From a virus, in IMG/VR virus record IMGVR_UViG_3300049893_000724, positions 62,001-126,000 of that record: a stretch of DNA of 64,000 bases, one strand, 5' to 3'. The notes under the pieces were generated by a model. It had not been told where the DNA came from and did not search any database. It saw only the letters and a program-made list of their open reading frames with translations. The position numbers were made by a program, and so were the translations under genes. This document shows, in pieces, positions 1 through 64,000 of this stretch; within the stretch, counting starts at the first letter, position 1; each line of letters starts with the position of its first letter.

Positions 1-469
1 TTCTTTCACAAACTTCATTAACTTCGTGAGGGGGATCAAAGAGGTTTATCATATCATTTCGATATCCCCAATAGACCCAATCCTTTGGATGAAAAAGATG
101 ATGAAAATGATTTCCAACTACAAAGATTCTTCTGTCTTTTAAGTTGCTCATAAAAAAATCATACATCTGCTCAATCCCCTCCAGATTAAACAATTGATCA
201 CTACGAAATTTTGCAACTAAATTTGAACTTGTTCTTTTAACACCAGCAAGTGATGTAGTCAGTTGCAAGTTTACATTTGCTGGACCAGGATATTTTTGAT
301 ACGAGGGACTTCTAACAAACTCTACTTTATCAGAAAATACGGATTGATCTTTATCAATTTCCCAACAAGAAACAATAATCTTATCTACAAAAGATAATTT
401 TATATAAGAAGAAATTACCTCATCAGTAAAGTCGGTATATGGACCCTGTACAATAAGATCTATTGTCAT
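1..469 (-). CDS. WavE-like glycosyltransferase, 3' end beyond the window
   Basis: The first 156 codons of a gene that runs off the left edge. The N-terminus reads TIDLIVQGPYTD, then IIVSCWE, then a block around NVNLQLTTSLAGVKRTSS and LVAKFRSDQLF. This order (QGP, S-x-WE, N-x-N-x-Q, K-x-RSD) is the pattern of the WavE family linked to lipopolysaccharide core synthesis. The K/R-S-D would correspond to the metal-binding D-x-D-like site; that is inference. The ATG overlaps the stop of the GDPD-like gene (ATGA), so the two are probably translationally coupled in one sugar or surface-modification operon. Confident as a gene, moderately confident as to family; the substrate is unknown. Confidence 0.7.
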   Translation of the reverse strand, partial: MTIDLIVQGPYTDFTDEVISSYIKLSFVDKIIVSCWEIDKDQSVFSDKVEFVRSPSYQKYPGPANVNLQLTTSLAGVKRTSSNLVAKFRSDQLFNLEGIEQMYDFFMSNLKDRRIFVVGNHFHHLFHPKDWVYWGYRNDMINLFDPPHEVNEVCER

Positions 470-912
470 ACAAATCCAGGATAATCTGTACAAACGCCAT
501 AGGCATTATCAAAGAAAGTCGTATTTGTCAGTCCAAGAATATCTTCTTTAGATAAAAGTGGGATAATTGTATTATCATCAATTTTTTGTGTGAGATCGTG
601 CAACCATATCTTTCCAGTTGAAGTATATGTAAAAGGATCTCCAGTATGGCAAAACGAATGATATGCCCAACATTCGACTGCTGCTTCAAGATTTTTACAA
701 TGAATCCAGAGATAGTGCCGACGTTTGTCTAACCAATTATGATCAACTTTGTATTGGGGTTCATCGTGCCCTAACCACAACTCACCATTGATTGATCGGA
801 TATCAATTTCAACATCATATCCACAACCAATAGCACAATCAATGTAACTGGGTCTGTTCTCTTTATCTAGAACAGGACCCTTAATGTTTCCGCGATGAGA
901 TATAAGTTTCAT
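466..912 (-). CDS. Glycerophosphodiester phosphodiesterase-like protein (148 aa)
   Basis: A small TIM-barrel hydrolase of the GDPD/PLC-like superfamily. The catalytic pattern is complete at the N-terminus: SHRG (His6, Arg7), DVEIDI (Glu35, Asp37) and GHDE (His49). In known GDPDs these residues bind a divalent metal and cleave glycerophosphodiesters. At 148 aa it is shorter than bacterial GDPDs (about 240 aa), so the substrate may differ; small GDPD-like proteins like this occur in surface-polysaccharide clusters. It overlaps its neighbours on both sides by 4 bases and sits between a WavE-like transferase and a HAD phosphatase, which points to surface glycan or phospholipid modification. That role is inferred from context. 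Confidence 0.7.
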   Translation of the reverse strand: MKLISHRGNIKGPVLDKENRPSYIDCAIGCGYDVEIDIRSINGELWLGHDEPQYKVDHNWLDKRRHYLWIHCKNLEAAVECWAYHSFCHTGDPFTYTSTGKIWLHDLTQKIDDNTIIPLLSKEDILGLTNTTFFDNAYGVCTDYPGFV

Positions 913-1220
913 AGTTCTTCAATTCTCAATGATTTATCTTCAATAAACAAATCATAAAAAGGTTTATCTGCTCTTAGCTCATGGTACTTTGCGCCCCAAG
1001 CATTAAGTTGATCTCTAGTAAGTTCAGTCCAGTCGTTTTGCCTTCTACTTCCACGAGCAGTCCAATAAACAATAGTATGACCCTCATCATAAAGTTTATT
1101 GATCTTATCTATGTTTTCTGGAATTGGTTTTGCTTTAGTATAGTCGTGCTTTGTTCCAAAATCTACAGAGGTTTCTCGATGACAAATAGTTTCATCAATA
1201 TCAACATAAATGACTTTCAT
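909..1220 (-). CDS. HAD-superfamily phosphatase (103 aa)
   Basis: HAD motif I is clear at YVDIDETIC (Asp7 nucleophile, Asp9 acid/base, Thr11). Motif II is YWTARG (Thr54), and a C-terminal acidic stretch (FIEDKS) is where motif III/IV acids would be. At about 100 aa it is a minimal capless phosphatase, like those found in nucleotide-sugar and capsule clusters. The preferred substrate is probably a sugar phosphate (inference from neighbours). It overlaps the aldolase gene upstream and the GDPD-like gene downstream by 4 bases each. Confidence 0.75.
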   Translation of the reverse strand: MKVIYVDIDETICHRETSVDFGTKHDYTKAKPIPENIDKINKLYDEGHTIVYWTARGSRRQNDWTELTRDQLNAWGAKYHELRADKPFYDLFIEDKSLRIEEL

Positions 1221-1897
1221 TGATACAGTGTTCTCCTATAGTTTTCATTTGGGCAGGTATCGACATCAGCAACTTCTTGTTTGGTCAGAAACTTAACTCC
1301 ACCTAGAAGTTTTGCTCCAACAAAAATATCAGCAGATTTTTCACACATTAAAGTTGCAGCAGCGCAATCTTTCTTAGATGCAGATGCTGTAATTATACCA
1401 TGATTTTGTAGTAAGATCAACTTAGGAAAAAATCCTTCGTGATTCACGAATGCAGAGACGTGTTTTTCAACTAACTTCAAAATTGCTTGTCCAGGAGGAG
1501 CATAAGGAACCACACAGGACTTTGTACCATTTCTAACAATTTGATCAGGGAACCAACGATGATTTGCAAACTGATATAACTGACTTGAACAAAGAATTTT
1601 TGTGGTGTGTGGTGGATGAGTATGTGCAATAAAATTAACTTCTGGAAAAGTCTTCATAATCCAAGCGTGAAAAGAAGTTTCAATACTTGGTTTCTTATGA
1701 AGAAGTTCTATCTGTGCTCCATTAGTATTGCATAAGGTCAAATCTTCTTCAGAGAGTGTGTGGAGACTTGTTCCACTTGCCTTAATCAAAAAAGTATTTT
1801 CATCTTGGCGCATAGAAACATTTCCTTCACCACAAATGGTGTATTCACATATTTCATGAGCTAAATCTAAAAGTTCGTTAGTTTGTAAAATAGTCAT
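1217..1897 (-). CDS. Class II aldolase/adducin-family protein (226 aa)
   Basis: Full-length for the class II aldolase/ribulose-5-phosphate epimerase family. The zinc site is visible: Glu73 (SIETSFH), His92 and His94 in AHTHPPH, and His166 in LLQNHGII. Members cleave or epimerise sugar phosphates such as fuculose-1-phosphate, or dehydrate methylthioribulose phosphate. The N-terminal GEGNVS loop is the phosphate-binding G-x-GN-S motif of the family. It overlaps the tandem nucleotidyltransferase gene by 20 bases, so the two are likely co-translated. Family assignment is firm; substrate unknown. Confidence 0.85.
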   Translation of the reverse strand: MTILQTNELLDLAHEICEYTICGEGNVSMRQDENTFLIKASGTSLHTLSEEDLTLCNTNGAQIELLHKKPSIETSFHAWIMKTFPEVNFIAHTHPPHTTKILCSSQLYQFANHRWFPDQIVRNGTKSCVVPYAPPGQAILKLVEKHVSAFVNHEGFFPKLILLQNHGIITASASKKDCAAATLMCEKSADIFVGAKLLGGVKFLTKQEVADVDTCPNENYRRTLYQ

Positions 1898-3437
1898 TTT
1901 CGTAAGAGTAAGGATGCCAGTCTACTTTATTAAAAAATGTTTGCCAATACTGATATGTTTTTAAATCGTTTGGTGTTCCCCAACAAATATATTCATCGAT
2001 TTCAAAGTTTTTAACTTTATAACCAAGATCTATTGATTCATTCAAAAGACTATCTATATAAAATTCCCCATTCACTCTAACATTATTTTTATATAAACTC
2101 TCAAGAGATTTCAAATATATTTCTTTATTTCTAAAGAACATAGTTCCAACTACTGCATACTCTTCAATTGGATTTTCCCAAATAAAATCTTTAACATAAA
2201 CATTTTTTACATATCCTTGATCATCAACATCTAACCAAGAATACATATTTGGATTATAGAAACTAGTGTAATTTTGTCGATAACTCCAAACAATCACATC
2301 ATTATTAATATCTTCAACTAAAGAGAAAAATTTATCAACATCATAAAGCATTCCATTATCACACGCTGATACTAGAATTGAAGAATCTGCATTTACAACT
2401 TCAACTAATTTTTCAGTAGTACACGCCTGGCCAGGAAGAACTCCATCAATCCACAAAACCTCTCCTGCTGGATGTGGCGCTGTCTGTTCTCTCAAACAAG
2501 CATAGATTGTCCTATCAGTTTTGGGTAAACAGCGAACTGCTTGCTCAAACATATTCCTGCCATTTACGGGAATAAATGGTTTTGGTTGCTCATAACCTTC
2601 TTTAGAAAATCTACTACCAGCACCTGCCATAGGAAAAACTAGAGTGCAATTTTCTAGTCTAACTTCTTTCTGACCTTCTAATGCTTTTCTATAATAATTA
2701 GACCACTTCAAATACATATCAAGATCTAATGGCGTTCCCCACTGCAGCATATGAGGAACTTCATAAACTAATGATGTTAAATTATTTTTACAGAGGAGAT
2801 TATAAATTAAACTTACATAATATTCGCCATTCAAGTTAACATCATCATTCATCATTTCTTGGAAGAATCTTTTAACATATTCTCCTCTTCTAAAGTAATA
2901 AGTTCCAGTAGAAGCAAACTCAGACATTTTATCGTCTGTGAATGGTTGCTTTTCGCGGACCTCTAATATCTTATTGTTTTCATCAACCTTACAAAATGCA
3001 TAATTATCACTACCCAACATATGTGGATGAAATCCAGTATAGCAAATTACGCACCCATCACACTGAGTTTCATTTACAAATTTTTCAAAGTCTTGGTAGT
3101 CCCAATACATTGAAAAATCACAGTAATTAATTACAACTTGTTCATCATCTTCAATTTCATCAAAAATGTGAGATACTGTATAAACAGGTCCAAACTTATG
3201 AGATGGGATAACAAAAACTTTTTTGTTCTCACATATATTTTCTAATAAATTTAGAACATCAGTTTCTTCTGAGTTCTTATCATTTACAATGAATATGAAT
3301 TCAGAATCTTTTGGATACAGATCTACAATATGTTGAATTACAGTTTTTCCATCTATTTCTAACAAATACTTTGGCAGTTGATATCCAGCTCTAGAAAATC
3401 TACTGCTCATCCCAGACATGGGAATAATAATTTTCAT
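1878..3437 (-). CDS. Tandem nucleotidyltransferase (two NTP-transferase domains, 519 aa)
   Basis: Two copies of a sugar-phosphate nucleotidyltransferase fold are joined head to tail. Each begins with the NTP-binding loop: PMSGMSSRFSRAGYQLPK at residues 6-23 and PMAGAGSRFSKEGYEQPK near residue 270. Both keep the G-x-x-SRF and the downstream P-K lysine. Both also keep later blocks that parallel each other (NGEYYVS/NGEFYID and LQWGTPLDL/ICWGTPNDL). Single-domain relatives make NDP-sugars, so this protein may make two activated sugars or hold an active and a regulatory copy. It is the first gene of the sugar module, preceded by a sigma-70-like promoter at 3464-3492. The duplication is seen directly; the activity is inferred. 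Confidence 0.8.
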   Translation of the reverse strand: MKIIIPMSGMSSRFSRAGYQLPKYLLEIDGKTVIQHIVDLYPKDSEFIFIVNDKNSEETDVLNLLENICENKKVFVIPSHKFGPVYTVSHIFDEIEDDEQVVINYCDFSMYWDYQDFEKFVNETQCDGCVICYTGFHPHMLGSDNYAFCKVDENNKILEVREKQPFTDDKMSEFASTGTYYFRRGEYVKRFFQEMMNDDVNLNGEYYVSLIYNLLCKNNLTSLVYEVPHMLQWGTPLDLDMYLKWSNYYRKALEGQKEVRLENCTLVFPMAGAGSRFSKEGYEQPKPFIPVNGRNMFEQAVRCLPKTDRTIYACLREQTAPHPAGEVLWIDGVLPGQACTTEKLVEVVNADSSILVSACDNGMLYDVDKFFSLVEDINNDVIVWSYRQNYTSFYNPNMYSWLDVDDQGYVKNVYVKDFIWENPIEEYAVVGTMFFRNKEIYLKSLESLYKNNVRVNGEFYIDSLLNESIDLGYKVKNFEIDEYICWGTPNDLKTYQYWQTFFNKVDWHPYSYENDYFTN

Positions 3438-3463
3438 AGATAAAATTTTTCTTTATAATATGT

Positions 3464-3492
3464 ATTATACAAAAAAAGAGGAGTTTATACAA
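3464..3492 (-). promoter_or_regulatory. Sigma-70-like promoter inside terminator, for the sugar module
   Basis: On the minus strand a -35 box TTGTAT lies in the loop of the terminator at 3471-3499, followed by a 17-base spacer and a perfect -10 TATAAT. It would start RNA close to the tandem nucleotidyltransferase gene. Confidence 0.6.
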
Positions 3493-3499
3493 CTCCTCT
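3471..3499 (-). terminator. Rho-independent terminator
   Basis: Minus-strand stem GAGGAGTT/AACTCCTC with loop GTATA, followed by seven T. It ends transcripts from the small genes upstream (3527-4341); its loop and 3' arm overlap the next promoter. Confidence 0.8.
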
Positions 3500-3526
3500 T
3501 TGAAATTCAGGCTCGCCACTTGTTCT

Positions 3527-3703
3527 TTAACTGGAAACAAGAAACCAGGCGGGGTTGCCCCATCCGCACCACTTGCTCTTGAGAGAAGCAAGAAACTCAT
3601 AGGGGTCATTTTGACTCCACCACTTGATTTTAAGAAACCAAGAAAAGTTGGGATAGTTTTGATATCTCGGAAATACCAAAGAACGCGCACAAGAATAGCA
3701 CAT
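3527..3703 (-). CDS. Possible overlapping tryptophan-rich small protein (58 aa)
   Basis: An open frame starting at ATG 3703 inside the 75-aa membrane gene and running past its stop. The C-terminal part is unusually protein-like, with six tryptophans in about 40 residues (SWFLKIKWW, SKWCGWGNPAWF). No ATG, GTG or TTG in this frame follows the upstream stop. It would therefore have to start within the neighbour, or be reached by a frameshift from it. Function unknown; I am not sure it is expressed. Confidence 0.35.
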   Translation of the reverse strand: MCYSCARSLVFPRYQNYPNFSWFLKIKWWSQNDPYEFLASLKSKWCGWGNPAWFLVSS

Positions 3704-3857
3704 CCCAAAGTTTAAGTTTGATTGCAAAAGGTACTGTGAGTAAACCTCCAATACATTTTAACAACAAACCATTTTTAAAATCTCCCCATAGCATGATTTG
3801 GTAACCAATAACGAGAAGAATATTTCCAATCCACCGAAGTAAATCAGATTTTGCCAT
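3630..3857 (-). CDS. Small membrane protein (75 aa)
   Basis: Two to three hydrophobic segments (about residues 8-24, 30-44 and 50-62), with conserved-looking WIGN, LWGDFK and IKLKLWD turns. No enzymatic motif. It looks like a two- or three-pass membrane protein and follows two small soluble genes in an early-type block with a sigma-70-like promoter at 4364-4393. Function not recognised. Confidence 0.6.
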   Translation of the reverse strand: MAKSDLLRWIGNILLVIGYQIMLWGDFKNGLLLKCIGGLLTVPFAIKLKLWDVLFLCAFFGISEISKLSQLFLVS

Positions 3858-3883
3858 AAGGGGTTTGCTCCCGACCAGTGCTG

Positions 3884-4129
3884 TTATAGACCATCCGTGT
3901 CTTCATCATCTCGTACATAACAAGGAACTCTATCTGGATCTAACCATTTCGCATATTCAATATCCTCCATTGCAGTAGAACATTGTAGAACATTATCAAA
4001 AAGATAAATGTCATTCCAGCGTTTGGTGTATTCGTTTTGCTTTTGCATACGGTAATCAGGTTTACCGTTGATTTCAAGGATACCTGCTTCAACAAAACGG
4101 TATCCTTCACGTTCCAGAAGAACTTTCAT
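3884..4129 (-). CDS. Hypothetical protein (81 aa)
   Basis: Soluble, acidic C-terminus (DDEDTDGL). No motif recognised. Its ATG shares a base with the stop of the 70-aa gene upstream, so the pair is likely co-translated. The central YTKRWNDIYLFDNV and AKWLDPDRVP stretches look like a folded domain rather than a linker. Function unknown. Confidence 0.6.
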   Translation of the reverse strand: MKVLLEREGYRFVEAGILEINGKPDYRMQKQNEYTKRWNDIYLFDNVLQCSTAMEDIEYAKWLDPDRVPCYVRDDEDTDGL

Positions 4130-4341
4130 TATGCCTCAACTGTTTCAAGATCACTAGCGACGTATTCCATAAGCATCTCATAATCATCCAGAGGATCACC
4201 AGAAAATACTACACCTTCGTTCTCATAGTACCGACGAACCTTTTTGTAGAGTTTCGGATTCTTTACATCAAGGTAGAACTCGCCATTTGCGGCACCACGA
4301 AGGGTTTGAACGTCTTTCTTGAATTTTGCTGTGAGAGTCAT
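4129..4341 (-). CDS. Hypothetical protein (70 aa)
   Basis: Basic N-terminal half and acidic C-terminal half (DDYEMLMEYVASDLETVEA). It is the first gene after a near-consensus sigma-70 promoter (4364-4393), so it is probably an early gene. Short early proteins of this kind in T4-like phages often act on host machinery, but nothing in the sequence shows a target. Confidence 0.6.
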   Translation of the reverse strand: MTLTAKFKKDVQTLRGAANGEFYLDVKNPKLYKKVRRYYENEGVVFSGDPLDDYEMLMEYVASDLETVEA

Positions 4342-4363
4342 TGTTTTGAATGTTGACCTTAGT

Positions 4364-4393
4364 ATTATAAGGGTTTGACAGGGTTTCTGTCAA
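4364..4393 (-). promoter_or_regulatory. Sigma-70 promoter with palindromic -35 region
   Basis: Minus strand TTGACA, 18-base spacer, TATAAT, directly after the 3' end of the tRNA-CAT gene. The -35 sits in an inverted repeat TTGACAG-N5-CTGTCAA (4375-4393) that could be an operator or a hairpin. Confidence 0.7.
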
Positions 4394-4394
4394 G

Positions 4395-4467
4395 TGCTCC
4401 CTGCGAGGATCGAACTCGCCTATATCCGATTATGAGTCGGGTGCTTTCACCAGATAGCTAAAGGAGC
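4395..4467 (-). tRNA. tRNA with CAT anticodon (Met or lysidine-type Ile)
   Basis: Cloverleaf of 73 bases: acceptor GCTCCTT/AGGGAGC, anticodon loop CTCATAA, T-arm GCGAG-TTCGATC-CTCGC, discriminator A, no encoded CCA. CAT can be elongator Met or, with lysidine at position 34, Ile reading ATA. The GACTCATAATCG stem-loop resembles bacterial tRNA-Ile2, but a tRNA-Ile(TAT) lies next to it, so identity is open. Confidence 0.85.
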
Positions 4468-4471
4468 AAGG

Positions 4472-4543
4472 TAGGACCGCAGAGAATTGAACTCCGTTCA
4501 CACCGTTATAAGCAGTGGGCCTTAACCAATAGGCGACGATCCC
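4472..4543 (-). tRNA. tRNA-Ile(TAT)
   Basis: 72 bases; anticodon stem CACTG/CGGTG with loop CTTATAA gives TAT, which reads ATA. The T-arm CGGAG-TTCAATT-CTCTG is good. The first acceptor pair would be G-U. A TAT isoleucine tRNA is uncommon in bacteria, which usually read ATA with lysidine-CAT. Confidence 0.85.
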
Positions 4544-4551
4544 TTGCTAAA

Positions 4552-4782
4552 TTATGAACCTTCTTCGTGGTCAGTGTGAAGACGTATAAGTTCGTCATCC
4601 ACAACTGAATCCACTGCAAGTTTTATAGTTTCATTATAAGGGACTATTACTGCGTTCCTTTCTCCGTCTGTTATGATAAATGATTCTCCATTCTCAACTC
4701 TTTCTATCAGAGTATCAAAATTTGCTTGAAACTCTTCGACTGTAAATTTTTGGAGGTCCGTAATTTCTGGATACATTTTCAT
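4552..4782 (-). CDS. Phd/YefM-like antitoxin without a toxin partner (76 aa)
   Basis: The core TVEEFQANFDTLIERVENGE followed by SFIITDGERNAVIVPY is the Phd/YefM DNA-binding and dimerisation fold. Such antitoxins bind their own promoter and neutralise a partner toxin. No toxin-sized gene adjoins it: it lies alone between tRNA-Pro and tRNA-Ile(TAT). ATG 4782 is chosen because the frame further upstream runs into the tRNA-Pro gene; ATG 4776 is also possible. An orphan antitoxin in a phage may block host toxin-antitoxin defence, which is inference. Confidence 0.75.
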   Translation of the reverse strand: MKMYPEITDLQKFTVEEFQANFDTLIERVENGESFIITDGERNAVIVPYNETIKLAVDSVVDDELIRLHTDHEEGS

Positions 4783-4799
4783 AAAGTGAAGTTTATGAG

Positions 4800-4873
4800 T
4801 CGGAATGACAGGATTCGAACCTGCGACATCTCGCTCCCAAAGCGAGTGCTCTACCAAACTGAGCTACATTCCG
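4800..4873 (-). tRNA. tRNA-Pro(TGG)
   Basis: 74 bases; acceptor CGGAATG/CATTCCG, anticodon loop TTTGGGA, T-loop TTCGAAT, discriminator A. Preceded by its own promoter at 4886-4914. Confidence 0.93.
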
Positions 4874-4885
4874 TTATCTTTTAGT

Positions 4886-4914
4886 ATAATAGCACTCGGT
4901 CTTTACGCTGTCAA
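4886..4914 (-). promoter_or_regulatory. Sigma-70 promoter for tRNA-Pro
   Basis: Minus strand TTGACA, 17-base spacer, TATTAT, ending about 13 bases before the tRNA-Pro 5' end. Confidence 0.75.
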
Positions 4915-4916
4915 GT

Positions 4917-5033
4917 CTATTCTTTTGTATTATGTATGAAAGCAATTCCCATAATGGGTAGAACAATAATACCAAATCCACAAGCACCTAACCAAATAGG
5001 ACTTGCTGCTAAAACTTCTACTAAGTGCAACAT
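4917..5033 (-). CDS. Single-pass membrane micro-protein (38 aa)
   Basis: Short ORF with one hydrophobic helix (about residues 6-32, including GACGFGIIVLPIMGIAF) and a short charged tail HNTKE. Its ATG shares one base with the stop of the 72-aa gene (TAATG). It is the last gene of the PTOX operon. Size and topology recall single-helix photosystem or cytochrome b6f subunits, but I do not recognise a specific one. Confidence 0.55.
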   Translation of the reverse strand: MLHLVEVLAASPIWLGACGFGIIVLPIMGIAFIHNTKE

Positions 5034-5251
5034 TAGTATCCTCTCCAGGTTTTAAATTCGTGGTAAAAATATTGATCTACTGTATTATCCAGTGGGGCAT
5101 TATCTTCCCTATGTGCCCATTCTACACAAAATTCTACAATACGTCTATCGTGAAGTGAAGTGTGTCCCCACATTCTCACAAATGCTGATGCAGCAAAGTG
5201 GTATCTTTGTTTAGTGTGCGGTTCCATTTCCCTTATAATCTTTGGAGTCAT
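5033..5251 (-). CDS. Hypothetical soluble protein of the PTOX operon (72 aa)
   Basis: No membrane segment; rich in His, Trp and Arg (REMEPHTKQRYHFAASAF, HDRRIVEFCVEWAHRED). The start at 5251 is supported by a good Shine-Dalgarno GGAGG six bases upstream, even though it lies inside the 40-aa ORF. Function not recognised; its place directly after ptox suggests a linked role. Confidence 0.65.
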   Translation of the reverse strand: MTPKIIREMEPHTKQRYHFAASAFVRMWGHTSLHDRRIVEFCVEWAHREDNAPLDNTVDQYFYHEFKTWRGY

Positions 5252-5333
5252 AGTATCCTCCTCGTGTTCCGAAATAGAGTGTTGCTAAAACAAAAGGAAC
5301 TGAAGCAAATAACAATAGTTTTCCCAATAACAT
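5211..5333 (-). CDS. Single-pass membrane micro-protein (40 aa)
   Basis: One N-terminal hydrophobic helix (LLGKLLLFASVPFVLATLYF) then a short polar tail GTRGGYYDSKDYKGNGTAH. Its ATG overlaps the ptox stop (TGATG), and its last 41 bases overlap the start of the 72-aa gene in another frame. Translational coupling to ptox is likely. Could be a small accessory helix for the oxidase; this is inference. Confidence 0.5.
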   Translation of the reverse strand: MLLGKLLLFASVPFVLATLYFGTRGGYYDSKDYKGNGTAH

Positions 5334-5833
5334 CAGACCATCTCCATTGCTCTTGAGAGTTCAATATAATGGTTCATCTCATCCACTGCGATCTCAGCGA
5401 TCTTGGTGTCCTCCTGATGGTCCCACAAGTAGTTGATATAAGTTTCGGTTGCGTGAAACTCAATCCCAGCATTCAAGTGATAAGCAGAAACGGGAGCAAT
5501 AAAATAATAACCCACCAAAATCCAATAATAGATGAGAACCAAATGATAAGCGAAAAAGCGATCAATCCAGCGATCTGCTCCGCCACGATGCTCCATTTCA
5601 ATAAGGTGTTCCGTTTCATTTAAGGTCTGTGCAAAGTGTTCTTTCATCAAATAATAATGAGATAAGTCTCTGAGTCCTAGTGATTCTTTGAGATGAAGCA
5701 CACTTACAAAAGCAAAGTAAGGTGCTCTGGCAATGGTCTCTAAAACCCAGAACCTTTGAATAGGAAAGTCACGATACAGAAAGTCAATGATTGATATCGT
5801 GACTGTTAGTATTGTATCGTTAAACTTTTTCAT
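5333..5833 (-). CDS. ptox: Plastoquinol terminal oxidase (PTOX/AOX family)
   Basis: A di-iron quinol oxidase that passes electrons from plastoquinol to oxygen, giving a pseudo-cyclic water-to-water route at the thylakoid membrane. All AOX-family iron ligands are present: Glu32 in VLETIARAP, Glu73 and His76 in NETEHL, Glu130 in HATETY, and Glu152 and His155 in VDEMNH. Hydrophobic stretches near residues 28-48 and 93-118 fit a monotopic membrane anchor. The 166-aa length matches a compact cyanophage form. PTOX is a known auxiliary gene of cyanophages, thought to relieve over-reduction during infection. The start overlaps the stop of the 29-aa micro-protein (ATGA), and further small membrane genes surround it. 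Confidence 0.92.
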   Translation of the reverse strand: MKKFNDTILTVTISIIDFLYRDFPIQRFWVLETIARAPYFAFVSVLHLKESLGLRDLSHYYLMKEHFAQTLNETEHLIEMEHRGGADRWIDRFFAYHLVLIYYWILVGYYFIAPVSAYHLNAGIEFHATETYINYLWDHQEDTKIAEIAVDEMNHYIELSRAMEMV

Positions 5834-5919
5834 TGTGGATATGCGTGATTAAGTCCCCAGATAATAAAAAGTCCAATCGCACCAAAAAGTGTCATTGCTG
5901 TGTAGATAGTTTTACTCAT
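5830..5919 (-). CDS. Single-pass membrane micro-protein (29 aa)
   Basis: MSKTIYTAMTLFGAIGLFII followed by WGLNHAYPQ: one transmembrane helix and nothing else. The ATG overlaps the stop of the 96-aa gene by 8 bases and its stop overlaps the ptox start by 4 bases, so it is embedded in a coupled chain. The size equals that of PetN or small Psb subunits of cyanobacteria, but the sequence is not one I recognise. Confidence 0.55.
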   Translation of the reverse strand: MSKTIYTAMTLFGAIGLFIIWGLNHAYPQ

Positions 5920-6202
5920 CTTCTTCGTCCTCGTAAGTAGATGGTTCTTCGAATAGTTCGTCTATCTTTTGTTGTAAAACTCTGCGTTGTAGTTGTTCGA
6001 TATCTTCTTCGGTGATTCTTAACACTAGTAACGGGTCTCCTGGTTTAACGTCGTTTAACTCTGGATGTTTTACTTTTGGACTTTTAGAATACCCATATTG
6101 AGCATTCATAATCATCCAACCTTGCACAATCATTGAGAGTGCGATACCCACAAGTACAAACCAAGGAACTAAAAATATTAGTGGAGTGTAATGTTGAGCC
6201 AT
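5912..6202 (-). CDS. Membrane protein with cytoplasmic tail, PTOX operon (96 aa)
   Basis: One strong hydrophobic helix (about residues 7-32, FLVPWFVLVGIALSMIVQGW), then a soluble tail with GYSKSPKVKHPE, GDPLLVLRITEEDI and a very acidic end. The tail could bind a partner or metal; not recognised. It overlaps the 67-aa gene by 25 bases and the 29-aa gene by 8. Confidence 0.65.
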   Translation of the reverse strand: MAQHYTPLIFLVPWFVLVGIALSMIVQGWMIMNAQYGYSKSPKVKHPELNDVKPGDPLLVLRITEEDIEQLQRRVLQQKIDELFEEPSTYEDEEDE

Positions 6203-6381
6203 GGGAACACAGGTGGAATGACCCCTATGAGTCTTAGTAATCCCTCAGCAAATAAAGCAAGAACCACCCAACCGACGCACATACTAATGATAGAAGCATT
6301 ACGGTTGTGTCTTCTGATAGCATCATCGATCATCTCCTGAACTTCAGAACGTGTAATAAACTCTTCTTGTTCGTGCATCAT
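6178..6381 (-). CDS. Membrane protein (67 aa)
   Basis: Acidic amphipathic N-terminus (EEFITRSEVQEMIDDAIRRH), then one hydrophobic segment (about residues 31-58) ending in PWLNITLH. Likely single-pass, tail-anchored. Overlapping starts and stops tie it to the same transcript as ptox. Function not recognised. Confidence 0.6.
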   Translation of the reverse strand: MMHEQEEFITRSEVQEMIDDAIRRHNRNASIISMCVGWVVLALFAEGLLRLIGVIPPVFPWLNITLH

Positions 6382-6527
6382 TTCTCGTCTCCAAGAAATT
6401 TTGCGAGAGGATCTCTTTTGGTTTTTAAAATTTCACACGCTCTATAGTAAAACATATTGTTGGTGTTGCCAGAAGCTTCAAAAGTTGCCTTGATCTTCAC
6501 CCAGTTATCATAGGTGTGTTGATCCAT
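6378..6527 (-). CDS. Hypothetical protein (49 aa), first gene of the PTOX operon
   Basis: Soluble, begins MDQHTYDNWVKIKATFEASG, with a helical, basic C-terminal half. The stop overlaps the start of the 67-aa gene (ATGA). It is preceded by a possible promoter at 6553-6581 with an inverted repeat. Function unknown. Confidence 0.6.
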   Translation of the reverse strand: MDQHTYDNWVKIKATFEASGNTNNMFYYRACEILKTKRDPLAKFLGDEK

Positions 6528-6536
6528 GAGGTTTAT

Positions 6537-6581
6537 ACTTGTGATACTACTATATACTAGTCACAAGTATTTCACAGTCAA
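6537..6581 (-). promoter_or_regulatory. Possible promoter with operator-like inverted repeat, upstream of PTOX operon
   Basis: Minus strand -35 TTGACT (6576-6581); the -10 is unclear (TAGTAT at 16 bases or TATATA at 19). Across the -10 region an 8-base inverted repeat ACTTGTGA/TCACAAGT (6537-6568) could bind a regulator. The rest of 6582-6641 shows no gene. Confidence 0.4.
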
Positions 6582-6641
6582 CATTTTGTGTTCATTACGT
6601 AACACTGTTGAAGAAAATGTTAAATTTGTAACTTATCTAAA

Positions 6642-6726
6642 CGGAAAGGGTGGGATTCGAACCCACGGATGCTTTCACATCGCTAGTTTTCAAGACTAGA
6701 GCCTTCAACCACTCGACCACCTTTCC
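6642..6726 (-). tRNA. tRNA-Ser(TGA)
   Basis: 85 bases with the long variable arm of class II tRNAs; acceptor GGAAAGG/CCTTTCC, anticodon loop CTTGAAA, discriminator G. Confidence 0.95.
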
Positions 6727-6737
6727 AGTGGGGAGGT

Positions 6738-6989
6738 TCAGCGAACCTCAAAGTCCAAACGCTTTACTTTGCGTTGGCGTCTTGCCTCTTGCCAGGCAAT
6801 ATCTTGTGAAGAGAGAACATTGGTTTTTTGTTCTTTCTGAATAGAGTTTAGCATTACAACTCGTGATAAGTCAACTGCGGAAATCTTATCACCACGAATT
6901 GTTGCCATATTTGGACAACCACAAGTGATTGTTTTCGTTGGGTGTCCAGTAAGTTCTTTATTGCAATCTTTGCATCTTATTGAAATCAT
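6738..6989 (-). CDS. Zinc-ribbon-like small protein (83 aa)
   Basis: The N-terminus CKDCNKELTGHPTKTITCGC has two cysteine pairs (C-x2-C, C-x-C) that would hold one zinc. It is followed by a helical basic C-terminus (WQEARRQRKVKRLDF). Nucleic-acid or protein binding is likely. No closer family recognised. It lies between Dps-like and tRNA-Ser genes. Confidence 0.65.
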   Translation of the reverse strand: MISIRCKDCNKELTGHPTKTITCGCPNMATIRGDKISAVDLSRVVMLNSIQKEQKTNVLSSQDIAWQEARRQRKVKRLDFEVR

Positions 6990-7004
6990 TGTTCTTCATC
7001 CTAC

Positions 7005-7439
7005 TCATTGTAAATGAGATCTTAACTGCCAAACAAATTTACCGTGAGACTCCATTAAATCTTGAACTAGATTTGCAGTTGCGTATTGCTTTTGCCCTTC
7101 AGACTCTTCTGAAATCTCCTGCATTAGTTCACAAAACTTTTCGTTGTTCTCAAGCAGTTCCTGAAGCATTTCTTTTGCTCCTGTTGAACTTGCTGCTTCT
7201 TTAATCTGAGTAACCTCAAGCATTCTTGAAAGAGAACTGAGAGGTTTTACATTCAGATAACGCATATGTTCTGAGAGACGATCAATCTCTTCAAACATAG
7301 TTTCGTACTGTCCACCAAAGAGTTGATGAAGTTGAGTGAAATCTTCACCAACTACATTCCAATGAAATGCCCAAGTTTTATGAAACAAAACAAAAAGTGA
7401 TGACTGAGCATCACTCAAGAGTTTAAATAGTTTTTCCAT
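7005..7439 (-). CDS. Dps-like ferritin-fold protein (144 aa)
   Basis: The segment FHKTWAFHWNVVGEDFTQLH plus QYETMFEEIDRLSEHMRYL matches the Dps/ferritin signature, with the HxxW, H, D and E residues of the ferroxidase site between subunits. Dps proteins form 12-mers that oxidise iron with peroxide and protect DNA. The length is normal. It has its own late promoter (GATAAATA, 7457-7464) about 18 bases upstream, so it is expressed late; a role in protecting phage DNA or storing iron is inferred. Confidence 0.8.
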   Translation of the reverse strand: MEKLFKLLSDAQSSLFVLFHKTWAFHWNVVGEDFTQLHQLFGGQYETMFEEIDRLSEHMRYLNVKPLSSLSRMLEVTQIKEAASSTGAKEMLQELLENNEKFCELMQEISEESEGQKQYATANLVQDLMESHGKFVWQLRSHLQ

Positions 7440-7456
7440 TATACTCTTTTTTTAAA

Positions 7457-7464
7457 TATTTATC
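7457..7464 (-). promoter_or_regulatory. Late promoter (GATAAATA) for the Dps-like gene
   Basis: T4-type late octamer on the minus strand, between tRNA-Val and the Dps-like start codon at 7439. Confidence 0.65.
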
Positions 7465-7467
7465 AAG

Positions 7468-7539
7468 TGGGCGATGACGGATTCGAACCGCCGACCAATT
7501 GCGTGTAAAGCAACTGCGCTACCGCTGCGCTAATCGCCC
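7468..7539 (-). tRNA. tRNA-Val(TAC)
   Basis: 72 bases; acceptor GGGCGAT/ATCGCCC, anticodon loop TTTACAC, T-loop TTCGAAT, discriminator A. Confidence 0.95.
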
Positions 7540-7575
7540 GTGTTATGTTTCCAGTAGCCACTCTTATCTCCCATA

Positions 7576-7670
7576 AGGAAGATGTAGGCATCGAACCTAC
7601 AAAGGACAGTCTCTAACGAAACCGCTGGGAATTCCACCCAGAACATAGTTGGAAGAACCAAAGTACTTCC
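7576..7670 (-). pseudogene. Degenerate class II tRNA-like element
   Basis: A perfect T-arm (GTAGG-TTCGATG-CCTAC), a 3' strand that pairs with GGAAG at 7666-7670, and a variable-arm-like hairpin (GTTTC-GTTA-GAGAC). A stem CTGGG/CCCAG is closed by a loop TGGAATT that lacks the invariant T33, and the D-arm is absent. Length 95. It looks like a decayed Ser/Leu/Tyr-type tRNA or a tRNA-mimic between tRNA-Asn and tRNA-Val. Confidence 0.45.
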
Positions 7671-7672
7671 AA

Positions 7673-7744
7673 CTCCCCCTCCTGGATTCGAACCAGGGAC
7701 CAAATGATTAACAGTCATCTGCGCTACCGCTGCGCCAAGGAGGA
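7673..7744 (-). tRNA. tRNA-Asn(GTT)
   Basis: 72 bases; acceptor TCCTCCT/AGGGGGA, anticodon loop CTGTTAA, T-arm CCTGG-TTCGAAT-CCAGG, discriminator G. Confidence 0.94.
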
Positions 7745-7748
7745 ATGA

Positions 7749-7835
7749 GGAGAAGGAGTGCTCTTGGGCGAACCCGCAGGATCACTTCTCCTATTGGCGT
7801 CTTTCTAGGCTATCTGCCTAGCGACTACCAAGAGC
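7749..7835 (-). ncRNA. Structured RNA spacer between tRNA-Gly and tRNA-Asn
   Basis: About 80 bases right after tRNA-Gly that fold strongly. An 8-base stem GCTCTTGG/CCAAGAGC (7760-7835) encloses a hairpin CTAGGC/GCCTAG and a GGG-TTCG-CCC hairpin. An alternative long hairpin pairs GGAGAAG with CTTCTCC (7749-7791). The first stem shares three bases with the tRNA-Gly 3' end, so the two folds compete. It may be a processing signal or a stable RNA like T4 RNAs C and D; function unknown. Confidence 0.45.
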
Positions 7836-7903
7836 GGGTAACCGGGTTCGAACCGGTGATTCCAACTTGGAAGGATGGCGTGTTACCGCTACACCATACC
7901 CGC
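7833..7903 (-). tRNA. tRNA-Gly(TCC)
   Basis: 71 bases; acceptor GCGGGTA/TACCCGC, anticodon loop CTTCCAA, T-arm ACCGG-TTCGAAC-CCGGT, discriminator T. Confidence 0.95.
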
Positions 7904-7907
7904 AGGT

Positions 7908-7945
7908 GAGAAACATAGAGGGGTGGTGGTGTCTCTACGTTTCTC
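7908..7945 (-). other. Hairpin in leader of tRNA-Gly
   Basis: A 13-base inverted repeat (7908-7920 with 7933-7945) around a 12-base loop. The single non-Watson-Crick pair is A-C on plus but G-U on minus, so it fits a minus-strand RNA. It lies just after the start expected from the promoter at 7954-7982. Confidence 0.5.
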
Positions 7946-7953
7946 ATATGACA

Positions 7954-7982
7954 ATTATAAGGTGTGGATTTATAATTGTCAA
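7954..7982 (-). promoter_or_regulatory. Consensus sigma-70 promoter for tRNA-Gly, near-symmetric
   Basis: Minus strand TTGACA, 17 bases, TATAAT, both boxes perfect. The whole promoter is an 11-base inverted repeat (7950-7980), so the plus strand also carries ATGACA, 17 bases, TATAAT. Confidence 0.75.
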
Positions 7983-7983
7983 G

Positions 7984-8065
7984 TGTCGATGAAAGGACTT
8001 GAACCTTCACAGAATACTCTACTGGAACCTAAACCCAGCGCGTCTACCAATTCCGCCACATCGAC
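7984..8065 (-). tRNA. tRNA-Leu(TAG)
   Basis: 82 bases with a long variable arm; acceptor GTCGATG/CATCGAC, anticodon loop TTTAGGT, T-loop TTCAAGT, discriminator A. Its first base is also the last base of the HNH gene stop codon. Confidence 0.94.
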
Positions 8066-8367
8066 TAATTACGAAGTTCTACGTGAACCTCACGATGACA
8101 GTTAGCACAAAGTATAGAACACTTGTCTAACTCTGCTTGTATTTTTTTCCAACTCCAAAGTCGCATCTTAGTCCAAGATGCTTCTTTTTCTATTGGATTA
8201 AGATGGTGAAATTCTAAAACATCTGGATACTTATCATATCCACATCTTTCACATTTTCCACCTTTGTATTCTACGGCATCAAGTTTTCTTTGACGCCATC
8301 TTTGAATACAATACTGATTGAAGGCAGATTTCTCTTCCTCCGTCATCAGTTTATATGGTTTACTCAT
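8065..8367 (-). CDS. HNH homing-type endonuclease (100 aa)
   Basis: A compact HNH nuclease: a zinc pair CERCGYDKYPDVLEFHHLNP near residues 39-58 and a second pair CSILCANCHREVH near the C-terminus form the beta-beta-metal site (HH, N, H). The N-terminal basic helices (QRWRQRKLD) probably bind DNA. It stands alone between tRNA-Arg and tRNA-Leu with its own TATAAATA late promoter, as freestanding homing endonucleases of T4-like phages do. The target site is not visible. Confidence 0.85.
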   Translation of the reverse strand: MSKPYKLMTEEEKSAFNQYCIQRWRQRKLDAVEYKGGKCERCGYDKYPDVLEFHHLNPIEKEASWTKMRLWSWKKIQAELDKCSILCANCHREVHVELRN

Positions 8368-8392
8368 TAGATTAGAATGTATAAGTCTAATC

Positions 8393-8400
8393 TATTTATA
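8393..8400 (-). promoter_or_regulatory. Late promoter (TATAAATA) for the HNH gene
   Basis: Perfect T4 late octamer 26 bases upstream of the HNH start codon, between it and tRNA-Arg. Confidence 0.75.
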
Positions 8401-8407
8401 AACCAAA

Positions 8408-8480
8408 CAGGCACGGAGAGGGTCGAACTCCCAATCGACATCTTAGAAGGATGCTGCATTATCCATTATGCTACGTGCCC
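8408..8480 (-). tRNA. tRNA-Arg(TCT)
   Basis: 73 bases; anticodon loop CTTCTAA, T-arm GGGAG-TTCGACC-CTCTC, acceptor GGGCACG/CGTGCCT with a terminal G-U, discriminator G. Confidence 0.92.
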
Positions 8481-8506
8481 AAAAGACCTCCTGGTTTGTG
8501 CATCGT

Positions 8507-8566
8507 TGAGAGGCATAGGAGGGGCAGGACTTACACGGAGTTTGGACCCCCGCTGCCTATGAGAGT
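8507..8566 (-). ncRNA. Structured 5' leader of the tRNA-Arg transcript
   Basis: Minus-strand stem CATAGG/CCTATG (8514-8561) continued by GGGG/CCCC around a 20-base G/C-rich loop. It begins where the promoter at 8567-8595 should start RNA, so this is the first segment of that transcript. No tRNA anticodon arm is seen. Role unknown; processing leader or regulatory RNA. Confidence 0.4.
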
Positions 8567-8595
8567 ATTGTATCAGTTCTTAGGGCAGTCGTCAA
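8567..8595 (-). promoter_or_regulatory. Sigma-70 promoter for tRNA-Arg
   Basis: Minus strand TTGACG, 17 bases, TACAAT, located in the last codons of the 132-aa gene. Confidence 0.65.
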
Positions 8596-8971
8596 CCCAT
8601 ACAGAACAAATCCTCATTTCACCTCCTAATAATCTTTGAGCTTCTGAGCTATCTGGAGCTTTCTCGCTTAACCGTGGCAAAGGTATTTTAGGTGTTCCAG
8701 TGTCTCCTGTCAAGCGTTCATATTCACGAATAGCTCTATCAACATCACGCTCGACTCTTCTTTCAATAATCTTAGGGTCTTTAAGCAGCACGTCGTTGAT
8801 TACAGTGCCTGGGAATAGGGACCTCTGAACCTCGTCTAAGAGGTCCCAGAGCGCCTCCTGGGACGCTCCAGTGCATTGGGAGAGAGTTGCTACGATACCA
8901 CTTAATACAACGCTTATAAGGATTATCTGGTTCTTATCTGGTTTCTTCTTTCCGAAGTTAAAATTAAACAT
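8573..8971 (-). CDS. Membrane-anchored protein next to lysozyme (132 aa)
   Basis: Short polar start (KKKPDKNQ), one hydrophobic helix (about residues 15-32), then a periplasm-type domain with charged helices (KIIERRVERDVDRAIREYER) and a Pro-rich part. It follows the lysozyme-like gene, the usual place of holin or spanin functions, and a helix-anchored, charged ectodomain would fit a spanin; this is inference. A terminator T-run abuts its ATG, and a late promoter sits at 9001-9008. Confidence 0.6.
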   Translation of the reverse strand: MFNFNFGKKKPDKNQIILISVVLSGIVATLSQCTGASQEALWDLLDEVQRSLFPGTVINDVLLKDPKIIERRVERDVDRAIREYERLTGDTGTPKIPLPRLSEKAPDSSEAQRLLGGEMRICSVWVDDCPKN

Positions 8972-8998
8972 AAAAAAAGGGGAGTAGCAACACTCCCC
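8972..8998 (-). terminator. Rho-independent terminator abutting a start codon
   Basis: Minus-strand stem GGGGAGT/ACTCCCC, loop of six, seven T, then directly the ATG of the 132-aa gene. Confidence 0.8.
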
Positions 8999-9000
8999 TC

Positions 9001-9008
9001 TATTTATT
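9001..9008 (-). promoter_or_regulatory. Late promoter (AATAAATA) placed before the terminator
   Basis: The octamer is three bases upstream of the terminator stem, so RNA should start within the 5' arm of the hairpin and not form it. Confidence 0.6.
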
Positions 9009-9032
9009 ATTCAGTTGTTATATTTTATTGTA

Positions 9033-9665
9033 TCAAACTTCTACCGTGATCAGTTTGGAAGCATACTCATGAGCATACGAAGTGCGGGCACCATGATGCC
9101 CCCAACCAATCCAACTATACGCATAGTCCATGTAACGATTGATAGACTTACCTGGAGTTTTCATCCTGTCTTCAATACGTTGCCATTGAACCTCAGTCGT
9201 TAGATAACGAAGTTGCGTATGAAGTGATGATGGAGAACCACCATACTTCTTAGCAAAATCACCCAATCCATAATATCTGTTGGCAGATGTCCATTGGATC
9301 AGTCCATAACCGCCGTAGCAATTATAGTAACTGGTCCTGCTACCACCTTCACAAACATTAGGAACAAAAGTAGACTCTTGTCTAATGTTGCCCATGATAG
9401 TAGCAAGGGCGTTTCTGTCTTTAATACCACGCTCCTGGAAGAATGCCAGGGTAGCATTTTCATGTTCATTACACCCTTTACAAATTAGCCTTTTCTCTTT
9501 TGGCTTTTCAGCGGGAGCAACCTCTTTGGTCGCTGTCGTATCAAACTCCTTAATGATTGAGAATGGCACTGGAGGTGCCGTCAGAGGAGGAAATACAGGC
9601 AGTGTTGCCACATTGGTTGTAACCGTTGCCACAAGAGGCAGGGCTACTGTAAAGAAATTTTGCAC
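9033..9665 (-). CDS. Phage tail-lysozyme-like muralytic enzyme (210 aa)
   Basis: Begins with GTG 9665. An N-terminal hydrophobic stretch (about residues 4-28) could be a signal or signal-anchor, followed by a Pro/Lys-rich linker and C-x2-C. The catalytic domain starts near residue 68: FFQERGIKDRNALATIMGNI, RQESTF (Glu97), GGYGLIQWTSANRY and SLHTQLRYL match the phage lysozyme-2 family that cuts peptidoglycan. Probably the endolysin or a virion muramidase. The gene follows a sigma-70 promoter with a long structured leader (9666-9788). Confidence 0.75.
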   Translation of the reverse strand: MQNFFTVALPLVATVTTNVATLPVFPPLTAPPVPFSIIKEFDTTATKEVAPAEKPKEKRLICKGCNEHENATLAFFQERGIKDRNALATIMGNIRQESTFVPNVCEGGSRTSYYNCYGGYGLIQWTSANRYYGLGDFAKKYGGSPSSLHTQLRYLTTEVQWQRIEDRMKTPGKSINRYMDYAYSWIGWGHHGARTSYAHEYASKLITVEV

Positions 9666-9788
9666 TAGTTTTAATTGAACTCTACATCCGTATAGGGAAA
9701 GCGCACTTCCCTCTTCTCAGAGGGCAGACCCCACGGCTCTAAATCAACTCAAAGTCTCATTATGAGAAAACCCACTTTTCAGTGGGTT
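9666..9788 (-). promoter_or_regulatory. Structured leader with an 11-codon ORF, upstream of lysozyme
   Basis: RNA starting at the 9795 promoter would begin with hairpin AACCCACT-GAAA-AGTGGGTT (9769-9788, GNRA-type loop). A palindrome TCTCATTATGAGA and hairpin CCCTCT-GAGA-AGAGGG (9709-9724) follow. Next comes GTG 9706 to TAA 9671 encoding (M)RFPYTDVEFN, then the lysozyme GTG. The first hairpin lacks a strong T-run, so it is either a weak terminator of the upstream gene or part of a riboregulator. Confidence 0.45.
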
Positions 9789-9794
9789 ATTAGC

Positions 9795-9823
9795 ATTATA
9801 AGTTTTTATTTAGATTTTGTCAA
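9795..9823 (-). promoter_or_regulatory. Perfect sigma-70 promoter before the lysozyme leader
   Basis: Minus strand TTGACA, 17 bases, TATAAT with no mismatch. A TCTAAATA late-like octamer (9807-9814) lies in the spacer. Confidence 0.75.
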
Positions 9824-9993
9824 GATTCTGGTTCTAGAGAGACAATTTCTAATTCATCTCCTTCTGGTTCAATCCACTCATAGAACTCAGCAAGAATAGC
9901 ACGGGCATCCTCTTTTGGAATACTCATATCAGCAGCACGGTCAAGAGACCAAGTTCGTACATGAGCAACAATGTCTTCAGTCGTTGCATTCAT
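9820..9993 (-). CDS. Hypothetical acidic protein (57 aa)
   Basis: ATG 9993 is chosen because the longer frame would overlap the endonuclease gene extensively; this start overlaps it by only 17 bases. The sequence is helical (DIVAHVRTWSLDRAADMS, DARAILAEFYEWIE) with an acidic tail. No motif recognised; small conserved-looking phage protein. Confidence 0.55.
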   Translation of the reverse strand: MNATTEDIVAHVRTWSLDRAADMSIPKEDARAILAEFYEWIEPEGDELEIVSLEPES

Positions 9994-10420
9994 AATAGTC
10001 TTTTCGGAAGTACCTGTTGAGGATGTTGCTATTGTAGTATCTGGGTACTCCACTGTCAAGGGACTCTGTGAGGACGTTATGTGCGAATAGCTGTCGCGTT
10101 TCCTCAAAGTTTGTTTTGCCCTTTGTTTTATGTAATGATAAAATAGTGCGCGTAAAATTCTCCCTACCATACTTATCTACATCTTCCTTAAGTTCTGGAC
10201 ATGATCCGTAGTATTTTTTCCAATCAGACTCCGACTTAACTTTTCTAGATTTTCCTCTTGGTGTGCGGAAACTCCAGAAATACTTTCTACCAATATAGTC
10301 ACGATTAGTTTGGTTGCAATGAATATGATATACAAAACCAAAATAATCTTGAATATCACTTGAACCAAATACCTCTCCATTGTAGGTCCAAGGATTTTCA
10401 TAGTCAATATCTATACTCAT
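9977..10420 (-). CDS. GIY-YIG-like homing endonuclease (147 aa)
   Basis: FGFVYHIHCNQTNRDYIGRK is a GIY-YIG-type core with degenerate first motif (GFVY for GIY, DYIGRK for YIG). It is followed by WKKYYGSCPELKEDVDKYG and FTRTILSL, the block typical of Seg-type phage endonucleases, which carry the conserved Arg and Glu region. The C-terminal part holds a Glu/Asn-rich helix (ETRQLFAHNVL). ATG 10420 is preferred; a TTG 13 codons upstream is possible. A CATAAATA late motif lies 27 bases upstream. Position after nrdB fits a mobile endonuclease targeting the nrd region. Confidence 0.75.
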   Translation of the reverse strand: MSIDIDYENPWTYNGEVFGSSDIQDYFGFVYHIHCNQTNRDYIGRKYFWSFRTPRGKSRKVKSESDWKKYYGSCPELKEDVDKYGRENFTRTILSLHKTKGKTNFEETRQLFAHNVLTESLDSGVPRYYNSNILNRYFRKDYYECND

Positions 10421-10565
10421 CAAGAATGTATAACACTTCGTCCAGATATTTATGAGCAAGTCCTTTCATATCCATATCGTGCCTAACGTGCTCTGTGTGA
10501 AGTTGATTCTTGAGTTTTAAAACACGAACCTTAAGTTCTTCTTTCGTTATTTTATTTTTAGACAT
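10404..10565 (-). CDS. Small helical protein (53 aa)
   Basis: Charged, likely all-helical: KNKITKEELKVRVLKLKNQL then HTEHVRHDMD and LDEVLYILDEY. It overlaps the endonuclease start by 17 bases and starts just after the terminator at 10566-10590. Looks like a conserved small phage protein of unknown function. Confidence 0.6.
   Translation of the reverse strand: MSKNKITKEELKVRVLKLKNQLHTEHVRHDMDMKGLAHKYLDEVLYILDEYRY
10447..10454 (-). promoter_or_regulatory. Late promoter (CATAAATA) for the endonuclease gene
   Basis: Octamer within the 53-aa gene, 27 bases upstream of ATG 10420. Confidence 0.5.
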
Positions 10566-10590
10566 AAAAAAGAGGAGCTTATTGCTCCTC
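10566..10590 (-). terminator. Rho-independent terminator of the nrd operon
   Basis: Minus-strand stem GAGGAGC/GCTCCTC with loop AATAA and six T. The loop contains the TAA stop of the 54-aa gene. Confidence 0.85.
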
Positions 10591-10743
10591 TATGTAGTAA
10601 TTATTGTTCATCCATTCATTACAATAGTCATAATCTCCAAACAAATACTCATCACACTCTGCAGCGTCTTTATATGCGTTCAGGATTGCCTGTTCGCACC
10701 ATTCATCATAGTTTGAATCCTGAGAAAGTATTTTTGGTAACAT
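10579..10743 (-). CDS. Acidic small protein after nrdB (54 aa)
   Basis: Strongly acidic with many Tyr (CDEYLFGDYDYCNEWMNNNY). ATG 10743 lies inside nrdB, overlapping its last 38 bases in another frame; a TTG or GTG slightly upstream is also possible. The stop is in the terminator loop. The CNE/CEQ cysteines might suggest a redox role next to nrdB, but no glutaredoxin motif is present. Confidence 0.5.
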   Translation of the reverse strand: MLPKILSQDSNYDEWCEQAILNAYKDAAECDEYLFGDYDYCNEWMNNNYYIEEQ

Positions 10744-11890
10744 CTTGCTTGATTCCACCAACTACATATGATTCTACCTCCGTTTCCTGGGGAGCAACCT
10801 GAAGACCTTTGGAAGAAATCCAGTGCTGGGTCCAAGGAAGGGGATTATTGTTTGCTGAAATATCGTATTGGGGTTTTAATCCAATTGCTTTAAGTCTTCT
10901 GTTTGCAATCCATTCGACGTATTGCTGAAGAAGTTTGTCGTTCAGTCCAATCATGCTGCCATCTTTGAACAGATAATCTGCCCATCTCTTTTCTTCGTTT
11001 ACAGCACGATCAAACATCTTATACGTCCACTCCTCTTCTTCCTTCATAATCTGCTTCATTTCTGGATCATCACCATCACGCCATTTGTTTAAAATGTTTT
11101 GAGTGATAGCTAGATGTTGGTTTTCGTCTCTTGCGATAAGAGAGATGATCTTAGCGGATCCTTCCATAAGCTTAAGTTCGCCAAAGGCGAAACTACAAGC
11201 AAAACTAACGTAGAACCGAATACCTTCAAGAATGTTAACGTTTGCGACTGCTCTGTACAGTTTTCGTTTGACATCGTTGAGTGTTTCTTTTGCGTTTTGA
11301 ACTCCTTCAAGTCTGAACATCCAATCGTTGGAAGTTCCATAGTTTTGCGCTGACTGAATAAAGTCATCATATGATTCCGTAACGGTCTTAGCACGCTCCA
11401 GAATACGCTCATCCCTGATGATAGTATCAAATACCTCACTTGGGTCTGAATAAACGTTTTTAATGATGTAGGTGTATGAGCGACTATGGATCATCTCCAT
11501 AAATCCCCATACTTCCATACACGCCTCCAGTTCAGGAAGAGAGCAATATGGAATAAATGCCATACCAGGACCACGACCCTGAACTGAGTCAAGCATAATT
11601 TGATACTTTAAATTAGAAGTGTAGATATGCTTTTGTTCTGGGCGCAAAGTTTGATAGTCACCGCGATCCTTCTGGAGAGACACCTCTTCGGGTCTCCAGA
11701 AGTATCCAAGTTGCTGAGTAGTCAGTTTATCGAAGATAGGATATTTGTACGAATCATATCTCTGGATTCCAAGAGGTTGTCCAAAAAACATTGGTTGTTT
11801 TTTGGTGTCAACTTTTTCAGTATTAAAAACCGTCATTCCTTTGATTTGGGGTTCCTCTGTTGAGGAAATTTTAAACTGCACAGGATTCAC
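10706..11890 (-). CDS. nrdB: Ribonucleotide reductase class Ia, beta subunit
   Basis: 394 aa, full length. The di-iron and radical residues of NrdB are present: WGFMEMIHSRSYTYI holds Glu, His and the radical Tyr (as in E. coli Glu115, His118, Tyr122), LEGIRFYVSF holds the second Glu, and ARDENQHLA the last Glu and His. The C-terminus FSGFKL resembles the tail that docks onto NrdA. It makes dNTPs for phage replication together with NrdA. Its start overlaps nrdA by 20 bases. Confidence 0.97.
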   Translation of the reverse strand: MNPVQFKISSTEEPQIKGMTVFNTEKVDTKKQPMFFGQPLGIQRYDSYKYPIFDKLTTQQLGYFWRPEEVSLQKDRGDYQTLRPEQKHIYTSNLKYQIMLDSVQGRGPGMAFIPYCSLPELEACMEVWGFMEMIHSRSYTYIIKNVYSDPSEVFDTIIRDERILERAKTVTESYDDFIQSAQNYGTSNDWMFRLEGVQNAKETLNDVKRKLYRAVANVNILEGIRFYVSFACSFAFGELKLMEGSAKIISLIARDENQHLAITQNILNKWRDGDDPEMKQIMKEEEEWTYKMFDRAVNEEKRWADYLFKDGSMIGLNDKLLQQYVEWIANRRLKAIGLKPQYDISANNNPLPWTQHWISSKGLQVAPQETEVESYVVGGIKQDVTKNTFSGFKL

Positions 11891-14168
11891 ACTCTCCCTC
11901 CTCTACTGAACTTAACTCACTTAGCAAATCTTGAAGTTTGGGTTTTTCTTCTTCTACCTCATCATTCTTCATATCGTGAGTGTTTTGGTAGTAAGAAGTT
12001 TTCCACCCATACTTGTATGTAGTCAAAAAGTCTTGTGCCATCACGGACACTGGGACTTCGTTATCTTCGTAATTCTCCGGATTATAGGACCAGTTTCCAG
12101 AAATCGCTTGATCAAAGAACTTTTGCATAACAGCAACAATATTGATATACCCACGATTGCTAGGCATATCCCACAGTAACGTGTAATTGTTCTTAAGGGT
12201 ATGATACTGAGGAACGATTTGCTTGAGTGGTCCCTTCTTAGATTTCTTAACGGACAAGAATCCACGGGGAGGTTCAATTCCATTGGTTGCGTTTGACACA
12301 ACGGAACTGCTCTCCGATGGCATCTGTGCGGACAGTGTTGAGTGCCTGAGGCCGTGTTCCAAGATTGATGCTCTAAGACCTTCCCAATCATGTTGATAAG
12401 ATACTGAAGTGATTTCGTCTACGTCTTTCTTGTATGTATCGATTGGAAGAAGACCATCCGCATACTTTGTGCGACCAAAGTATTCACAGTGCCCCTTTTC
12501 TTTTGCAAGTTGGTTAGATGCTTTCAGTAGATAATACTGGAATGACTCCGAGAGTCCATGGACGGCATCCCATGCTTCTTGGGAATCATAATTAAAACCA
12601 AGTTTTGCCAAATAGTGTGCGAGACCAATAAATCCTATACCAAGGGAACGACGTGCCTTAGTGGCGATTTCTGCTGCCTCTACGGGGTACTTCTGATAGT
12701 CAATTAACTCATCAAGTCCACGTACTGAAAGGTCACAAAGTTCCTCAAGTTCTTCATCAGACTTTACCTTTCCAACATTAATAGCGGAAAGAATGCATAG
12801 TGCAATCTCACCAAACTTATCATCAATATGATTGATTGGATATGTTGGCAAAGTAATCTCTTGGCAAAGATTACTCATATTAACTTTATCCTTGAACGAT
12901 GAGTGAGAATTGCAATGGTCAATGTTCATGATGTAGACACGACCCGTCTCCGCACGTTCTTTAAGTAAGTTAAGGATGAGTTCCTGCGCTTTAATAGTTT
13001 TTTTCTTAACGGACGGATCTTTTTCATATTGTACGTAGAGATCATCAAACTCAGGGAGTCCAAAGCTATCATAAAGTCCAGGGACATCATGCGGAGAGAA
13101 AAGCGTGATCTCACCGTCTTGAATAAATCTTTCATAGAACAACTTGCTAATTTGAATTGAATAGTCAAGTTTACGGACACGATTATCTTCCGTACCCTTG
13201 TTATTTTTAAGAACAAGAATATCTTCTATTTCTTGGTGCCAGATTGGAAAGTGGACAGTAGCACTTCCACCGCGAATCCCGTTTTGTGTACAACATCTGA
13301 CAGTTGCCTCAAACTTTTTGAGAAATGGGACAACACCGGTATGCTGAACTTCACCGCCTCTGATTTTACTGTTGATGCCACGGATGCGACCTGCGTTGAT
13401 ACCAATTCCTGCTCTTTGAGCAACATAGCGACCAATTGCCATATCAGAGCTGAAGATGCTATCAAGGGTGTCATCAACGTCAACAAGAACGCAACTTGCA
13501 AATTGACGAAGTGGGGTTCTAACACCTGCCATGATTGGTGTAGGAATGTTGATTTTGTGCTTGGAGATTGCGTCATAGTACCTCCTGACGTATGACATTC
13601 TGGTTTCTTTGGGATATTCTGCAAAGATAGTCAGTGCAATCATCATGTACATAAATTGCGGAGTCTCATAAACTCCACCACCGCTCCTATCCTGCACGAG
13701 GTACTTATCAACGACTTGACGTAGACCTGCATAAGTGAACAGATAGTCACGGTCATGATCAATAAATGAATTAGCTTTATCAATCTCTTCCCGTGAATAC
13801 TTTGCAAAGATGTCTTTATCATATACATCGATGTTGGTGCAAGTGTAGATATGCTGTTCAAGATGAGGAAGTTCTTTCATCTTTCCATAAAGTTGTTTAC
13901 GAACAGCAAAAAGAAGCAGACGGGCAGCAACGAACTGATAATTTGGGTGATCTAGATCAATCAGGTCAGAAGCAGAACGAATCAGAATCTCCTGAATCTC
14001 TGCAGTTGTAATACCATCATAAAATTGAATACCAGACTTCATCTCTACTTGACTCGCAGATACGCCTGCAAGACCCTTGCACGCCTCTTCAACCATCAAA
14101 TGCATCTTGTCTAGGTCAAGAGATTCAATACGTCCATCACGCTTTTGTACTTTTGTTCCGTTGCTCAT
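11871..14168 (-). CDS. nrdA: Ribonucleotide reductase class Ia, alpha subunit
   Basis: 765 aa. An N-terminal ATP-cone (KVQKRDGRIESLDLDKMHL onward) for dATP/ATP control is intact. The active-site region has FASCVLVD (redox Cys), NMSNLCQEI (the Asn, thiyl Cys and Glu of the radical site), and a C-terminal C-x2-C (GECESCAV) that takes electrons from thioredoxin or glutaredoxin. Start overlaps the primase stop (ATGA), so gp61-nrdA-nrdB form one operon from the promoter at 15157-15184. Confidence 0.97.
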   Translation of the reverse strand: MSNGTKVQKRDGRIESLDLDKMHLMVEEACKGLAGVSASQVEMKSGIQFYDGITTAEIQEILIRSASDLIDLDHPNYQFVAARLLLFAVRKQLYGKMKELPHLEQHIYTCTNIDVYDKDIFAKYSREEIDKANSFIDHDRDYLFTYAGLRQVVDKYLVQDRSGGGVYETPQFMYMMIALTIFAEYPKETRMSYVRRYYDAISKHKINIPTPIMAGVRTPLRQFASCVLVDVDDTLDSIFSSDMAIGRYVAQRAGIGINAGRIRGINSKIRGGEVQHTGVVPFLKKFEATVRCCTQNGIRGGSATVHFPIWHQEIEDILVLKNNKGTEDNRVRKLDYSIQISKLFYERFIQDGEITLFSPHDVPGLYDSFGLPEFDDLYVQYEKDPSVKKKTIKAQELILNLLKERAETGRVYIMNIDHCNSHSSFKDKVNMSNLCQEITLPTYPINHIDDKFGEIALCILSAINVGKVKSDEELEELCDLSVRGLDELIDYQKYPVEAAEIATKARRSLGIGFIGLAHYLAKLGFNYDSQEAWDAVHGLSESFQYYLLKASNQLAKEKGHCEYFGRTKYADGLLPIDTYKKDVDEITSVSYQHDWEGLRASILEHGLRHSTLSAQMPSESSSVVSNATNGIEPPRGFLSVKKSKKGPLKQIVPQYHTLKNNYTLLWDMPSNRGYINIVAVMQKFFDQAISGNWSYNPENYEDNEVPVSVMAQDFLTTYKYGWKTSYYQNTHDMKNDEVEEEKPKLQDLLSELSSVEEGECESCAV

Positions 14169-15133
14169 ATTTTCTTCCAGGTGGTAAATTTAAGTTTTGC
14201 TTCTAATCCAGAGTAAGTATTTAATTCTATCACAGACTGAACATCTAGTCCAGATAAAACCATATCATTAATATCTTTTTCTTTTATACTAGAGGGCCAG
14301 ATAACAATTTTTTCTCCTCGATCAATGGTGCGGGCGATTCTTGATACAATTTCTTGATTTCTTGGTTCGTTATCATAGATCCAAACAGGATTGCTAATCC
14401 CCCACTTATCAAGATCACCGTCAGCTCCGCAAAGAGCAATCGCGTTTGAAATGAAAGTGGAATCAAACGGACCTTCGGTGACGTAGATAGTTTTATCTTT
14501 TTGTAATTCATCAAGACCATATATTTTCGGGGCATTGTCATTCAACATTACAGTGATGTATTTAATCTTGCTAGGACTAAGTACTCTTCCCTGAAATCCG
14601 ACCAGAGTATTTTGATAAAACAAAGGAATAATAATCCTAGGTTCATCTCTTTCTGTGCTGTCGAATGTTAGTTGAAGAGAGTTAGTCCACTCCTTAAATT
14701 TTTCAGCGTAATAATAGTTATCTGGGTTTAACTTTCTGTTTACCAAATATTTTTTTGCGTCAGGATTTTCTGATGCTTTTGGCAAATCCAACTTTGGTTT
14801 GAACTTTGGTACTTCAAACTGAAACACTGGTTCTTCTACCGTAAAGTTTCTGCCAGTGTGACCTTCTTTAAATTTTTCAAATGTATATTGTTTATGAATA
14901 ACTGAATCAATCTCTTTCAGAAAATTATTGAAAGAGATATTGACTCCACAGTTATGACACTTGAAGTTTGTATTATTTTTGACTTGATACAGATATCCCC
15001 TTGCTTTATTCCTGTTCTTCTGGGAATCTCCGCAAATGGGGCATCGAAAGTTATAAAGATTATTTTTTACCTTTTTAAACTTTTGAAATCGCGCAGAAAT
15101 CAGATTGATGTATTTAACATCAACATAATCCAT
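14165..15133 (-). CDS. gp61: DNA primase (T4 gp61-like)
   Basis: 322 aa from ATG 15133; a TTG two codons upstream is less likely. The N-terminal zinc finger is CPICGDSQ and CHNCG. The TOPRIM part has IYVTEGPFDSTF (catalytic Glu) and WIYDNEP, then a KDINDMVLSG motif. It makes RNA primers for lagging-strand synthesis with the gp41 helicase, as in T4. It heads the gp61-nrdA-nrdB operon. Confidence 0.92.
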   Translation of the reverse strand: MDYVDVKYINLISARFQKFKKVKNNLYNFRCPICGDSQKNRNKARGYLYQVKNNTNFKCHNCGVNISFNNFLKEIDSVIHKQYTFEKFKEGHTGRNFTVEEPVFQFEVPKFKPKLDLPKASENPDAKKYLVNRKLNPDNYYYAEKFKEWTNSLQLTFDSTERDEPRIIIPLFYQNTLVGFQGRVLSPSKIKYITVMLNDNAPKIYGLDELQKDKTIYVTEGPFDSTFISNAIALCGADGDLDKWGISNPVWIYDNEPRNQEIVSRIARTIDRGEKIVIWPSSIKEKDINDMVLSGLDVQSVIELNTYSGLEAKLKFTTWKKI

Positions 15134-15156
15134 AATCAAACCTTGAAGGTCTATCT

Positions 15157-15184
15157 ATTCTATCAGACTATTGTGCCTTGTCAA
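15157..15184 (-). promoter_or_regulatory. Sigma-70 promoter for the gp61-nrdAB operon, with palindromic -35
   Basis: Minus strand TTGACA, 16 bases, TAGAAT. The -35 is the centre of the palindrome GCCTTGACAAGGC (15176-15188), which may be an operator. Confidence 0.65.
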
Positions 15185-15275
15185 GGCAAAAATAGGTCAT
15201 GATTCCTGTCCATTTTATAACGGAATTTGTTATTTTTTGTAGAGAGTAAGCGGACAGTTTCTTTTTAGTTTTCAT
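15168..15275 (-). CDS. Possible basic micro-protein (35 aa)
   Basis: ORF starting MKTKKKLSAYSLQKIT with a hydrophobic C-terminal part (VIKWTGIMTYFCL). It lies between the primase and the 115-aa gene and is preceded by an AATAAATA late motif 24 bases upstream; its end overlaps the primase promoter. No Shine-Dalgarno. Uncertain. Confidence 0.4.
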   Translation of the reverse strand: MKTKKKLSAYSLQKITNSVIKWTGIMTYFCLDKAQ

Positions 15276-15297
15276 GGCAGCAAGTGCCAACACTCAA

Positions 15298-15645
15298 TTA
15301 TTTATTTTTTACTTGCTCTGTAACTGAATTAAATGAGGAAGTTATAAAATCTGTTACAAATGGAACAAATAATAAAGCGAGTGCTACAACACCTGCAGCC
15401 ATCCATCTAAATTTAAAGAGTTCTTCAACTTTTATTTCTAATTTTCCGATCTTTTCATTAGTATCTTCATCATTTCTCGCACAGTTAAAAATTCTTTCAT
15501 CATGAACTGCAAGCATCTTGCAGATGTTTTGATTGGTCTCACTTAGAGTTTGAATGGCAGCGTCTACACGCTCTACCATTTCCTCATGAATTTTTACTCT
15601 TTCTTCAAGAACTGCAACTTTAATTTTTGAATCTTGCCCAAACAT
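15298..15645 (-). CDS. Coiled-coil tail-anchored membrane protein (115 aa)
   Basis: Residues 5-80 form a charged coiled coil (LEERVKIHEEMVERVDAA and IGKLEIKVEELFKFR), then one hydrophobic helix near residue 83-100 (MAAGVVALALLFVPFVTDF). The topology recalls XhlA/holin-associated proteins, so a lysis role is possible but only by resemblance. Neighbours are virion-type genes. Confidence 0.6.
   Translation of the reverse strand: MFGQDSKIKVAVLEERVKIHEEMVERVDAAIQTLSETNQNICKMLAVHDERIFNCARNDEDTNEKIGKLEIKVEELFKFRWMAAGVVALALLFVPFVTDFITSSFNSVTEQVKNK
15299..15306 (-). promoter_or_regulatory. Late-type octamer (AATAAATA) at a stop codon
   Basis: Overlaps the TAA of the 115-aa gene; 24 bases upstream of the 35-aa ORF. 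Confidence 0.4.
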
Positions 15646-15650
15646 TTCTC

Positions 15651-15866
15651 TTAGGGGGTTGATTTTTTCTTCATCCAGCGTTTGCGGGATCCTACACCTA
15701 AAGATGCATATTTCTTTCTTCTTGTTAACCCCATAACAGGATCAAATCCAGCAACGGGTCCTTTTGGATCCGAAGAACCACTAAAACCACCAGATCCCCC
15801 TGGAGCATTTGCAACCATTTGCTCTTTAATTATTGAAATAATTTTCTCAAGTTTCTTGGGATCCAT
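15651..15866 (-). CDS. Small basic protein with a major-capsid-like motif (71 aa)
   Basis: Residues 23-44 (GGSGGFSGSS, then GPVAGFDPV after three residues) match 16 of 22 positions of the major capsid protein gp23 at residues 69-90. An RR pair follows in both. The N-terminus is a short helix and the C-terminus is very basic (RRKKYASLGVGSRKRWMKKK). Nothing else is recognised. It may bind where the gp23 N-terminus binds in the head or scaffold, which is inference. Confidence 0.65.
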   Translation of the reverse strand: MDPKKLEKIISIIKEQMVANAPGGSGGFSGSSDPKGPVAGFDPVMGLTRRKKYASLGVGSRKRWMKKKSTP

Positions 15867-16239
15867 TGTAGATTTTATTGAGTTCGGTTAAACAATCTAA
15901 ATCAACTTTTATATCGTGTATACTAGACTTAGGATACTCAGGAAGTCTGTTCAAAAAAATAATAAAACTTTTCATAGAAGACCACAACTCTTTTTCAATT
16001 TTGAAAAATAGCATTGGAGTCGTTGCTTCACCAAAAATATTATAAAGAACAATAAAGTGGTTAAGAAGAAGGTGAGTTTTTAACTCACCTGTATTCTTAT
16101 ATCGTTTCAAAAGTCTTTTAATGTACTTGAAATGATTTAAGTCCTTTTCAAAATCTTCTCTGGTTACTGCCTGAGGATTTTCATAATTTTTAATAGCGAA
16201 TAAGAGGAAATTATCCTCATTCAATTCATTAAAGATCAT
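15847..16239 (-). CDS. Conserved-looking hypothetical protein (130 aa)
   Basis: All-helical and soluble: NHFKYIKRLLKRYKNTGEL, LLNHFIVLYNIFGEATTPML, and VDLDCLTELNKIYNG. It resembles a core cyanophage protein of unknown function. The stop overlaps the 71-aa start by 20 bases, and it follows a virion structural gene. Confidence 0.6.
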   Translation of the reverse strand: MIFNELNEDNFLLFAIKNYENPQAVTREDFEKDLNHFKYIKRLLKRYKNTGELKTHLLLNHFIVLYNIFGEATTPMLFFKIEKELWSSMKSFIIFLNRLPEYPKSSIHDIKVDLDCLTELNKIYNGSQET

Positions 16240-16245
16240 ATATTA

Positions 16246-17007
16246 TCAGACTAGTGGATTAGAGTCATAAAGTGGGGTGTTGCCAGTTGTAATACCAGAC
16301 ATTGCTACAAGAGTCTCTTTCTTAACTCTTAGATTGCCTTCAGCATCCATATAGGTTTGAATGCCGACCCATCCTTCGTGGGATAGTTCATATCTAGTCG
16401 TGGCGGCAGAATCCATTCCACCTTCAGCAACACCATAAATTGATGCTTCATATCCACCAGTAACTCTTGTAAAATCTACTATACTCCCAGCAGGAATTGC
16501 TGATGCAATTGTTGAAGCAAGCGAAACAGTTGTTGAAGCAATAGAAGTAACAACTCTAGAGACACTACCACTGACCAAAGTATCTCCAACAATAATTCCA
16601 GTGGTGCTAGCAATTGCAACAATATTAGTTCCAATGCCAGCAGTTAAAGATACAGTGGTTTCAACAGCAAGAGAAGTTTCGGTAGGATCAGTGAAAATTT
16701 GTTGATATCTTGGATCCTTAATTGTATATTTTGGAAGTTCGCTGATATCAAATTGAACTCCAGAAATTGCAGCTCCACTCAAACCACAAGTTCTTCCAAT
16801 CGATAATTGTGTGGTGCTTGCAATACCAACAATTACAGCATCACCATAATAAGTTCCAGTTCTGCTACCAAAACGAATCACATCTCCAGTTGCAGCAGCA
16901 CCAACTTGACCAAAGGTGGTTCCAGAACCAGTTACTACGCCAGTAGAATAGTCTAGAGATACTGTTCCTCCTGAACCTTTAGCATCATTATTTCCCCAGA
17001 GTGCCAT
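16246..17007 (-). CDS. Virion structural protein, beta-rich (253 aa)
   Basis: Rich in Gly, Ser, Thr and Val with repeated VxxIASTT units (VIVGIASTTQLSIG, AIASTTGIIVGDTLV, SIASTTVSLAST), typical of beta-rich capsid or tail-surface proteins of cyanophages. The C-terminus (YELSHEGWVGIQTYMDAEGN) is a separate segment. A perfect TATAAATA late promoter (17042-17049) supports late, virion expression. The exact position in the particle is unknown. Confidence 0.7.
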   Translation of the reverse strand: MALWGNNDAKGSGGTVSLDYSTGVVTGSGTTFGQVGAAATGDVIRFGSRTGTYYGDAVIVGIASTTQLSIGRTCGLSGAAISGVQFDISELPKYTIKDPRYQQIFTDPTETSLAVETTVSLTAGIGTNIVAIASTTGIIVGDTLVSGSVSRVVTSIASTTVSLASTIASAIPAGSIVDFTRVTGGYEASIYGVAEGGMDSAATTRYELSHEGWVGIQTYMDAEGNLRVKKETLVAMSGITTGNTPLYDSNPLV

Positions 17008-17041
17008 GTTCTTTCTTCCGTAAGGTTAAATTTCTTAGAAA

Positions 17042-17049
17042 TATTTATA
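17042..17049 (-). promoter_or_regulatory. Late promoter (TATAAATA)
   Basis: Perfect octamer 35 bases upstream of the 253-aa structural gene, just after a terminator. Confidence 0.75.
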
Positions 17050-17078
17050 AAAAATAGAGACCCTGAAAAAGGGTCTCT
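17050..17078 (-). terminator. Rho-independent terminator
   Basis: Minus-strand stem AGAGACCC/GGGTCTCT, loop of seven, then ATTTTTT; it ends the 59-aa gene transcript. Confidence 0.85.
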
Positions 17079-17098
17079 GTAAATTTTGATTGATTAAA

Positions 17099-17278
17099 TC
17101 AAGGAGTTAAATCTGTTGCACCCTTCTTTTTCAACTGTGCTTGTGCTTGAATAAGAATGAGCGAAAGAATGCCGTTTGATTTTACTTTTGGGTTTGCTCC
17201 CAGTGCCTCAGAAACCGCAAACAAAACGGTTGCGATTAGGGCTTGATTAGCAAGACACCAAGCGACGATTGCTGACAT
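17099..17278 (-). CDS. Small protein with hydrophobic N-terminus (59 aa)
   Basis: Starts at ATG 17278 after a good Shine-Dalgarno (GGAGGTT). N-terminal Ala/Leu-rich segment (AIVAWCLANQALIATVLFAV), then SEALGANPKVKSNGILSLIL and a Lys-rich tail. Likely a small membrane or head-associated protein; not recognised. Confidence 0.65.
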   Translation of the reverse strand: MSAIVAWCLANQALIATVLFAVSEALGANPKVKSNGILSLILIQAQAQLKKKGATDLTP

Positions 17279-17310
17279 AATAACCTCCGTGTAAAGAGTG
17301 TATCCTGTCC

Positions 17311-17318
17311 TATTTAGG
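17311..17318 (-). promoter_or_regulatory. Variant late promoter (CCTAAATA)
   Basis: Late-like octamer with C for A at position 2, 33 bases upstream of the 59-aa start. Confidence 0.35.
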
Positions 17319-17323
17319 ATTTA

Positions 17324-18865
17324 TCAACCACCAATTCCAGATACTGGTGTTCCAGCAGGAGTTTGGCGGATTGCTTGAAGTCTTCTTTGAAGAATATTAA
17401 TTTCAGCAGACTTTGCTCTTTGAGCAGCAACTTTTGCTTTTGGGTCTGGTTGTGTTGATTGTGGTTGGGTTTTTGGTTGAAGTTCCATTGCCTGCTCAGC
17501 CATTTTCTTGGCCATCTTAGTAGCAGTTGCATACATCACTTCTTTACCACGACCAGGATATCTCTTTTCAAAATCTGCTGCTTTGTCCTTCATAGACTTT
17601 ACAATGTCTTCTTTCTTTTTAGTTTCAGCAGCAGTCAGTGTTTTCTCATCGAGTTGAACTTCTTCCTTTCTAACATCAGCAAGAAGAGCATCTAACTTAC
17701 TAGTTCTTTTCTTTTTTGCAGGTGCCTTTGCTTTCGGTGCTGCTGCTTTCTTTGCCTTTGCTTTTGGTGGAGTTGTTGCACTGCCCTCCCAAGGATCAGA
17801 GGGTTTTTCTGCTTTCTTTTTAGTAGGTGGGGTATAAGAACCGCTACTTACTTTTTCTTTTTGTCCTGCACCAGCACCACGATAAGTTGATGGTTTTCTT
17901 GCTGCGGTGCTTGGTTTTTTATCACCTGCTTCCATTTTGCGGGCAACACCCAATGCACCTTTAGCAACCTTTCTTGCTCCAGTTGCTACTGCTTGTTTTG
18001 CTGCTTTTTTAACACCAGCAAGCCTCTTTTTAGCAGCACCTAAAAGACTTTGCTTTTTCTTTTCTGCTGTTGGAGTATCGTGACCAAAAGTTACCTTTGC
18101 TTCAGTAATTGCAAATTCGATTGCCTCTTCAATATCATCCTCTTCATAACCTTCAATTAAAAGTTCATCATAAACACTTTCAATGACATAATCCATCTCA
18201 TCAATTTCGACCATTTCCAAAAGAACTCCACCAAGACCTTCGATTGCTTCGCCAAGATCAAGTTTAGGGTTGATAACAATTTTGTTATTAACTTGCTTTT
18301 CTACAATTTTTTGATCCTGATCTTTTTTGGTTTCAATTTTATCAACAACTTCGATTAGATCCTCTCTCCAATTTGAATATCCCTCCTTTCTAACTCCAAT
18401 CGCTTTACCAATAGCTTTTCTGCGCTTATGAAGATACTTATCAGACTTATCAGTATCGCCGTCATTATCAATATCAGCGTCTTCCTTACCAACAGGATCT
18501 AATGCCTCAGCAACGGGATCCTTTGATCTGGATTTCCAAGTTCCACCATACTCTTTACCCATCTGAGATTTAAATGCTTTCACTGCTTTTTTTCTTACAG
18601 ATGCTTTTGGATGATCAGACACATTCTGGAGGGGTGTTCTTCCGCTAGGTGCTTCTCCCTGCTCTGGATCTACAAATGCTTCATCAACACCCATAGATTT
18701 TCTAGCAGCCTTTACCATATCTTTATGCGCCTTAGTCTTCATCATTTCTTGACGTGCTTTTTCGTTTTCTTCAGCACGCTTTTTCATATCAGTTTCAAGG
18801 TGCGAAGATTCCGCAACTTGCTCCAGATATACTCTGGAAATATCATTCAGAGGATTGATTGACAT
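17324..18865 (-). CDS. Large basic virion or internal-head protein (513 aa)
   Basis: N-terminal part with a conserved block NVSDHPKASVRKKAVKAFKS and an EF-hand-like loop DADIDNDGDTDKSDKYLHKR (residues about 130-149). An acidic middle follows (EIDEMDYVIESVYDEL, EEDDIEEAIEFAI), then a long Lys/Ala/Pro-rich segment like histone H1 (KAKAKKAAAPKAKAPAKKKR). The basic tail could bind packaged DNA. A late promoter CATAAATA (18899-18906) supports virion expression. Location in the particle is inferred. Confidence 0.7.
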   Translation of the reverse strand: MSINPLNDISRVYLEQVAESSHLETDMKKRAEENEKARQEMMKTKAHKDMVKAARKSMGVDEAFVDPEQGEAPSGRTPLQNVSDHPKASVRKKAVKAFKSQMGKEYGGTWKSRSKDPVAEALDPVGKEDADIDNDGDTDKSDKYLHKRRKAIGKAIGVRKEGYSNWREDLIEVVDKIETKKDQDQKIVEKQVNNKIVINPKLDLGEAIEGLGGVLLEMVEIDEMDYVIESVYDELLIEGYEEDDIEEAIEFAITEAKVTFGHDTPTAEKKKQSLLGAAKKRLAGVKKAAKQAVATGARKVAKGALGVARKMEAGDKKPSTAARKPSTYRGAGAGQKEKVSSGSYTPPTKKKAEKPSDPWEGSATTPPKAKAKKAAAPKAKAPAKKKRTSKLDALLADVRKEEVQLDEKTLTAAETKKKEDIVKSMKDKAADFEKRYPGRGKEVMYATATKMAKKMAEQAMELQPKTQPQSTQPDPKAKVAAQRAKSAEINILQRRLQAIRQTPAGTPVSGIGG

Positions 18866-18866
18866 C

Positions 18867-20162
18867 TTAATAAGTACTTACTTTCTTTGCCTTATACTTA
18901 TTTATGAAATTGATGCCGTATGCCTTTCCACCTTTTTGAAGGTATTGTTTATTAGTTCCAACCGCACCTGGGGTCATTTTAGAATAATGAATAAAAGCTC
19001 CTTTTGTTCCAGTTAAAGTATTGGGATGAATTTTATCTCTCATTGGACTATCCATCTTAACTTCAGTATATTCCATCACATCTTTAATCCACGATTTAAA
19101 CATATGTCCATCTTCAGTCACACAAATAAGGTGATTGGTTCCTCTACGCATTACTTCACCAACCAATCCAGTATTTAAGTTTTGTACTGTATCACCAATT
19201 CTAAAAATATTTCCCATAACATAATTCTCACGAAGATTTCTCATATCAAACTTTGGTGCAATTTCCCAAAGATTATAATTTTCTTTCTTAACTTTTTCTT
19301 TCTTTGCACCCATCCCCTGACGAACAGCATTGAATAAATTTTGCGCCTCTCCATCATCAAGAGTTTTTGGAGTTCCTCTACGGAATGAAGCAAAGTCATT
19401 ATCAATAACTGCTTTTCTCATCTTAGATGCAGACATTCCTTCCACACCTTCTGCATCAGCATCACGAACACCTGCAGAGATCACACGAATTTGATCAAAG
19501 TTGTAAAGTTCGCCGTTATACTTTTGAGCAAGATTTTCAAACTCTGCTTGACGATCTGAACCAACAACGATATTGACTGAAGTATATCCGTCTTCGTTTG
19601 CAGTTACAAGAACATTGAAAATTGATTTCATCTCAGGGTCATTGATGATGTTATCCTTAAACTCAGGAAACATCTTCTTCATATACCCAACTTTTTTACT
19701 TGGATCCAGTGGGTTCTTCTTAGGATCCTGAGTTCTTGAAGGATAAATCTTAATATCACCACCAGCAGAAATTCTCTTCGCAGACTTGAGAAGTTTTTCG
19801 TGCCCTACTGTTGGTGGATTGAAGCGACCAAATACAATAGTTAAAGGTGGAAGTTCTTGCGGTTGCTCTTCAGGTGCCTGTGTCGCAGGTGCTGCCTGGG
19901 GTTGTGGTGCAGGTGCTTGTGCCGCTTGAGTTGGTTGCGGTGTTGGAGTTGGTGCAGCAGGTTGTCTTCCACCACCAGGTTCTGGTGCTCCTGCTTGCCT
20001 ACCATCAATGAACTTGAGTTTTCCTTTATCTGTCCTTGCTACCGTCTTTCCACTACGATCTACCCATCCTCCGTGACCGTCTCCACGAAGTCCAAGTTTT
20101 TTTGCCTGCATCGCCGCTTGCGATTCAGTTGCTTCAGATAAAAAATTGAGAAAACTCTTCAT
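18867..20162 (-). CDS. Nucleotidyltransferase with capsid-targeting-like N-terminus (431 aa)
   Basis: Residues 1-11 MKSFLNFLSEA resemble the T4 capsid-targeting sequence with an L-S-E cleavage site. Then come a GLRGDGHGGWVDRSG module (24-38), a Pro/Gln/Ala linker (60-104) and a cytidylyltransferase-fold domain (107-290). That domain has GRFNPPTVGH (112-121) in place of HxGH and GMSASKMRKA (242-251) in place of ISSTxxR. A KOW-like C-terminal domain (FRIGDTVQNLNTGLVGEVMR) follows. Both nucleotide-binding motifs are kept, so catalysis (NMN, phosphopantetheine or related adenylyl transfer) is plausible. A late promoter lies 20 bases upstream. Confidence 0.75.
   Translation of the reverse strand: MKSFLNFLSEATESQAAMQAKKLGLRGDGHGGWVDRSGKTVARTDKGKLKFIDGRQAGAPEPGGGRQPAAPTPTPQPTQAAQAPAPQPQAAPATQAPEEQPQELPPLTIVFGRFNPPTVGHEKLLKSAKRISAGGDIKIYPSRTQDPKKNPLDPSKKVGYMKKMFPEFKDNIINDPEMKSIFNVLVTANEDGYTSVNIVVGSDRQAEFENLAQKYNGELYNFDQIRVISAGVRDADAEGVEGMSASKMRKAVIDNDFASFRRGTPKTLDDGEAQNLFNAVRQGMGAKKEKVKKENYNLWEIAPKFDMRNLRENYVMGNIFRIGDTVQNLNTGLVGEVMRRGTNHLICVTEDGHMFKSWIKDVMEYTEVKMDSPMRDKIHPNTLTGTKGAFIHYSKMTPGAVGTNKQYLQKGGKAYGINFINKYKAKKVSTY
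18899..18906 (-). promoter_or_regulatory. Late promoter (CATAAATA) for the 513-aa gene
   Basis: Octamer 34 bases upstream of the start codon at 18865. Confidence 0.6.
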
Positions 20163-20181
20163 ATTTTATATTAATATATTT

Positions 20182-20189
20182 TATTTATT
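20182..20189 (-). promoter_or_regulatory. Late promoter (AATAAATA) for the nucleotidyltransferase gene
   Basis: Octamer overlapping the stop codon of the 263-aa gene, 20 bases upstream of ATG 20162. Confidence 0.6.
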
Positions 20190-20979
20190 ATTTGATATTT
20201 GCTATCAAATAATCAATGCTATCGGACTGTGTAATATCAAACGCAGATCTTGTTGGTTTTTTATCGATCAGTAAAGCTGTGCTAAATCTATAATTTGGAC
20301 TGCTACTACTTCCTTTTTTTCTAATTCTTAATTTTAGACTTCCATTAAATTTTATCATATCAGTAAATTTGGAAATACCAGCAGGATCTCTCCCCATATA
20401 ATAAGTTCCATATCCCCCAATGTGAATATAAAATATTTTTTTAGAATTATAAAAACTAGATAAAGTATTTGAATTTATTGGAATATACTTATCAGGAAAC
20501 TTTGAATAATCATATTCTTTATCTCCCCAAGTGATTTCTTGTCTTTTTGCTTTTTTTTCAAAAAGTCTGGGAATTCCAGAATTTCCCCAAGCAGTATTAG
20601 AATTTACGAAATCTTCAACTCCAAGTTGTTTTAAATTTTCTCTCATAGTTCTATCTTGAATGGTATTTTTTCCATCAAGATACCACTTTTTAGTAGAAAC
20701 ATTATACTTCAATCCACTTTGTCCATAATCTGCCTTTTCATCCAATTTTATTTCTAAATTATAAGATTGACCTTGCCATAAAAATTTGCAATCTGGAGCA
20801 CTATTATCAGCACCAGCAGGAGTAAATCCAGGAGGAACCAAATCTTGGTCTTTTAATAGATTAAAAATATATTCTTCATACAAAAAACCTTTATTATCAT
20901 AATTTATTGGTAGATCATAATAATCTTTATCTTGTACACTATCTTCGGTATGACGCTTTTTTGCTAATGTTTTAGCCAT
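20188..20979 (-). CDS. PD-(D/E)XK-like nuclease fold protein (263 aa)
   Basis: ATG 20979 is chosen because the frame further upstream reads into tRNA-Ala. The segment SAPDCKFLWQGQSYNLEIKL has the spacing of a PD-(D/E)xK nuclease core (PD, then ExK after the beta hairpin). The preceding GFLYEEYIFNLLKD is a typical leading helix with Glu. The C-terminal half (KIFYIHIGGYGTYYMGRDPA) looks like a sensing or substrate domain. No named family recognised; restriction-like or repair nuclease is the best guess. Confidence 0.55.
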   Translation of the reverse strand: MAKTLAKKRHTEDSVQDKDYYDLPINYDNKGFLYEEYIFNLLKDQDLVPPGFTPAGADNSAPDCKFLWQGQSYNLEIKLDEKADYGQSGLKYNVSTKKWYLDGKNTIQDRTMRENLKQLGVEDFVNSNTAWGNSGIPRLFEKKAKRQEITWGDKEYDYSKFPDKYIPINSNTLSSFYNSKKIFYIHIGGYGTYYMGRDPAGISKFTDMIKFNGSLKLRIRKKGSSSSPNYRFSTALLIDKKPTRSAFDITQSDSIDYLIANIK

Positions 20980-21001
20980 CAAACTAATATACTCTTTTAA
21001 G

Positions 21002-21009
21002 TATTTAGA
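21002..21009 (-). promoter_or_regulatory. Variant late promoter (TCTAAATA)
   Basis: Late-like octamer between tRNA-Ala and the nuclease-like gene, 23 bases before its start codon. Confidence 0.4.
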
Positions 21010-21011
21010 AG

Positions 21012-21084
21012 TGGAGAATAGGAGACTCGAACTCCTGACACCCGCCTTGCAAAGGCGATGCTCTACCAACTGAGCTAATTCCCC
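21012..21084 (-). tRNA. tRNA-Ala(TGC)
   Basis: 73 bases; acceptor GGGGAAT/ATTCTCC, anticodon loop TTTGCAA, T-arm CAGGA-GTTCGAG-TCTCC region, discriminator A. It stands apart from the main tRNA cluster with its own promoter. Confidence 0.94.
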
Positions 21085-21094
21085 GAATACAGAT

Positions 21095-21123
21095 ATTATA
21101 AAACCCCTCAACTAAAAAGTCAA
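21095..21123 (-). promoter_or_regulatory. Sigma-70 promoter inside terminator, for tRNA-Ala
   Basis: Minus strand TTGACT, 17 bases, TATAAT. The -35 is in the 5' arm of the terminator hairpin at 21101-21129. Confidence 0.7.
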
Positions 21124-21129
21124 GGGGTT
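21101..21129 (-). terminator. Terminator hairpin overlapping the tRNA-Ala promoter
   Basis: Minus-strand stem AACCCCT/AGGGGTT extended by GACT/AGTT-type pairs with two G-U pairs, loop TTTT, then a short T-run. Confidence 0.65.
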
Positions 21130-21147
21130 AGAGCAACCTTCCGTGGT

Positions 21148-21155
21148 TATTTATC
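21148..21155 (-). promoter_or_regulatory. Late-type octamer (GATAAATA) at a stop codon
   Basis: Overlaps the TGA of the 253-aa gene; the next elements are the tRNA-Ala terminator and promoter, so its use is unclear. Confidence 0.35.
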
Positions 21156-21915
21156 AGTATTCGTATCTGCTATCATCAACAGACTTACCTGCTCTTCTTG
21201 CTGCTTTGTTTCCACTTCCTCTATCACCTGCACCAAAATCAGATTCTCCACCACGACCACCTCTCGTGGCACGTTTAGCTGGATCTGCACTTACCTTACG
21301 ACTATATGCTGTTCCACCTGGTTTGTTCATTACTTTCTTGTAACGCTCACCAGTTAGTGCTTCACCAATCTCAACTTCCTCATGCTGCTTACGGAGTTTT
21401 GCAAGCACAGCACCTGCTACCTTTTCACCACGCTCTTTGGAACCATAACGCTTCCCTGCAGAAGCAGCAATCTTGGCGAATGCCTTACCAGGTTTACCAA
21501 TATCTTTACCCGCTCTTGCTGCCTTTGCTGAATATGATGCTTCAAGGATAGCATCAATCTCTTCAGATGAAAGTTGCGCCATCATCTGTTCAGGATTTTC
21601 GTGTCCCTCGGTTTGGAGATACTCAAGAACAGTATCAAAAATATCTACTTCCTCATGGGTCATTCCGACCACGGATGGTTTGGTTTTCTTAGTAACCTTA
21701 TCGTAGAACTTGATGTCTCTTTCCATTTTTTCAGCATTTGCTTTTCCTGCTGATGGAGAAAGACGCTTTTCACCACCTCTTCTTTCGGCAGCAGATGCTT
21801 TTCTCATCTCAGTATCATGGCGTGAAGCACCTTTTACTGCCTCATCAATTTCTTCCTGAGGAGCATAAACTTCAGAATATGCTTCTATCAAACCTCTAAG
21901 TTCTTTGCTATCCAT
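21154..21915 (-). CDS. Virion or internal-head protein (253 aa)
   Basis: Starts MDSKELRGLIEAYSEVYAPQ, a short amphipathic N-terminus followed by possible prohead-protease sites (L-I-E). The middle has FDTVLEYLQTEGHENPEQMM and LSSEEIDAILE, and the rest is Lys/Arg/Gly/Ala-rich (KAARAGKDIGKPGKAFAK, RATRGGRGG). Composition and a late promoter at 21939-21946 fit a DNA-associated head protein. Specific role unknown. Confidence 0.65.
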   Translation of the reverse strand: MDSKELRGLIEAYSEVYAPQEEIDEAVKGASRHDTEMRKASAAERRGGEKRLSPSAGKANAEKMERDIKFYDKVTKKTKPSVVGMTHEEVDIFDTVLEYLQTEGHENPEQMMAQLSSEEIDAILEASYSAKAARAGKDIGKPGKAFAKIAASAGKRYGSKERGEKVAGAVLAKLRKQHEEVEIGEALTGERYKKVMNKPGGTAYSRKVSADPAKRATRGGRGGESDFGAGDRGSGNKAARRAGKSVDDSRYEY

Positions 21916-21938
21916 TAGATTAACAATATCTTCTGATT

Positions 21939-21946
21939 TATTTATT
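21939..21946 (-). promoter_or_regulatory. Late promoter (AATAAATA)
   Basis: Octamer 24 bases upstream of the 253-aa head-type gene. Confidence 0.6.
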
Positions 21947-21948
21947 AT

Positions 21949-22458
21949 TCAGACCAACTCCATTGGATAGTGCTCGGAATCAATATTAATCGTCTTCTTT
22001 CTTTTCTTTCTTGCTTCATTTACTGCCGAAAGTGTGAATAAATCAGAGTGCTTTTCACCAAACTTTCTTACAACTGTTCCAGCAAGTTTATTTGCTTCAT
22101 TCTCCGAAGGACTTCCAGCAGCACTATTTCCATGAACTCCGCTCCTATGTTGGCGATAATGAGTAAGTTCGTGAGCAACTGTTCTCAAAATATCCATTGT
22201 ATGACGACCTTGAATATCAATTACAATGCGATTATCTTTAATTTGACCAAATGCAGAAATTCTCTTTGCAAACTTCGGATCATCAATGAAATGTATTTTT
22301 GGAAGTTCTTTAATTCCCAGTTCTTTTTTTGCAAAAGGAAGAAATGTATGAACGATTTTTTCAAAGTGATCTTTACTAATTCCTTCTGCAACAAAAGACA
22401 GAGAAATGTTGAACATCTCCCTGTCTCTTTGAAATTTTCTCCACTCAGAAAAATACAT
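21949..22458 (-). CDS. Zinc metallopeptidase-like protein (169 aa)
   Basis: The HExxH motif is AHELTHYRQH, with a downstream Glu in SENEANKLAG as third zinc ligand. An N-terminal helical part (EWRKFQRDREMFN) precedes; ATG 22416 is an alternative start. A tail ends KKRKKTINID. It lies among head-type genes with a late promoter at 22473-22480, so a virion-associated protease is possible; the substrate is unknown. Confidence 0.7.
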   Translation of the reverse strand: MYFSEWRKFQRDREMFNISLSFVAEGISKDHFEKIVHTFLPFAKKELGIKELPKIHFIDDPKFAKRISAFGQIKDNRIVIDIQGRHTMDILRTVAHELTHYRQHRSGVHGNSAAGSPSENEANKLAGTVVRKFGEKHSDLFTLSAVNEARKKRKKTINIDSEHYPMELV

Positions 22459-22472
22459 TGCCCTTTTCTAAG

Positions 22473-22480
22473 TATTTATT
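22473..22480 (-). promoter_or_regulatory. Late promoter (AATAAATA)
   Basis: Contains the TAA stop of the 62-aa gene and lies 15 bases upstream of the metallopeptidase start. Confidence 0.6.
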
Positions 22481-22664
22481 CAACACCCAATACAGCACCA
22501 ATATTGTCATCAATTTGTTGAACTACAGAACGAATATCAGCAATACGAGGTGGAACACTTACTTCATCATAAGTATATCCTTTTTGTGCTTCAAATAAAA
22601 CTTGACGTACCGCTGCTGCAGCACGAACGTCTACTTTAATTGTTACTTGTTTTTCTTTAGTCAC
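22476..22664 (-). CDS. Hypothetical protein (62 aa)
   Basis: Mixed alpha/beta small protein: KQVTIKVDVRAAAAVRQVLF then EAQKGYTYDEVSVPPRIADI. Start overlaps the mazG stop by 4 bases. Function not recognised. Confidence 0.6.
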   Translation of the reverse strand: MTKEKQVTIKVDVRAAAAVRQVLFEAQKGYTYDEVSVPPRIADIRSVVQQIDDNIGAVLGVE

Positions 22665-23065
22665 AGGTCTCCCTCCTTACGATTTTCAGAACGTTCAATA
22701 GTAAAAGCACCCTCAGGATAACGAGCACTCAGTTTCTCAAAGTTCATTTGAATTACTTCTTCAAGAGAAATATCAAGACCAATACACGCTTGGGATACAT
22801 ACCACATAATATCTCCAAGTTCGCGCTTCAGGTGAAACAAGTTTTCTTCATTTACTGGTTTACCTTGGAAAATAATTTTCTTTACAACTTCAGTAAACTC
22901 TCCTGCTTCAGCGGACATTCCTACAGCAGCAGTAAGCAGTCGCTCGGTAGGAAACTCTTGCAGTTCCAAGTCATGAAGACGCTTGAGAAAATCACTATAT
23001 TGTTTGCTGGGGTTTGATGTGGTTGCATCAACGAATTCAACATATTTGTTAAGATCAATAGTCAT
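22661..23065 (-). CDS. mazG: MazG-like nucleotide pyrophosphohydrolase
   Basis: 134 aa. The MazG fold motif is seen as SAEAGEFTEVVKK and LKRELGDIMWYV (ExxE...ExxD) that binds magnesium and the nucleotide. MazG is a known cyanophage auxiliary gene. It hydrolyses NTPs or dNTPs and was proposed to alter host alarmone or nucleotide pools; that role remains debated. Start shares a base with the gp41 stop. Confidence 0.88.
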   Translation of the reverse strand: MTIDLNKYVEFVDATTSNPSKQYSDFLKRLHDLELQEFPTERLLTAAVGMSAEAGEFTEVVKKIIFQGKPVNEENLFHLKRELGDIMWYVSQACIGLDISLEEVIQMNFEKLSARYPEGAFTIERSENRKEGDL

Positions 23066-24441
23066 TAGAATTTAAATCCTTCGAATGATTTTTTAGGTTT
23101 CTTTTCTTCATAATCATACTCTTCTTCTTTTCCGTTGTCAAGAATATCTTGCTGAGCAGATTGTTCACAATCATAAAGACGCATCTTGGCACGATCAATA
23201 CCTACAATAAAACGCTTATGAATAGTAGGATCATTATATCTGTTCTTAAGTTGCTTAACTAGAATCTGTCCAAGCCCCTCCAACTCTTCAGTGCTAATAA
23301 GGGCAAACATAAGATCAGCAGTAGCAGGAAGACCAAAGGACTCAGAAGTATCAGTAAGTTCAACATCAGAAGAACCATAACCTGAACGAGTGGTCTGAGT
23401 AGCGGAGACAATTGGGACATTAAACTCGACGGCGAGGCCCCTAAGTTCCTCAGCAATTGCTTTGACAAAAGTATAAGAGTTGATGTTGCTGTTTCCGCGA
23501 TACCTACTGGAAGCACAAATATTAAGGTAATCAATGAAAATAATATCAGGTCTAAATGACTTTTTAAGTGCAAGTTCATTAAGAAGTGATTTAAAGTGTC
23601 CAGCATGAGCTGATGCTGTGGGGTATTCCTTAATTATAAGAGTTCCCTGAGTTTTCTTCGCAAGGTTGGTAACCTTGTTCTCAAACATTTGTTTGGGGAG
23701 ATCTGTGATGTCTTGAATAGGTACGTTAAGGAGGTTGGCATCAATTCGCTCAGCAATTCGCTCCTCCGCCATTTCAAGAGTGATGTAGAGAACGTTCCTG
23801 CCTTGCAATAAGACGGAAGAAGCCACATGGCACATAAAGAGACTCTTTCCGACACCCGTACCAGCCAAAGCGATATTGAGAGTCTTATTAGGTAAACCAC
23901 CTTTTGTGATTTTGTTGAAGTACTCCAAGTCGAATTCAATTTTGTCTTCCTTTTTATGGTAGGACTCATAGCGTAGTTCATAGTCTAACAGATAATCGTG
24001 CCCGATGTGGGTATCAAAAGATACTGCCAAGGCATCGGATAAAATACTAGGAATGCTATCACGATTTTTCTTTTCATCTTTACCATCTGCAATATGGATT
24101 GATTCCATCAAAGCAAGATAGATAGCACGATCACGACACCACTTCTCAGTAGTATCAACTAACCAATTAAATTCTGCTGGGACATCATCAAGACAACCAA
24201 TCAAATGAGTGATTTCTTTGAAAGAAGTATCATTAATATCTTGACGCTTCTCTACTTCAATACAAAGAACCTCTTTTGTCGCAGGTTCATTGTATTCTTG
24301 AATAAACTTCAAGATTTCTTCAAATACAACTTTCTGATTTGCATCCTCAAAGTATTCTCCTTTAATAAAAGGAATAACTTTGCGAACATATTCTTCATTA
24401 TGAAGAAGGTTGCGAAGAATCAGAAACTCAACTTTATCCAT
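23065..24441 (-). CDS. gp41: Replicative DNA helicase (T4 gp41-like)
   Basis: 458 aa from ATG 24441. DnaB-type helicase: N-terminal helical domain, then Walker A GTGVGKS (194-200), followed by NVLYITLEMAEERIAERI (the DnaB H1a region), Walker B IIFIDYLNIC, the Q-loop VSATQTTRSG, and LTDTSESFGL. It unwinds DNA ahead of the fork and recruits the gp61 primase. Neighbours uvsX and gp43 match T4 replication genes. The TTG upstream start is rejected because the ATG follows the usual overlap. Confidence 0.94.
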   Translation of the reverse strand: MDKVEFLILRNLLHNEEYVRKVIPFIKGEYFEDANQKVVFEEILKFIQEYNEPATKEVLCIEVEKRQDINDTSFKEITHLIGCLDDVPAEFNWLVDTTEKWCRDRAIYLALMESIHIADGKDEKKNRDSIPSILSDALAVSFDTHIGHDYLLDYELRYESYHKKEDKIEFDLEYFNKITKGGLPNKTLNIALAGTGVGKSLFMCHVASSVLLQGRNVLYITLEMAEERIAERIDANLLNVPIQDITDLPKQMFENKVTNLAKKTQGTLIIKEYPTASAHAGHFKSLLNELALKKSFRPDIIFIDYLNICASSRYRGNSNINSYTFVKAIAEELRGLAVEFNVPIVSATQTTRSGYGSSDVELTDTSESFGLPATADLMFALISTEELEGLGQILVKQLKNRYNDPTIHKRFIVGIDRAKMRLYDCEQSAQQDILDNGKEEEYDYEEKKPKKSFEGFKF

Positions 24442-24970
24442 GGGGCATATCAAATACGAATGTTATTCTTGTCTCATCACCGATATTCACGGTGCCGTGT
24501 GGTAGTTTATTATTGAACCATAAAAGTGTACCAGGTTCTACAATCACACTATCAGTTCCACAGAAATACTGATACCTCCCAACGATGGAAAGGTGATATC
24601 TGTCTCTTGTTAAGTAATAAGTGCCTTCATCAATATGAGCACCTACCATTCCATCAACAGGAAGTGAAAGAAATCCACAACGATGCAGTTCTCTATTTCC
24701 AAAATGTTTGCGTATAATCTTTCGAATTTCGCTGTGATGGTGATATGCTGGAGTTTTAATACTGATCTCAGAATCCCCAACAAAATCTTCTTTAGTTTTG
24801 ACACCACCCATTATAAGTTGAAGAGCACTCACTGGCAAGTCAGCAAATCCTCTATCAACTAATGATTGGGAATCTTTCAGATGTTTCTGATGATCCCAAT
24901 CCTGTGGGTATTTTTTGAGTTGATCTACAACTTTAGATACGTTGATTCCAGTTTTGAGAACCTTGATCAC
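24434..24970 (-). CDS. Aspartyl/asparaginyl beta-hydroxylase-like 2OG oxygenase (178 aa)
   Basis: Double-stranded beta-helix with the Fe(II) and 2-oxoglutarate pattern: GAHIDEGTYY (H-x-D/E), LSIVGRYQYF, PGTLLWFNNKLPHGTVNIGD (distal His) and a final Arg in ETRITFVFD. This matches the Asp/Asn/Pro hydroxylase family. It starts with GTG overlapping the uvsX stop and ends inside the gp41 start, in the middle of the replication operon. Likely hydroxylates a protein or small molecule; target unknown. Confidence 0.78.
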   Translation of the reverse strand: MIKVLKTGINVSKVVDQLKKYPQDWDHQKHLKDSQSLVDRGFADLPVSALQLIMGGVKTKEDFVGDSEISIKTPAYHHHSEIRKIIRKHFGNRELHRCGFLSLPVDGMVGAHIDEGTYYLTRDRYHLSIVGRYQYFCGTDSVIVEPGTLLWFNNKLPHGTVNIGDETRITFVFDMPHG

Positions 24971-25971
24971 GATCCGTAACTAAATTCTTCTCTTGCAATT
25001 TGGTCAAGTTTTTCCATCACTTCTTCTGTGAAGTATTCTTCTGGATTGGCAAGAATTTGTTTGGCATAGATCTTCTTACCATCCATCTCATAGCGTCCCG
25101 CTACATTCTTCCAGAGTCCACCAAGTTCACCAAGTTCCAGAAGACCATAGTAACGATCAAGGCCGCGCTCATCATAATACAAACGGACTTCAACATCTTT
25201 GTTCTCCTTACTCAGACGCGACTTAGCAGTCTTAGCTTTGATAATATTGCCGACCACTTCTGTTCCATCTTTTTCCTTCTTTTTGCTGAGATAGATGATC
25301 GTACTTGCTGCGTACTTGAGTCCAGAACCTCCGCCCATTTCTTTTGTTGGTACGTAAGCTCCGATGACATCGTATGTATGATTTGTGACAATGAGCGGAA
25401 CATTTGCCTGTCCTAGTTTAAGGGTTAACATTCGGAAAGCACCTTTAACAAGTTGCGATTTAGTCATATCACGAACTTGCTTATCGTTCAGTGCATCAGT
25501 AATTTCTTTCTCAGTGGAAAGCATACCAAGAGAGTCTAGCACAAACATACAAGGTTTGCGTTCTTCTACAGGTTTTTTTAAGTATAGGTCTACTGCCTTA
25601 AGTGCTTTAGTACGGAACTCCTCAATCGTAACGACATTAACAACAACAAGACGAGAAGTATCAATTCCACGCGATTCTACAAGGGATTTGGTGATAGCGG
25701 CTTCAGTATCAAAGTAGAGACAATAACCATCGGGGTGAGTATCAAGAAAATTCTTAACCACAGCGAGAGAGAAGAAAGTTTTTCCAGTAGAAGACTCTCC
25801 AGCAATAGCAGTAATCTTATTCCCAGATACACCACCAAATATGCTACCTGAAACCAGTGCATTAAAAATGTACGAACCCGTGTCAACATAAGTCTCAGTC
25901 TCATCAATATCGGACGCTAACTTAGTAAAGTCATCACCAATTTCTTTTACAATATCTTTAAGAAAATCCAT
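24967..25971 (-). CDS. uvsX: RecA-like recombinase UvsX
   Basis: 334 aa from ATG 25971. Walker A GESSTGKT (58-65), Walker B-type CMFVLDSLGML, and MGGGSGLKYAAS match UvsX/RecA strand-exchange proteins. It coats ssDNA for recombination-dependent replication with UvsY (45234-45671) and gp46/47, all encoded in this window. The start overlaps the stop of the 54-aa gene (GTGATG context). Confidence 0.94.
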   Translation of the reverse strand: MDFLKDIVKEIGDDFTKLASDIDETETYVDTGSYIFNALVSGSIFGGVSGNKITAIAGESSTGKTFFSLAVVKNFLDTHPDGYCLYFDTEAAITKSLVESRGIDTSRLVVVNVVTIEEFRTKALKAVDLYLKKPVEERKPCMFVLDSLGMLSTEKEITDALNDKQVRDMTKSQLVKGAFRMLTLKLGQANVPLIVTNHTYDVIGAYVPTKEMGGGSGLKYAASTIIYLSKKKEKDGTEVVGNIIKAKTAKSRLSKENKDVEVRLYYDERGLDRYYGLLELGELGGLWKNVAGRYEMDGKKIYAKQILANPEEYFTEEVMEKLDQIAREEFSYGS

Positions 25972-26135
25972 CACGCTACCATCCCGTATTCTTCACGAAG
26001 TATTTTTTTATAAGGTAAACCCTGTTCTCTGAGTTCTTTTACAAGTTTAAGTTTTTGAAACAATGCAGTGTCTCCACCAAGAGCCATAGCATTAATAATA
26101 GTATTCAATTCTTGATCATTAATAGGTAGATCCAT
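25971..26135 (-). CDS. Small helical protein between gp43 and uvsX (54 aa)
   Basis: ORF starting MDLPINDQELNTIINAMALG, then LFQKLKLVKELREQGLPYKK. Starts in TAATG with the gp43 stop and ends at the uvsX start, so it is part of the operon. Function not recognised. Confidence 0.65.
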   Translation of the reverse strand: MDLPINDQELNTIINAMALGGDTALFQKLKLVKELREQGLPYKKILREEYGMVA

Positions 26136-28630
26136 TAAGCAAAAAAGAGTTCAAGGTTTACAGTTTTTTCTACACTCCACCCAATAGAATCAAGGATAAT
26201 CTTGAGTGGTTCTAGAAATGCTTTCTCAAATTGTAAGTCATAGTCTATGTATTTGTCAAGATTAAGTTCCTTTGGAAAATCTTGAATAAACGAGATAACA
26301 TTCTCGTGAATTGTATTTGGTTTCTTAAGATAAACAAACTTAATCTTCTCACCGTTTTGAATGGCAGAATACTTATTAGTAAGTTTGTTCTTTTTAATAT
26401 AATGATTAAACAGAAGTGCTCCACGAACATGAATAGGCGTTCCCTTCACATAAATGTCTGATGATGATTGATACTTTTGAACATCAGATGCTGAACGTGG
26501 AAAAGAAATAGATTCTGGAGAAAGTGTCCTGAATTCAAGGCGACATTTGTCAATGAAACTAATCATATCGTCTTCAGTTCCACTCATCATAATATTGAAA
26601 GAATCTTTGAGCATTTTGCGGCAAGGTGCTGGTGTGGATGACTTGATTGCTTCAATACCTTTAATCTTCAGTTTTGGTTTCTCATAACGAACACCTTCAC
26701 TATCCCATACGCTGAGAATATATCGCTTTTTCGCAGTCCAAATGCCACGTTCAGCAATACACTCACGCTTCATAATCATTTTCTGTTCGTAGGCGTTTGC
26801 GTAGTCAGCCAATTCTTGGTAAGAACCTTCAATATACTTCTCAAGTTCCACCTTACAGATCTTATCAAGGAACGTGACAATGCCTTCAGTAGTTTTCTCT
26901 CTTCCCTTGAATATAGTTTCAACCAGAGGACCCATATTGATATAAAGAGAATCAGTATCAGATGCAATAACATAATCTTCACCATCCGTTTTGAGAACTT
27001 TGTTTAGATAAGAATTAACACGGTTCATAATCCACTGAATAGAAACCTGTCCAGAGAGAGTAATCGCTTCAGCATTTGCGAGTTTGTAATAACGGAAATA
27101 CTGATTGCCGATAGCACCATAAGCAGAGTTAAGTTGAATCTTACGTGCCATCTGAATGTTATTGCATCGGGCAATCTCTTTTACAAGTTCTTTATTCTTT
27201 GTCTTTTCATATTCTTGCTCTGCCGCAAGCATTTTCTTTTTGAAGATTACACGTTCATTATAAATTTTTTCCATCAGTTCAGGAAGAAATCCACGCACGT
27301 CTTTGCGATACATTGCACCGTTAGCACAAATCGCATAGTCCTTGTACAGTTCAAAATTAAGACTTTGGTTCAGGATTTTATCCACAGAGACTGTTGGATG
27401 CTTTTCTTCTACAAGAGTTTCTGGTGAGATGTTATACATCATAATCAGGTGGGGATATAGTGAGTTTAAGTCAAAACTCACTACCCAATCATACATTCCA
27501 GGGATGGGTTCTTTTACATAAGCACCAGCATACTTTTCGTCTTTCTGTGTTTTATTCTTTGGGGGAATAACAATGTCTCTCTTCTTCAAATAAGTGTAGA
27601 TAATATTATCCCACATACGAACTTGATAGAACACATCGGCATAATTTACTTTGGCATCATATGCCATCGTAAGTGCAAGTTCAATCAGTTTCATCTTGTC
27701 CTCAAGACGATCAACAAGTTCTACGTCAACAATGTTATATTCAATGAACTTCTGCCAACCTTGAGTGTAGAAATCTTTGAAGGTATCAAACTCAGAGTGA
27801 TCAAGTTTTTTAGAACCAAGTTCAACCTCAGCGATATAATCAAGGCGATATGATTCCTGATTTGTATAGGTGAACTTCTTATACAAATCAAGATAATCAA
27901 GTTGAGTCAAGCCACCCACATCGAAAGTGGTGTGCTTTCTTCCCTTGATATAAGTTTCACCCTCAGTGACAAGTCCCCAGTTGGAGAATCTCTTCATTAG
28001 TTTCTCACCAAGGACACGATTGAGTCGTTTGCAGATATAAGGAATATCATACAACTGAATATTCCAACCAGTAATCACATCAGGAACATTCACCATCCAA
28101 TAGTTGATGAAATGACTCAACAACTCATACTCAGAGGGACAGTGATGGTACGTCAAGTCCTTACGATTATGCTTGAAAGGTTTAACACCCCAAGTAATGA
28201 TTTCCTTAGTTGTATAGTCCTGAATAGTGATTGCAAGAATCTCTTCAGAGCAAGATTCCACATCAGGGAATCCTTCTTCAGAAGCAACCTCAATATCCAA
28301 AGTTACAAGTTTGATTTTACTGATATCAAACTTGATTTCATCCTCTGGATATTTTTCTGAGATGTATTGGTAGATATATCTGTCATTGCCGTAGATTTCA
28401 AATCCATCTACGCCTTCATACTTACTATAAAACTCACGACAGTCTTTTACTGTACCAGGTTTAACTGGTTCAACTTTTTCTCCACTTAATGTTCTATACT
28501 TAGAATCTTTTTTAGTTTTTACAAAAAGGGTTGGGAAGAACTCATCCCTTGTTTCAAATCTTTTACCATTCTCTACGCCACGAACCAAAAATTGATTTCC
28601 AATCAATTGAACATTAGTGTAAAATCTCAT
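26135..28630 (-). CDS. gp43: DNA polymerase, family B (T4 gp43-like)
   Basis: 831 aa. Exonuclease motifs: TLDIEVAS (Asp112, Glu114, as in T4), GWNIQLYDIP (Asp195) and YNIVDVELVD. Polymerase motifs: SFDLNSLYP (387), KIQLNSAYG (about 497-505) and ASDTDSLYI (558-561). The C-terminus LELFFA is a probable clamp-binding peptide for gp45. Proofreading replicative enzyme; full length. Confidence 0.97.
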   Translation of the reverse strand: MRFYTNVQLIGNQFLVRGVENGKRFETRDEFFPTLFVKTKKDSKYRTLSGEKVEPVKPGTVKDCREFYSKYEGVDGFEIYGNDRYIYQYISEKYPEDEIKFDISKIKLVTLDIEVASEEGFPDVESCSEEILAITIQDYTTKEIITWGVKPFKHNRKDLTYHHCPSEYELLSHFINYWMVNVPDVITGWNIQLYDIPYICKRLNRVLGEKLMKRFSNWGLVTEGETYIKGRKHTTFDVGGLTQLDYLDLYKKFTYTNQESYRLDYIAEVELGSKKLDHSEFDTFKDFYTQGWQKFIEYNIVDVELVDRLEDKMKLIELALTMAYDAKVNYADVFYQVRMWDNIIYTYLKKRDIVIPPKNKTQKDEKYAGAYVKEPIPGMYDWVVSFDLNSLYPHLIMMYNISPETLVEEKHPTVSVDKILNQSLNFELYKDYAICANGAMYRKDVRGFLPELMEKIYNERVIFKKKMLAAEQEYEKTKNKELVKEIARCNNIQMARKIQLNSAYGAIGNQYFRYYKLANAEAITLSGQVSIQWIMNRVNSYLNKVLKTDGEDYVIASDTDSLYINMGPLVETIFKGREKTTEGIVTFLDKICKVELEKYIEGSYQELADYANAYEQKMIMKRECIAERGIWTAKKRYILSVWDSEGVRYEKPKLKIKGIEAIKSSTPAPCRKMLKDSFNIMMSGTEDDMISFIDKCRLEFRTLSPESISFPRSASDVQKYQSSSDIYVKGTPIHVRGALLFNHYIKKNKLTNKYSAIQNGEKIKFVYLKKPNTIHENVISFIQDFPKELNLDKYIDYDLQFEKAFLEPLKIILDSIGWSVEKTVNLELFFA

Positions 28631-28890
28631 TCTTTAATTAAGTCCTCATATTTTTCAAGTAGAGTCGGAGTTGGATCTGCTAAAGTTAAAATCTTGTCCG
28701 AACTCATCATAAATGTATCTTGCTTTGTAACTCCAAGCAAGAATGGTTCTAAAGTTTGGTCGCTTTTTACAACGAATGGATTAGTCAGTTTACAGTCTGG
28801 TTCTCCAATGTCAGCACCAACTTCTTCAATTTGTGTTATCAGAATTTGATTGTTCAGTAGTGCTAGTATCTTGATTGTTTTCGGTTCCAC
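28627..28890 (-). CDS. Sm/Lsm-like small protein (87 aa)
   Basis: Starts GTG 28890. The pattern IKILALLNNQILITQIEEVG, then CKLTNPFVV and FMMSSDKILTLADP, is a small beta barrel like the proteins at 28826-29209 and 43351-43737. These resemble one another in order (strand, hydrophilic turn, strand, NPxxV, late LxL). Adjacent to gp43. Function unknown; RNA-binding Sm-like fold is inference. Confidence 0.6.
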   Translation of the reverse strand: MEPKTIKILALLNNQILITQIEEVGADIGEPDCKLTNPFVVKSDQTLEPFLLGVTKQDTFMMSSDKILTLADPTPTLLEKYEDLIKE

Positions 28891-29209
28891 GGGATAAAAC
28901 GTCCTCCACGTACATTTCTGATAGTTTTACAATAGGTTCTACAATAGTCACAACCCAGTCTGCAGCAACTGGAATGACGTGATCTTTTGAAAGGGGCATC
29001 CAAGGATATAGAGATACTTGATATGCTGCCTTTTTCTGTTCTTCGGTGCTTTCTTCGGTTAAAAGACTAGGGTCTCTCATTTTAACCAAACAAGGTTTGT
29101 TAAGAAAATATCCAACCACTCTTCGGTCTTCATCCTCACCCACAACCATTTCTTTAATGTCAGAAATAATATCTTCTCCCGACTTTAAAAGTAAAAGTTT
29201 GATCGTCAT
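28826..29209 (-). CDS. Sm/Lsm-like small protein (127 aa)
   Basis: Starts at ATG 29209, after the tandem repeat that carries the ribosome-binding GGAG; upstream TTG or ATG codons are less likely. IKLLLLKSGEDIISDIKEMV, then VGYFLNKPCLV and WVVTIVEPIVKLSEMYVEDV parallel the other two Sm-like proteins. The C-terminal tail is Asn/Thr/Ser-rich and disordered. Probably a paralogue; function unknown. Confidence 0.6.
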   Translation of the reverse strand: MTIKLLLLKSGEDIISDIKEMVVGEDEDRRVVGYFLNKPCLVKMRDPSLLTEESTEEQKKAAYQVSLYPWMPLSKDHVIPVAADWVVTIVEPIVKLSEMYVEDVLSRGTENNQDTSTTEQSNSDNTN

Positions 29210-29214
29210 TTGTA

Positions 29215-29238
29215 CTCCATACCTCCATACCTCCATAC
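29215..29238 (-). repeat. Three tandem 8-base repeats at a ribosome-binding site
   Basis: Minus strand GTATGGAG three times in a row with no mismatch, ending 5 bases before ATG 29209. Each copy has a GGAG core. Confidence 0.8.
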
Positions 29239-29248
29239 ATTCTACCAA

Positions 29249-29290
29249 TAAAAAAAGGAGGAGTCAACCTGGATTTTGCCAGGAACTCCT
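29249..29290 (-). terminator. Rho-independent terminator
   Basis: Minus-strand double stem AGGAGT/ACTCCT and CCTGG/CCAGG, loop CAAAAT, then a T-run of seven or more; downstream of the 61-aa gene. Confidence 0.85.
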
Positions 29291-29316
29291 CTTGCGCCGA
29301 CGATATTCAAAAGTAT

Positions 29317-29502
29317 TTATTCGCCGCCATTACCTCCACCCCCATTTCCACCATCTCCATCACCATTACCACCAGCACTTGAGCGACTTCTTACGGGAAC
29401 TGCGTATCCTTTTGGAATTCTTTTTGATTTACCTTGCGAATAAACAGTATGTGGAACTGCTCCTTGATATGCAATTTTTTGAAATTCGTCGAAAGATTTC
29501 AT
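29317..29502 (-). CDS. Small protein with capsid-targeting-like N-terminus (61 aa)
   Basis: N-terminus MKSFDEFQKIAYQG resembles T4 capsid-targeting sequences. It is followed by PKGYAVPVRSRSS and a Gly/Asn/Asp-rich tail (GGNGDGDGGNGGGGNGG). A variant late promoter TCTAAATA (29513-29520) precedes it. May be a packaged internal protein; inference. Confidence 0.55.
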   Translation of the reverse strand: MKSFDEFQKIAYQGAVPHTVYSQGKSKRIPKGYAVPVRSRSSAGGNGDGDGGNGGGGNGGE

Positions 29503-29512
29503 TTTTTATTTT

Positions 29513-29520
29513 TATTTAGA
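29513..29520 (-). promoter_or_regulatory. Variant late promoter (TCTAAATA)
   Basis: Late-like octamer 11 bases upstream of ATG 29502. Confidence 0.4.
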
Positions 29521-29950
29521 GATAATCTTTTCGCTTGTGGTGATCAGGAACAATCCTACCAAGAGTAATATTCAGAAGCCCATCCTCAAAATCAACTGAT
29601 CTAACTTCCGTATCATCAGAGAGTGTCCACGCTCTCTTAAAACTCCGTTGAGCCAAACCTTTGTGGAGATAGTTGGACTCCGTTTCTTTATCTTCTTTTT
29701 GACCTTCAACAAAGAGTTTTCCATCTTGCGTGTAGACATAAACCTCCTTCTTTTTAAATCCAGCAAGAGCGAGTTCAAGTCTTGATTCTACATTACTGAC
29801 TTGAACTAAGTTATATGGTGGATAGTTTGTAGTGGTTTCGTGCAGATGGAAAAGACGGTCAAAGTATTCATCCATTCCGATTGAGTTGCGAGTAATCTTC
29901 TCCATTAGGGCAGGAAGATCCGCAGCAGTATAACGTGCAAGGTTAGTCAT
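29516..29950 (-). CDS. hsp20: Small heat-shock protein (Hsp20/IbpA-like)
   Basis: 144 aa. Alpha-crystallin domain: YNLVQVSNVESRLELALAGF, VYTQDGKLFVEGQKE, RSFKRAWTLSDDTEV and FEDGLLNITLGRIVP. Holds unfolding proteins; hsp20 is a common cyanophage gene. Good ribosome site AAAGGAG upstream. The C-terminal I-x-I/V anchor is not obvious. Confidence 0.9.
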   Translation of the reverse strand: MTNLARYTAADLPALMEKITRNSIGMDEYFDRLFHLHETTTNYPPYNLVQVSNVESRLELALAGFKKKEVYVYTQDGKLFVEGQKEDKETESNYLHKGLAQRSFKRAWTLSDDTEVRSVDFEDGLLNITLGRIVPDHHKRKDYL

Positions 29951-30024
29951 TTTAGTAGCTCCTTTAAAAGCGAGTTTGTGTTGTGTGGACCCTTACGGCA
30001 TCCATTACTAATTATAAGAGAAAC

Positions 30025-30056
30025 GAAAAAAAGAGGGGTGTTGATAACCCCCCCCC
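30025..30056 (-). terminator. Terminator with a ten-G tract
   Basis: Minus-strand G10 run, then TTATCAAC, ACCCC, TCTTTTTTT. GGGG pairs with CCCC after the loop. The homopolymer (30048-30057) directly follows the 115-aa gene. Confidence 0.65.
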
Positions 30057-30058
30057 CT

Positions 30059-30406
30059 TCAAGCAACACGCTCAACATAGTAACCGTATTGTTTAGTGTC
30101 TTCTCGATAAGCTTTTGAGGTTTTCCATAAACGACCACCAACCTTATCACTACTCGGAACATTTGGACGACCAAGACCATCTTCCCAATCTTTTGGCGAA
30201 ACTGTTTTCCAAAACCAATCCCCAATTTCATAACTAGGGTCTCTCCAAGGATAGGAAAATCCACGACCCGAATAGTTACGTGCCTTTATCACAACATATG
30301 GACGTTGTTTTTTAGTGCCTCGTGAAAAAAGGGGAACCTCATGAGATGTTGATTCAAGTTTCATGGTTTCAATGTTAAACGTTCTGTCTAGTTGATTAAA
30401 AGTCAT
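30059..30406 (-). CDS. Hypothetical protein (115 aa)
   Basis: Aromatic and Arg/Lys-rich: RPYVVIKARNYSGRGFSYPW, DPSYEIGDWFWKTVSPKDWE. It lies after regA and before hsp20, with a near-consensus sigma-70 promoter (30440-30468) that would make it early. No motif recognised. Confidence 0.6.
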   Translation of the reverse strand: MTFNQLDRTFNIETMKLESTSHEVPLFSRGTKKQRPYVVIKARNYSGRGFSYPWRDPSYEIGDWFWKTVSPKDWEDGLGRPNVPSSDKVGGRLWKTSKAYREDTKQYGYYVERVA

Positions 30407-30439
30407 AATGTACTTGTATTGTCATTTAGTGTCCGTGTT

Positions 30440-30468
30440 ATTGTACCAATAAAAAAGACCCCTGTCAA
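30440..30468 (-). promoter_or_regulatory. Sigma-70 promoter whose -35 is the terminator loop
   Basis: Minus strand TTGACA, 17 bases, TACAAT. The six -35 bases are exactly the loop of the terminator at 30451-30477. Confidence 0.75.
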
Positions 30469-30477
30469 GGGGTCTTT
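30451..30477 (-). terminator. Rho-independent terminator after regA
   Basis: Minus-strand stem AAAGACCCC/GGGGTCTTT (9 bp), loop TTGACA, then TTTAT. Confidence 0.85.
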
Positions 30478-30524
30478 GGGTGTTCCGACTTTTGTAGAGT
30501 GCCGCACGAATGGCACAAGACTAT

Positions 30525-30962
30525 TTATTCTGCCTCAGCAGTTTTTCCTTTCTTACCAATATTATACTTCTGTTCCAAAATCCAATCGCCCTTGTCCTTA
30601 TATGCAAGAACTTTGATTTGGTTCAGAGGTGCAATGTCGTTTACACTGTCAGGTTTTACAACCGTGATTAGTCCCCAATCAGCAAGAAGACGGACAATGC
30701 GATTGCGGCGTTGAACGTCATTCACAGTCAGGTTAGCGTGCTTACCATCCAGGGCAAACAGTTCCTTAAAGTGAACGATGTAATATCTACCTTGCTTATG
30801 AAGAATGTGGCAAGATTGATAGAGTTTTTTCTCCTTACGCGATGCAACTCCGATACGGGTCAGGGTTTCACGAACTTTAAGGAAATCATCGGGTTCATTG
30901 AGAATGACCTCGACCATTTGGTCTTGAGCCCATTCTACTGTAGGTTCTACCGTGGTAGTCAT
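30525..30962 (-). CDS. regA: Translational repressor RegA
   Basis: 145 aa. DDFLKVRETLTRIGVASRKE, KLYQSCHILHKQGRYYIVHF and RNRIVRLLADWGLI are very close to T4 RegA, an RNA-binding repressor of early-gene start sites. There is a 15-residue N-terminal extension relative to T4. Start overlaps the gp62 stop. In T4 it also represses its own operon (44, 62, 45), as the order here suggests. Confidence 0.95.
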   Translation of the reverse strand: MTTTVEPTVEWAQDQMVEVILNEPDDFLKVRETLTRIGVASRKEKKLYQSCHILHKQGRYYIVHFKELFALDGKHANLTVNDVQRRNRIVRLLADWGLITVVKPDSVNDIAPLNQIKVLAYKDKGDWILEQKYNIGKKGKTAEAE

Positions 30963-31327
30963 TTGGATCCTCCAATATCAAGTCGTTGTTTAATAAAGTT
31001 AAGTTGTTCTTTTGTCAGGATTTTCAGTGCTTGGGATGCCTTCTCATTACTATAACCATAGTATGATTTAACACATTCTAAGTCTGTAACCTTATCCTTT
31101 CGGAGCCAGGGAGAAAATCTCTTCTTTTTCCTTAGACTATTTAGATAAAACGAATATTGCATATCTTTGTCAAGTTGATGATGCATATTCATTTCGTTTG
31201 CATACATTAAACAATCAATATGCCCAGACAAACAACGATTTACAATATATGGAGGATAAGACTTAATATCCTCTGCCAAATCTTCTTTTGTAAAATTAAT
31301 TGAGTTTAACCAGTCTTTGAGTTCCAT
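30959..31327 (-). CDS. gp62: Clamp-loader small subunit (T4 gp62-like)
   Basis: 122 aa. Position between gp44 and regA and the pattern YPPYIVNRCLSGHIDCLMYA, MHHQLDKDMQYSFYLNSLRK fit gp62, which joins four gp44 subunits to load gp45. Shorter than T4 gp62 (187 aa), as in cyanophages. The ATG abuts the stop of the DUF4338 gene. Confidence 0.88.
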   Translation of the reverse strand: MELKDWLNSINFTKEDLAEDIKSYPPYIVNRCLSGHIDCLMYANEMNMHHQLDKDMQYSFYLNSLRKKKRFSPWLRKDKVTDLECVKSYYGYSNEKASQALKILTKEQLNFIKQRLDIGGSK

Positions 31328-32442
31328 TATCGAATAATTTGAATGTCATCATTATCTGTCCAGAGTTCGACCTTTGTCCTGAACCTATTTTCCTCTTTTA
31401 GTTTTTCATATCTCTTCGATGCCTTCTTTTTCCACCAAGAAATAATATTTTCTAAGTAATACTTATCCCAGTTTGGACCACGAAGAAGTTCAGTTTGTTC
31501 TCCAAGAATAACCTCACGAACATTTGAATATCCATACTCACAGATATAAAATCTTTTCTTTTGAGTGAGAGCAAAAGCAGCATTAATCACTTCATTGAAT
31601 GTAGAAAGTTTTTCTTTATCTTGAAGTGAATTACGGATGATGGAAATCATTTTAGTCTGACGCTTCATCTTTTTAGATGATGCTTTGTTGTCAGTAAGAG
31701 GAGTATTGTTATTGAGTAAAGTAAACCTATCGTGAAGTTTGTGAAATGCCTCATCGTGAAGCAAAGGGAGAAACTTACTTTCAGTCAGTCCCTTGTACCT
31801 CATAAAAGGTTTAAGACCATCATACTGAGATGCATCTGTAGTAGAACCATAGAGAGATGTGGTTTCAAACAAAGCAATATCTTTTTCAAATACTTTGTTT
31901 AGAGTTTCCCTTGCATAATGAGAACAACAGAAAAGAGCAAGAAGTTTACCGCCAAGATAATTATATCCAAACGGTTGAGAAGGAACAATCACAAAACCCA
32001 TCGCTGCATGGCGATTAAAAATAGAAAGGTCTGGTGCTTTTCCCAACCATTCATTTCTTGGTTTTGAATTGATAGTAGGTGAACCAAAACGAATAAATCC
32101 AAGAACTTTTTTTGTGTTCTTTTCAAATATCATCCAACGAAGTTCTCTACCAGGAATGTTCTCTTCATTATTATGCGAAGAAACTACCTTAAGAAGAGTA
32201 TTGTAATGTTCTTGAGGAAGTGCCTGCTGAAAACGATCTCCAATGAATTTAATATCAAACTCCATATCTTCAGGATGAATATCCTCATTGAAGAACTCAT
32301 CATGAAGAGGTGCTAAAGTATTAGTTCCTTTGATAACTTCCTTCTTTACAAAACGCAAGTAGTCTTCAATATTTCCCATTTGGGAAAAATACTTGATGAA
32401 TTCATCAGCAGCCCACTGAGCATCCTGTTCAGAAACGATCAT
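31327..32442 (-). CDS. DUF4338-like protein inserted between gp44 and gp62 (371 aa)
   Basis: Middle region ELRWMIFEKNTKKVLGFIRF, then NEWLGKAPDLSIFNRHAAMG, FVIVPSQPFGYNYLGGKLLAL and LFETTSLYG. This is the order of blocks in the DUF4338 family (which includes DruA of the Druantia defence system): an LRWMI strand, G-x-I-x-F-S, RD/NEWLG, N-rich, FVIVP, LGGKLL, and ET. N-terminal about 95 residues are helical and unassigned. It overlaps both clamp-loader genes by 1-4 bases, so it is locked into the operon. Role unknown; family moderately sure. Confidence 0.65.
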   Translation of the reverse strand: MIVSEQDAQWAADEFIKYFSQMGNIEDYLRFVKKEVIKGTNTLAPLHDEFFNEDIHPEDMEFDIKFIGDRFQQALPQEHYNTLLKVVSSHNNEENIPGRELRWMIFEKNTKKVLGFIRFGSPTINSKPRNEWLGKAPDLSIFNRHAAMGFVIVPSQPFGYNYLGGKLLALFCCSHYARETLNKVFEKDIALFETTSLYGSTTDASQYDGLKPFMRYKGLTESKFLPLLHDEAFHKLHDRFTLLNNNTPLTDNKASSKKMKRQTKMISIIRNSLQDKEKLSTFNEVINAAFALTQKKRFYICEYGYSNVREVILGEQTELLRGPNWDKYYLENIISWWKKKASKRYEKLKEENRFRTKVELWTDNDDIQIIR

Positions 32443-33386
32443 TTGAACTCACACTCCACCATAATTTCTGTTAGGGCAGCAAGAAGATTTATTTCTTGGT
32501 CAGCAACGAACGCACATTGGTATTGATACTTAGCAATAATAAGAACGGCAGCAGGAATAGACTGGGGTGAAAGATTATCAAAAGCGGCGTCATAAACCCT
32601 GCGAAGTAGATTGCTAGCGTCGTTGTCCAGGTTCCCGACCACCCACTTTCGGACCTCAGTAAAGTTTTTATCTTTGAGATACTTGATAAGATCATTTGTT
32701 TTTACATCAGAAAAAGAAGCAAGAATACCAGAATTAATTTCGCCACCCGAAGAATAACGTTGGCACTCATTAAGAACTCGCCTCCAATCGGGGAAGTGTT
32801 TATTAATCAGTTCAAGGAGAACTTTGTTGTCAAACTTGACATTTTCCTTTTGAAGGATGTCTTGAAGGCGTCCATAAAATCCAGCAGCAAGTTGTGCCTT
32901 TTCTTTTCCCCTGATACTAAAGTCAACGACTGCACAACGGGAATGAAGGGGTTCAATGATTTTGTTTTTGTAGTTGCAGGTGAAGATAAATCGGCAGTTG
33001 TTAGCAAACTCCTCAATAGACGCCCGTAGGAGGAGTTGAACGTCGTTGGTTGTGTTATCTGCCTCATCAATGAGGATGACTTTGTGTTTAGCAGTTGACG
33101 AAAGTGATACGGTCGAAGCGAAGTTTTTCGCATTGTTTCTGACAGTATCAAGGAATCGACCCTCATCGGATCCATTGATGACATAAACATCGACTCCTAG
33201 TTCATTACAAAGTGCTTTAGCGACTGTAGTCTTACCACATCCAGCAGGACCAGCAAGAAGAAGATTTGGCACTTCTCCCTTATCTAGAAAATTTTTAAAA
33301 GTTTGTTTAGTTGCATCTGGAAGAATACAATCCTCAATAGTTTTGGGTCGATATTTCTCAACCCACAAAAATTCATCACGACTCAT
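32439..33386 (-). CDS. gp44: Clamp-loader ATPase (T4 gp44-like)
   Basis: 315 aa from ATG 33386. AAA+ ATPase: Walker A GPAGCGKT (46-53), Walker B VILIDEAD, sensor FIFTCNYKNKI, and the SRC arginine-finger motif (LHSRCAVV). Loads the gp45 clamp on primed DNA. The frame upstream of the ATG is non-coding overlap with the 40-aa gene. Confidence 0.95.
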   Translation of the reverse strand: MSRDEFLWVEKYRPKTIEDCILPDATKQTFKNFLDKGEVPNLLLAGPAGCGKTTVAKALCNELGVDVYVINGSDEGRFLDTVRNNAKNFASTVSLSSTAKHKVILIDEADNTTNDVQLLLRASIEEFANNCRFIFTCNYKNKIIEPLHSRCAVVDFSIRGKEKAQLAAGFYGRLQDILQKENVKFDNKVLLELINKHFPDWRRVLNECQRYSSGGEINSGILASFSDVKTNDLIKYLKDKNFTEVRKWVVGNLDNDASNLLRRVYDAAFDNLSPQSIPAAVLIIAKYQYQCAFVADQEINLLAALTEIMVECEFK

Positions 33387-33388
33387 AA

Positions 33389-33511
33389 TTAAATCCAATC
33401 TGGTTTTTTTAAATAAGAACTTGGGACAATTTCCAACCATTCTTTTCCATCAAAAATATACAACTTATGTGTATATTTGTGCAGGAAAACATCACCTTTT
33501 TGATATTTCAT
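33389..33511 (-). CDS. Small protein between gp44 and the 170-aa gene (40 aa)
   Basis: MKYQKGDVFLHKYTHKLYIF then DGKEWLEIVPSSYLKK. Starts in ATGA with the stop of the 170-aa gene and ends 2 bases before gp44. SH3-like beta pattern, function unknown. Confidence 0.6.
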   Translation of the reverse strand: MKYQKGDVFLHKYTHKLYIFDGKEWLEIVPSSYLKKPDWI

Positions 33512-34020
33512 ACCCATTCAGGTTTACGTTCTGGCATACGAAGATAATTATCCTTCACCCAAGGTTTTGAAGCAATGTACCTTTTATATGCAGTAAAGGT
33601 ATCAATACTATCGTCAAATTTCCATTCCTCAGGCATAGCACGAGCAAATGGAGTCACTTCTGTTATCTTGCCTTTGGGGAACAGATAATAAGCATCTACA
33701 AGAGTCTTGTAGCAGGAGTGAGTCTTATTATATCGCAATGCATACTCATCACACAAGTTCATACCCCACTTAATCAACCAATAGGCATTGTGGATATTAT
33801 CCAGTGCCCATTTGGTACAGGGATGATTACGAAACGCACCCTTTTCAGTTCTGTAGGGAGTGCCATCAGTTTTAGGTAGAGTGCCGTAGTTATGACCCCA
33901 TTTTTCAGATGCCACAATGGAAAGCATTTGGCAGCATTCCAGGGGCATCTTGACGATGTGTTTGTCGGGAAGACAGACGGCACTTTCTGCAGGCCAAGGT
34001 GATGTTACGAAGATGTTCAT
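33508..34020 (-). CDS. Conserved phage protein, possibly pyrimidine-dimer-glycosylase-related (170 aa)
   Basis: MNIFVTSPWPAESAVCLPDK then HIVKMPLECCQMLS is the start of a phage family often annotated as pyrimidine dimer DNA glycosylase or left as hypothetical. Conserved-looking HPCTKWALDNIHNAYWL follows. I cannot confirm catalytic residues, so the repair role is uncertain. Located between gp45 and gp44; overlaps both neighbours by 4 bases. Confidence 0.6.
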   Translation of the reverse strand: MNIFVTSPWPAESAVCLPDKHIVKMPLECCQMLSIVASEKWGHNYGTLPKTDGTPYRTEKGAFRNHPCTKWALDNIHNAYWLIKWGMNLCDEYALRYNKTHSCYKTLVDAYYLFPKGKITEVTPFARAMPEEWKFDDSIDTFTAYKRYIASKPWVKDNYLRMPERKPEWV

Positions 34021-34682
34021 CCAAAAGTAGAATCAGGTTCCAGAGCAATATAATAGCACAGGTCGTGGTTCTTACTGGTAAAACGTGACAGAAGTTTTTG
34101 AGAAACAACAACCTCATAAGTTCCAGGAAGAACTTTAATATTCTCAACTTTGAAGTTGAAAACAAACTCAGAGTCAGTTTCACCAACAACAATTGCAAAA
34201 TCATTAGAGGTATCGTTCTTCTTATCACGAACCACCAGTTTCACTACACCACCTTCACCAACCGCAGAGATGTCAGGAAGTTGATACACCGCTGCTGCTT
34301 TCAGGAGTTTATCCAGTTGCTCAGTGCTCAGTTCAAAACACACATCCTCACTAGGAAGATTGATTGCTTTGTCGGGAGGAGTGATGATAACAGTAGGGTC
34401 TGCAAAGAAATACTTAGAGCGCATTTTACCTTCGCGGATAACTACATATCCATCGTTGACAAAATCAAGTTCAGGGCTTTGATGTAGACCAAGACCATTC
34501 AGGAACTGATTAAGATCGTAAATACCAAAGTCTTTAGGAAACTCTTCGGTGATTGTTGCTTCAGCAAGAATGTTCTTCATCACACTAATAGTGCGAAGTT
34601 TGTTTCCTTCTTTGAAAAGAATAGATTGATTAATTGAAGAGAAGTTTTTGAGGACAGAGAGAGTTTTATCAGAAAATTTCAT
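34017..34682 (-). CDS. gp45: Sliding clamp (T4 gp45-like)
   Basis: 221 aa from ATG 34682. VLKNFSSINQSILFKEGN near the start, FGIYDLNQFLNGLGL, and the C-terminal PGTYEVVVSQKLLSRF and YYIALEPDSTFG parallel T4 gp45. Holds gp43 on DNA and activates late transcription with gp55. Confidence 0.93.
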   Translation of the reverse strand: MKFSDKTLSVLKNFSSINQSILFKEGNKLRTISVMKNILAEATITEEFPKDFGIYDLNQFLNGLGLHQSPELDFVNDGYVVIREGKMRSKYFFADPTVIITPPDKAINLPSEDVCFELSTEQLDKLLKAAAVYQLPDISAVGEGGVVKLVVRDKKNDTSNDFAIVVGETDSEFVFNFKVENIKVLPGTYEVVVSQKLLSRFTSKNHDLCYYIALEPDSTFG

Positions 34683-34684
34683 AA

Positions 34685-35281
34685 TCAATAAGGATAGTTG
34701 TTAGAGTTGTTCTTGTGAAGTCCAGCAAAGTGATAGAGAAGAACGCAATAGTGAATTGCTTTCAGAATATCCATCTTGGATTTACCATTCTTCTTACCAA
34801 AGCGAGAGAGATACTTGATAGCATTTGAGCGAGTAAATGCTTCAGCATCACCAATACTCTCAATCAAATCAAGAGTTTGGGTTTTGGATTGTTCAGAAGT
34901 GTAATGAGAATGATAGGTGCTGGAAAGATACTGCTCTACTTCTTTCAGAGTTTTATCTTCTTCATATTTCCAGAAACCATTTTTGTTTGTATCTTCAGGC
35001 ACAGTCAAATTAAATGTAGAGGAGGGATTGAGAGAAATATGGTCATTTCCAAGACCACCAGGAAGACGAGATCCAGAAAAAACAATCTGATCCGAAGATA
35101 CATAAGGATTTCCAGTCAGACTAATACCATCATCTTCCCAAAAATCTTGAGCAGCAACAGGAGCTCCAAGATTAAGAACATCAGTATTTTTTGTATCGTA
35201 GAGGGTTTCAAAATTTTCTTTGTTTATACTCTCACCGAAAGTATAAACACCTGGTTTTTGGTCAGTCATAATAAAGGTCAT
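34685..35281 (-). CDS. DUF3310-domain protein (198 aa)
   Basis: C-terminal half YHSHYTSEQSKTQTLDLIES, FTRSNAIKYLSRFGKKNGKS and DILKAIHYCVLLYHF is the DUF3310 signature (nucleotide-kinase-associated phage domain). N-terminal half is unassigned. ATG 35269 is an alternative start. Upstream of gp45; role unknown. Confidence 0.7.
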   Translation of the reverse strand: MTFIMTDQKPGVYTFGESINKENFETLYDTKNTDVLNLGAPVAAQDFWEDDGISLTGNPYVSSDQIVFSGSRLPGGLGNDHISLNPSSTFNLTVPEDTNKNGFWKYEEDKTLKEVEQYLSSTYHSHYTSEQSKTQTLDLIESIGDAEAFTRSNAIKYLSRFGKKNGKSKMDILKAIHYCVLLYHFAGLHKNNSNNYPY

Positions 35282-35296
35282 AAACTACCTGTAAGT

Positions 35297-35325
35297 ATTG
35301 TATCAGAAAACTTCCTCAGAAGCAA
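35297..35325 (-). promoter_or_regulatory. Weak sigma-70-like promoter before the DUF3310 gene
   Basis: Minus strand TTGCTT, 17 bases, TACAAT, in the end of the AAA gene. Would start the gp45 region. Confidence 0.35.
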
Positions 35326-36436
35326 ATGCGGCGCGAACTTGAGCTTCAGAGGTCACGGAAGGCATCTGGAAATCAGCATCCACTTTGTCATACAGTTCCA
35401 GGAAGGATTGCTTGGTTTCGTCATCAAAGCGGTTCACACACACTTGAATTGCCTTTGCCTTATCTTGGAAGATGCTGTAAGCACGGATGATGTGAACCAG
35501 GCGGCGGGTGCTGATGATTTCCTCAATACCACCGTCATAGAAGGTCTTGCGGATGATGTCTGCCCAGTCCACCAGGCGCTTGCAGAAGTCACGGTCTTCC
35601 ACACCCAGGTCCAGAGCGATGCCTTCCAGAATTCGTTGCTCAACAGCAGGAGCGGGATAGGACTGCTCAAAAGTCACAGGGAAACGCTCTAGGAATGCTT
35701 CGTTGAGAACGTTGGTGCCGATGAAGCGACCGTCATCAGAACCCTTACCCTTGGTGTTTGCAGTGGCAACCACATTAAAACCAGCGGCAGGTTTTACGAA
35801 GCGACCAATCTTCTTCAGGAACACACCCTTACCTTCCAGAATGGACTGGAGACACAGAATCTTATTAGAGGCAAGGTCAATCTCATCCAGCAGCAGCACG
35901 GCGCCACGCTCAAGTGCTTCCACAACAGGACCATTGTGCCAAACAGTTTCCCCATTCACCAGGCGGAAACCACCAATCAGGTCATCCTCATCAGTTTCAA
36001 TCGTGATGTTCACACGAATGAGTTCACGCTTAAGTTGAGCACACGCTTGCTCCACCGAGAACGTTTTACCATTACCCGAAAGACCCGTGATGAACGCAGG
36101 GTAAAAGATACGGGACTGAATAATTTTTTTAATATCACCAAAGTTACCAAACTTGACGAAGGTATCATCTTTATCGGGAATGAGGTTTTGTTCGGTAGGA
36201 GGAATCACAGCAGGTGCTTGGAAAGTACGTTCGATTTCTTCAACCTTCTGTTGAGTAACTTCAAGATTCCAACGACCCCGACCAACTTTAAACTGCTCCA
36301 AACGTTTTGTAACAGTAGGATAAGAAATATCTTTAGAAGCACAATAACCGCGAACATCTGCAGCGGTAAATTCCTTACCAAATGTATTCTTCAGATCGTC
36401 AATGATTTGATCGTCGGTCATTTGAATGCGAGACAT
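35303..36436 (-). CDS. cobS: MoxR/CobS-like AAA+ ATPase (377 aa)
   Basis: N-terminal winged-helix-like part (VTKRLEQFKVGRGRWNL), then Walker A GLSGNGKT (118-125), GAVLLLDEIDLAS (Walker B) and VVATANTKGKGSDDGRFIG (sensor). Cyanophage versions are called CobS by similarity to the cobaltochelatase ATPase, but MoxR-type remodelling is more likely. The VWA partner is at 37367-39550. ATG 36436 chosen over an upstream ATG 7 codons earlier. Confidence 0.85.
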   Translation of the reverse strand: MSRIQMTDDQIIDDLKNTFGKEFTAADVRGYCASKDISYPTVTKRLEQFKVGRGRWNLEVTQQKVEEIERTFQAPAVIPPTEQNLIPDKDDTFVKFGNFGDIKKIIQSRIFYPAFITGLSGNGKTFSVEQACAQLKRELIRVNITIETDEDDLIGGFRLVNGETVWHNGPVVEALERGAVLLLDEIDLASNKILCLQSILEGKGVFLKKIGRFVKPAAGFNVVATANTKGKGSDDGRFIGTNVLNEAFLERFPVTFEQSYPAPAVEQRILEGIALDLGVEDRDFCKRLVDWADIIRKTFYDGGIEEIISTRRLVHIIRAYSIFQDKAKAIQVCVNRFDDETKQSFLELYDKVDADFQMPSVTSEAQVRAAFASEEVF

Positions 36437-36470
36437 AATCAGAGTGGTTTGTTTCAACTGAAGTCATTAT

Positions 36471-36498
36471 AAAACAAAAAAGGGGTCTCTGGGACCCC
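36471..36498 (-). terminator. Rho-independent terminator
   Basis: Minus-strand stem GGGGTC/GACCCC, loop CCAGA, then TTTTTTGTTTT; followed by a TATAAT box without a clear -35. Confidence 0.85.
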
Positions 36499-36504
36499 GA
36501 GTGG

Positions 36505-36690
36505 TCAGTTAGCAAACTGGTTCTTAAGTTTTTGAAGGTGCTCTTGACTTCCAATACAACCTTTATAACCAGGATAGTATTTTTCTACTACAGAGTTAAT
36601 TCCCATAGCAGTAATGGCACTATCACACTTTACCCAAACTTCTTTGGTGTCATACTTTACAACGTGCTCAAATGGAAATTTAGTTTTCAA
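36505..36690 (-). CDS. Hypothetical protein (61 aa)
   Basis: KFPFEHVVKYDTKEVWVKCD then GINSVVEKYYPGYKGCIGS. Small alpha/beta protein, overlaps the 218-aa gene by 4 bases. Function unknown. Confidence 0.6.
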   Translation of the reverse strand: MKTKFPFEHVVKYDTKEVWVKCDSAITAMGINSVVEKYYPGYKGCIGSQEHLQKLKNQFAN

Positions 36691-37343
36691 TTTAATTCTC
36701 CAAGTGCCTTTGCCTTACGAACTTTATTAGGTCTTAATTTACCACCTGGATAGTTTCTTTCATCATTACCTTCAAAATCAGGATCTACATTAGCACGATG
36801 TCTTGCTGCTCTATCTGGAGAATATCTATCAGTATGAATATCCTTTCTGCGATTGGGAGCAATCTTATCTGCTGCTCTCTTTTCTTTTTGCTTGAGGGCA
36901 CTACGCTTCTTCTTATAATCTTTAAGAGTCATACCCTCTTCAATTTCAACTTCTTCTTTTCTTGTTCTTTCTGCTTGTTTGCGCTTAGCATATTGCATAT
37001 AAGTTTCACCTGGTTTTAGTCTATTACTATAATCGGGTTTTGTTTGTGCTGAGGTGCTTTGTCCTTTATCTTCACGGGCTCTCATCTGAGGTCCTTTGCC
37101 AGGAAGTTTCTTATCTTGCTCTGGATCTGGATGCCACCAATCACCAGCTTCATTTACAGATTTTTTCTTCGCTTTTTCTTTCTCCAACCAACCACCCTGC
37201 ATTACTCCTGATAAAGGAATTTTTACAGTTGGTTTATCATCAGGATGACCACCATAATCTCTACCTCTGTAATCTGTTCCACGATGGGGACGACCCGTGG
37301 AACGATCATAGGCTTCAAGTGCGAATTGTTGGTAGGTCTTCAT
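36687..37343 (-). CDS. Internal head protein with capsid-targeting N-terminus (218 aa)
   Basis: N-terminus MKTYQQFALEAYDRS is nearly the T4 capsid-targeting sequence of internal proteins (MKTYQEFIAEA), with a Glu-Ala at the cleavage point. The rest is highly charged and disordered, rich in Arg, Lys and Asp (HRGTDYRGRDYGGHPDDKP, SALKQKEKRAADKIAPNRRK). Late promoter CATAAATA at 37364-37371. Expected to be packed in the head, cut by gp21 and perhaps injected with DNA; inferred from T4. Confidence 0.7.
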   Translation of the reverse strand: MKTYQQFALEAYDRSTGRPHRGTDYRGRDYGGHPDDKPTVKIPLSGVMQGGWLEKEKAKKKSVNEAGDWWHPDPEQDKKLPGKGPQMRAREDKGQSTSAQTKPDYSNRLKPGETYMQYAKRKQAERTRKEEVEIEEGMTLKDYKKKRSALKQKEKRAADKIAPNRRKDIHTDRYSPDRAARHRANVDPDFEGNDERNYPGGKLRPNKVRKAKALGELN

Positions 37344-37363
37344 ATCTACGGATACTTTTTAGG

Positions 37364-37371
37364 TATTTATG
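37364..37371 (-). promoter_or_regulatory. Late promoter (CATAAATA) at a stop codon
   Basis: Contains the TAA of the VWA gene and is 21 bases upstream of the internal-protein start. Confidence 0.6.
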
Positions 37372-39550
37372 CCACGAGAGAAATGAACTCACCAAGAACT
37401 TTTTTATTCAGTTTTTTAGTTTTCAATGATTTTACAAAGGCAGATTTGATTTGAGATTTAGTAGCATCTTCAGCAACATCAAATTCAGTATCTTGAGACA
37501 GAGCAGTTGAAGACAAACCAAAGTAAGCATCATAACCAGAATTCGTAATTGTAAAACTCTTCAGTTTCTTCCAATCACTTTGAATTTTTTGATATTGTTT
37601 ATCGTTGTCATAGTGATAGAGACTAATGAAGCGATTTGCATTGCGACTCTCAAGAACACGAATGCCGATGAAATTTACCGAAGGAAACTTATCCTTTAAA
37701 TTATGGAGAAGAGTATCGGTAAATTGATGATATCCATAATCAAACTTATAGGTGGTTCCAAGTTTACGGTCACGAAGGAAAGTTTTATGGGGATTAACAC
37801 CAGCGATGCCAATACGAGGCTCACTTTCCCAAGCACGTTTTACTTCACGATGATAAGGAAGATGATTTGCCTCACCATCAGTTAGAACAATACACTGAAC
37901 TTTCTGGAGTTTATTTTCACGTTGAAACTTAGGAAGAATTTGATGAAGAGAAACTAATGCTTCATTCAGAGGAGTTCCAGAGAGAGACAAACGATTTGGA
38001 TAAGTATAAGGAGTTTGATAAGTGTCTCCAAAGTAAACAGCGAGACGCCAAATGTTTAACATTTGATTCTCTAGTTCTTTACCAGAAACTTTACTGGTAA
38101 GAATATTCATCAAGGAAAAACTCTCATCAATAGAGAGAAGATTTTCTTTCTTCTCGTAGTGAGAGGTTCTATCAGCGGGTTTGAACATTCCAGTTGCATA
38201 ATCGTGCTCTCCACGACGCCATTCATTAGTAAAAGCATAAACCTCAAAGGGAATAGAGACTTTTTTACAAAACCACACGAGGTTGAACAGTTGCTTACAA
38301 GTATCAGTCAGTACTTGAGACATTGAACCAGACCAGTCCAGAACAAACACTAGACCGTGATTTTTGCCGTCAGGAATTATAGACACTTTTTTGAAAAGAT
38401 CTTCATTGTATTTGTAAGTATGAAGACGAGCAGTATCAAGAACTCCAGTGCGAGCAGTAGAGGCACGGGAATAAGAATCTGCTGCCTTACGGCACTCAAA
38501 CTCTTTTACCAGATAGTTGACTTCTTTCTGAGCGGATACTTTAAACTTCTTAAATTCAGTATCTGCTTTCAGAAACAAACTTTCGGGAGTAAGATGTTTG
38601 TAATTTTCTTTTAGAGTTTGTTCGTAGGACTTTTGCTGTTGGTGAAAAGAAGCATCAATATGGGTATGAACTTCATCATTCTTACCAATAATAGTTTCAA
38701 GATTAACTTGAGGAATTTCTACATAAACATTTTCATAACCATCATCATTCACCAGATCACGAATTTTATCCTCCAAATTATCCGCAGTGCGGACCTCAGG
38801 TTCTTCACTATGGTCCGGAATCATATCAGGACCCGATTGAGTAGGGCCCTCATTTTCATTTTGCTGTGCTTCTGATTTGTTAGTTTCTCCCTCTTGTTCC
38901 TCATCACTTTGCTCACTTTCCACGTTTTGTTGAGTAGAAGAATTGGAATTACCCTGAGTTTCGTGATCATCAAAATTGGAAACTTTTTGCTCCTGTTCTT
39001 TTTCTTTTTTACAGTATTGATAGAGTGCTTCAGCAGCGTCCAGAACATCATCAAACGTTTCAGTTTCTGCAATCCTATTAATAATATCCATCTCCTCACC
39101 ACGCTTAATAGGAACGTCAATGAAGTTTCCAACCTTAAACCACAGGTTTGCGCGGTCAGCAAGATTCATCTCACCAACTTTCTCATCTTCAAGTTGAAAG
39201 AAATCCTCTTCGTTCAATTCTTTATAACCATTGAAGAAAGTCTTAGCAAGTCCCAGATACTTACGCTTCATCAGTTTCTCAATACGGGCATCTTCCACCA
39301 CATTCACAAACTGAGCAGGGACTTTTACTTTTTCAGTCCAATCTTCATCAGGAGTAAAGAGAGCATGACCAACTTCGTGACCCACCAGCAGGTCATACAC
39401 AGTGTTGCTTGCCTTTTCCCATAGAGGCAGAGTGAGCACACGAGTATGAACGTTGAAGCAAGCGGTTGCTACTTTCTTGTGCTCCACCACAAGGTCTTCC
39501 GTGGCAAGCAGTTTAGCAAGTTGGGACTTGATTTCGTGACTGACAGGCAT
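37367..39550 (-). CDS. VWA protein with N-terminal zinc-peptidase motif (727 aa)
   Basis: N-terminal domain has HEVGH (58-62) with a later Glu in NVVEDARIEK, as in CobT-like peptidase-fold proteins. A long Glu/Gln/Ser/Asn-rich linker follows (about 195-255). A C-terminal VWA domain has MIDAS FVLDWSGSMS (Asp405, Ser407, Ser409) and IVLTDGEAN. Pairs with the MoxR/CobS ATPase 1 kb downstream. ATG 39550 preferred, 39574 possible. Role probably chaperone- or protease-like; substrate unknown. Confidence 0.78.
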   Translation of the reverse strand: MPVSHEIKSQLAKLLATEDLVVEHKKVATACFNVHTRVLTLPLWEKASNTVYDLLVGHEVGHALFTPDEDWTEKVKVPAQFVNVVEDARIEKLMKRKYLGLAKTFFNGYKELNEEDFFQLEDEKVGEMNLADRANLWFKVGNFIDVPIKRGEEMDIINRIAETETFDDVLDAAEALYQYCKKEKEQEQKVSNFDDHETQGNSNSSTQQNVESEQSDEEQEGETNKSEAQQNENEGPTQSGPDMIPDHSEEPEVRTADNLEDKIRDLVNDDGYENVYVEIPQVNLETIIGKNDEVHTHIDASFHQQQKSYEQTLKENYKHLTPESLFLKADTEFKKFKVSAQKEVNYLVKEFECRKAADSYSRASTARTGVLDTARLHTYKYNEDLFKKVSIIPDGKNHGLVFVLDWSGSMSQVLTDTCKQLFNLVWFCKKVSIPFEVYAFTNEWRRGEHDYATGMFKPADRTSHYEKKENLLSIDESFSLMNILTSKVSGKELENQMLNIWRLAVYFGDTYQTPYTYPNRLSLSGTPLNEALVSLHQILPKFQRENKLQKVQCIVLTDGEANHLPYHREVKRAWESEPRIGIAGVNPHKTFLRDRKLGTTYKFDYGYHQFTDTLLHNLKDKFPSVNFIGIRVLESRNANRFISLYHYDNDKQYQKIQSDWKKLKSFTITNSGYDAYFGLSSTALSQDTEFDVAEDATKSQIKSAFVKSLKTKKLNKKVLGEFISLVA

Positions 39551-39719
39551 TGGTCTTTGTTCGTATGAGACCATTATAAAACGAAAGGTCGCCCTTTGGA
39601 CGACCCATGTGACGCTTTTTGAACTGGGCAAGTCGTGCTTTTGCTTGCCTCAGTGCTTGCGGTTTAAGTTTTCGTTTTTGTTCTTTCTTGGAATGGTGTT
39701 TCCAGTTTGGGACTTGCAT
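39513..39719 (-). CDS. Small very basic protein (68 aa)
   Basis: HHSKKEQKRKLKPQALRQAK, then FKKRHMGRPKGDLSFYN. Likely nucleic-acid binding. A hairpin at 39579-39605 lies within it and its end overlaps the VWA gene, so the C-terminus is uncertain. Start ATG 39719. Confidence 0.5.
   Translation of the reverse strand: MQVPNWKHHSKKEQKRKLKPQALRQAKARLAQFKKRHMGRPKGDLSFYNGLIRTKTNACQSRNQVPTC
39579..39605 (-). terminator. Possible terminator hairpin inside a gene
   Basis: Minus-strand stem GGTCG/CGACC, loop of nine, then TTTCGTTTT; moderate stem, in the 68-aa ORF and just before the VWA gene. Confidence 0.4.
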
Positions 39720-39733
39720 TGTTCTGTGATGTA

Positions 39734-41446
39734 TCAAGACATCATACGTGAAAAACCTTTGACTTTTTCAAACCTTATGACGCTTTCAAATCTGTCCTCC
39801 AGACCAGTTTTGTGAGAGATGACAAAAATGTTTGCGTCTTTAATCACATAACGAATAATCTTAAGGAACTCTTCCGTTCCAAATCCATCAAGTGAAGAAT
39901 CAAATACCTCATCCATAATCAAAAGATTGGTATTGACTGAGTTTTTGAATCTTGCAACTTCACGCCAGGTAAAGAGAAGTGCGAGGTCAATTCTCATTTT
40001 TTCTCCTTCACTAAAAGAAGCATAGGAGAAATCTTCGTGAATGGGTGACTGGACGGTTTCGTTGAATTCCTCATCAAGTGTGAAGTTAATATAGAAATCC
40101 ATCATCTGAAGATAACGGTTAACTTGCTGATTTATCAGCGGTAGATACTTCTTAATGATTTTGGTCTTTACTCCACCGTCTTTTAACAAACTATACGTAA
40201 AGTCGTAATAGTTGATTGTGTCTTTTTTAGAAGCGAGTTCGTCGTATGTAGTTTTTAAGTTTTTGTTGAAGGATTCTAACTTCTCATGTTCAGAATTTCG
40301 GTTTGCAAGGTTCTCGGTAATAGTTTGAATTTCAGATTCAAGATCTCTGATTTGTCTCTGACATCCAGCGATCTTAGTATTGTTTTGAGAAATGCCATGC
40401 GTTAGTTTTGTAATCTCCTTCGTAAGAGTAGTGAATTGACGCTCTCGCTCCTCTTCCTCTTTAATTGCCTCCTCTAGTTCTTTATAACCAGATTGCAACT
40501 CCTTTGCCTTATTTTGAGCGTCTGTAATTCTATTTATTCTGAAGGTCTCTTCGATTGGTTGTGTGCAGGTTGGGCATACCGTATTCTCTGCAAAGAACTT
40601 ATGTTCTTGAGTGATTGTTGATACTTTTTGGGAGAGTTTGCCTTTGAGGTTTCCTAGCTTACGAAGTTTTTCTGCTGCACCGGTAACAATCTCCTGTTCC
40701 TTCGTGTATTTAAAAACGTCTTCTTCCAGAAGAGCATTTTCATTCATATAAACACCAACTTCAGTATCTAACTTGGCAATCTTTTCTTTGCTGGCGTTTA
40801 TATTGGCATTACCACGATTTTCAAGTTCCTCAATAAACTCCTTTTGCATCTTGACCTTATCAAGAAGAGATTCTTTTTTGAGTTCCAAAACTTTGATATC
40901 TTCTTTCGACTGGCGAATCTTTTCTTTAATAATCATATTCATAGAAGAAAAGATTTTAATATCCAACAAATCTTCGATAACTTCACGACGATGAGCCGCA
41001 GGAAGTTGCATAAAAGGAACAAAAGTGCTTGAACCCAAAATAACAATTTGAGTAAAAGACTTGTAATTCATTTTAAGAACATTTTGTTCTAACCATTTCT
41101 GCTGATCTAATGCGGCAGCAGATTGATCTAATGCAGCACCATTTCTCCAAATTTCAAATACTGCTGGTTTGATTCCACGTATAACTTTCCATTCAACGTT
41201 CCCAATAGAAAACTCAACTTCAACTTTACAGTCTTTGTCATTGACACTATTAATCAATTGAGGTTTATTAATCTTACGAAATGGTTTGCCAAACAAAGAA
41301 AATGTAAGAGCATCCAACACGGTACTCTTTCCAGCACCATTTGTACCAATAATCAAATTGGTTGTATTTTTAGTAAAATCAAGTTCAGTGTATTGATTTC
41401 CGGTTGAAAGAAAATTTTTCCAACGAATAGTTTTAAATAAAATCAT
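39734..41446 (-). CDS. gp46: Recombination endonuclease subunit (T4 gp46-like, SbcC/Rad50 family)
   Basis: 570 aa. Walker A GTNGAGKST (34-42), zinc-hook CPTC (291-294) between long coiled coils, signature FSEGEKMRIDLALL and Walker B LLIMDEVFDSSLD. With gp47 it resects DNA ends for recombination-dependent replication. Start overlaps the DUF3110 gene by 14 bases. Confidence 0.95.
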   Translation of the reverse strand: MILFKTIRWKNFLSTGNQYTELDFTKNTTNLIIGTNGAGKSTVLDALTFSLFGKPFRKINKPQLINSVNDKDCKVEVEFSIGNVEWKVIRGIKPAVFEIWRNGAALDQSAAALDQQKWLEQNVLKMNYKSFTQIVILGSSTFVPFMQLPAAHRREVIEDLLDIKIFSSMNMIIKEKIRQSKEDIKVLELKKESLLDKVKMQKEFIEELENRGNANINASKEKIAKLDTEVGVYMNENALLEEDVFKYTKEQEIVTGAAEKLRKLGNLKGKLSQKVSTITQEHKFFAENTVCPTCTQPIEETFRINRITDAQNKAKELQSGYKELEEAIKEEEERERQFTTLTKEITKLTHGISQNNTKIAGCQRQIRDLESEIQTITENLANRNSEHEKLESFNKNLKTTYDELASKKDTINYYDFTYSLLKDGGVKTKIIKKYLPLINQQVNRYLQMMDFYINFTLDEEFNETVQSPIHEDFSYASFSEGEKMRIDLALLFTWREVARFKNSVNTNLLIMDEVFDSSLDGFGTEEFLKIIRYVIKDANIFVISHKTGLEDRFESVIRFEKVKGFSRMMS

Positions 41447-41705
41447 GATTTGAATTTGGTGGAATTACAATATCATCTGGGGTAATAACTACGTATTGGT
41501 ATCCGTGAATTTCACAGGTTTTTACCATCACATCATCTTCAATTTCAATTACATGCATTTCTGGACTTCCATCTTCTTCCAACATCATAGCATATCTTAC
41601 AGCATCATCTTCTTCTTCGAAGAGATATAAAATTTGCTCTCCTTCTGAGTTAGCTACTGAATATGCACCTTCTGTTTCTTTTCCGTTGATGGTTAAAATA
41701 AACAT
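41433..41705 (-). CDS. DUF3110-like protein of cyanobacterial type (90 aa)
   Basis: GAYSVANSEGEQILYLFEEE followed by DDAVRYAMMLEEDG matches the DUF3110 pattern (EGxYS..., LFE-x-E-DDAxRYA), a family mostly of cyanobacteria and plastids. Sits between gp46 and gp47, overlapping the gp46 start by 14 bases. Suggests capture from a host; function unknown. Confidence 0.7.
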   Translation of the reverse strand: MFILTINGKETEGAYSVANSEGEQILYLFEEEDDAVRYAMMLEEDGSPEMHVIEIEDDVMVKTCEIHGYQYVVITPDDIVIPPNSNHDFI

Positions 41706-41706
41706 C

Positions 41707-42747
41707 TCAAACTAACTCACATGCCTCTTGATAAATTTCTTGTAGCATTTTTTGAACTATTGATTTATCAAGGTTAACTTCCGCTTCCTCAATGTATCTA
41801 TTGAGAATCGAAAGTGTATCTTCAGATTCAAATGCCTCAAACTCTTCAGATTCTTGCATTTCAAAGTTTTCAATAATTTTTAACTCTGAAATATTTGAAG
41901 AGTATAATTTATCGACAAACTTTTCAAACTTTTTAGTATCAGTTTTTTTACGAACTACTACCTTTACAATTTTATTTTCATACTCACGAGTATCAAATGT
42001 TTGGTAGTTTGTATCCTCATAATAAATGTTATAGAACAATCTATGAGGATTATTAACTGAGTTATGCTCTAAAGTTTCAGTATCAAAAATATGGAATCCC
42101 CGAGTATCATTTACATCATTCCAAAACATCTCATAAGGATTACCAAGATAGAAAACAGTTCCGTTAGTAGAACGAGTATGGTAATGACCGGAAAATACCT
42201 TAGAGAAGTTTTTAAAAAGATTTGCTTCCAATCCGTGTTCCATTACAACTGAGCGATTTACCCTAAAACCTTGCAATTCAAGGTGACCCATAGCAACTTT
42301 ACAAGAAGTTTTTTTAATCATCTTAAGAGTTTTATCTTGGTTATCCTGATTAATCCAAGGAATAAAAAGAAGTTTGAGTCCGCCAATCACAACTTCTTTT
42401 GGCTCAGCATAAACAGTCACATTATCATACTCACGAAGTAACAAATCCACAGCATTTACTTCGTTTGTATTCTTATAATATGCGGTATGGTTTCCGACAA
42501 TTGTATGAACTTGGATACCCATACTCTTAAGGCGATCATAATAATTGTTCTTCGCCCAAGAAAGAGCAGAGAAATCAATACCCTTACGACTATCAAAAGT
42601 ATCGCCCATATCAATGACTGTGGTGATACCCTCTTTCTCTAGAGTAGGAAAGAAAATGTCATTATAAAACTTCAAGAAATAATCATGAAAGAGTTTTGAA
42701 TTCTTTCGTGCTCCGAAGTGCTGGTCAGTGATAATAGCGACTTTCAT
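41707..42747 (-). CDS. gp47: Recombination nuclease subunit (T4 gp47-like, Mre11/SbcD family)
   Basis: 346 aa. Metallophosphatase motifs: DQHFG (Asp8, His10), DMGDTFDSR (Asp, Asp), VGNHTAYY (Asn, His), MGHLELQG and SGHYHTR (His). Works with gp46. Ends 1 base from the DUF3110 start. Confidence 0.94.
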   Translation of the reverse strand: MKVAIITDQHFGARKNSKLFHDYFLKFYNDIFFPTLEKEGITTVIDMGDTFDSRKGIDFSALSWAKNNYYDRLKSMGIQVHTIVGNHTAYYKNTNEVNAVDLLLREYDNVTVYAEPKEVVIGGLKLLFIPWINQDNQDKTLKMIKKTSCKVAMGHLELQGFRVNRSVVMEHGLEANLFKNFSKVFSGHYHTRSTNGTVFYLGNPYEMFWNDVNDTRGFHIFDTETLEHNSVNNPHRLFYNIYYEDTNYQTFDTREYENKIVKVVVRKKTDTKKFEKFVDKLYSSNISELKIIENFEMQESEEFEAFESEDTLSILNRYIEEAEVNLDKSIVQKMLQEIYQEACELV

Positions 42748-43227
42748 TCAATAGCGAAGTTTGGAATGGACACCATCTTTGATGCTATTATAGTCGGAAT
42801 AGTTCCCGCCGTCAACTGAATTATCGTCAGTAAAGACTTCAGAAAATCCTGAGCGTTCAAGGATCTTATTCTTGATTTCTAGTTGACGCTTCTCTCTTTG
42901 AATGCGACGGAGAAATGCGTAGTGAATAATTTGAGTAAAGTATGCAAAAGGATTTTGGGATTTCTCAGGATTAAAATTATGAATGTACTGAACACAATTT
43001 TCAATACCATCAGAAATCATATCTTCCTTGAACATATAGTTCACGAAGTTTGGTTTGAATGACAAGTGATTTGCAATCTTCAGGAAACACTCTCCAATGT
43101 AGCGAGGGATGGGTGGTTTTGGTTTCCCTTGGATCTCTGCGATTTCTTTGTCTTCACGGTACTTAATCAGTGCTGCAAGGAACTCTTTGTTATTGACGTA
43201 ATGTTCTGACCTCTTTCTTTTGGTCAT
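42748..43227 (-). CDS. gp55: Late sigma factor (T4 gp55-like)
   Basis: 159 aa from ATG 43227; ATG 43245 is also possible. VNYMFKEDMISDGIENCVQY, HNFNPEKSQNPFAYFTQIIH and FLRRIQREKRQ match gp55, a minimal sigma-70-like factor that directs host RNA polymerase to TATAAATA promoters with gp45. Preceded by a sigma-70 promoter (43271-43299). Confidence 0.92.
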   Translation of the reverse strand: MTKRKRSEHYVNNKEFLAALIKYREDKEIAEIQGKPKPPIPRYIGECFLKIANHLSFKPNFVNYMFKEDMISDGIENCVQYIHNFNPEKSQNPFAYFTQIIHYAFLRRIQREKRQLEIKNKILERSGFSEVFTDDNSVDGGNYSDYNSIKDGVHSKLRY

Positions 43228-43270
43228 GACTGCTGTGGTTATCATGAGTTTTTATCATTATTATGTAGGT

Positions 43271-43299
43271 ATAATAACATAAACTTAACTAGTTGACAA
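43271..43299 (-). promoter_or_regulatory. Sigma-70 promoter for gp55
   Basis: Minus strand TTGTCA, 17 bases, TATTAT. Shares its -35 bases with a plus-strand promoter at 43293-43321. Confidence 0.65.
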
Positions 43300-43321
43300 G
43301 GTATTTAAAACTGTGTACAAT
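43293..43321 (+). promoter_or_regulatory. Plus-strand sigma-70 promoter, antisense to uvsW region
   Basis: Plus strand TTGACA, 17 bases, TACAAT. It faces the 128-aa gene and uvsW, both of which are on minus, so it would make antisense RNA. No plus-strand gene follows. The flanking gap 43246-43350 holds only these promoters. Confidence 0.55.
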
Positions 43322-43350
43322 TACCTTTGTCGAGGTTAAAAAGATTGGCT

Positions 43351-43737
43351 TTAACTATTTTTATAGAGCTTTTCTAAAATCTCTTTAGCATCATTAACAT
43401 TAGCGATATATCCCATTTTTCTATCAATCTTAGTTTTACTATCTTTTGATCCAGATCTTACATAGGATTGATACATCATAATCATTTCGATATCTGAAGA
43501 TTCTGAAAGAGTAAGTACATCTTCAAGATTAAGAATAAACATATCTTCAGTTGTTGTTTTTAACCAAGGTTCTAATTTATATCCAACTACACCCATTCTA
43601 CCTTTAATTTCCGAAACAATAATTGGATTGGAAATAATCAACATTGTTCTATCATCTTCTTCAGAGGCTGCTACCTTTGCAAAGATTTCCTCTCCTGTTT
43701 TTAATTTAACTGTTGCATAAAAATCATCTTCTATCAT
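43351..43737 (-). CDS. Sm/Lsm-like small protein (128 aa)
   Basis: DFYATVKLKTGEEIFAKVAA, then MLIISNPIIVSEIKG and DMFILNLEDVLTLSESSDIE. It parallels the Sm-like proteins near gp43. Lies between uvsW and gp55; overlaps uvsW by 14 bases. Function unknown. Confidence 0.6.
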   Translation of the reverse strand: MIEDDFYATVKLKTGEEIFAKVAASEEDDRTMLIISNPIIVSEIKGRMGVVGYKLEPWLKTTTEDMFILNLEDVLTLSESSDIEMIMMYQSYVRSGSKDSKTKIDRKMGYIANVNDAKEILEKLYKNS

Positions 43738-45205
43738 TTTTCTTAAGTTGTATAGTGATTATCTCATAGTTAAAGTTCTCTTCATTATAGATCTTAATTC
43801 TTTCAATGAGGTGATTTAAAGTATAATTCTTTCTTGAGTTATATGTACAGTCATCAGCGATATCATAAAGAGTTGCTTTTACTTTATCTTTTCCTTTTCT
43901 AAGAACTCGTCCAATGCTTTGAAGATTACGGATTCTGGATTTGCTAGGTGAGGCGAAGATAACATTATGGAGGTTTTTAATGTTGATACCAGTAGAAAAA
44001 GTTCCATACGAAGCAACGATAATTGCGTTGTTTTCTCTCTCTGTAATTTCACGAACTAATTCTCTTTCTTCAGCATCCACTCCGCCATGAACAAAAAATA
44101 CTTTACGTTCATCTCGCTTTTGACTATTTATCTTTTCGTATAAGACTGCTCCGTGTGCTTCTACTCTACTGAATAGAACCAAAGTATTACCTTTTAAATC
44201 AAGAGTAAGATTGGTAATAAATTTATTTCTTTGTTCGTGAGAGATTAGATATTGTATCTCATCTTCATATGTCTCAAACTTTTGTGGTGGGTGCTTAAGA
44301 ACAATACACTGAATGTCAAGTTGAGAGAGATGACCTTGTTTCATTAATTCATCAGTTCTTGTTACCTTATATGAAGGTCCAAATAATCCCTCAAGAACCC
44401 ACTTATGAGTTTGAGTTCCATCTAAAGTTCCTGTAAATCCAAATCTATATTTTGCGTGATGAAGTTTGGTCATAATCTCTATCAAAGATTTAGACTTGAA
44501 TAAATGTGCCTCATCGCCTATAATCACACCATAGTCTTCAAAGAATGAGCGTTCTAGTTTATAGACAGATTGCCAAGTCGTAATTGTAACTGAAAACTCA
44601 TTTGTTTTTTCCCTACCAGAATAGATACGGTGGCAATATGTCTCAGCATCCCAACCATAGTCCTGGAAGTCCTTATACATTTGCTCTACCAGAGATGTCG
44701 TTGGAACGACTAAAAGTATTTTTTCGTTCTTATCAACATAGTATCTCACTAATGAATAAATCATCAGAGATTTGCCTGATGCAGTGGGACTTATCAGTAG
44801 CTTTCGATTATGTCTTAATGCATCGTATACTCCCTCTACTTGATACTGGCGTGGAGAATGAGCACAAATAGATTGCATATAATCTTTGACACCTTCATAT
44901 GAGATATTTTCATTTACCTCAAAAGGTTGTCCATAAAATTTATTGTCTTCAAATTTGTAAGAATATCCGTACTGCTCACAAAAATTGACAATCTTATCTA
45001 AGAGTCCAACATAAATTTGTTTGGAACGCATATCATACAAGTGAATTTCCCCATTCCAATTCCTTCCACGGTACTGGGGCATAAATTTTGCATTTGGAAC
45101 CTCAAACTTAAAGTGGTCTCTAAGTTCATACTCAATGTGAGGTTCCGTGTTAATTTTTAAAAATACTTCGTTTGATTTGGATATAACAAGGTCTGTCGTA
45201 TTCAC
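43724..45205 (-). CDS. uvsW: DNA helicase UvsW
   Basis: 493 aa. SF2 helicase: SPRQYQVEGV (Q motif), SPTASGKSLM (Walker A), GDEAHLF (DEAH), FGFTGTLDG and QSIGRVLRKG (motif VI). In T4, UvsW unwinds R-loops and recombination forks late in infection. Late promoter AATAAATA 22 bases upstream fits its late expression in T4. Confidence 0.94.
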   Translation of the reverse strand: MNTTDLVISKSNEVFLKINTEPHIEYELRDHFKFEVPNAKFMPQYRGRNWNGEIHLYDMRSKQIYVGLLDKIVNFCEQYGYSYKFEDNKFYGQPFEVNENISYEGVKDYMQSICAHSPRQYQVEGVYDALRHNRKLLISPTASGKSLMIYSLVRYYVDKNEKILLVVPTTSLVEQMYKDFQDYGWDAETYCHRIYSGREKTNEFSVTITTWQSVYKLERSFFEDYGVIIGDEAHLFKSKSLIEIMTKLHHAKYRFGFTGTLDGTQTHKWVLEGLFGPSYKVTRTDELMKQGHLSQLDIQCIVLKHPPQKFETYEDEIQYLISHEQRNKFITNLTLDLKGNTLVLFSRVEAHGAVLYEKINSQKRDERKVFFVHGGVDAEERELVREITERENNAIIVASYGTFSTGINIKNLHNVIFASPSKSRIRNLQSIGRVLRKGKDKVKATLYDIADDCTYNSRKNYTLNHLIERIKIYNEENFNYEIITIQLKKNDRR

Positions 45206-45226
45206 GATGTCTCATGCATCTATGAA

Positions 45227-45234
45227 TATTTATT
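45227..45234 (-). promoter_or_regulatory. Late promoter (AATAAATA) for uvsW
   Basis: Follows directly on the TAA of uvsY and is 22 bases upstream of the uvsW start. Confidence 0.65.
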
Positions 45235-45671
45235 TACCCCAGTCCAGCGTTAAATCTCATAAACTCAATTGCATTCTTGATTTGATACGTTCTATTTTGA
45301 ATCATTTTTAAAATGCTTTCAATATAAACAAGCATCGTATCGTAATAATCAATCTTCAAACACACTGTTGAAAGTTTTTCATCGGCATCAAGGTACTTTT
45401 GCATTGTATCTTTATCACGAATCTTTTTTGGAAAGGGATCTTCTACATAAGTTTCTGGATCTGCTTTTCCAGAATAGTATTCGTACCTTTCGTGGCGAAT
45501 ATTTTTTCTCTGTTGCTCTGCTTTCTTTCTTAGAAGAAAAATGGTATTATATAAATCAAAGTATTTTGCATGAAGAACTGGGATATTTGTAGATTCTGTA
45601 TGGAGATTGTCCATATCTATTTTTGAATCTTTTTCCCACATTTCTTGAATAGTATCAAGATCAATACTCAT
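45234..45671 (-). CDS. uvsY: Recombination mediator UvsY
   Basis: 145 aa. SIDLDTIQEMWEKDSKIDMD, the HAKYFDLYNT block and the C-terminal IQNRTYQIKNAIEFMRFNAG fit UvsY, which loads UvsX onto gp32-coated ssDNA. Order gp23-gp3-uvsY-uvsW is typical of cyanophages. Confidence 0.9.
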   Translation of the reverse strand: MSIDLDTIQEMWEKDSKIDMDNLHTESTNIPVLHAKYFDLYNTIFLLRKKAEQQRKNIRHERYEYYSGKADPETYVEDPFPKKIRDKDTMQKYLDADEKLSTVCLKIDYYDTMLVYIESILKMIQNRTYQIKNAIEFMRFNAGLG

Positions 45672-46222
45672 AAGGGATTGCCGGAAAGATCAGTTATATT
45701 GTAAATAGTATACTTGAAAGCAACGTCTGCTGTAAAGTATTGAATATCTGTTTGTGTTGCATCAAATGTAAGTGTCCCCAAACTATATGGAAAAAGATCT
45801 TTAAATTGAACTTGAAAGTTTGGTATTTGACTACTAGTTAAAATTTGGAGAGTCCCATCTGAATAAATGTTCAGACCCTTTTGAACATAGTTTGCTCCAC
45901 CATAAGCATCAGAATCATTTAACTCTGCAAATTGACTTAGTTTTTCTGGATATCCTAGACCACGAATCCAATTTTGAATTGCATTATAATTTTCTAAATT
46001 TTCATCAACAATAAATCTAAGATTCAAATCCCCAAAAATAATCTTGTCGCCTGGAATATCAATATCTTTTAGATATGTGGGTTGATTTGCAATTCCCAAT
46101 GTCAATTCTGGTATGTTTGCCTCATTGGCAAAAAATGAAACTTTAGGAAATCTAGTTAATGTAAATTTAAATCCTGTTGGCGATAGAAAATTTCTATTCT
46201 CTATCTGAGATGCTTTTGCCAT
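45668..46222 (-). CDS. gp3: Tail-completion protein (gp3-like, tail-tube fold)
   Basis: 184 aa. SPTGFKFTLTRFPKVSFFAN, ANIPELTLGIANQPTYLKDI and the IQNWIRGLGYPE block are of the tail-tube fold. At this place after gp23 the cyanophage gene is gp3, the tail terminator. The difference between gp3 and another tube-like protein rests on gene order. Confidence 0.75.
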   Translation of the reverse strand: MAKASQIENRNFLSPTGFKFTLTRFPKVSFFANEANIPELTLGIANQPTYLKDIDIPGDKIIFGDLNLRFIVDENLENYNAIQNWIRGLGYPEKLSQFAELNDSDAYGGANYVQKGLNIYSDGTLQILTSSQIPNFQVQFKDLFPYSLGTLTFDATQTDIQYFTADVAFKYTIYNITDLSGNPL

Positions 46223-46233
46223 CTTTTTTTAAA

Positions 46234-46241
46234 TATTTAGA
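46234..46241 (-). promoter_or_regulatory. Variant late promoter (TCTAAATA) for gp3
   Basis: Late-like octamer 12 bases upstream of the gp3 start, just after the gp23 terminator. Confidence 0.4.
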
Positions 46242-46243
46242 AT

Positions 46244-46268
46244 AAAAAAGGGACCCTCTAGGGGTCCC
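46244..46268 (-). terminator. Rho-independent terminator after gp23
   Basis: Minus-strand stem GGGACCC/GGGTCCC, loop CTAGA, then TTTTTTATT. Confidence 0.85.
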
Positions 46269-46289
46269 TGAAAATTTATGTGAAATGGA

Positions 46290-47726
46290 TCACATGAGGT
46301 TCTTAACAGCAACTCTTCTGTAGTAACGGTTTGCGTCGAGGCGCAGTCTACCGAGACCCTGAGTTGTGCCTTCAGCGAATGGGTTAGCAACAAGACCATA
46401 ACGGGTCTTAAAGCCAATCTTTGGCTGGAAGCTGTTCTCACCAACGGCACGTACCATTTGGAGAGGAACATATGGGCAGTAGAAGAGACCTGCGTCATAA
46501 GGAGATGAACCCTTATAACCAACAACATAATACTGGTTACCTGGGGTTGCGTTAGCAGAGGTCAGGTTAGCAGCATATGGATCGATGTATACGCGGAACT
46601 TACCTAGCAGAGTACCTGCGAAGGTGTTACCGGTGTCATCAACATTCAGGTTAGCGTTGAGTGCTGGGGTGTAATCCAGAACACCAGCCATGGTTAGAGC
46701 GGAAGCAACGTCTGCAGAGCAGAGGATGATGTTGCCCTTTCCACGACGAGTTCTCTGAGCGATTGCGTTTGCATCACGCTCAATCTGGAACAGGAGACCC
46801 TTGAACTTCTCAACTGACCAACGACCATTGGAGTCGATGTCGAGGTCGAAGATACCAGGAGTTGCAACGTTCTGTACAGCACCTTGCTCAGCAACCTTGT
46901 AGATGGTTCTGATAACTTCGCGGTTGATTTCAGCAAGAATCTCAGTTGAGAGAATGTTTGCTAATTCTGCTTCAGCATTCAGACCGTGGATTGCCTTGAG
47001 GTCCTGAGCGAGTTCTAGTGAATACTCAGCCTTCAGAGCGCGTGACTTTGCAGTAACGGTAACTTTCTCGATGCTGAATGCCATCTGGTTGAAAGCATCA
47101 GTGGTGCTTCCATCAAGATTTTCAGCGTCGCCAGTTGCCATACCCTGACCAACGTTATATGGTGAGGGGTTGGTGGTTGCAGTACCAACTGGGTTTAGAA
47201 CTGATGGGTTGGTGCCGCTCTGTGCGGTTGTACCGAAACCAACAGGACCATCCGAATAACCAGCGGTCTCGTCGAATCCAGCATCGTTTCCAGAGAATGC
47301 TGAATCTACTTCGTTATAGAAGGTTTCAGCACCAGTCTGTGACTGATAACGTGAACGCATTGCGAAGATGAGTCCAGTAGGACCGCTCATTGGTTGAACG
47401 CCAGCGAGGTCATAAGCGACCAAGTTTGGCATTGAACGACGGATTAGGCTGATTAGAACTGGGTCGAAACCTGCAGTTGGACCACCAGCAGCGGATGTGC
47501 CACCGAAACCGCCTGAACCACCAGCTGAGTTTGCGCTGTTGGTTGGTGACTCGGTAAGCATACCCATTGAGCCGCTCTCAAAAGAAGCTTGCTCTCTTAG
47601 GAATTTTTCTTGGTTCTCTAACAGGACAGCGGTTACCGCTCTACGATGCGAATCTTTGATTGAATCAAGACCCTCATAGTTGAGGATAGGAGCCCACTTT
47701 TCCTGCAATTGTTCGGAATGGAACAT
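46290..47726 (-). CDS. gp23: Major capsid protein (T4 gp23-like)
   Basis: 478 aa. N-terminus FHSEQLQEKWAPILNYEGLD is the gp23 propeptide; a likely gp21 site is L-T-E at residues 57-59. A Gly/Ser block (69-90, GGSGGFGG ... GFDPV) follows, then SLIRRSMPNLVAYDLAGVQP, GLIFAMRSRY and HK97-fold domains. No strong late promoter directly upstream; it probably reads through from gp22. Confidence 0.96.
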   Translation of the reverse strand: MFHSEQLQEKWAPILNYEGLDSIKDSHRRAVTAVLLENQEKFLREQASFESGSMGMLTESPTNSANSAGGSGGFGGTSAAGGPTAGFDPVLISLIRRSMPNLVAYDLAGVQPMSGPTGLIFAMRSRYQSQTGAETFYNEVDSAFSGNDAGFDETAGYSDGPVGFGTTAQSGTNPSVLNPVGTATTNPSPYNVGQGMATGDAENLDGSTTDAFNQMAFSIEKVTVTAKSRALKAEYSLELAQDLKAIHGLNAEAELANILSTEILAEINREVIRTIYKVAEQGAVQNVATPGIFDLDIDSNGRWSVEKFKGLLFQIERDANAIAQRTRRGKGNIILCSADVASALTMAGVLDYTPALNANLNVDDTGNTFAGTLLGKFRVYIDPYAANLTSANATPGNQYYVVGYKGSSPYDAGLFYCPYVPLQMVRAVGENSFQPKIGFKTRYGLVANPFAEGTTQGLGRLRLDANRYYRRVAVKNLM

Positions 47727-47775
47727 TTGCGTTTACCTTTTGTAAGTGAATGTTTGGGTTTGACTAATATTGAAT

Positions 47776-48948
47776 TCAGTTTTTAGCAACTGCCTTCAGG
47801 GTCTGAAGGTAAGCAGCCATTGTTCCTGAGATTGACTCAGGTGCATTGTCTACCTGTTCAGACAGACTTTCGGATTTTGCTTTTGGAGCTTTCTGTGCTG
47901 AGAAGTATGACTCCTTCAGCATCTCCAGTTTTTCACGATATTGATCTTCACTTTCAAACTCAACACTTTCGGCAAGTGAAGCGAGCTTGTCTTTCTGAGT
48001 AGCAGCGAGGCCCTCAGAGACTTTTTCAAAGATTCCTTCGGCAACCGACTCTGCGAGACGCTTGTTTAGGGAAACGTTCTTCTCAATTTGCTCGTTGAGT
48101 TTTGTTTCCATATCATCAAGTTTTTCTACCATGCTCTCAAGAACATCATATTTATCTTCAGGGATTGATACATAATGTGCTTCAAAAAGTTCCTTCATTC
48201 CTGAGAGGAATGATTCGGTCATTTCGGTCTTAAGACCATTTTCAATAACGAGTGCATTTTCTTGCATCCACTCGTCGGCAACATACTCTAGGTATGCATC
48301 TACACGCTCAGCAAGTTGAGATTTGATTTCTTCAACTTCCTCAGCAAGAGCAGCAGCATACTGCTCTTCAATGGTTTCTTTAATTTCAGAAACCTTGGAA
48401 CGAAGAGCAGCTTCGAAGATGGTACGTGCCTTTTCTTGGAACTCTTCGGAGAGTTCTTCGCCAGATAGAAGAGCATTTACATCCTCTTCAATATCAAAGG
48501 ACTCTTCCATTTCCTCTTCTTCTTCCTCTTCCTCTTCTTCCTCTTCTTCTTTCTTACCTTTCTTCTTACCGCCCTCTTCTTCCTCTTCTTCTTTAGCTTC
48601 TGCTACAACTTCTTCCTCTTCCTCATCAGTTTCTTCTAAGAGTTCTTCATCTTCTTCATAATCTTCTTTTACGCCACCAGGCATTGGCATTGCAGGCTTA
48701 GCACCTTTATTTACAACATCCTTTACTTGCTTAAGAGTGCCACCGGGGGTCTTCAGCTTTGCTGAGTCATCATCTGGACGATAGTTAGAAGGATCAGGAC
48801 CACCTAGATCTTCCCAACTTGCGGTCTGACCTGGGGTTGAACCTGAAAGACTTGGCATCGCATCTGCTGCTTTTGCATTTGCATTAACAGCAGTTTTGGA
48901 TTGCTTAGTGCCTACTTCCATTTCTTGTAATTGTTTACCACGAGACAT
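47776..48948 (-). CDS. gp22: Prohead core scaffold (T4 gp22-like)
   Basis: 390 aa, very acidic. A poly-Glu run in the middle (EEEEEEEEEE near 137-147 plus repeats) and long helices (EIKETIEEQYAAALAEEVEE, VEKLDDMETKLNEQIEKNVS) fit a core scaffold degraded by gp21 during maturation. Between gp21 and gp23 as in T4. Late promoter motifs at 48981-48992. Confidence 0.88.
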   Translation of the reverse strand: MSRGKQLQEMEVGTKQSKTAVNANAKAADAMPSLSGSTPGQTASWEDLGGPDPSNYRPDDDSAKLKTPGGTLKQVKDVVNKGAKPAMPMPGGVKEDYEEDEELLEETDEEEEEVVAEAKEEEEEEGGKKKGKKEEEEEEEEEEEEEMEESFDIEEDVNALLSGEELSEEFQEKARTIFEAALRSKVSEIKETIEEQYAAALAEEVEEIKSQLAERVDAYLEYVADEWMQENALVIENGLKTEMTESFLSGMKELFEAHYVSIPEDKYDVLESMVEKLDDMETKLNEQIEKNVSLNKRLAESVAEGIFEKVSEGLAATQKDKLASLAESVEFESEDQYREKLEMLKESYFSAQKAPKAKSESLSEQVDNAPESISGTMAAYLQTLKAVAKN

Positions 48949-48980
48949 TTGAACTCTCCGATTTTCCTGTATGAAATCTA

Positions 48981-48992
48981 TATTTATTTATA
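48981..48992 (-). promoter_or_regulatory. Late promoter (double octamer) for gp22
   Basis: Two overlapping octamers, TATAAATA and AATAAATA, about 35 bases upstream of the gp22 start. Confidence 0.7.
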
Positions 48993-49002
48993 AATTAAGA
49001 AA

Positions 49003-49653
49003 TTACAATGAGTTGATAAACTCATTGAATAGTGATAACTTGTATTCTTCAAGAATACCTTGATCAACTAGAGTATTTATACTACGTTTAGCGTGCTCTG
49101 CTGCCTTTTCCTTCAAAATGCCACCATCCCACACCCATTCTTTACCTTCCATAATTCCCTGAACAAAAGCATCAGGAGCTGAAGGATCTGCTACAATATC
49201 AGCGGCAGTTGCTAGCATAAAATCTTCACCAACTTCAGCATATCCTTCATTGTTTTGTTTTACTGAACCAATACCACGAGAGGAAACGCCAAGAGTAACT
49301 CCTTCTTTTAGAAGTGATTCGGCAATCTTACCCATTGGGGTAGAAAGAATTTGTGCCTTACCAATAAAGTTGTTACCCTCTCTTTGAAGAGAAACAATTT
49401 TATGAGAAACGCGATCAAGGTTTACTGTTGGGCCATCTGGATGTCCAAGTTCACCAAGAGCACGACCTTTGTTTACATACTGCTCGGTGTAACGCTTTAC
49501 CTCTCTTTCCATAACAGGCATACGATACATTCTACCGTTACGGTTCACCACTTCAGTTTGAAGGAAAGGTCCTTGAATATAGAGAGTTTTTTTGCCGTTT
49601 ACACTTTCAGTAATAACTTCTACTGCTTCGATTTCTTCGGTAATGAGTTTCAT
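49003..49653 (-). CDS. gp21: Prohead protease (T4 gp21-like)
   Basis: 216 aa. NRNGRMYRMPVMEREVKRY, the GELGHPDGP His and GVSSRGIGS Ser give the serine-protease catalytic pair of U9/S78-type prohead proteases. Cuts scaffold, gp23 and internal proteins after L/I-x-E. Order gp21-gp22-gp23 as in T4. Confidence 0.93.
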   Translation of the reverse strand: MKLITEEIEAVEVITESVNGKKTLYIQGPFLQTEVVNRNGRMYRMPVMEREVKRYTEQYVNKGRALGELGHPDGPTVNLDRVSHKIVSLQREGNNFIGKAQILSTPMGKIAESLLKEGVTLGVSSRGIGSVKQNNEGYAEVGEDFMLATAADIVADPSAPDAFVQGIMEGKEWVWDGGILKEKAAEHAKRSINTLVDQGILEEYKLSLFNEFINSL

Positions 49654-50201
49654 TATGCTTGCCCCGAGACTTGTACTTGTTGATAATATAAAGTTCCTGA
49701 ACCAGCACCAAAAACTGATACTTTGTTTGATGCAGCTACGGATGCTTCTGATGCAAATGCTGTTACAATTCCAGCACTGTTATAATCAACAGTCATTCTT
49801 GTTTGATAATATCCACCAACATTTGAAGTGGTGTCAACAGAAATAACTCTTTGATGAGTAAAGTTGTAATAAGTCTGCCCCGATACTGACAGAGTTACAT
49901 AATCACCCACACCAAATGGAACTTGAGTTCCTTCTGGTACAGTGACGATGGTTGTAGTTCCCGTTGTTACACCAACAACTCTATTGGATGCTTTTGTTAA
50001 AGCAAGGGTTGCAGTTTCTCCAGAAGGAACATAGTAATCTGTTGCTGTTGCTGATGGAGTTGCTCCAACTGCAACGAAAGCAGCACCACCAACAGCAACC
50101 ACCCTCAGAACACTTGATTGTACTGTAAATGCTGATGAAGTTGTTGCAGTACCTGCAGTAAATGTAAATGAGGACCCTGCCCCAACTGGTCTATGAGCCA
50201 T
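49653..50201 (-). CDS. Virion structural protein (182 aa)
   Basis: Beta-rich, Thr/Val/Ala-rich: SSFTFTAGTATTSSAFTVQS, LRVVAVGGAAFVAVGATPSA, VPFGVGDYVTLSVSGQ. Similar in style to head-surface or fibre proteins. Between the 1369-aa gene and gp21, with a TATAAATA promoter. Exact role unknown. Confidence 0.65.
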   Translation of the reverse strand: MAHRPVGAGSSFTFTAGTATTSSAFTVQSSVLRVVAVGGAAFVAVGATPSATATDYYVPSGETATLALTKASNRVVGVTTGTTTIVTVPEGTQVPFGVGDYVTLSVSGQTYYNFTHQRVISVDTTSNVGGYYQTRMTVDYNSAGIVTAFASEASVAASNKVSVFGAGSGTLYYQQVQVSGQA

Positions 50202-50225
50202 TATTTTATTAGATACACTTTTAGT

Positions 50226-50233
50226 TATTTATA
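50226..50233 (-). promoter_or_regulatory. Late promoter (TATAAATA)
   Basis: Perfect octamer 25 bases upstream of the 182-aa structural gene. Confidence 0.7.
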
Positions 50234-50263
50234 ATTTTGAATTTATTTTATTTTACTAACCCT

Positions 50264-53200
50264 TTATGCAAGTGTTATATTTGCCGATCTTAGAATTCCA
50301 TCAGTGCCTCTAACTTTAATTCTTAAATTAGTATTACTTGTGAGTTCAAAACTCATTTGAGAATTGCTTGGTGGGGTAGATGTATTTGCAAGTCCAACTG
50401 TTGTAATTCCTGAAATTATAGTTCCACCAGTTGGGTCTATTTGAACTCCTACATATCCACTTGCTGCAGTTGCATCATCTTCTCTAAAAATTCTAAATGT
50501 ATTTGAAGATGAATAGTTGTCAATATTCCAACGATAAGAAGAACTTGGTTGCCCTCTTAAAATAACTCTATTGTTTGAACTACTATCTTGATGAACCTGA
50601 ACTTTACCAAGAACTGATAATGTTTCTGTTGGATTTGTGGTTGCTATACCAACTCTATTGTTTGTAGCATCAACCGTTAATGTTCCACCATTTACTCTTA
50701 AATCACTAGTAACTGTAGTAACACCCGTTATATTGAGAGCAGTGAATGTTGGATTTGTAATCCATTTTGCACCACTCGAAACTCCAGTATTTGATAAAAC
50801 TGAATTAGGAGATCCTATGGTATGGGTGCTGTCATACAGTCCATCGTGGAAATGAACAGAGGTGTGAACATCTAAACCATATGCTGGAAGTGTGGTTCCA
50901 ATACCAACATTACCAGTTGTACCTCTAACAGTTATTCTTGTAACTGGTGAGTTTGATGCACTTCCTGTTGCAATACGAACATCCTTCGCGTCATCAGTAC
51001 CAAGAGAAAGACTGCCTGCGGATGCATAAAGATAAGTACCATTTGGATCGTCCCAGACACTGCTACCAACAAATCCAGAAGCATTGATACCAAAGTCTCC
51101 ATAATAACTATTAGCACCTCCACTATCATTAGCAACAATAAAGTCAGTTGATGCTTGAGTTCCTGAATTTTTATTTTGGAAAATGATCTGAGCATAACCA
51201 TTAACATTATGATCAAAGTTTGCAACTAAATCAGTATCATTAAATCCAAGTTGTCCAACACTAAACAAACCATTTTTGTTTGGATTGGAATAAACTGTTC
51301 CAGTTACACTTAATGATGGGGTTTGTGCTGCGTTATTTGCAGTGACAATTGTACGAGCCGCAGTAAGAACAGTGGTGATATGAGCAGCATCATTTACGAC
51401 TAAAGCAGTATTTGGACCACCAACTACTACAGTATTAGTAGTTCCGAAAGTACTTACGCCAGTAACTCTTACATTATCATTAACAACTAATGCAGTATTT
51501 GGACCACCAACAACAACTGTTCTTCCCGCAGCATCTGTAAAAGTAGAGACACCAACACTCATTCCAATAGATGAGGTATTACCATATCCAAGAGTGGTAT
51601 TAAGATTCTGAGTTCCTGCACCTGTCGCAGTAATCGTCACATTACCTGTATTTTGATTGACTGAAATACCAGAACCAGCAGTAATATAAGTAACGATACC
51701 AGTTAAGTTAGAACCAGAACCACTAAATGAATTTGCGGTTACAATACCAGTAAAACTTGCACCATCACTACCAATAAATCCACCACCAACTCTTAAATCC
51801 TTTGCAATATATCCACCACCAGCAACTTGAAGTGCTCCGCTACCAACTCCACTTGTATTATCCGTGTTTGTGATGATCGTGGGGGCAGCACTTGTTACAA
51901 GAGCAGTAAAAGGATCAATCTGGAATAGTGTTCCAATACCAGAAAGAATTTTAAAACCACCACGACTTAATTGTAGATACTGATTTGTATTACTAATTGC
52001 AACACCATCAGTTAATGGGTCCGTATCAGCAATTGTAAGAGTACCGGCAGAAATTACGATATCTTTAAATGGAAATGCGGAAGTACCTAAACTTATTCTT
52101 GATGGAATTGTTGGTACAATACTTGTACTAAGTCCAATAAAAGTATTTCCTACTCCACTTAAAGTGGTTACCGAAGCAACACCAACAGAGAATCCACGAC
52201 TTGAGGTATTACCATACCCCAAAGTTTGATCGAGAGTTTGTGTAGTTGAACCAGTGCCTGCAACTACCCCCGCGATTTGTTGAATAGTTACAATTGCAGA
52301 AGGAATTGCTGGAATATTGACTGATATTGGTGGATTTCCAACGGAAGTTATTACTCCACCGCTGGAGAGAAGTTGCATATTTGCATCATCGGACATCCAT
52401 TTATATTCAATATAATCACCAGCGATCATATCAATGATAAAGTTCCAAGCCGCAACATTTTCAGCGTTCGTTCCTTGAACTGCAATAGTTGTATTTGTAT
52501 CTGGTAAATCGACTCCATTTTTACTTAACCAAATCCAAATATTTCCCGTAGCACCAGATGCTTTATCCAACTGAAGAGAAAATTGGGTGTTATAAACTCC
52601 AGCGTATTCTGCAACTATTTTTGACCCATTTTGAATATTAAATCCATTTGAGGCTGCAGTGGAATTGAGTTTTACAACACTAGTGCTTGCAATACCTGTT
52701 GCTTGTGTTGTTGTATCATAAAAACTTCCATAATATCCGATGTTCGTCGTACCAATTCCAGTTGCACTGATAGTAACTGTTCCAATTCCATTGGAAGGAG
52801 AAATTGTAATACCAGTTCCTGCAATAATTTGATTTACAATTGTAGGTTTATTCAGGATTGAAGAAACACCAACGGTAGCATTCCAGTCACTGTTTACTTG
52901 TACACCTGCCCCTGTAACATTAGTAAATTCTGCAGTATTCGTAGTCGAGTTCCACTGCAAATACTTGCCATCATAAGCACCTGGATTTGTTGCAACACCA
53001 ATAACATCGTCCAAAAATCTTAAACGAGTTTCACCACCACCACCAAGAGTGGCAAGTTGCTGTTGAATGCGATTGATGAATAAACGATAATGTTCTTGAA
53101 GTTGATCTAGGGTTACAAAGTTTTGATTGAGAGGTGTAAGAGGATCTGAACTTTTTTCATCTGGAGGAATATTCAGAAGTCCTTCTTTAATAACTTCTCT

Positions 53201-54373
53201 TACAAGAACTTCTGGTTCAATCTTTGAATAAGTCTCTTTGATATAATCAATTTTCTTTTCAAGACGATTTAAATTTTCTTGAAGATTTCCTACGGGAAGT
53301 TTTTCAATTTCACTAAAAACTTCTTCCTTAAGAACTTCAATGTCTTGATGGTGATTTTGAATATATCTTTCAACAACTTCTAAATCTTTTTTAGTCTCGC
53401 TAGATTGATTTGCAACATCTTCATATTGAGACTTTAATTCACCAATATTAGTTTGAACTTCTTTAATACTTTCATTGAGAGAAGGAATTGTATTAAGTTT
53501 TTCGGAAAACTCTTGGATTAATTTCTCAGTATCTTTATTGTGCTTTTCAAAAACTACAACATCTGCCTTAATATCTAATATTTCTGAGGAAATATGATCT
53601 TTAAAACTACCAATATCTTCATTGAAATTATCAAGTTTGCCATCTAAACTTAAAGAAATAACACCAAACTTATCTTCAATAGTCTGAAGATTGGATGTAT
53701 TATCCTCTTGAATAGAATTCTCTAGATTTAAAAATGCTTCGTAAAGAGACTGAATAACTTTTGAGTATTCTTCTAATTGTTCGTTCTCTTTTGATATTCT
53801 ACTTTCAACAATTTTTGAAAGTTTATTATAAGTATTGACTGTATCTTTTACTTCTGTTGAGGTTTCTTTAAGTCTTTGATCAAAAAATTCTAAATTCTCA
53901 TCAATTGCAAAAGCAATATTTTCAATTTTAGAATCAATATCCTCTCTGATCTCTACAATATTCTCTGATACAACTTCTTTGAGTTGATCAAACTTGTCGC
54001 CAATACGCAGTTCATTATTAGTAATTTGTTTTTTATATTTTGGAAATTCATTTTCAACTAAATTTCCAATAATATTCGTGAGTTCTGTTACTTTATCTTT
54101 GAATTCACGAATATCTTTTTTATTTGATTGCTTAAATTCTTTTTGCAGGTAATCAAAATTTTCCTGCATTGTGTTGATTTGAGAAAGTACTAAACTTTCC
54201 AAATCATTCTTAACTACTTTTTGAGAAAGTTCCTGTTGTAGTTGAACAACTTGTTCAGATAAACTTTCTACCTTAGATAATTCATCACGCAGAGAGTTAT
54301 CAGATTCAACAACGGGGAGGTTGCTGTCCTCTTCTTTTTTACCAAAAAAATCTGATGGTTTCTTGAGTGCCAC
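50264..54373 (-). CDS. Giant coiled-coil and fibre protein in the head operon (1369 aa)
   Basis: Starts MALKKPSDFFGKKEEDSNLP, then a long coiled coil (about residues 25-420, e.g. VEKNDLESL-type heptads, IDSKIENIAFAIDEN) and a beta-rich fibre part. A jelly-roll-like segment (GYYGSFYDTTTQATGIASTS, QFSLQLDKASGATGNIWIWL) is followed by repeats of TLGYGNTSS and VVGGPNTALVVND and a C-terminal STPPSNSQMSFELTSNTNLR. It sits between the gp67-like gene and gp21, so it is probably attached to the head. Late promoter 54402-54409. Confidence 0.75.
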   Translation of the reverse strand: MALKKPSDFFGKKEEDSNLPVVESDNSLRDELSKVESLSEQVVQLQQELSQKVVKNDLESLVLSQINTMQENFDYLQKEFKQSNKKDIREFKDKVTELTNIIGNLVENEFPKYKKQITNNELRIGDKFDQLKEVVSENIVEIREDIDSKIENIAFAIDENLEFFDQRLKETSTEVKDTVNTYNKLSKIVESRISKENEQLEEYSKVIQSLYEAFLNLENSIQEDNTSNLQTIEDKFGVISLSLDGKLDNFNEDIGSFKDHISSEILDIKADVVVFEKHNKDTEKLIQEFSEKLNTIPSLNESIKEVQTNIGELKSQYEDVANQSSETKKDLEVVERYIQNHHQDIEVLKEEVFSEIEKLPVGNLQENLNRLEKKIDYIKETYSKIEPEVLVREVIKEGLLNIPPDEKSSDPLTPLNQNFVTLDQLQEHYRLFINRIQQQLATLGGGGETRLRFLDDVIGVATNPGAYDGKYLQWNSTTNTAEFTNVTGAGVQVNSDWNATVGVSSILNKPTIVNQIIAGTGITISPSNGIGTVTISATGIGTTNIGYYGSFYDTTTQATGIASTSVVKLNSTAASNGFNIQNGSKIVAEYAGVYNTQFSLQLDKASGATGNIWIWLSKNGVDLPDTNTTIAVQGTNAENVAAWNFIIDMIAGDYIEYKWMSDDANMQLLSSGGVITSVGNPPISVNIPAIPSAIVTIQQIAGVVAGTGSTTQTLDQTLGYGNTSSRGFSVGVASVTTLSGVGNTFIGLSTSIVPTIPSRISLGTSAFPFKDIVISAGTLTIADTDPLTDGVAISNTNQYLQLSRGGFKILSGIGTLFQIDPFTALVTSAAPTIITNTDNTSGVGSGALQVAGGGYIAKDLRVGGGFIGSDGASFTGIVTANSFSGSGSNLTGIVTYITAGSGISVNQNTGNVTITATGAGTQNLNTTLGYGNTSSIGMSVGVSTFTDAAGRTVVVGGPNTALVVNDNVRVTGVSTFGTTNTVVVGGPNTALVVNDAAHITTVLTAARTIVTANNAAQTPSLSVTGTVYSNPNKNGLFSVGQLGFNDTDLVANFDHNVNGYAQIIFQNKNSGTQASTDFIVANDSGGANSYYGDFGINASGFVGSSVWDDPNGTYLYASAGSLSLGTDDAKDVRIATGSASNSPVTRITVRGTTGNVGIGTTLPAYGLDVHTSVHFHDGLYDSTHTIGSPNSVLSNTGVSSGAKWITNPTFTALNITGVTTVTSDLRVNGGTLTVDATNNRVGIATTNPTETLSVLGKVQVHQDSSSNNRVILRGQPSSSYRWNIDNYSSSNTFRIFREDDATAASGYVGVQIDPTGGTIISGITTVGLANTSTPPSNSQMSFELTSNTNLRIKVRGTDGILRSANITLA

Positions 54374-54401
54374 TTATATCTTTCAAAAATTTCTATAACA
54401 A

Positions 54402-54409
54402 TATTTATT
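54402..54409 (-). promoter_or_regulatory. Late promoter (AATAAATA)
   Basis: Octamer 29 bases upstream of the 1369-aa gene. Confidence 0.6.
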
Positions 54410-54429
54410 TTACCAACAAATACGATATA

Positions 54430-54594
54430 TCAACTATCTTCAGTTCCTAAACTTCCAGCAAAAACTGATGAGGCTACTTCTGGACGTGCCATATCAATTT
54501 TTTCTGCAGATTTTGCAAAAAGAAGTTCCTTAATTTTATCGCTGATCTGAGAAGGAGATTCGTCAGATGCAATCATATCTAAAAGGTCATCCAT
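54430..54594 (-). CDS. gp67: Prohead core protein (gp67-like, 54 aa)
   Basis: MDDLLDMIASDESPSQISDK then LFAKSAEKIDMARPEVASSV. Small acidic helical protein at the gp67 position between portal gp20 and gp21; its core pattern matches cyanophage prohead core proteins. Identity rests on position and size. TATAAATA promoter 26 bases upstream. Confidence 0.65.
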   Translation of the reverse strand: MDDLLDMIASDESPSQISDKIKELLFAKSAEKIDMARPEVASSVFAGSLGTEDS

Positions 54595-54619
54595 TTTTAA
54601 TACCTAAGTAATTTTTCTC

Positions 54620-54627
54620 TATTTATA
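54620..54627 (-). promoter_or_regulatory. Late promoter (TATAAATA) at the gp20 stop
   Basis: Contains the TAA of gp20 and drives the gp67-like gene 26 bases downstream. Confidence 0.7.
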
Positions 54628-56317
54628 TCTCACCACCCTTAGGCATTTCTACTGCTTTACCATCAGCCTCAGTAGCAGCGCCTTGAGCATCGAGATTTGG
54701 TTCCATTACTGGTTGACCTAAATCCATTCCTGCTGGTTGTTGACCTGGTTCTAATGGCATACCTGTCATTGGATCAACTGGTGCATTTGGATCAGGAATA
54801 ACACCGTCTTTAATTTCTTTTTTGATAATCTTATCTTGCTCTAAGATTTCCTCATCAGTTTGACGAAGAATCTTTCTTCTTACATAATCTTGAGAGAAGT
54901 ATTTGCCAACATATGGTTCTGCAACCTGAACCATATTTAATCTTTCATTTAGCAGTTCTGCATCTTTAAGTTCTGCAAAATGATTATCATATAAGAAATC
55001 ATATTGGATATGTTCATCCATTTTCTGCCAGTCTTCTGGAGTAATGATATTCTTGAGGATGAGTTGAGTCTTCAGCATATCATTGAACATATAAGAAAAT
55101 CTCTTTCTTAAACGTGCAACAAACTTACTAAACTTAACTTCATCACGAAGAATTTCTGATGAACGTCCAAGATTAAATCCACCCTCTCCATCCATTCTTG
55201 AGGGTGGGACATTTAGTGAACGATATAGTTTTTTCTTGAAGTATTCAATGTCAGTAATTTCTCCAAGGTTTTGTCCACCTGGAAGTGTAGAGATTTCAGT
55301 GCCTCTGCCACCTTCACGACGAGGAAGCCAGAAATCTTCAAGCATTGCCATAAACTTCTTATCATCACGGATTTCTCCGGTGTTTGCATCATAGACCATT
55401 TTATTTCTATAACGCATCATTACATCACGGAGATATTGCTCCGCCTTTACCTTTGGTAGATTGCCAACATCAATGTAGAAAATTCTACGTTCTGGTGCGC
55501 GTGATAGTCTATAGATAACAAGACTGTCTTCAATCATGCGAAGTTGATTGAGAGACTTGATTGCTTTATGGAGATATGAGAGAGTTGATCCTTTATTTCT
55601 ATCTACCAATCCAGATGTGCAATATGTGATCGAATCTCTTGAAAACTTGATGCCACCTGTACCACCAAGAGATGATGGGTTTGTGGTTGGATAAGTCATC
55701 TTTGGATTATAGATGAAATATTCCTCGATTTCGGGGAATTCATAATCCATTGGATCATCAACATTAACACCAGCAAGTCTGTAAATCTTTTTATCTCTTT
55801 CAGATTTTTTCTGCTGACGAACATAACGCATTTTCATTGCGTCAATGTATCTCAGTTCTTGAATACCTTCGTGAGGATTTTTTAAATCAATGACTTTGTG
55901 ATAATAAAGTCTTCCATCAACATACCAATTTCTATAGATTTCGTGAGACTTTCTATCAAAATCTAGCAGTTCTAAAATATGCTTAAATTCTTCTCTAATT
56001 TTCTTCTTAATACCATCACTGGCATTGAGGTTTGATAATTCGATTGAAACTGGGCTATCGTTTGTGTCGCTTACGATTGCTTCGTTTACAATATCTTCAA
56101 TGGCACTATCACACTCTGGGTGAAGGGCCATTTCACGATATCTTTTGATTAAATCAAATTCTGTTCTATATACGCCTTCAATATCTACATACGAACCAAA
56201 AAATCCACTAGTTAGATAAAAATCACTCCCGTCCTCGTTATTAGGAGCAACGGGAGATAAAACACTTGGAGATGTTGGTTCGTTATCCTCAATAGAGAAT
56301 CCAAACAATTTTGACAT
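54623..56317 (-). CDS. gp20: Portal vertex protein (T4 gp20-like)
   Basis: 564 aa. YVDIEGVYRTEFDLIKRYRE, CDSAIEDIVNEAIV, RIFYIDVGNLPKVKAEQYLR and WLPRREGGRGTEISTLPGGQ match gp20 portal proteins. Forms the 12-mer for DNA entry and the tail joint. Late promoter at 56349-56356. Confidence 0.96.
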   Translation of the reverse strand: MSKLFGFSIEDNEPTSPSVLSPVAPNNEDGSDFYLTSGFFGSYVDIEGVYRTEFDLIKRYREMALHPECDSAIEDIVNEAIVSDTNDSPVSIELSNLNASDGIKKKIREEFKHILELLDFDRKSHEIYRNWYVDGRLYYHKVIDLKNPHEGIQELRYIDAMKMRYVRQQKKSERDKKIYRLAGVNVDDPMDYEFPEIEEYFIYNPKMTYPTTNPSSLGGTGGIKFSRDSITYCTSGLVDRNKGSTLSYLHKAIKSLNQLRMIEDSLVIYRLSRAPERRIFYIDVGNLPKVKAEQYLRDVMMRYRNKMVYDANTGEIRDDKKFMAMLEDFWLPRREGGRGTEISTLPGGQNLGEITDIEYFKKKLYRSLNVPPSRMDGEGGFNLGRSSEILRDEVKFSKFVARLRKRFSYMFNDMLKTQLILKNIITPEDWQKMDEHIQYDFLYDNHFAELKDAELLNERLNMVQVAEPYVGKYFSQDYVRRKILRQTDEEILEQDKIIKKEIKDGVIPDPNAPVDPMTGMPLEPGQQPAGMDLGQPVMEPNLDAQGAATEADGKAVEMPKGGEI

Positions 56318-56348
56318 AATTTATTTTTTTAACTCTTAGTCTTGAGAC

Positions 56349-56356
56349 TATTTATT
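56349..56356 (-). promoter_or_regulatory. Late promoter (AATAAATA) for gp20
   Basis: Octamer 32 bases upstream of the portal start codon. Confidence 0.65.
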
Positions 56357-56359
56357 AGA

Positions 56360-56929
56360 TCAACTTTCGCCTGTATATGGAGTCCAGTATTGAACCTGGA
56401 ATTCTACGGTGAATTCTTCAATAGTGTCGGCGGTATCATATGAAAGATCAATTGCAGAAATATTAGTTGGGAAGATGCTATAAAATTTGTATTGTTTAGC
56501 AACTTGAAGTCCCTGTCCAACCGCATTATTTCCGCCAGTGGTGCTTGGAAGTCTCTTTAATTGCTTAACGAGAACATCTACCATGTAATCATTTGGATTG
56601 GTTGCACCGCTACCGTCAGCATATTGCCCAACATATTGCATCCATGCTTCCATTGCAGTTCTAATTTTGAAATCTTCATCGTTGATAACGGTGATAGTCC
56701 AAGTATCAAATGTTCTGTCACCTGCTACCTTGAAGATTCTTCCTCTAAAAGGAACATCGATTGATGCAATATTTGAGGCTGGTAAGTTAGCTGCTTTGCA
56801 TAATACAGAGAATTCATTAGCATCAAATTCCGCTCCTCCTGGAAAGTTGGTTAAAACAACTTCAAATAAATTAGGACGAGCGCCACCACCCTTGAGTACT
56901 GTTTTAAAATCCTGAATACTGTGTGCCAT
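56360..56929 (-). CDS. gp19: Tail tube protein (T4 gp19-like)
   Basis: 189 aa. FEVVLTNFPGGAEFDANEFS, PFRGRIFKVAGDRTFDTWTI and EFTVEFQVQYWTPYTGES fit gp19, which makes the inner tail tube. A good Shine-Dalgarno AGGAGG precedes the ATG. Follows gp18 as in T4. Confidence 0.94.
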   Translation of the reverse strand: MAHSIQDFKTVLKGGGARPNLFEVVLTNFPGGAEFDANEFSVLCKAANLPASNIASIDVPFRGRIFKVAGDRTFDTWTITVINDEDFKIRTAMEAWMQYVGQYADGSGATNPNDYMVDVLVKQLKRLPSTTGGNNAVGQGLQVAKQYKFYSIFPTNISAIDLSYDTADTIEEFTVEFQVQYWTPYTGES

Positions 56930-56962
56930 TTTTAGGTCCTCCTTGTTGTTTTGTAATTAAAA

Positions 56963-59164
56963 TCAAACTGTACCAGCCACTTCTTCAAATGCTACTCCAG
57001 TACGTGTAGCAACGAAGGTTAGGGTTATGTAGTTGATAGACTTGGCAGGCTTCAGGTAAATGTCTGCTCTAAATTCATTATTGTCAATCACATCAGGAGT
57101 GTTATTTGACGTATCGCATACAACCAAGAATCCATACAGTCCTCTCTTTGCCTGAACATCGCGGAGATATGGTTCAACAATATTTTTAAAGTTTGCTCTT
57201 GTCAGTTCATCGTTGAGTTCAAAGAGTTGCGCCTGAGCGGCTTTTTGAAGTGCTTGCTCAATTGTGAGGAACAAGCGACGAACGTTAATTCTATCAAAGG
57301 AAGATGCATAGGCAAGAGCAGTTTTGTCGCCAAACAGAAGAGTTCCGACCCCAGGTTGAGTAACGATTGAGTTAATTCTCAGAGGATAAAGTTGATCTCT
57401 CTGTGCCTTAGATGGGTTATATGCAAGTTTAATTGCATTGTTCAGAATTCCTCTCTGCTGACCTGCAGGGGAGAACCAAGGATATGAAACAATGTTTGTG
57501 CGACACATCAGACCAGCAACGTCAGCATTGCAAGGAATGTAAACAAACTTATTATTAAATCTATCGTAAGTGTACTTATACCCACTATCAAATACAGTGT
57601 ATGATGAAGATGATAGTGAACTGAAGTAACTGATTAGATTATTTGTTTGAGTTGTGGTGTTAGTGATTCCAACAAGATCTGCTCTATGAGGACCAACAAC
57701 TGCCATACAATCCTTTCTTCCTTCTGCAAGAGAGATAAGATATTGCGCTTTTGCCTGGGAGTCTGATTTTGAAGTAAGACCAGGACCCATGATCAAATAA
57801 TCAACTTGAACATTATCTTTATTGGAGAAAAGATTATATGAGTTTTGTAAATCTCCAAGAGTTGTTGCAGATCCACCTGAAGCAGAATAATTAACACCGC
57901 CACCCAAACTATAAGTTTTATTTCCAATTGCGCTGAAAGTTACTCCTTGAGCATTTTGACCCCAGAGACCTTGTGCAGTAGTGTATGGTGTAAATGATGT
58001 TGAGAATGCAACTGCTCTTGGGGCAGTACCCCAATAAGAGTCCGCAGCACTTGATGGATTATATCCAGCCCAAATTTGAGATGAAAAATCTGCAATGTAC
58101 TGCTTATACCAAATTTTTTGTGGGGAATTGACTGCGGAAACCGCATCAGCTGCTTTTGAAAGACCTAGATGCTTCTCAATCAAAGTTCCTTGAACACCTG
58201 TGATTGATCCTAGATCGTCAACTACAACAACGTGTATTCCATCACCTTCACCTGCTCTATCAGCAACATACTGATTAGTTGTTGGTTTTGGTGCGATTGA
58301 TTTCCAATAAATTGTGCTGTTTGTGAGACCTAAAGTTTGTTGGTCATACCAATCAACGACTGTTGCGGGAGTTACACCTGCCAATCCTTGGGTAGAACCA
58401 GTAGCAATACCGGAATTGTTTATAAACTTAATTGTATTGGAAGTTGAGAAAGATGCATAACTTGCCGATTGGGCATAGTTGATTAAACTTTCTGTTCCTG
58501 CAGAGGAAACTCTTGAAACAACATGAACATCAATTGTGCTATTTCCGTTTGTGGAATCGGTAGTAACACCAGTGATAATTCCTTTGAGATAACCACTAAA
58601 CAAAGAAGTTGTTCCTGCGCCAGGAAGAACAACGTTAGTGAGTGCAGCAGTAATACCATACCCAACCACAGCACCTAAAGTTGCTAAATTGGTTGTTGTA
58701 ATTCCGATGGTTTGATCTGCAAAATCGTCAATAAAACAAACTTTTAATCCATTTGCCCAAGTGCCTGGATTCTTTGCCGCATAGGTAAAGTTTGTTGCCT
58801 CAGACCAATTGCCCGTATAGTCATCATAATTTTTAATTTTTGAATTGGTTGTGGAAGCGATTCCAACCCCAGCATTCGCATTATTGAGGCTTGAACCATC
58901 AGTTCTAACAACCTTTAAAACTCCGCCATATGAGAGATATGATGAAGCACTCATCCAGTACTCATATTGAGCGTCTGTTGAAATAGGCTTACCGAATACA
59001 TTGATTAAATCTTGTTCGGTTGCAATATCAATAGGGTAATCGACAGGTCCAATAGGAAAAGGTCCTGCAATCGCACCAATATTATCTAATACATTATCAG
59101 CTCTTCCTACCGTTAGATCAACCTCCCTGACTAGTACCCCAGGAGATAATTGAGGAGTCGCCAT
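56963..59164 (-). CDS. gp18: Tail sheath protein (T4 gp18-like)
   Basis: 733 aa. PQLSPGVLVREVDLTVGRAD at the start, then NIGAIAGPFPIGPVDYPIDI, and the C-terminal FLTIEQALQKAAQAQLF and RTGVAFEEVAGTV match contractile sheath. Late promoter AATAAATA 59200-59207. Confidence 0.96.
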   Translation of the reverse strand: MATPQLSPGVLVREVDLTVGRADNVLDNIGAIAGPFPIGPVDYPIDIATEQDLINVFGKPISTDAQYEYWMSASSYLSYGGVLKVVRTDGSSLNNANAGVGIASTTNSKIKNYDDYTGNWSEATNFTYAAKNPGTWANGLKVCFIDDFADQTIGITTTNLATLGAVVGYGITAALTNVVLPGAGTTSLFSGYLKGIITGVTTDSTNGNSTIDVHVVSRVSSAGTESLINYAQSASYASFSTSNTIKFINNSGIATGSTQGLAGVTPATVVDWYDQQTLGLTNSTIYWKSIAPKPTTNQYVADRAGEGDGIHVVVVDDLGSITGVQGTLIEKHLGLSKAADAVSAVNSPQKIWYKQYIADFSSQIWAGYNPSSAADSYWGTAPRAVAFSTSFTPYTTAQGLWGQNAQGVTFSAIGNKTYSLGGGVNYSASGGSATTLGDLQNSYNLFSNKDNVQVDYLIMGPGLTSKSDSQAKAQYLISLAEGRKDCMAVVGPHRADLVGITNTTTQTNNLISYFSSLSSSSYTVFDSGYKYTYDRFNNKFVYIPCNADVAGLMCRTNIVSYPWFSPAGQQRGILNNAIKLAYNPSKAQRDQLYPLRINSIVTQPGVGTLLFGDKTALAYASSFDRINVRRLFLTIEQALQKAAQAQLFELNDELTRANFKNIVEPYLRDVQAKRGLYGFLVVCDTSNNTPDVIDNNEFRADIYLKPAKSINYITLTFVATRTGVAFEEVAGTV

Positions 59165-59199
59165 TTTTTTCTCCGTAAAATCTCAGTTTATCTAAAAAA

Positions 59200-59207
59200 T
59201 ATTTATT
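59200..59207 (-). promoter_or_regulatory. Late promoter (AATAAATA) for gp18
   Basis: Octamer 36 bases upstream of the sheath start codon. Confidence 0.65.
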
Positions 59208-59246
59208 AAAAACTCACTTTTCACGGGGGAAACGTGACGTGAATAT

Positions 59247-59477
59247 CTACCAATCAGGATATTCCCACTTATCAAGAACTGATGTCACTATTCTACTAGA
59301 AACAATTCTTTTTATTGTACACTCTTTACATTCATAAGAATATGAAGATGCTACAGGGCCCCTATCTTTACGAGTTTGGTAAAAACCATCTATCAAATTT
59401 TTCATTTCTCCACACACTCTACACTTTCTATCCACAAGAAGCAAATGACCCAATCGTATTTGAGCATCAAGTTCCAT
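59247..59477 (-). CDS. Zinc-ribbon protein between terminase and sheath (76 aa)
   Basis: CRVCGE and YECKECTIKRI give a four-Cys zinc site, similar to those of HNH or recombination endonuclease VII proteins, but no catalytic His is seen. ATG 59477 shares bases with the gp17 stop (TAATG). Possible small DNA-binding protein. Confidence 0.6.
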   Translation of the reverse strand: MELDAQIRLGHLLLVDRKCRVCGEMKNLIDGFYQTRKDRGPVASSYSYECKECTIKRIVSSRIVTSVLDKWEYPDW

Positions 59478-61123
59478 TAAGAAAGGTACTCCCACATATA
59501 CGCACGATCACCATATTCATCAACGTGCCATCTATCACCATCAGCATCTACAAAACTTGTGTCATCGAGACCATCCAAAATGAATCCAAAAGGTGACATA
59601 TCTTGCTCAATTTGATTTTTTTGTTCTTCATATAATCTTTTTCTTACATCTTGGTCTGTGAGTTCTTTGAAGTAATCTTGTGCAACTAACCAAGCATAAA
59701 TTACAAGACACATTGCAAGGTCGTCATTACATCCTTCTTCTGCTTCAAATGAATTATGCTTTTGGATGAATGTTGTAAGTTCACTGATAATTTCATAGTC
59801 ATTTATTAGTAACTTACTTTCCTCAATCATAGTCTTTAGATTAAGACATCCAACTTTCTTAACTGTTTTGGACATCTTTACTCCAAGTTGAGTTTTCTTT
59901 CCAGAAAAACCTTGACCAACGATTTGACCTGCTCTGCCTCTCATTGAGCACATTAAAAGATTGTTATATTCCAAATCGTATTGGAGAATACTTGCTACCT
60001 GATCTCCAACGTCATTTACCTCACATAAAATATAAGCACTATTATATGCAGATGCTGTTTCGTGAATTATACTTGGAAATAGCATCGGTTTTATTTCATT
60101 GTTTCTATACTTGGCAACAACTTTATGTGGGAACTGGGTGATATCTACCACAGCAAACGCAGAATAATCATTACCAACCCCTCTAGCAACGTCTACAGTG
60201 ATGAGGTAATCATGATTCTCTACAGGGTCCTCATAAACATCTAAACCAGCACTGCGGGTCTTGGGAGCGTCGTATACGAGGGTTCTGAGTTTGCTTGGTG
60301 CAATGAGAGTATCAACAGAACCTAAGAATTCGCATTCAAATTCTACCTTGAACTGTTGTTCGGAAGTGTTTGCAATTGTTTGTTTTTTCCACTCTTCATC
60401 ACGCCCAGGAACTTCACTCCAATGAACGTCAGTAAAGACATATTCATTTTTACCTTTTTCAGCATCGTGCCACATACGGTAGAAATGATTCATACCGTGT
60501 GGCGTAGAAACTATGATGACTTTTGTTTGTTTACCAGAAGTAATAGTAGGATAAACAGATGCAAAGAACGAGTCTGCAATATGGTTTGGAACGAAAGCGA
60601 ATTCGTCGAGGAAGAGGATATTAAATGACATACCTCGGACAGCACTCGCAGATGTAGAAGCTGCCAATATCTTACTGCCATTTTCTAACTCCAATGAACC
60701 TTTGTTCCAAGCAATAATACCTTGCTGCATCCACTTAGGAAGATTTTCATATGCAGTTTGCAATCTATCAAGAAGTTCTCTTGCGGTTGCCGCTTTGTTT
60801 GCAAGAATACCAATGTTTACATTATCATTAAAAACTGCATAATGCAATAAAAAAGAAACCACGGTTGTAGACTTACCTGTCTGCCTAGGCATCTTACAGA
60901 TATTAAATCTATGATTATGGAAATTATTAATTAACTTCTCTTGGAAATGATATGGTTTAAATGTTTGTAGTCCGTGATCTAGAGTAACAATTTTTACATA
61001 ATTATTTGCAAAATAAACGGGATTATCCTTACATTTCATAAACTCAAGAATTTGTTCTTGAGTAAATTCAATAGGAGTATTTGCTTTTTTTAAAAGCGGA
61101 TTACCGAGATAAACATCACTCAT
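59477..61123 (-). CDS. gp17: Terminase large subunit (T4 gp17-like)
   Basis: 548 aa. ATPase: Walker A MPRQTGKST (78-86) and Walker B NILFLDEFAFV, then VSTPHGMNHFYRMW (coupling). Nuclease: VDVARGVGNDYSAFAVVD and CNDDLAMCLVIYAWL acidic residues. Packages DNA with gp16 at the portal. Confidence 0.97.
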   Translation of the reverse strand: MSDVYLGNPLLKKANTPIEFTQEQILEFMKCKDNPVYFANNYVKIVTLDHGLQTFKPYHFQEKLINNFHNHRFNICKMPRQTGKSTTVVSFLLHYAVFNDNVNIGILANKAATARELLDRLQTAYENLPKWMQQGIIAWNKGSLELENGSKILAASTSASAVRGMSFNILFLDEFAFVPNHIADSFFASVYPTITSGKQTKVIIVSTPHGMNHFYRMWHDAEKGKNEYVFTDVHWSEVPGRDEEWKKQTIANTSEQQFKVEFECEFLGSVDTLIAPSKLRTLVYDAPKTRSAGLDVYEDPVENHDYLITVDVARGVGNDYSAFAVVDITQFPHKVVAKYRNNEIKPMLFPSIIHETASAYNSAYILCEVNDVGDQVASILQYDLEYNNLLMCSMRGRAGQIVGQGFSGKKTQLGVKMSKTVKKVGCLNLKTMIEESKLLINDYEIISELTTFIQKHNSFEAEEGCNDDLAMCLVIYAWLVAQDYFKELTDQDVRKRLYEEQKNQIEQDMSPFGFILDGLDDTSFVDADGDRWHVDEYGDRAYMWEYLS

Positions 61124-61138
61124 AACAAAACCTACTTA

Positions 61139-62833
61139 TTAATTACAGTTCCAACGACGAAGTGCTTTGTTTATATTGCTATCCGGGTCTCTTGCGGTTT
61201 TTGCTGAAGTCAATTTTGACTTCATCCCCTTCATTCTACGGCAAAAAGACTTACGACGTGCTGCTCTTTTACCTTCTGGATTTTTTTCAGTAACTGCAGT
61301 TTGGAGTTTTGAACCTGGATTCTCACGGCGATATGCTTTTACTGCAGCAGGACTTAATCCATCAGTTTTATCTTGACGATTTACTTTTTGCCAGTCTTCA
61401 TCAACTTCAACTTCTTCGCCCATAGGCTTTACGTAGTTTTTATTAAAACCCGGTTTTCCCGCACTACCGCCTTGATAACCAATTCTGATTAATGGTTGTC
61501 CTGGTTGAATTTCTGAAACTGAATGATAAATTACTTTTGCGCCTGGATAAACCTTTTCAATTTCACTAGAGATTTCACTTCTGGTCGGTAGTTTTGTTTG
61601 TGGGAAAAACATTTGTATGCCGTGATACTTCCCTCTCCAAGAAATAGTAATTGAAATTATATTTCCAGTCTCTGCTTGCAATCTAGTTGCTTCTTCAACC
61701 TGAGACTTAAATCCTTTAATTGGTTCTGGGTTAATTAAATCAACGACCTCAGCAAAGGTGTTTCCATTTGCATCTTCTATTGTTTGCTCAGGAACGCAGT
61801 TTGGAACCATTTTCTTTCCTTTCTTTTTCATGCCAACTTGCTTATAACCAGACCAACACGCTTCATCCATTTCCCCACTTGCAACATAATCTGCCGCAGT
61901 ATCAATATAATCTGCTGCTTTTGTAATTTTAGATTGTACCCATGCTTCTAAATCTCCTTCACCTTTACCTACTTTCATTTGAAGTCTTTTTACAGCATCA
62001 GCAATAGTTTTTAACTCAGATCTTGCCATTGAATATTCATGATCTTTAATGGAAACCTTATCCCATGCCTTTCCGCCATATGAACATTCAGATCTAGTTT
62101 CTCTCTTATCACACAATGGACAGTATCTTTGTTCTTCAACTGCTTCTGACTTAGTTCCCCAGTTATCCGCACCAACTTTGCGGCACTTGACTAATGCACC
62201 TGAAGCATATGCACTTGGCCAAACACTATAACGTGATTTTACTTTGTGGTAGCAAGCATCTTTTTTGCCGCTACCTTTACCTGGTTTATCTTTTGCTTCT
62301 TGTACATCCATTTCTTCTTTCATTTTCTTTCTAGGTGAATCTGTAGAAACATAGGTTGGTTTTGCGGCACCTGATTTTTGTTGCTGGCCAGGATCCGCTT
62401 CTTTTTTTCTTCTTGCTGCAGATAGTCTCTCTGCTTTAGTCATAGTCGCTCTTTTTGCAGAAGAAACACACTTAGGAACTCCTTCTCCAGGTTCATCACT
62501 TGCACATGTCCCACCAGTTACTACATTAACCCAACCAGACTTTCCATCTTTTGATTTAGACTTTCCAAACCAATCACGAAGTCCCTCTTCGGTAACATCT
62601 TTAAATTTTTTATGGTGCTTCTTAGCATCCGCTTCCATTTTTTTCAAACGAGTATAATAATCTGGTATTTCATCCAGATGTTGAAGAGCAATGTCCATTG
62701 CAAGTTCATGATCTTTAGTGTGTTCATGTTCAATAGGTTCACCCATATCAAGTTGCTTCTGAATGAAAGAAACATCAAGACGATGCTTTTTTGCAATCTG
62801 CTCAACTGTTTTATGTGGTTTAATTTTGGGCAT
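61139..62833 (-). CDS. Mosaic protein of several phage modules (564 aa)
   Basis: Distinct modules in order: a helix-rich N-terminus with HELAMDIALQHLDEIPDYYT (25-70); GWVNVVTGGTCASDEPGEGV with CVSSAKRATMTKAERLSAAR (100-145); CYHKVKSRYSVWPSAYASGA (185-215); two CPLC/C pairs; CWSGYKQVGMKKKGKKMVPN; and a C-terminal SPAAVKAYRRENPGSKLQTA ... FCRRMKGMKSKLTSAKTARD ... RRWNCN. Several of these occur as separate proteins in other marine phages. Basic and Cys-rich; between gp17 and gp16. Probably packaged or DNA-associated; function unknown. Confidence 0.65.
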   Translation of the reverse strand: MPKIKPHKTVEQIAKKHRLDVSFIQKQLDMGEPIEHEHTKDHELAMDIALQHLDEIPDYYTRLKKMEADAKKHHKKFKDVTEEGLRDWFGKSKSKDGKSGWVNVVTGGTCASDEPGEGVPKCVSSAKRATMTKAERLSAARRKKEADPGQQQKSGAAKPTYVSTDSPRKKMKEEMDVQEAKDKPGKGSGKKDACYHKVKSRYSVWPSAYASGALVKCRKVGADNWGTKSEAVEEQRYCPLCDKRETRSECSYGGKAWDKVSIKDHEYSMARSELKTIADAVKRLQMKVGKGEGDLEAWVQSKITKAADYIDTAADYVASGEMDEACWSGYKQVGMKKKGKKMVPNCVPEQTIEDANGNTFAEVVDLINPEPIKGFKSQVEEATRLQAETGNIISITISWRGKYHGIQMFFPQTKLPTRSEISSEIEKVYPGAKVIYHSVSEIQPGQPLIRIGYQGGSAGKPGFNKNYVKPMGEEVEVDEDWQKVNRQDKTDGLSPAAVKAYRRENPGSKLQTAVTEKNPEGKRAARRKSFCRRMKGMKSKLTSAKTARDPDSNINKALRRWNCN

Positions 62834-62988
62834 TATTCAACTGGTTTTGATTTAGTCTGCTCACCTTTTGCTCTTTTTTTTCTCCCCGCACAATGAGCAC
62901 GTTGAGAAAATCCTTTTGGATTTGAGCAATCAATACTCTTTTTATATTTATTAGTCCACTCTTCTTGAAACTGCTTAAACGTTTTCAT
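62833..62988 (-). CDS. Small protein with capsid-targeting-like N-terminus (51 aa)
   Basis: Starts MKTFKQFQEEWTNKYKKS, close to the T4 capsid-targeting pattern, then CSNPKGFSQRAHCAGRKKRA, a Cys-and-basic module. Its stop overlaps the start of the mosaic gene (TAATG). It may be an internal head protein; its basic module is similar in type to those of the 564-aa protein. Confidence 0.6.
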   Translation of the reverse strand: MKTFKQFQEEWTNKYKKSIDCSNPKGFSQRAHCAGRKKRAKGEQTKSKPVE

Positions 62989-63409
62989 CTTGAGTTTGTT
63001 GTTTTAATAGTTTTGCTAGTTCTGCAGTGGATCCCACAAAAAGTGCATTATTAACTGTAGTGGGACCTTTACTAATTTTTTCTTCTTCAATATCTTTTAG
63101 TTTTTTCTGAAGATCCATTAATTTATCTGTTGCATCAGCCACATTTTTAATAAGTTGACCGGCAACTTCATACGCTCTTGGCATTTCACTTTCCTGTGCA
63201 AGTTCAAGAATCCCATTGATTGCTTCTTGTCCTTTTTCAATCAAAGAATACAAATTTCCTCTGGTGTATTCATAATCTTTTTTGATATCATCTACAGTTG
63301 AAGCGATTTTTTCTACTTTTTCGATAGAAGTATCAACGTCAGTAGAAACTATTTCTCCTGATACATTAAAAGTATTATTCAATTCATCAAATTTTTTTGT
63401 CATTTTCAT
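62975..63409 (-). CDS. gp16: Terminase small subunit (T4 gp16-like)
   Basis: 144 aa. DDIKKDYEYTRGNLYSLIEK, ESEMPRAYEVAGQLIKNVAD and the LMDLQKKLKDIEEEK coiled coil fit cyanophage gp16. Order gp15-gp16-gp17 is kept with two inserted genes. ATG 63403 is also possible. Confidence 0.85.
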   Translation of the reverse strand: MKMTKKFDELNNTFNVSGEIVSTDVDTSIEKVEKIASTVDDIKKDYEYTRGNLYSLIEKGQEAINGILELAQESEMPRAYEVAGQLIKNVADATDKLMDLQKKLKDIEEEKISKGPTTVNNALFVGSTAELAKLLKQQTQDENV

Positions 63410-64000
63410 GATGTCGAACCACTAAATCCAAAATCATCTCCCGCTTCAATCGCAGCATTATCCGCAGTTGTTATTGATTTAACTGCCGCCCCTGCGAGAT
63501 GTGAAGTAATCGTGGTTCCATCTCTGCCTCTATCGACAGTTAAAACATTACCAGTCTTAAGTTTTACATAGATCTCTTCACCTTCAAGATCTAAGTAGGT
63601 ATTGACGGAAATTGAAGATGCATTGTTAACTTCAATAAGAATATCTTCAGTCGTAATATCCTTAACAAGATTTGTTAAGACTATACCAGTATAGTTCTTA
63701 ATTGCTCTTGGTTCTGATGTATAAACAACTTCGCGTCTTGGTGTTGAAGTTGCATCGCCAGTAATATAACTGATAGTGGTCTTTTTGACGATATCTTTTG
63801 TTGCTGTTTGAGTTGGTCCAAATAGATAGGTTTTTGCAGTAAATCTTAATGTGTATATTAAAACTCTTCTTGTAGTAAAGTTACCTTCATAATCATCCTG
63901 GAAAGTTATATTTTCTAAAACTATTGGAATATCTCTTTTTTCATTAATCGCATCAACAAGTTCTACTGTTAGATTGTAAGACGGTTGGAAATATGGTAAA
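63406..64000 (-). CDS. gp15: Tail sheath stabiliser (gp15-like), 5' end beyond the window
   Basis: The last 197 codons: VELVDAINEKRDIPIVLENI, DDYEGNFTTRRVLIYTLRFT and KTYLFGPTQTATKDIVKKTT match cyanophage gp15. The C-terminus ends in GDDFGFSGSTS. Stop overlaps the gp16 start by 4 bases. Joins tail and head; partial at the window edge. Confidence 0.8.
   Translation of the reverse strand, partial: LPYFQPSYNLTVELVDAINEKRDIPIVLENITFQDDYEGNFTTRRVLIYTLRFTAKTYLFGPTQTATKDIVKKTTISYITGDATSTPRREVVYTSEPRAIKNYTGIVLTNLVKDITTEDILIEVNNASSISVNTYLDLEGEEIYVKLKTGNVLTVDRGRDGTTITSHLAGAAVKSITTADNAAIEAGDDFGFSGSTS

Follow-up and report, generated by a model that had tools for sequence, protein, structure and literature searches.

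Plastoquinol terminal oxidase (PTOX) is well known in cyanophages, and how these viruses fuel their replication with carbon fixation turned down is a long-standing question. In cyanobacteria, NDH-1L carries electrons from ferredoxin to plastoquinone with proton pumping (PMC6992706), and NdhP, NdhQ, NdhD1 and NdhF1 form the module specific to this form of the complex (PMC7021789). In the structures, NdhP and NdhQ sit against NdhD1/NdhF1 (PMC6992706, PMC7021789); the two sandwich NdhD, one on each side, and NDH-1L comes apart when either is deleted (PMC6992706). NdhP is confined to NDH-1L, which in Thermosynechococcus requires it (PMC4131877). Ocean metagenomes have pointed to cyanophage-borne ndhI, ndhD and ndhP (cited in PMC3877843 and PMC10452541), under a cyclic-flow hypothesis and with no mention of ndhQ among these genes. 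The locus described here likewise carries phage-borne NDH-1 subunits, yet differs in that the NDH-1L-stabilizing pair lies together with ptox.

The window (the whole 64,000-nt stretch analysed) comprises bases 62001-126000 of a 184,459-base IMG/VR virus record, for which the closest annotated phages by DNA match are Synechococcus myoviruses, some of them freshwater (DSL-LC03 and DSL-LC02 from Dishui Lake and S-SRM01 from Serangoon Reservoir). The same phage genome encodes petF, psbA, psbD and hli. Within a tRNA array, and flanked by tRNA-Ser (6641-6727) and tRNA-Pro (4799-4873), eight gapless minus-strand ORFs run from 6527 to 4917 and encode, in order, 49, 67, 96, 29, 166 (PTOX), 40, 72 and 38 aa. 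Every junction among them is an overlap: ATGA at 49/67 and 29/PTOX, TGATG at PTOX/40, TAATG at 72/38, and longer overlaps at 67/96 (25 nt), 96/29 (8 nt) and 40/72 (41 nt). A first-pass annotation had described single-helix ORFs of 29, 38, 40, 67 and 96 codons around PTOX, linked by ATGA, TGATG and TAATG overlaps with it and with two small soluble genes; all of these were found, the 8-, 25- and 41-nt overlaps being additional. Hydropathy agrees, with a single hydrophobic helix in each of the five (best 19-residue Kyte-Doolittle means of 2.19, 2.69, 1.88, 2.04 and 2.35 for the 67-, 96-, 29-, 40- and 38-aa proteins, respectively), while the corresponding means of the soluble 49- and 72-aa proteins are −0.24 and −0.08. 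By consensus matches only, weak sigma-70-like sites lie ahead of the cluster and a better one directly after it.

Scanning IMG/VR with PTOX yielded 80 loci (PTOX identity 83-97%), which include near-identical contigs, so that the counts below do not represent independent events. About 50 of the 80 share the same gene order, often with the same overlaps: the 1-nt overlap of PTOX with the 40-aa gene was found in 44 of 52 loci, the 41-nt overlap between the 40- and 72-aa genes in all 43 loci where the pair is adjacent, the 1-nt overlap of the 72- and 38-aa genes in 41 of 48, and the 8-nt overlap of the 96- and 29-aa genes in 37 of 55. The 4-nt overlap between the 29-aa gene and ptox was seen in 20 of 63 loci, most of the others carrying inserted genes at this junction. 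Pooled dN/dS was 0.075 (49 aa), 0.21 (67 aa), 0.14 (96 aa), 0.10 (PTOX), 0.20 (40 aa), 0.094 (72 aa), 0.16 (38 aa) and 0.63 (29 aa). For the 29-aa ORF the value was 0.22 over the eight codons of its WGLxxAYP end and 0.75 over the helix, in which one hydrophobic residue readily replaces another. From the recurring order and overlaps together with dN/dS, the eight ORFs are real genes. The two doubts raised beforehand, that the micro-ORFs might not be conserved beside ptox and that their dN/dS might lie near 1, were thus dispelled for the former, genes and overlaps both being kept in relatives, and for most ORFs in the latter (0.08-0.21, with 0.63 for the 29-aa ORF). Alternative-frame ORFs within ptox (48 aa) and within the 67-aa gene (about 30 aa) also recur in relatives; main-frame conservation could explain them.

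The 166-aa PTOX (5333..5833, minus strand) is of full length for a phage PTOX and matches the Pfam AOX domain (E=4.9e-13) and phrog_4235 (E=3.4e-76). The four Glu and two His expected for the di-iron site (E32, E73, H76, E125, E152 and H155) are invariant, and from known AOX motifs we take them to be the di-iron ligands. A profile of the family found no match among PDB sequences at E<=0.01; the fold search does recover AOX, as the best 13 PDB matches of a modestly confident AlphaFold model (pLDDT 64) are all trypanosome AOX, with TM about 0.73 for most. The protein is thus assigned to the plastoquinol terminal oxidase family, with a predicted AOX fold. It is comparable to the known cyanophage PTOX, one of the electron-transport auxiliary genes along with petE, petF, psbA, psbD and hli, in its PTOX family, its intact expected di-iron ligands and its phage host group, and differs in that ptox here overlaps both ndhQ and ndhP (below), whereas the order is looser in the marine isolates examined.

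Immediately downstream of ptox, the 40-aa protein (5211..5333, minus strand) was compared with all PDB chains by phmmer and matched NdhP (6khi chain P, E=1.4e-8; 6hum chain P, E=1.3e-7). It has the size of NdhP (about 40-44 aa), one helix and the C-terminal FGTRxGYYDxxxYxGNGTAH, and on these grounds is assigned as NdhP of cyanobacterial NDH-1. Its PHROGs entry, phrog_2173, is labelled ‘unknown function'; relatives were found in 384 phage records, mostly without a name among the matches listed, and NdhP is named in one record. Many marine phages carry NdhP without an adjoining PTOX.

Upstream of ptox, the 29-aa protein (5830..5919, minus strand) has no match in Pfam, NCBIfam or PHROGs, nor, as a single sequence, in the PDB (phmmer). 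A family profile was therefore built from 20 diverse members and compared with 177,635 PDB sequences, and its sole matches at E<=10 were three distinct NdhQ chains, individually weak (E=0.017, 0.06 and 0.97). When 291 cyanobacterial genomes were searched with the same profile, the best host matches (down to 3.5e-9) came from genomes of 1.7-3.7 Mb and represent a short form, namely ORFs that, taken from the likely start, encode about 35-40 aa and end in GGIGVFIVWGLANAYP or similar; larger cyanobacterial genomes gave 45-46-aa matches of the form MSDLNRGIMKFxGADSP...WALxxAY, which is classical NdhQ. In profile-profile comparison (hhalign), the phage family matched the picocyanobacterial short NdhQ at 98.5% (E=2e-15) and classical NdhQ at 96.3%, and the short form matched the classical one at 97.7%, while as a negative control the 38-aa family of the cluster reached only 2.6% against short-form NdhQ. 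Moreover, the short-form picocyanobacterial profile matches PDB NdhQ at 1e-4. The phage protein is a single helix closing in C-terminal W[GA]LxxAY, as in NdhQ; its W, G, L and Y do not vary in the family alignment, nor in 80 distinct viral sequences, all of which had been preselected by a W[GA]LxxAY match. Based on four independent comparisons plus the negative control, the 29-aa protein is identified as a phage NdhQ, N-terminally shorter than the host forms seen. A tblastn search of phages with host NdhQ gave no match, perhaps due to the low-complexity filter. PetN had been considered for its WGxN likeness and was ruled out, as the profile gives no PetN match.

Compared with NdhP and NdhQ of cyanobacterial NDH-1L (PDB 6khi, 6l7o, 6nby and 6hum), the phage pair is alike in sequence family, single helix and conserved C-termini, and differs in the N-terminal shortening of NdhQ and in the overlap of both genes with ptox in one cluster, in a phage genome where no NdhB/D/F-type or NdhI-type match was detected. 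The RGIMKFxGADSP of classical NdhQ is absent in phage, but as picocyanobacterial NdhQ also lacks RGIMKF, this N-terminal element does not define the family. In addition, phage NdhQ begins at the helix and the host N-terminal stromal segment is absent; therefore, it may not fully substitute for host NdhQ. In the literature searched, which included few subscription papers or preprints, no earlier report of a phage NdhQ was found; the one paper that mentions NdhQ as well as phages does so a single time, which fits the title of a reference it cites. Thus ndhQ is possibly a newly reported phage gene, within a cassette of known auxiliary-metabolic type. Phage genes of this size are often unannotated, falling in gaps or outside PHROGs, and the photosynthetic repertoire of phages is therefore under-counted.

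The last gene of the cluster encodes a 38-aa single-helix protein (4917..5033, minus strand) of the phrog_1184 family, which occurs in at least 288 phage records and in two forms, one of 38-41 aa and one of 49-50 aa with a WQHWAPF tail. NdhP lies within about 2 kb in all ten isolates fetched by this family. By association, the protein probably belongs to the NDH-1L module with NdhP and NdhQ and stands as the leading candidate for a phage-specific partner of NDH-1L. A bolder reading, which we regard as possible but doubtful, is that the 38/50-aa family is a phage-invented third small NDH-1L subunit, such that cyanophages remodel host NDH-1 to a virus-specific form containing NdhP, NdhQ and the 38-aa protein, joined to PTOX in this lineage. 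Several other identities were rejected. The family profile has no PDB match at E<=10, which rules out PsaI and PetG/PetM, and the hhalign score against short-form NdhQ given above rules out an NdhQ paralogue. A host origin was also dismissed: among 121 picocyanobacterial genomes no credible relative was found, the weak partial matches in ten of them (best E=0.005, with internal stops) being judged chance. The first-pass annotation had likened the micro-proteins to small photosystem or b6f subunits, and this likeness does not hold, as the 29-aa profile retrieved only NdhQ from the PDB, the 38-aa profile nothing, and the 40-aa protein is assigned as NdhP. Its remark that the micro-proteins could not be named is overtaken for the 29- and 40-aa proteins, two of the five. 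No host or PDB relative of the 38-aa protein was detected.

Across relatives, the genes are generally arranged as p49-p67-(p59)-p96 or its 37-aa tail-ndhQ-[talC zwf gnd p55]-ptox-ndhP-p72-p38, where those in square brackets are optional. The cluster resembles the cyanophage talC-zwf-gnd cassette in that relatives carry those genes next to ndhP or as an insertion separating ndhQ from ptox; it differs in that gnd, zwf and talC, like petE, were not found in the window's own phage genome. Scanning again, this time with the NdhQ profile, gave 449 viral stretches; among 33 loci retrieved with 3 kb of complete flank, which were not chosen for ptox, NdhP was present in 19, the 38-aa protein in 24, gnd in 16 and PTOX in 7. 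At least one of NdhP, PTOX, the 38-aa protein or a pentose-phosphate gene lies near ndhQ in all 33. Thus, ndhQ goes with ndhP, the 38-aa gene and pentose-phosphate genes, and ptox is a frequent but not an obligatory neighbour. In marine isolates, ndhQ mostly lacks an annotation of its own, lying in a gap or beneath an unnamed ORF in the vicinity of petE, gnd or talC.

These neighbourhoods bear on whether the genes act together at all. The cluster could be a bystander operon, that is, a hotspot of unrelated small and auxiliary metabolic genes by tRNAs in which ndhQ, ptox and ndhP are kept together for compactness and not for joint action. The tRNA array is a typical variable phage region, soluble unknowns are mixed with metabolic genes, and the insertions vary between relatives, among them gnd, zwf, talC and a gene for a 200-aa protein, all in keeping with such a hotspot. 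However, the association of NdhQ, NdhP and the 38-aa protein holds in marine and apparently freshwater phages despite differing neighbours, and it is exactly the pair of NDH-1 subunits specific to NDH-1L that is present, so we consider this explanation unlikely. The close overlap of ptox with its 29- and 40-aa neighbours might instead suggest a dedicated membrane complex of PTOX with the micro-proteins as anchor, activator or valve. This is very improbable: the proteins in question are assigned as NdhQ and NdhP, which are known to contact NdhD1/NdhF1 (PMC6992706, PMC7021789), PTOX is frequently found apart from the cluster (loci L010-L015 and L074-L084), and NdhP and NdhQ also occur without PTOX. 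The electron-valve complex proposed in the first-pass annotation accordingly keeps its merit at the pathway level, as NDH-1L tuning plus PTOX, and loses it as a physical PTOX-micro-protein assembly.

Instead, we consider it reasonably likely that the cluster is a cyanomyovirus electron-flow cassette, in which NdhP and NdhQ keep or bias host NDH-1 as NDH-1L and PTOX drains surplus plastoquinol. NdhQ, PTOX and NdhP would be made together from overlapping, probably translationally coupled genes. Phage NdhP and NdhQ would then hold the NdhD1/NdhF1 distal arm, so that host NDH-1 is kept or biased in the NDH-1L (cyclic-flow/respiratory) form; ferredoxin electrons would re-enter the plastoquinone pool with proton pumping, yielding ATP without NADPH, and PTOX would vent excess plastoquinol to oxygen. 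The steps that we infer are expression in infection, insertion into host NDH-1L, the shift in NDH-1 form, the coupling to PTOX and the effect on flux. Because no NdhB/D/F-type or NdhI-type gene was found in the phage, the host complex would be the target; since host cells already encode ndhP and ndhQ, the benefit would hinge on their loss or limitation in infection. An infection transcriptome study based on host data proposed the same electron path, NDH cycling with PTOX as acceptor (PMC5082946). The cassette would be a genetic unit for that model: PTOX, the exit for plastoquinol, lies between NdhQ and NdhP, the stabilizers of ferredoxin-to-plastoquinone entry in cyclic-flow NDH-1, which suggests that the virus influences both electron entry and exit in the photosynthetic membrane. 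Counting against the cassette reading are the presence of ptox near ndhQ in just 7 of the 33 loci, the many marine phages with NdhP but no adjoining PTOX, the host's own copies of both genes, the missing N-terminal segment of phage NdhQ and the weak constraint on its helix (dN/dS 0.75).

The truncation of NdhQ also admits the opposite sign of effect, in which phage NdhQ, and NdhP, act as decoys or inhibitors that take the place of the host subunits and leave NDH-1L weakened or altered, with the result that electrons exit via PTOX and do not cycle. A protein that starts at the helix, and the fact that just these two small subunits are phage-encoded with no core subunit detected in this genome, would fit such a role. 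On the other hand, NdhP is conserved over its full length, C-terminal motif included, and is under purifying selection, the conserved C-terminal end of NdhQ is kept, and the independent infection model expects more NDH cycling, not less (PMC5082946); we therefore hold inhibition to be quite improbable.

The remaining genes of the cluster lie upstream of ndhQ or between ndhP and the 38-aa gene. The soluble 49-aa ORF (6378..6527, minus strand) is its first gene and heads it in 57 loci; the other soluble ORF, of 72 aa (5033..5251, minus strand), belongs to phrog_593 (E=1.3e-14). The one-helix 67-aa protein (6178..6381, minus strand) belongs to phrog_1096 (E=1.8e-39) and has no PDB relative at a meaningful E-value. 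The 96-aa protein (5912..6202, minus strand) consists of an N-terminal helix and a long acidic soluble tail, and its profile gave just insignificant PsbE matches in the PDB (E about 0.4). It resembles DUF2973: its score against PF11189 is 18.5 bits, under the cut-off of 22.2, with its relatives scoring lower, and hhalign against host DUF2973 gave 78.7% (E=1.7e-5) via the helix and an HPEL...LLxVR motif, so that the likeness is one of resemblance and not of assigned membership. DUF2973 is near-universal in picocyanobacteria (55 of 61 genomes). In most relatives, two separate genes stand in its place, their products being a membrane protein of 59 aa and a second protein of 37 aa.

The ndhQ-ptox-ndhP cluster lies within an array of nine tRNA genes (Met, Ile, Pro, Ser, Val, Asn, Gly, Leu and Arg; window 4394-8481, minus strand), among which small ORFs are scattered. 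One ORF on the same strand (4552-4857) adjoins tRNA-Pro, and the region containing it matches features that the annotations of other cyanophages label 'prevent host death protein' or 'Phd-like antitoxin'. At 7005-7439, also on the minus strand, a 144-aa ORF (HWNVVGEDFTQLHQLFGGQYE) was judged by eye to look like a Dps-type protein; S-SRM01, a Synechococcus myovirus, carries an annotated Dps-like gene close to its own version of the cluster.

Within the cluster, the 96-aa gene (5912-6202) was compared with positions 3407-3696 of L066, the locus of a viral relative, and with similar loci. Since its counterpart in most relatives is a pair of genes, one for a membrane protein of 59 aa and the other for a protein of 37 aa (TEEDLxELQxRVxQQKxxELFEEPSTYEDE), the 96-aa gene looks like a fusion of the two, or the pair like its split.

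Two alternative-frame minus-strand ORFs, one lying inside ptox (5473-5619, 48 aa) and the other within the 67-aa gene (6234-6326, about 30 aa), were both found again in relatives, a recurrence that conservation of the main frames may explain. Both have a membrane-like look.

As for the hosts, the phage 67-aa protein (phrog_1096) has a relative in each of two out of 61 picocyanobacterial genomes (E about 1e-12), at positions 1498-1674 of locus L349 (genome G140) and 1492-1662 of L350 (G110); the gene has possibly been exchanged between phage and host. Separately, some picocyanobacterial genomes (loci L192, L202 and L206 of host genomes G269, G204 and G291, respectively) harbour, in addition to the usual 39-aa NdhQ, a second NdhQ-like small ORF, for example MARLLQLLQGSSNNADLAAWTAVIFASITALVIWGLLNAYPNLL.
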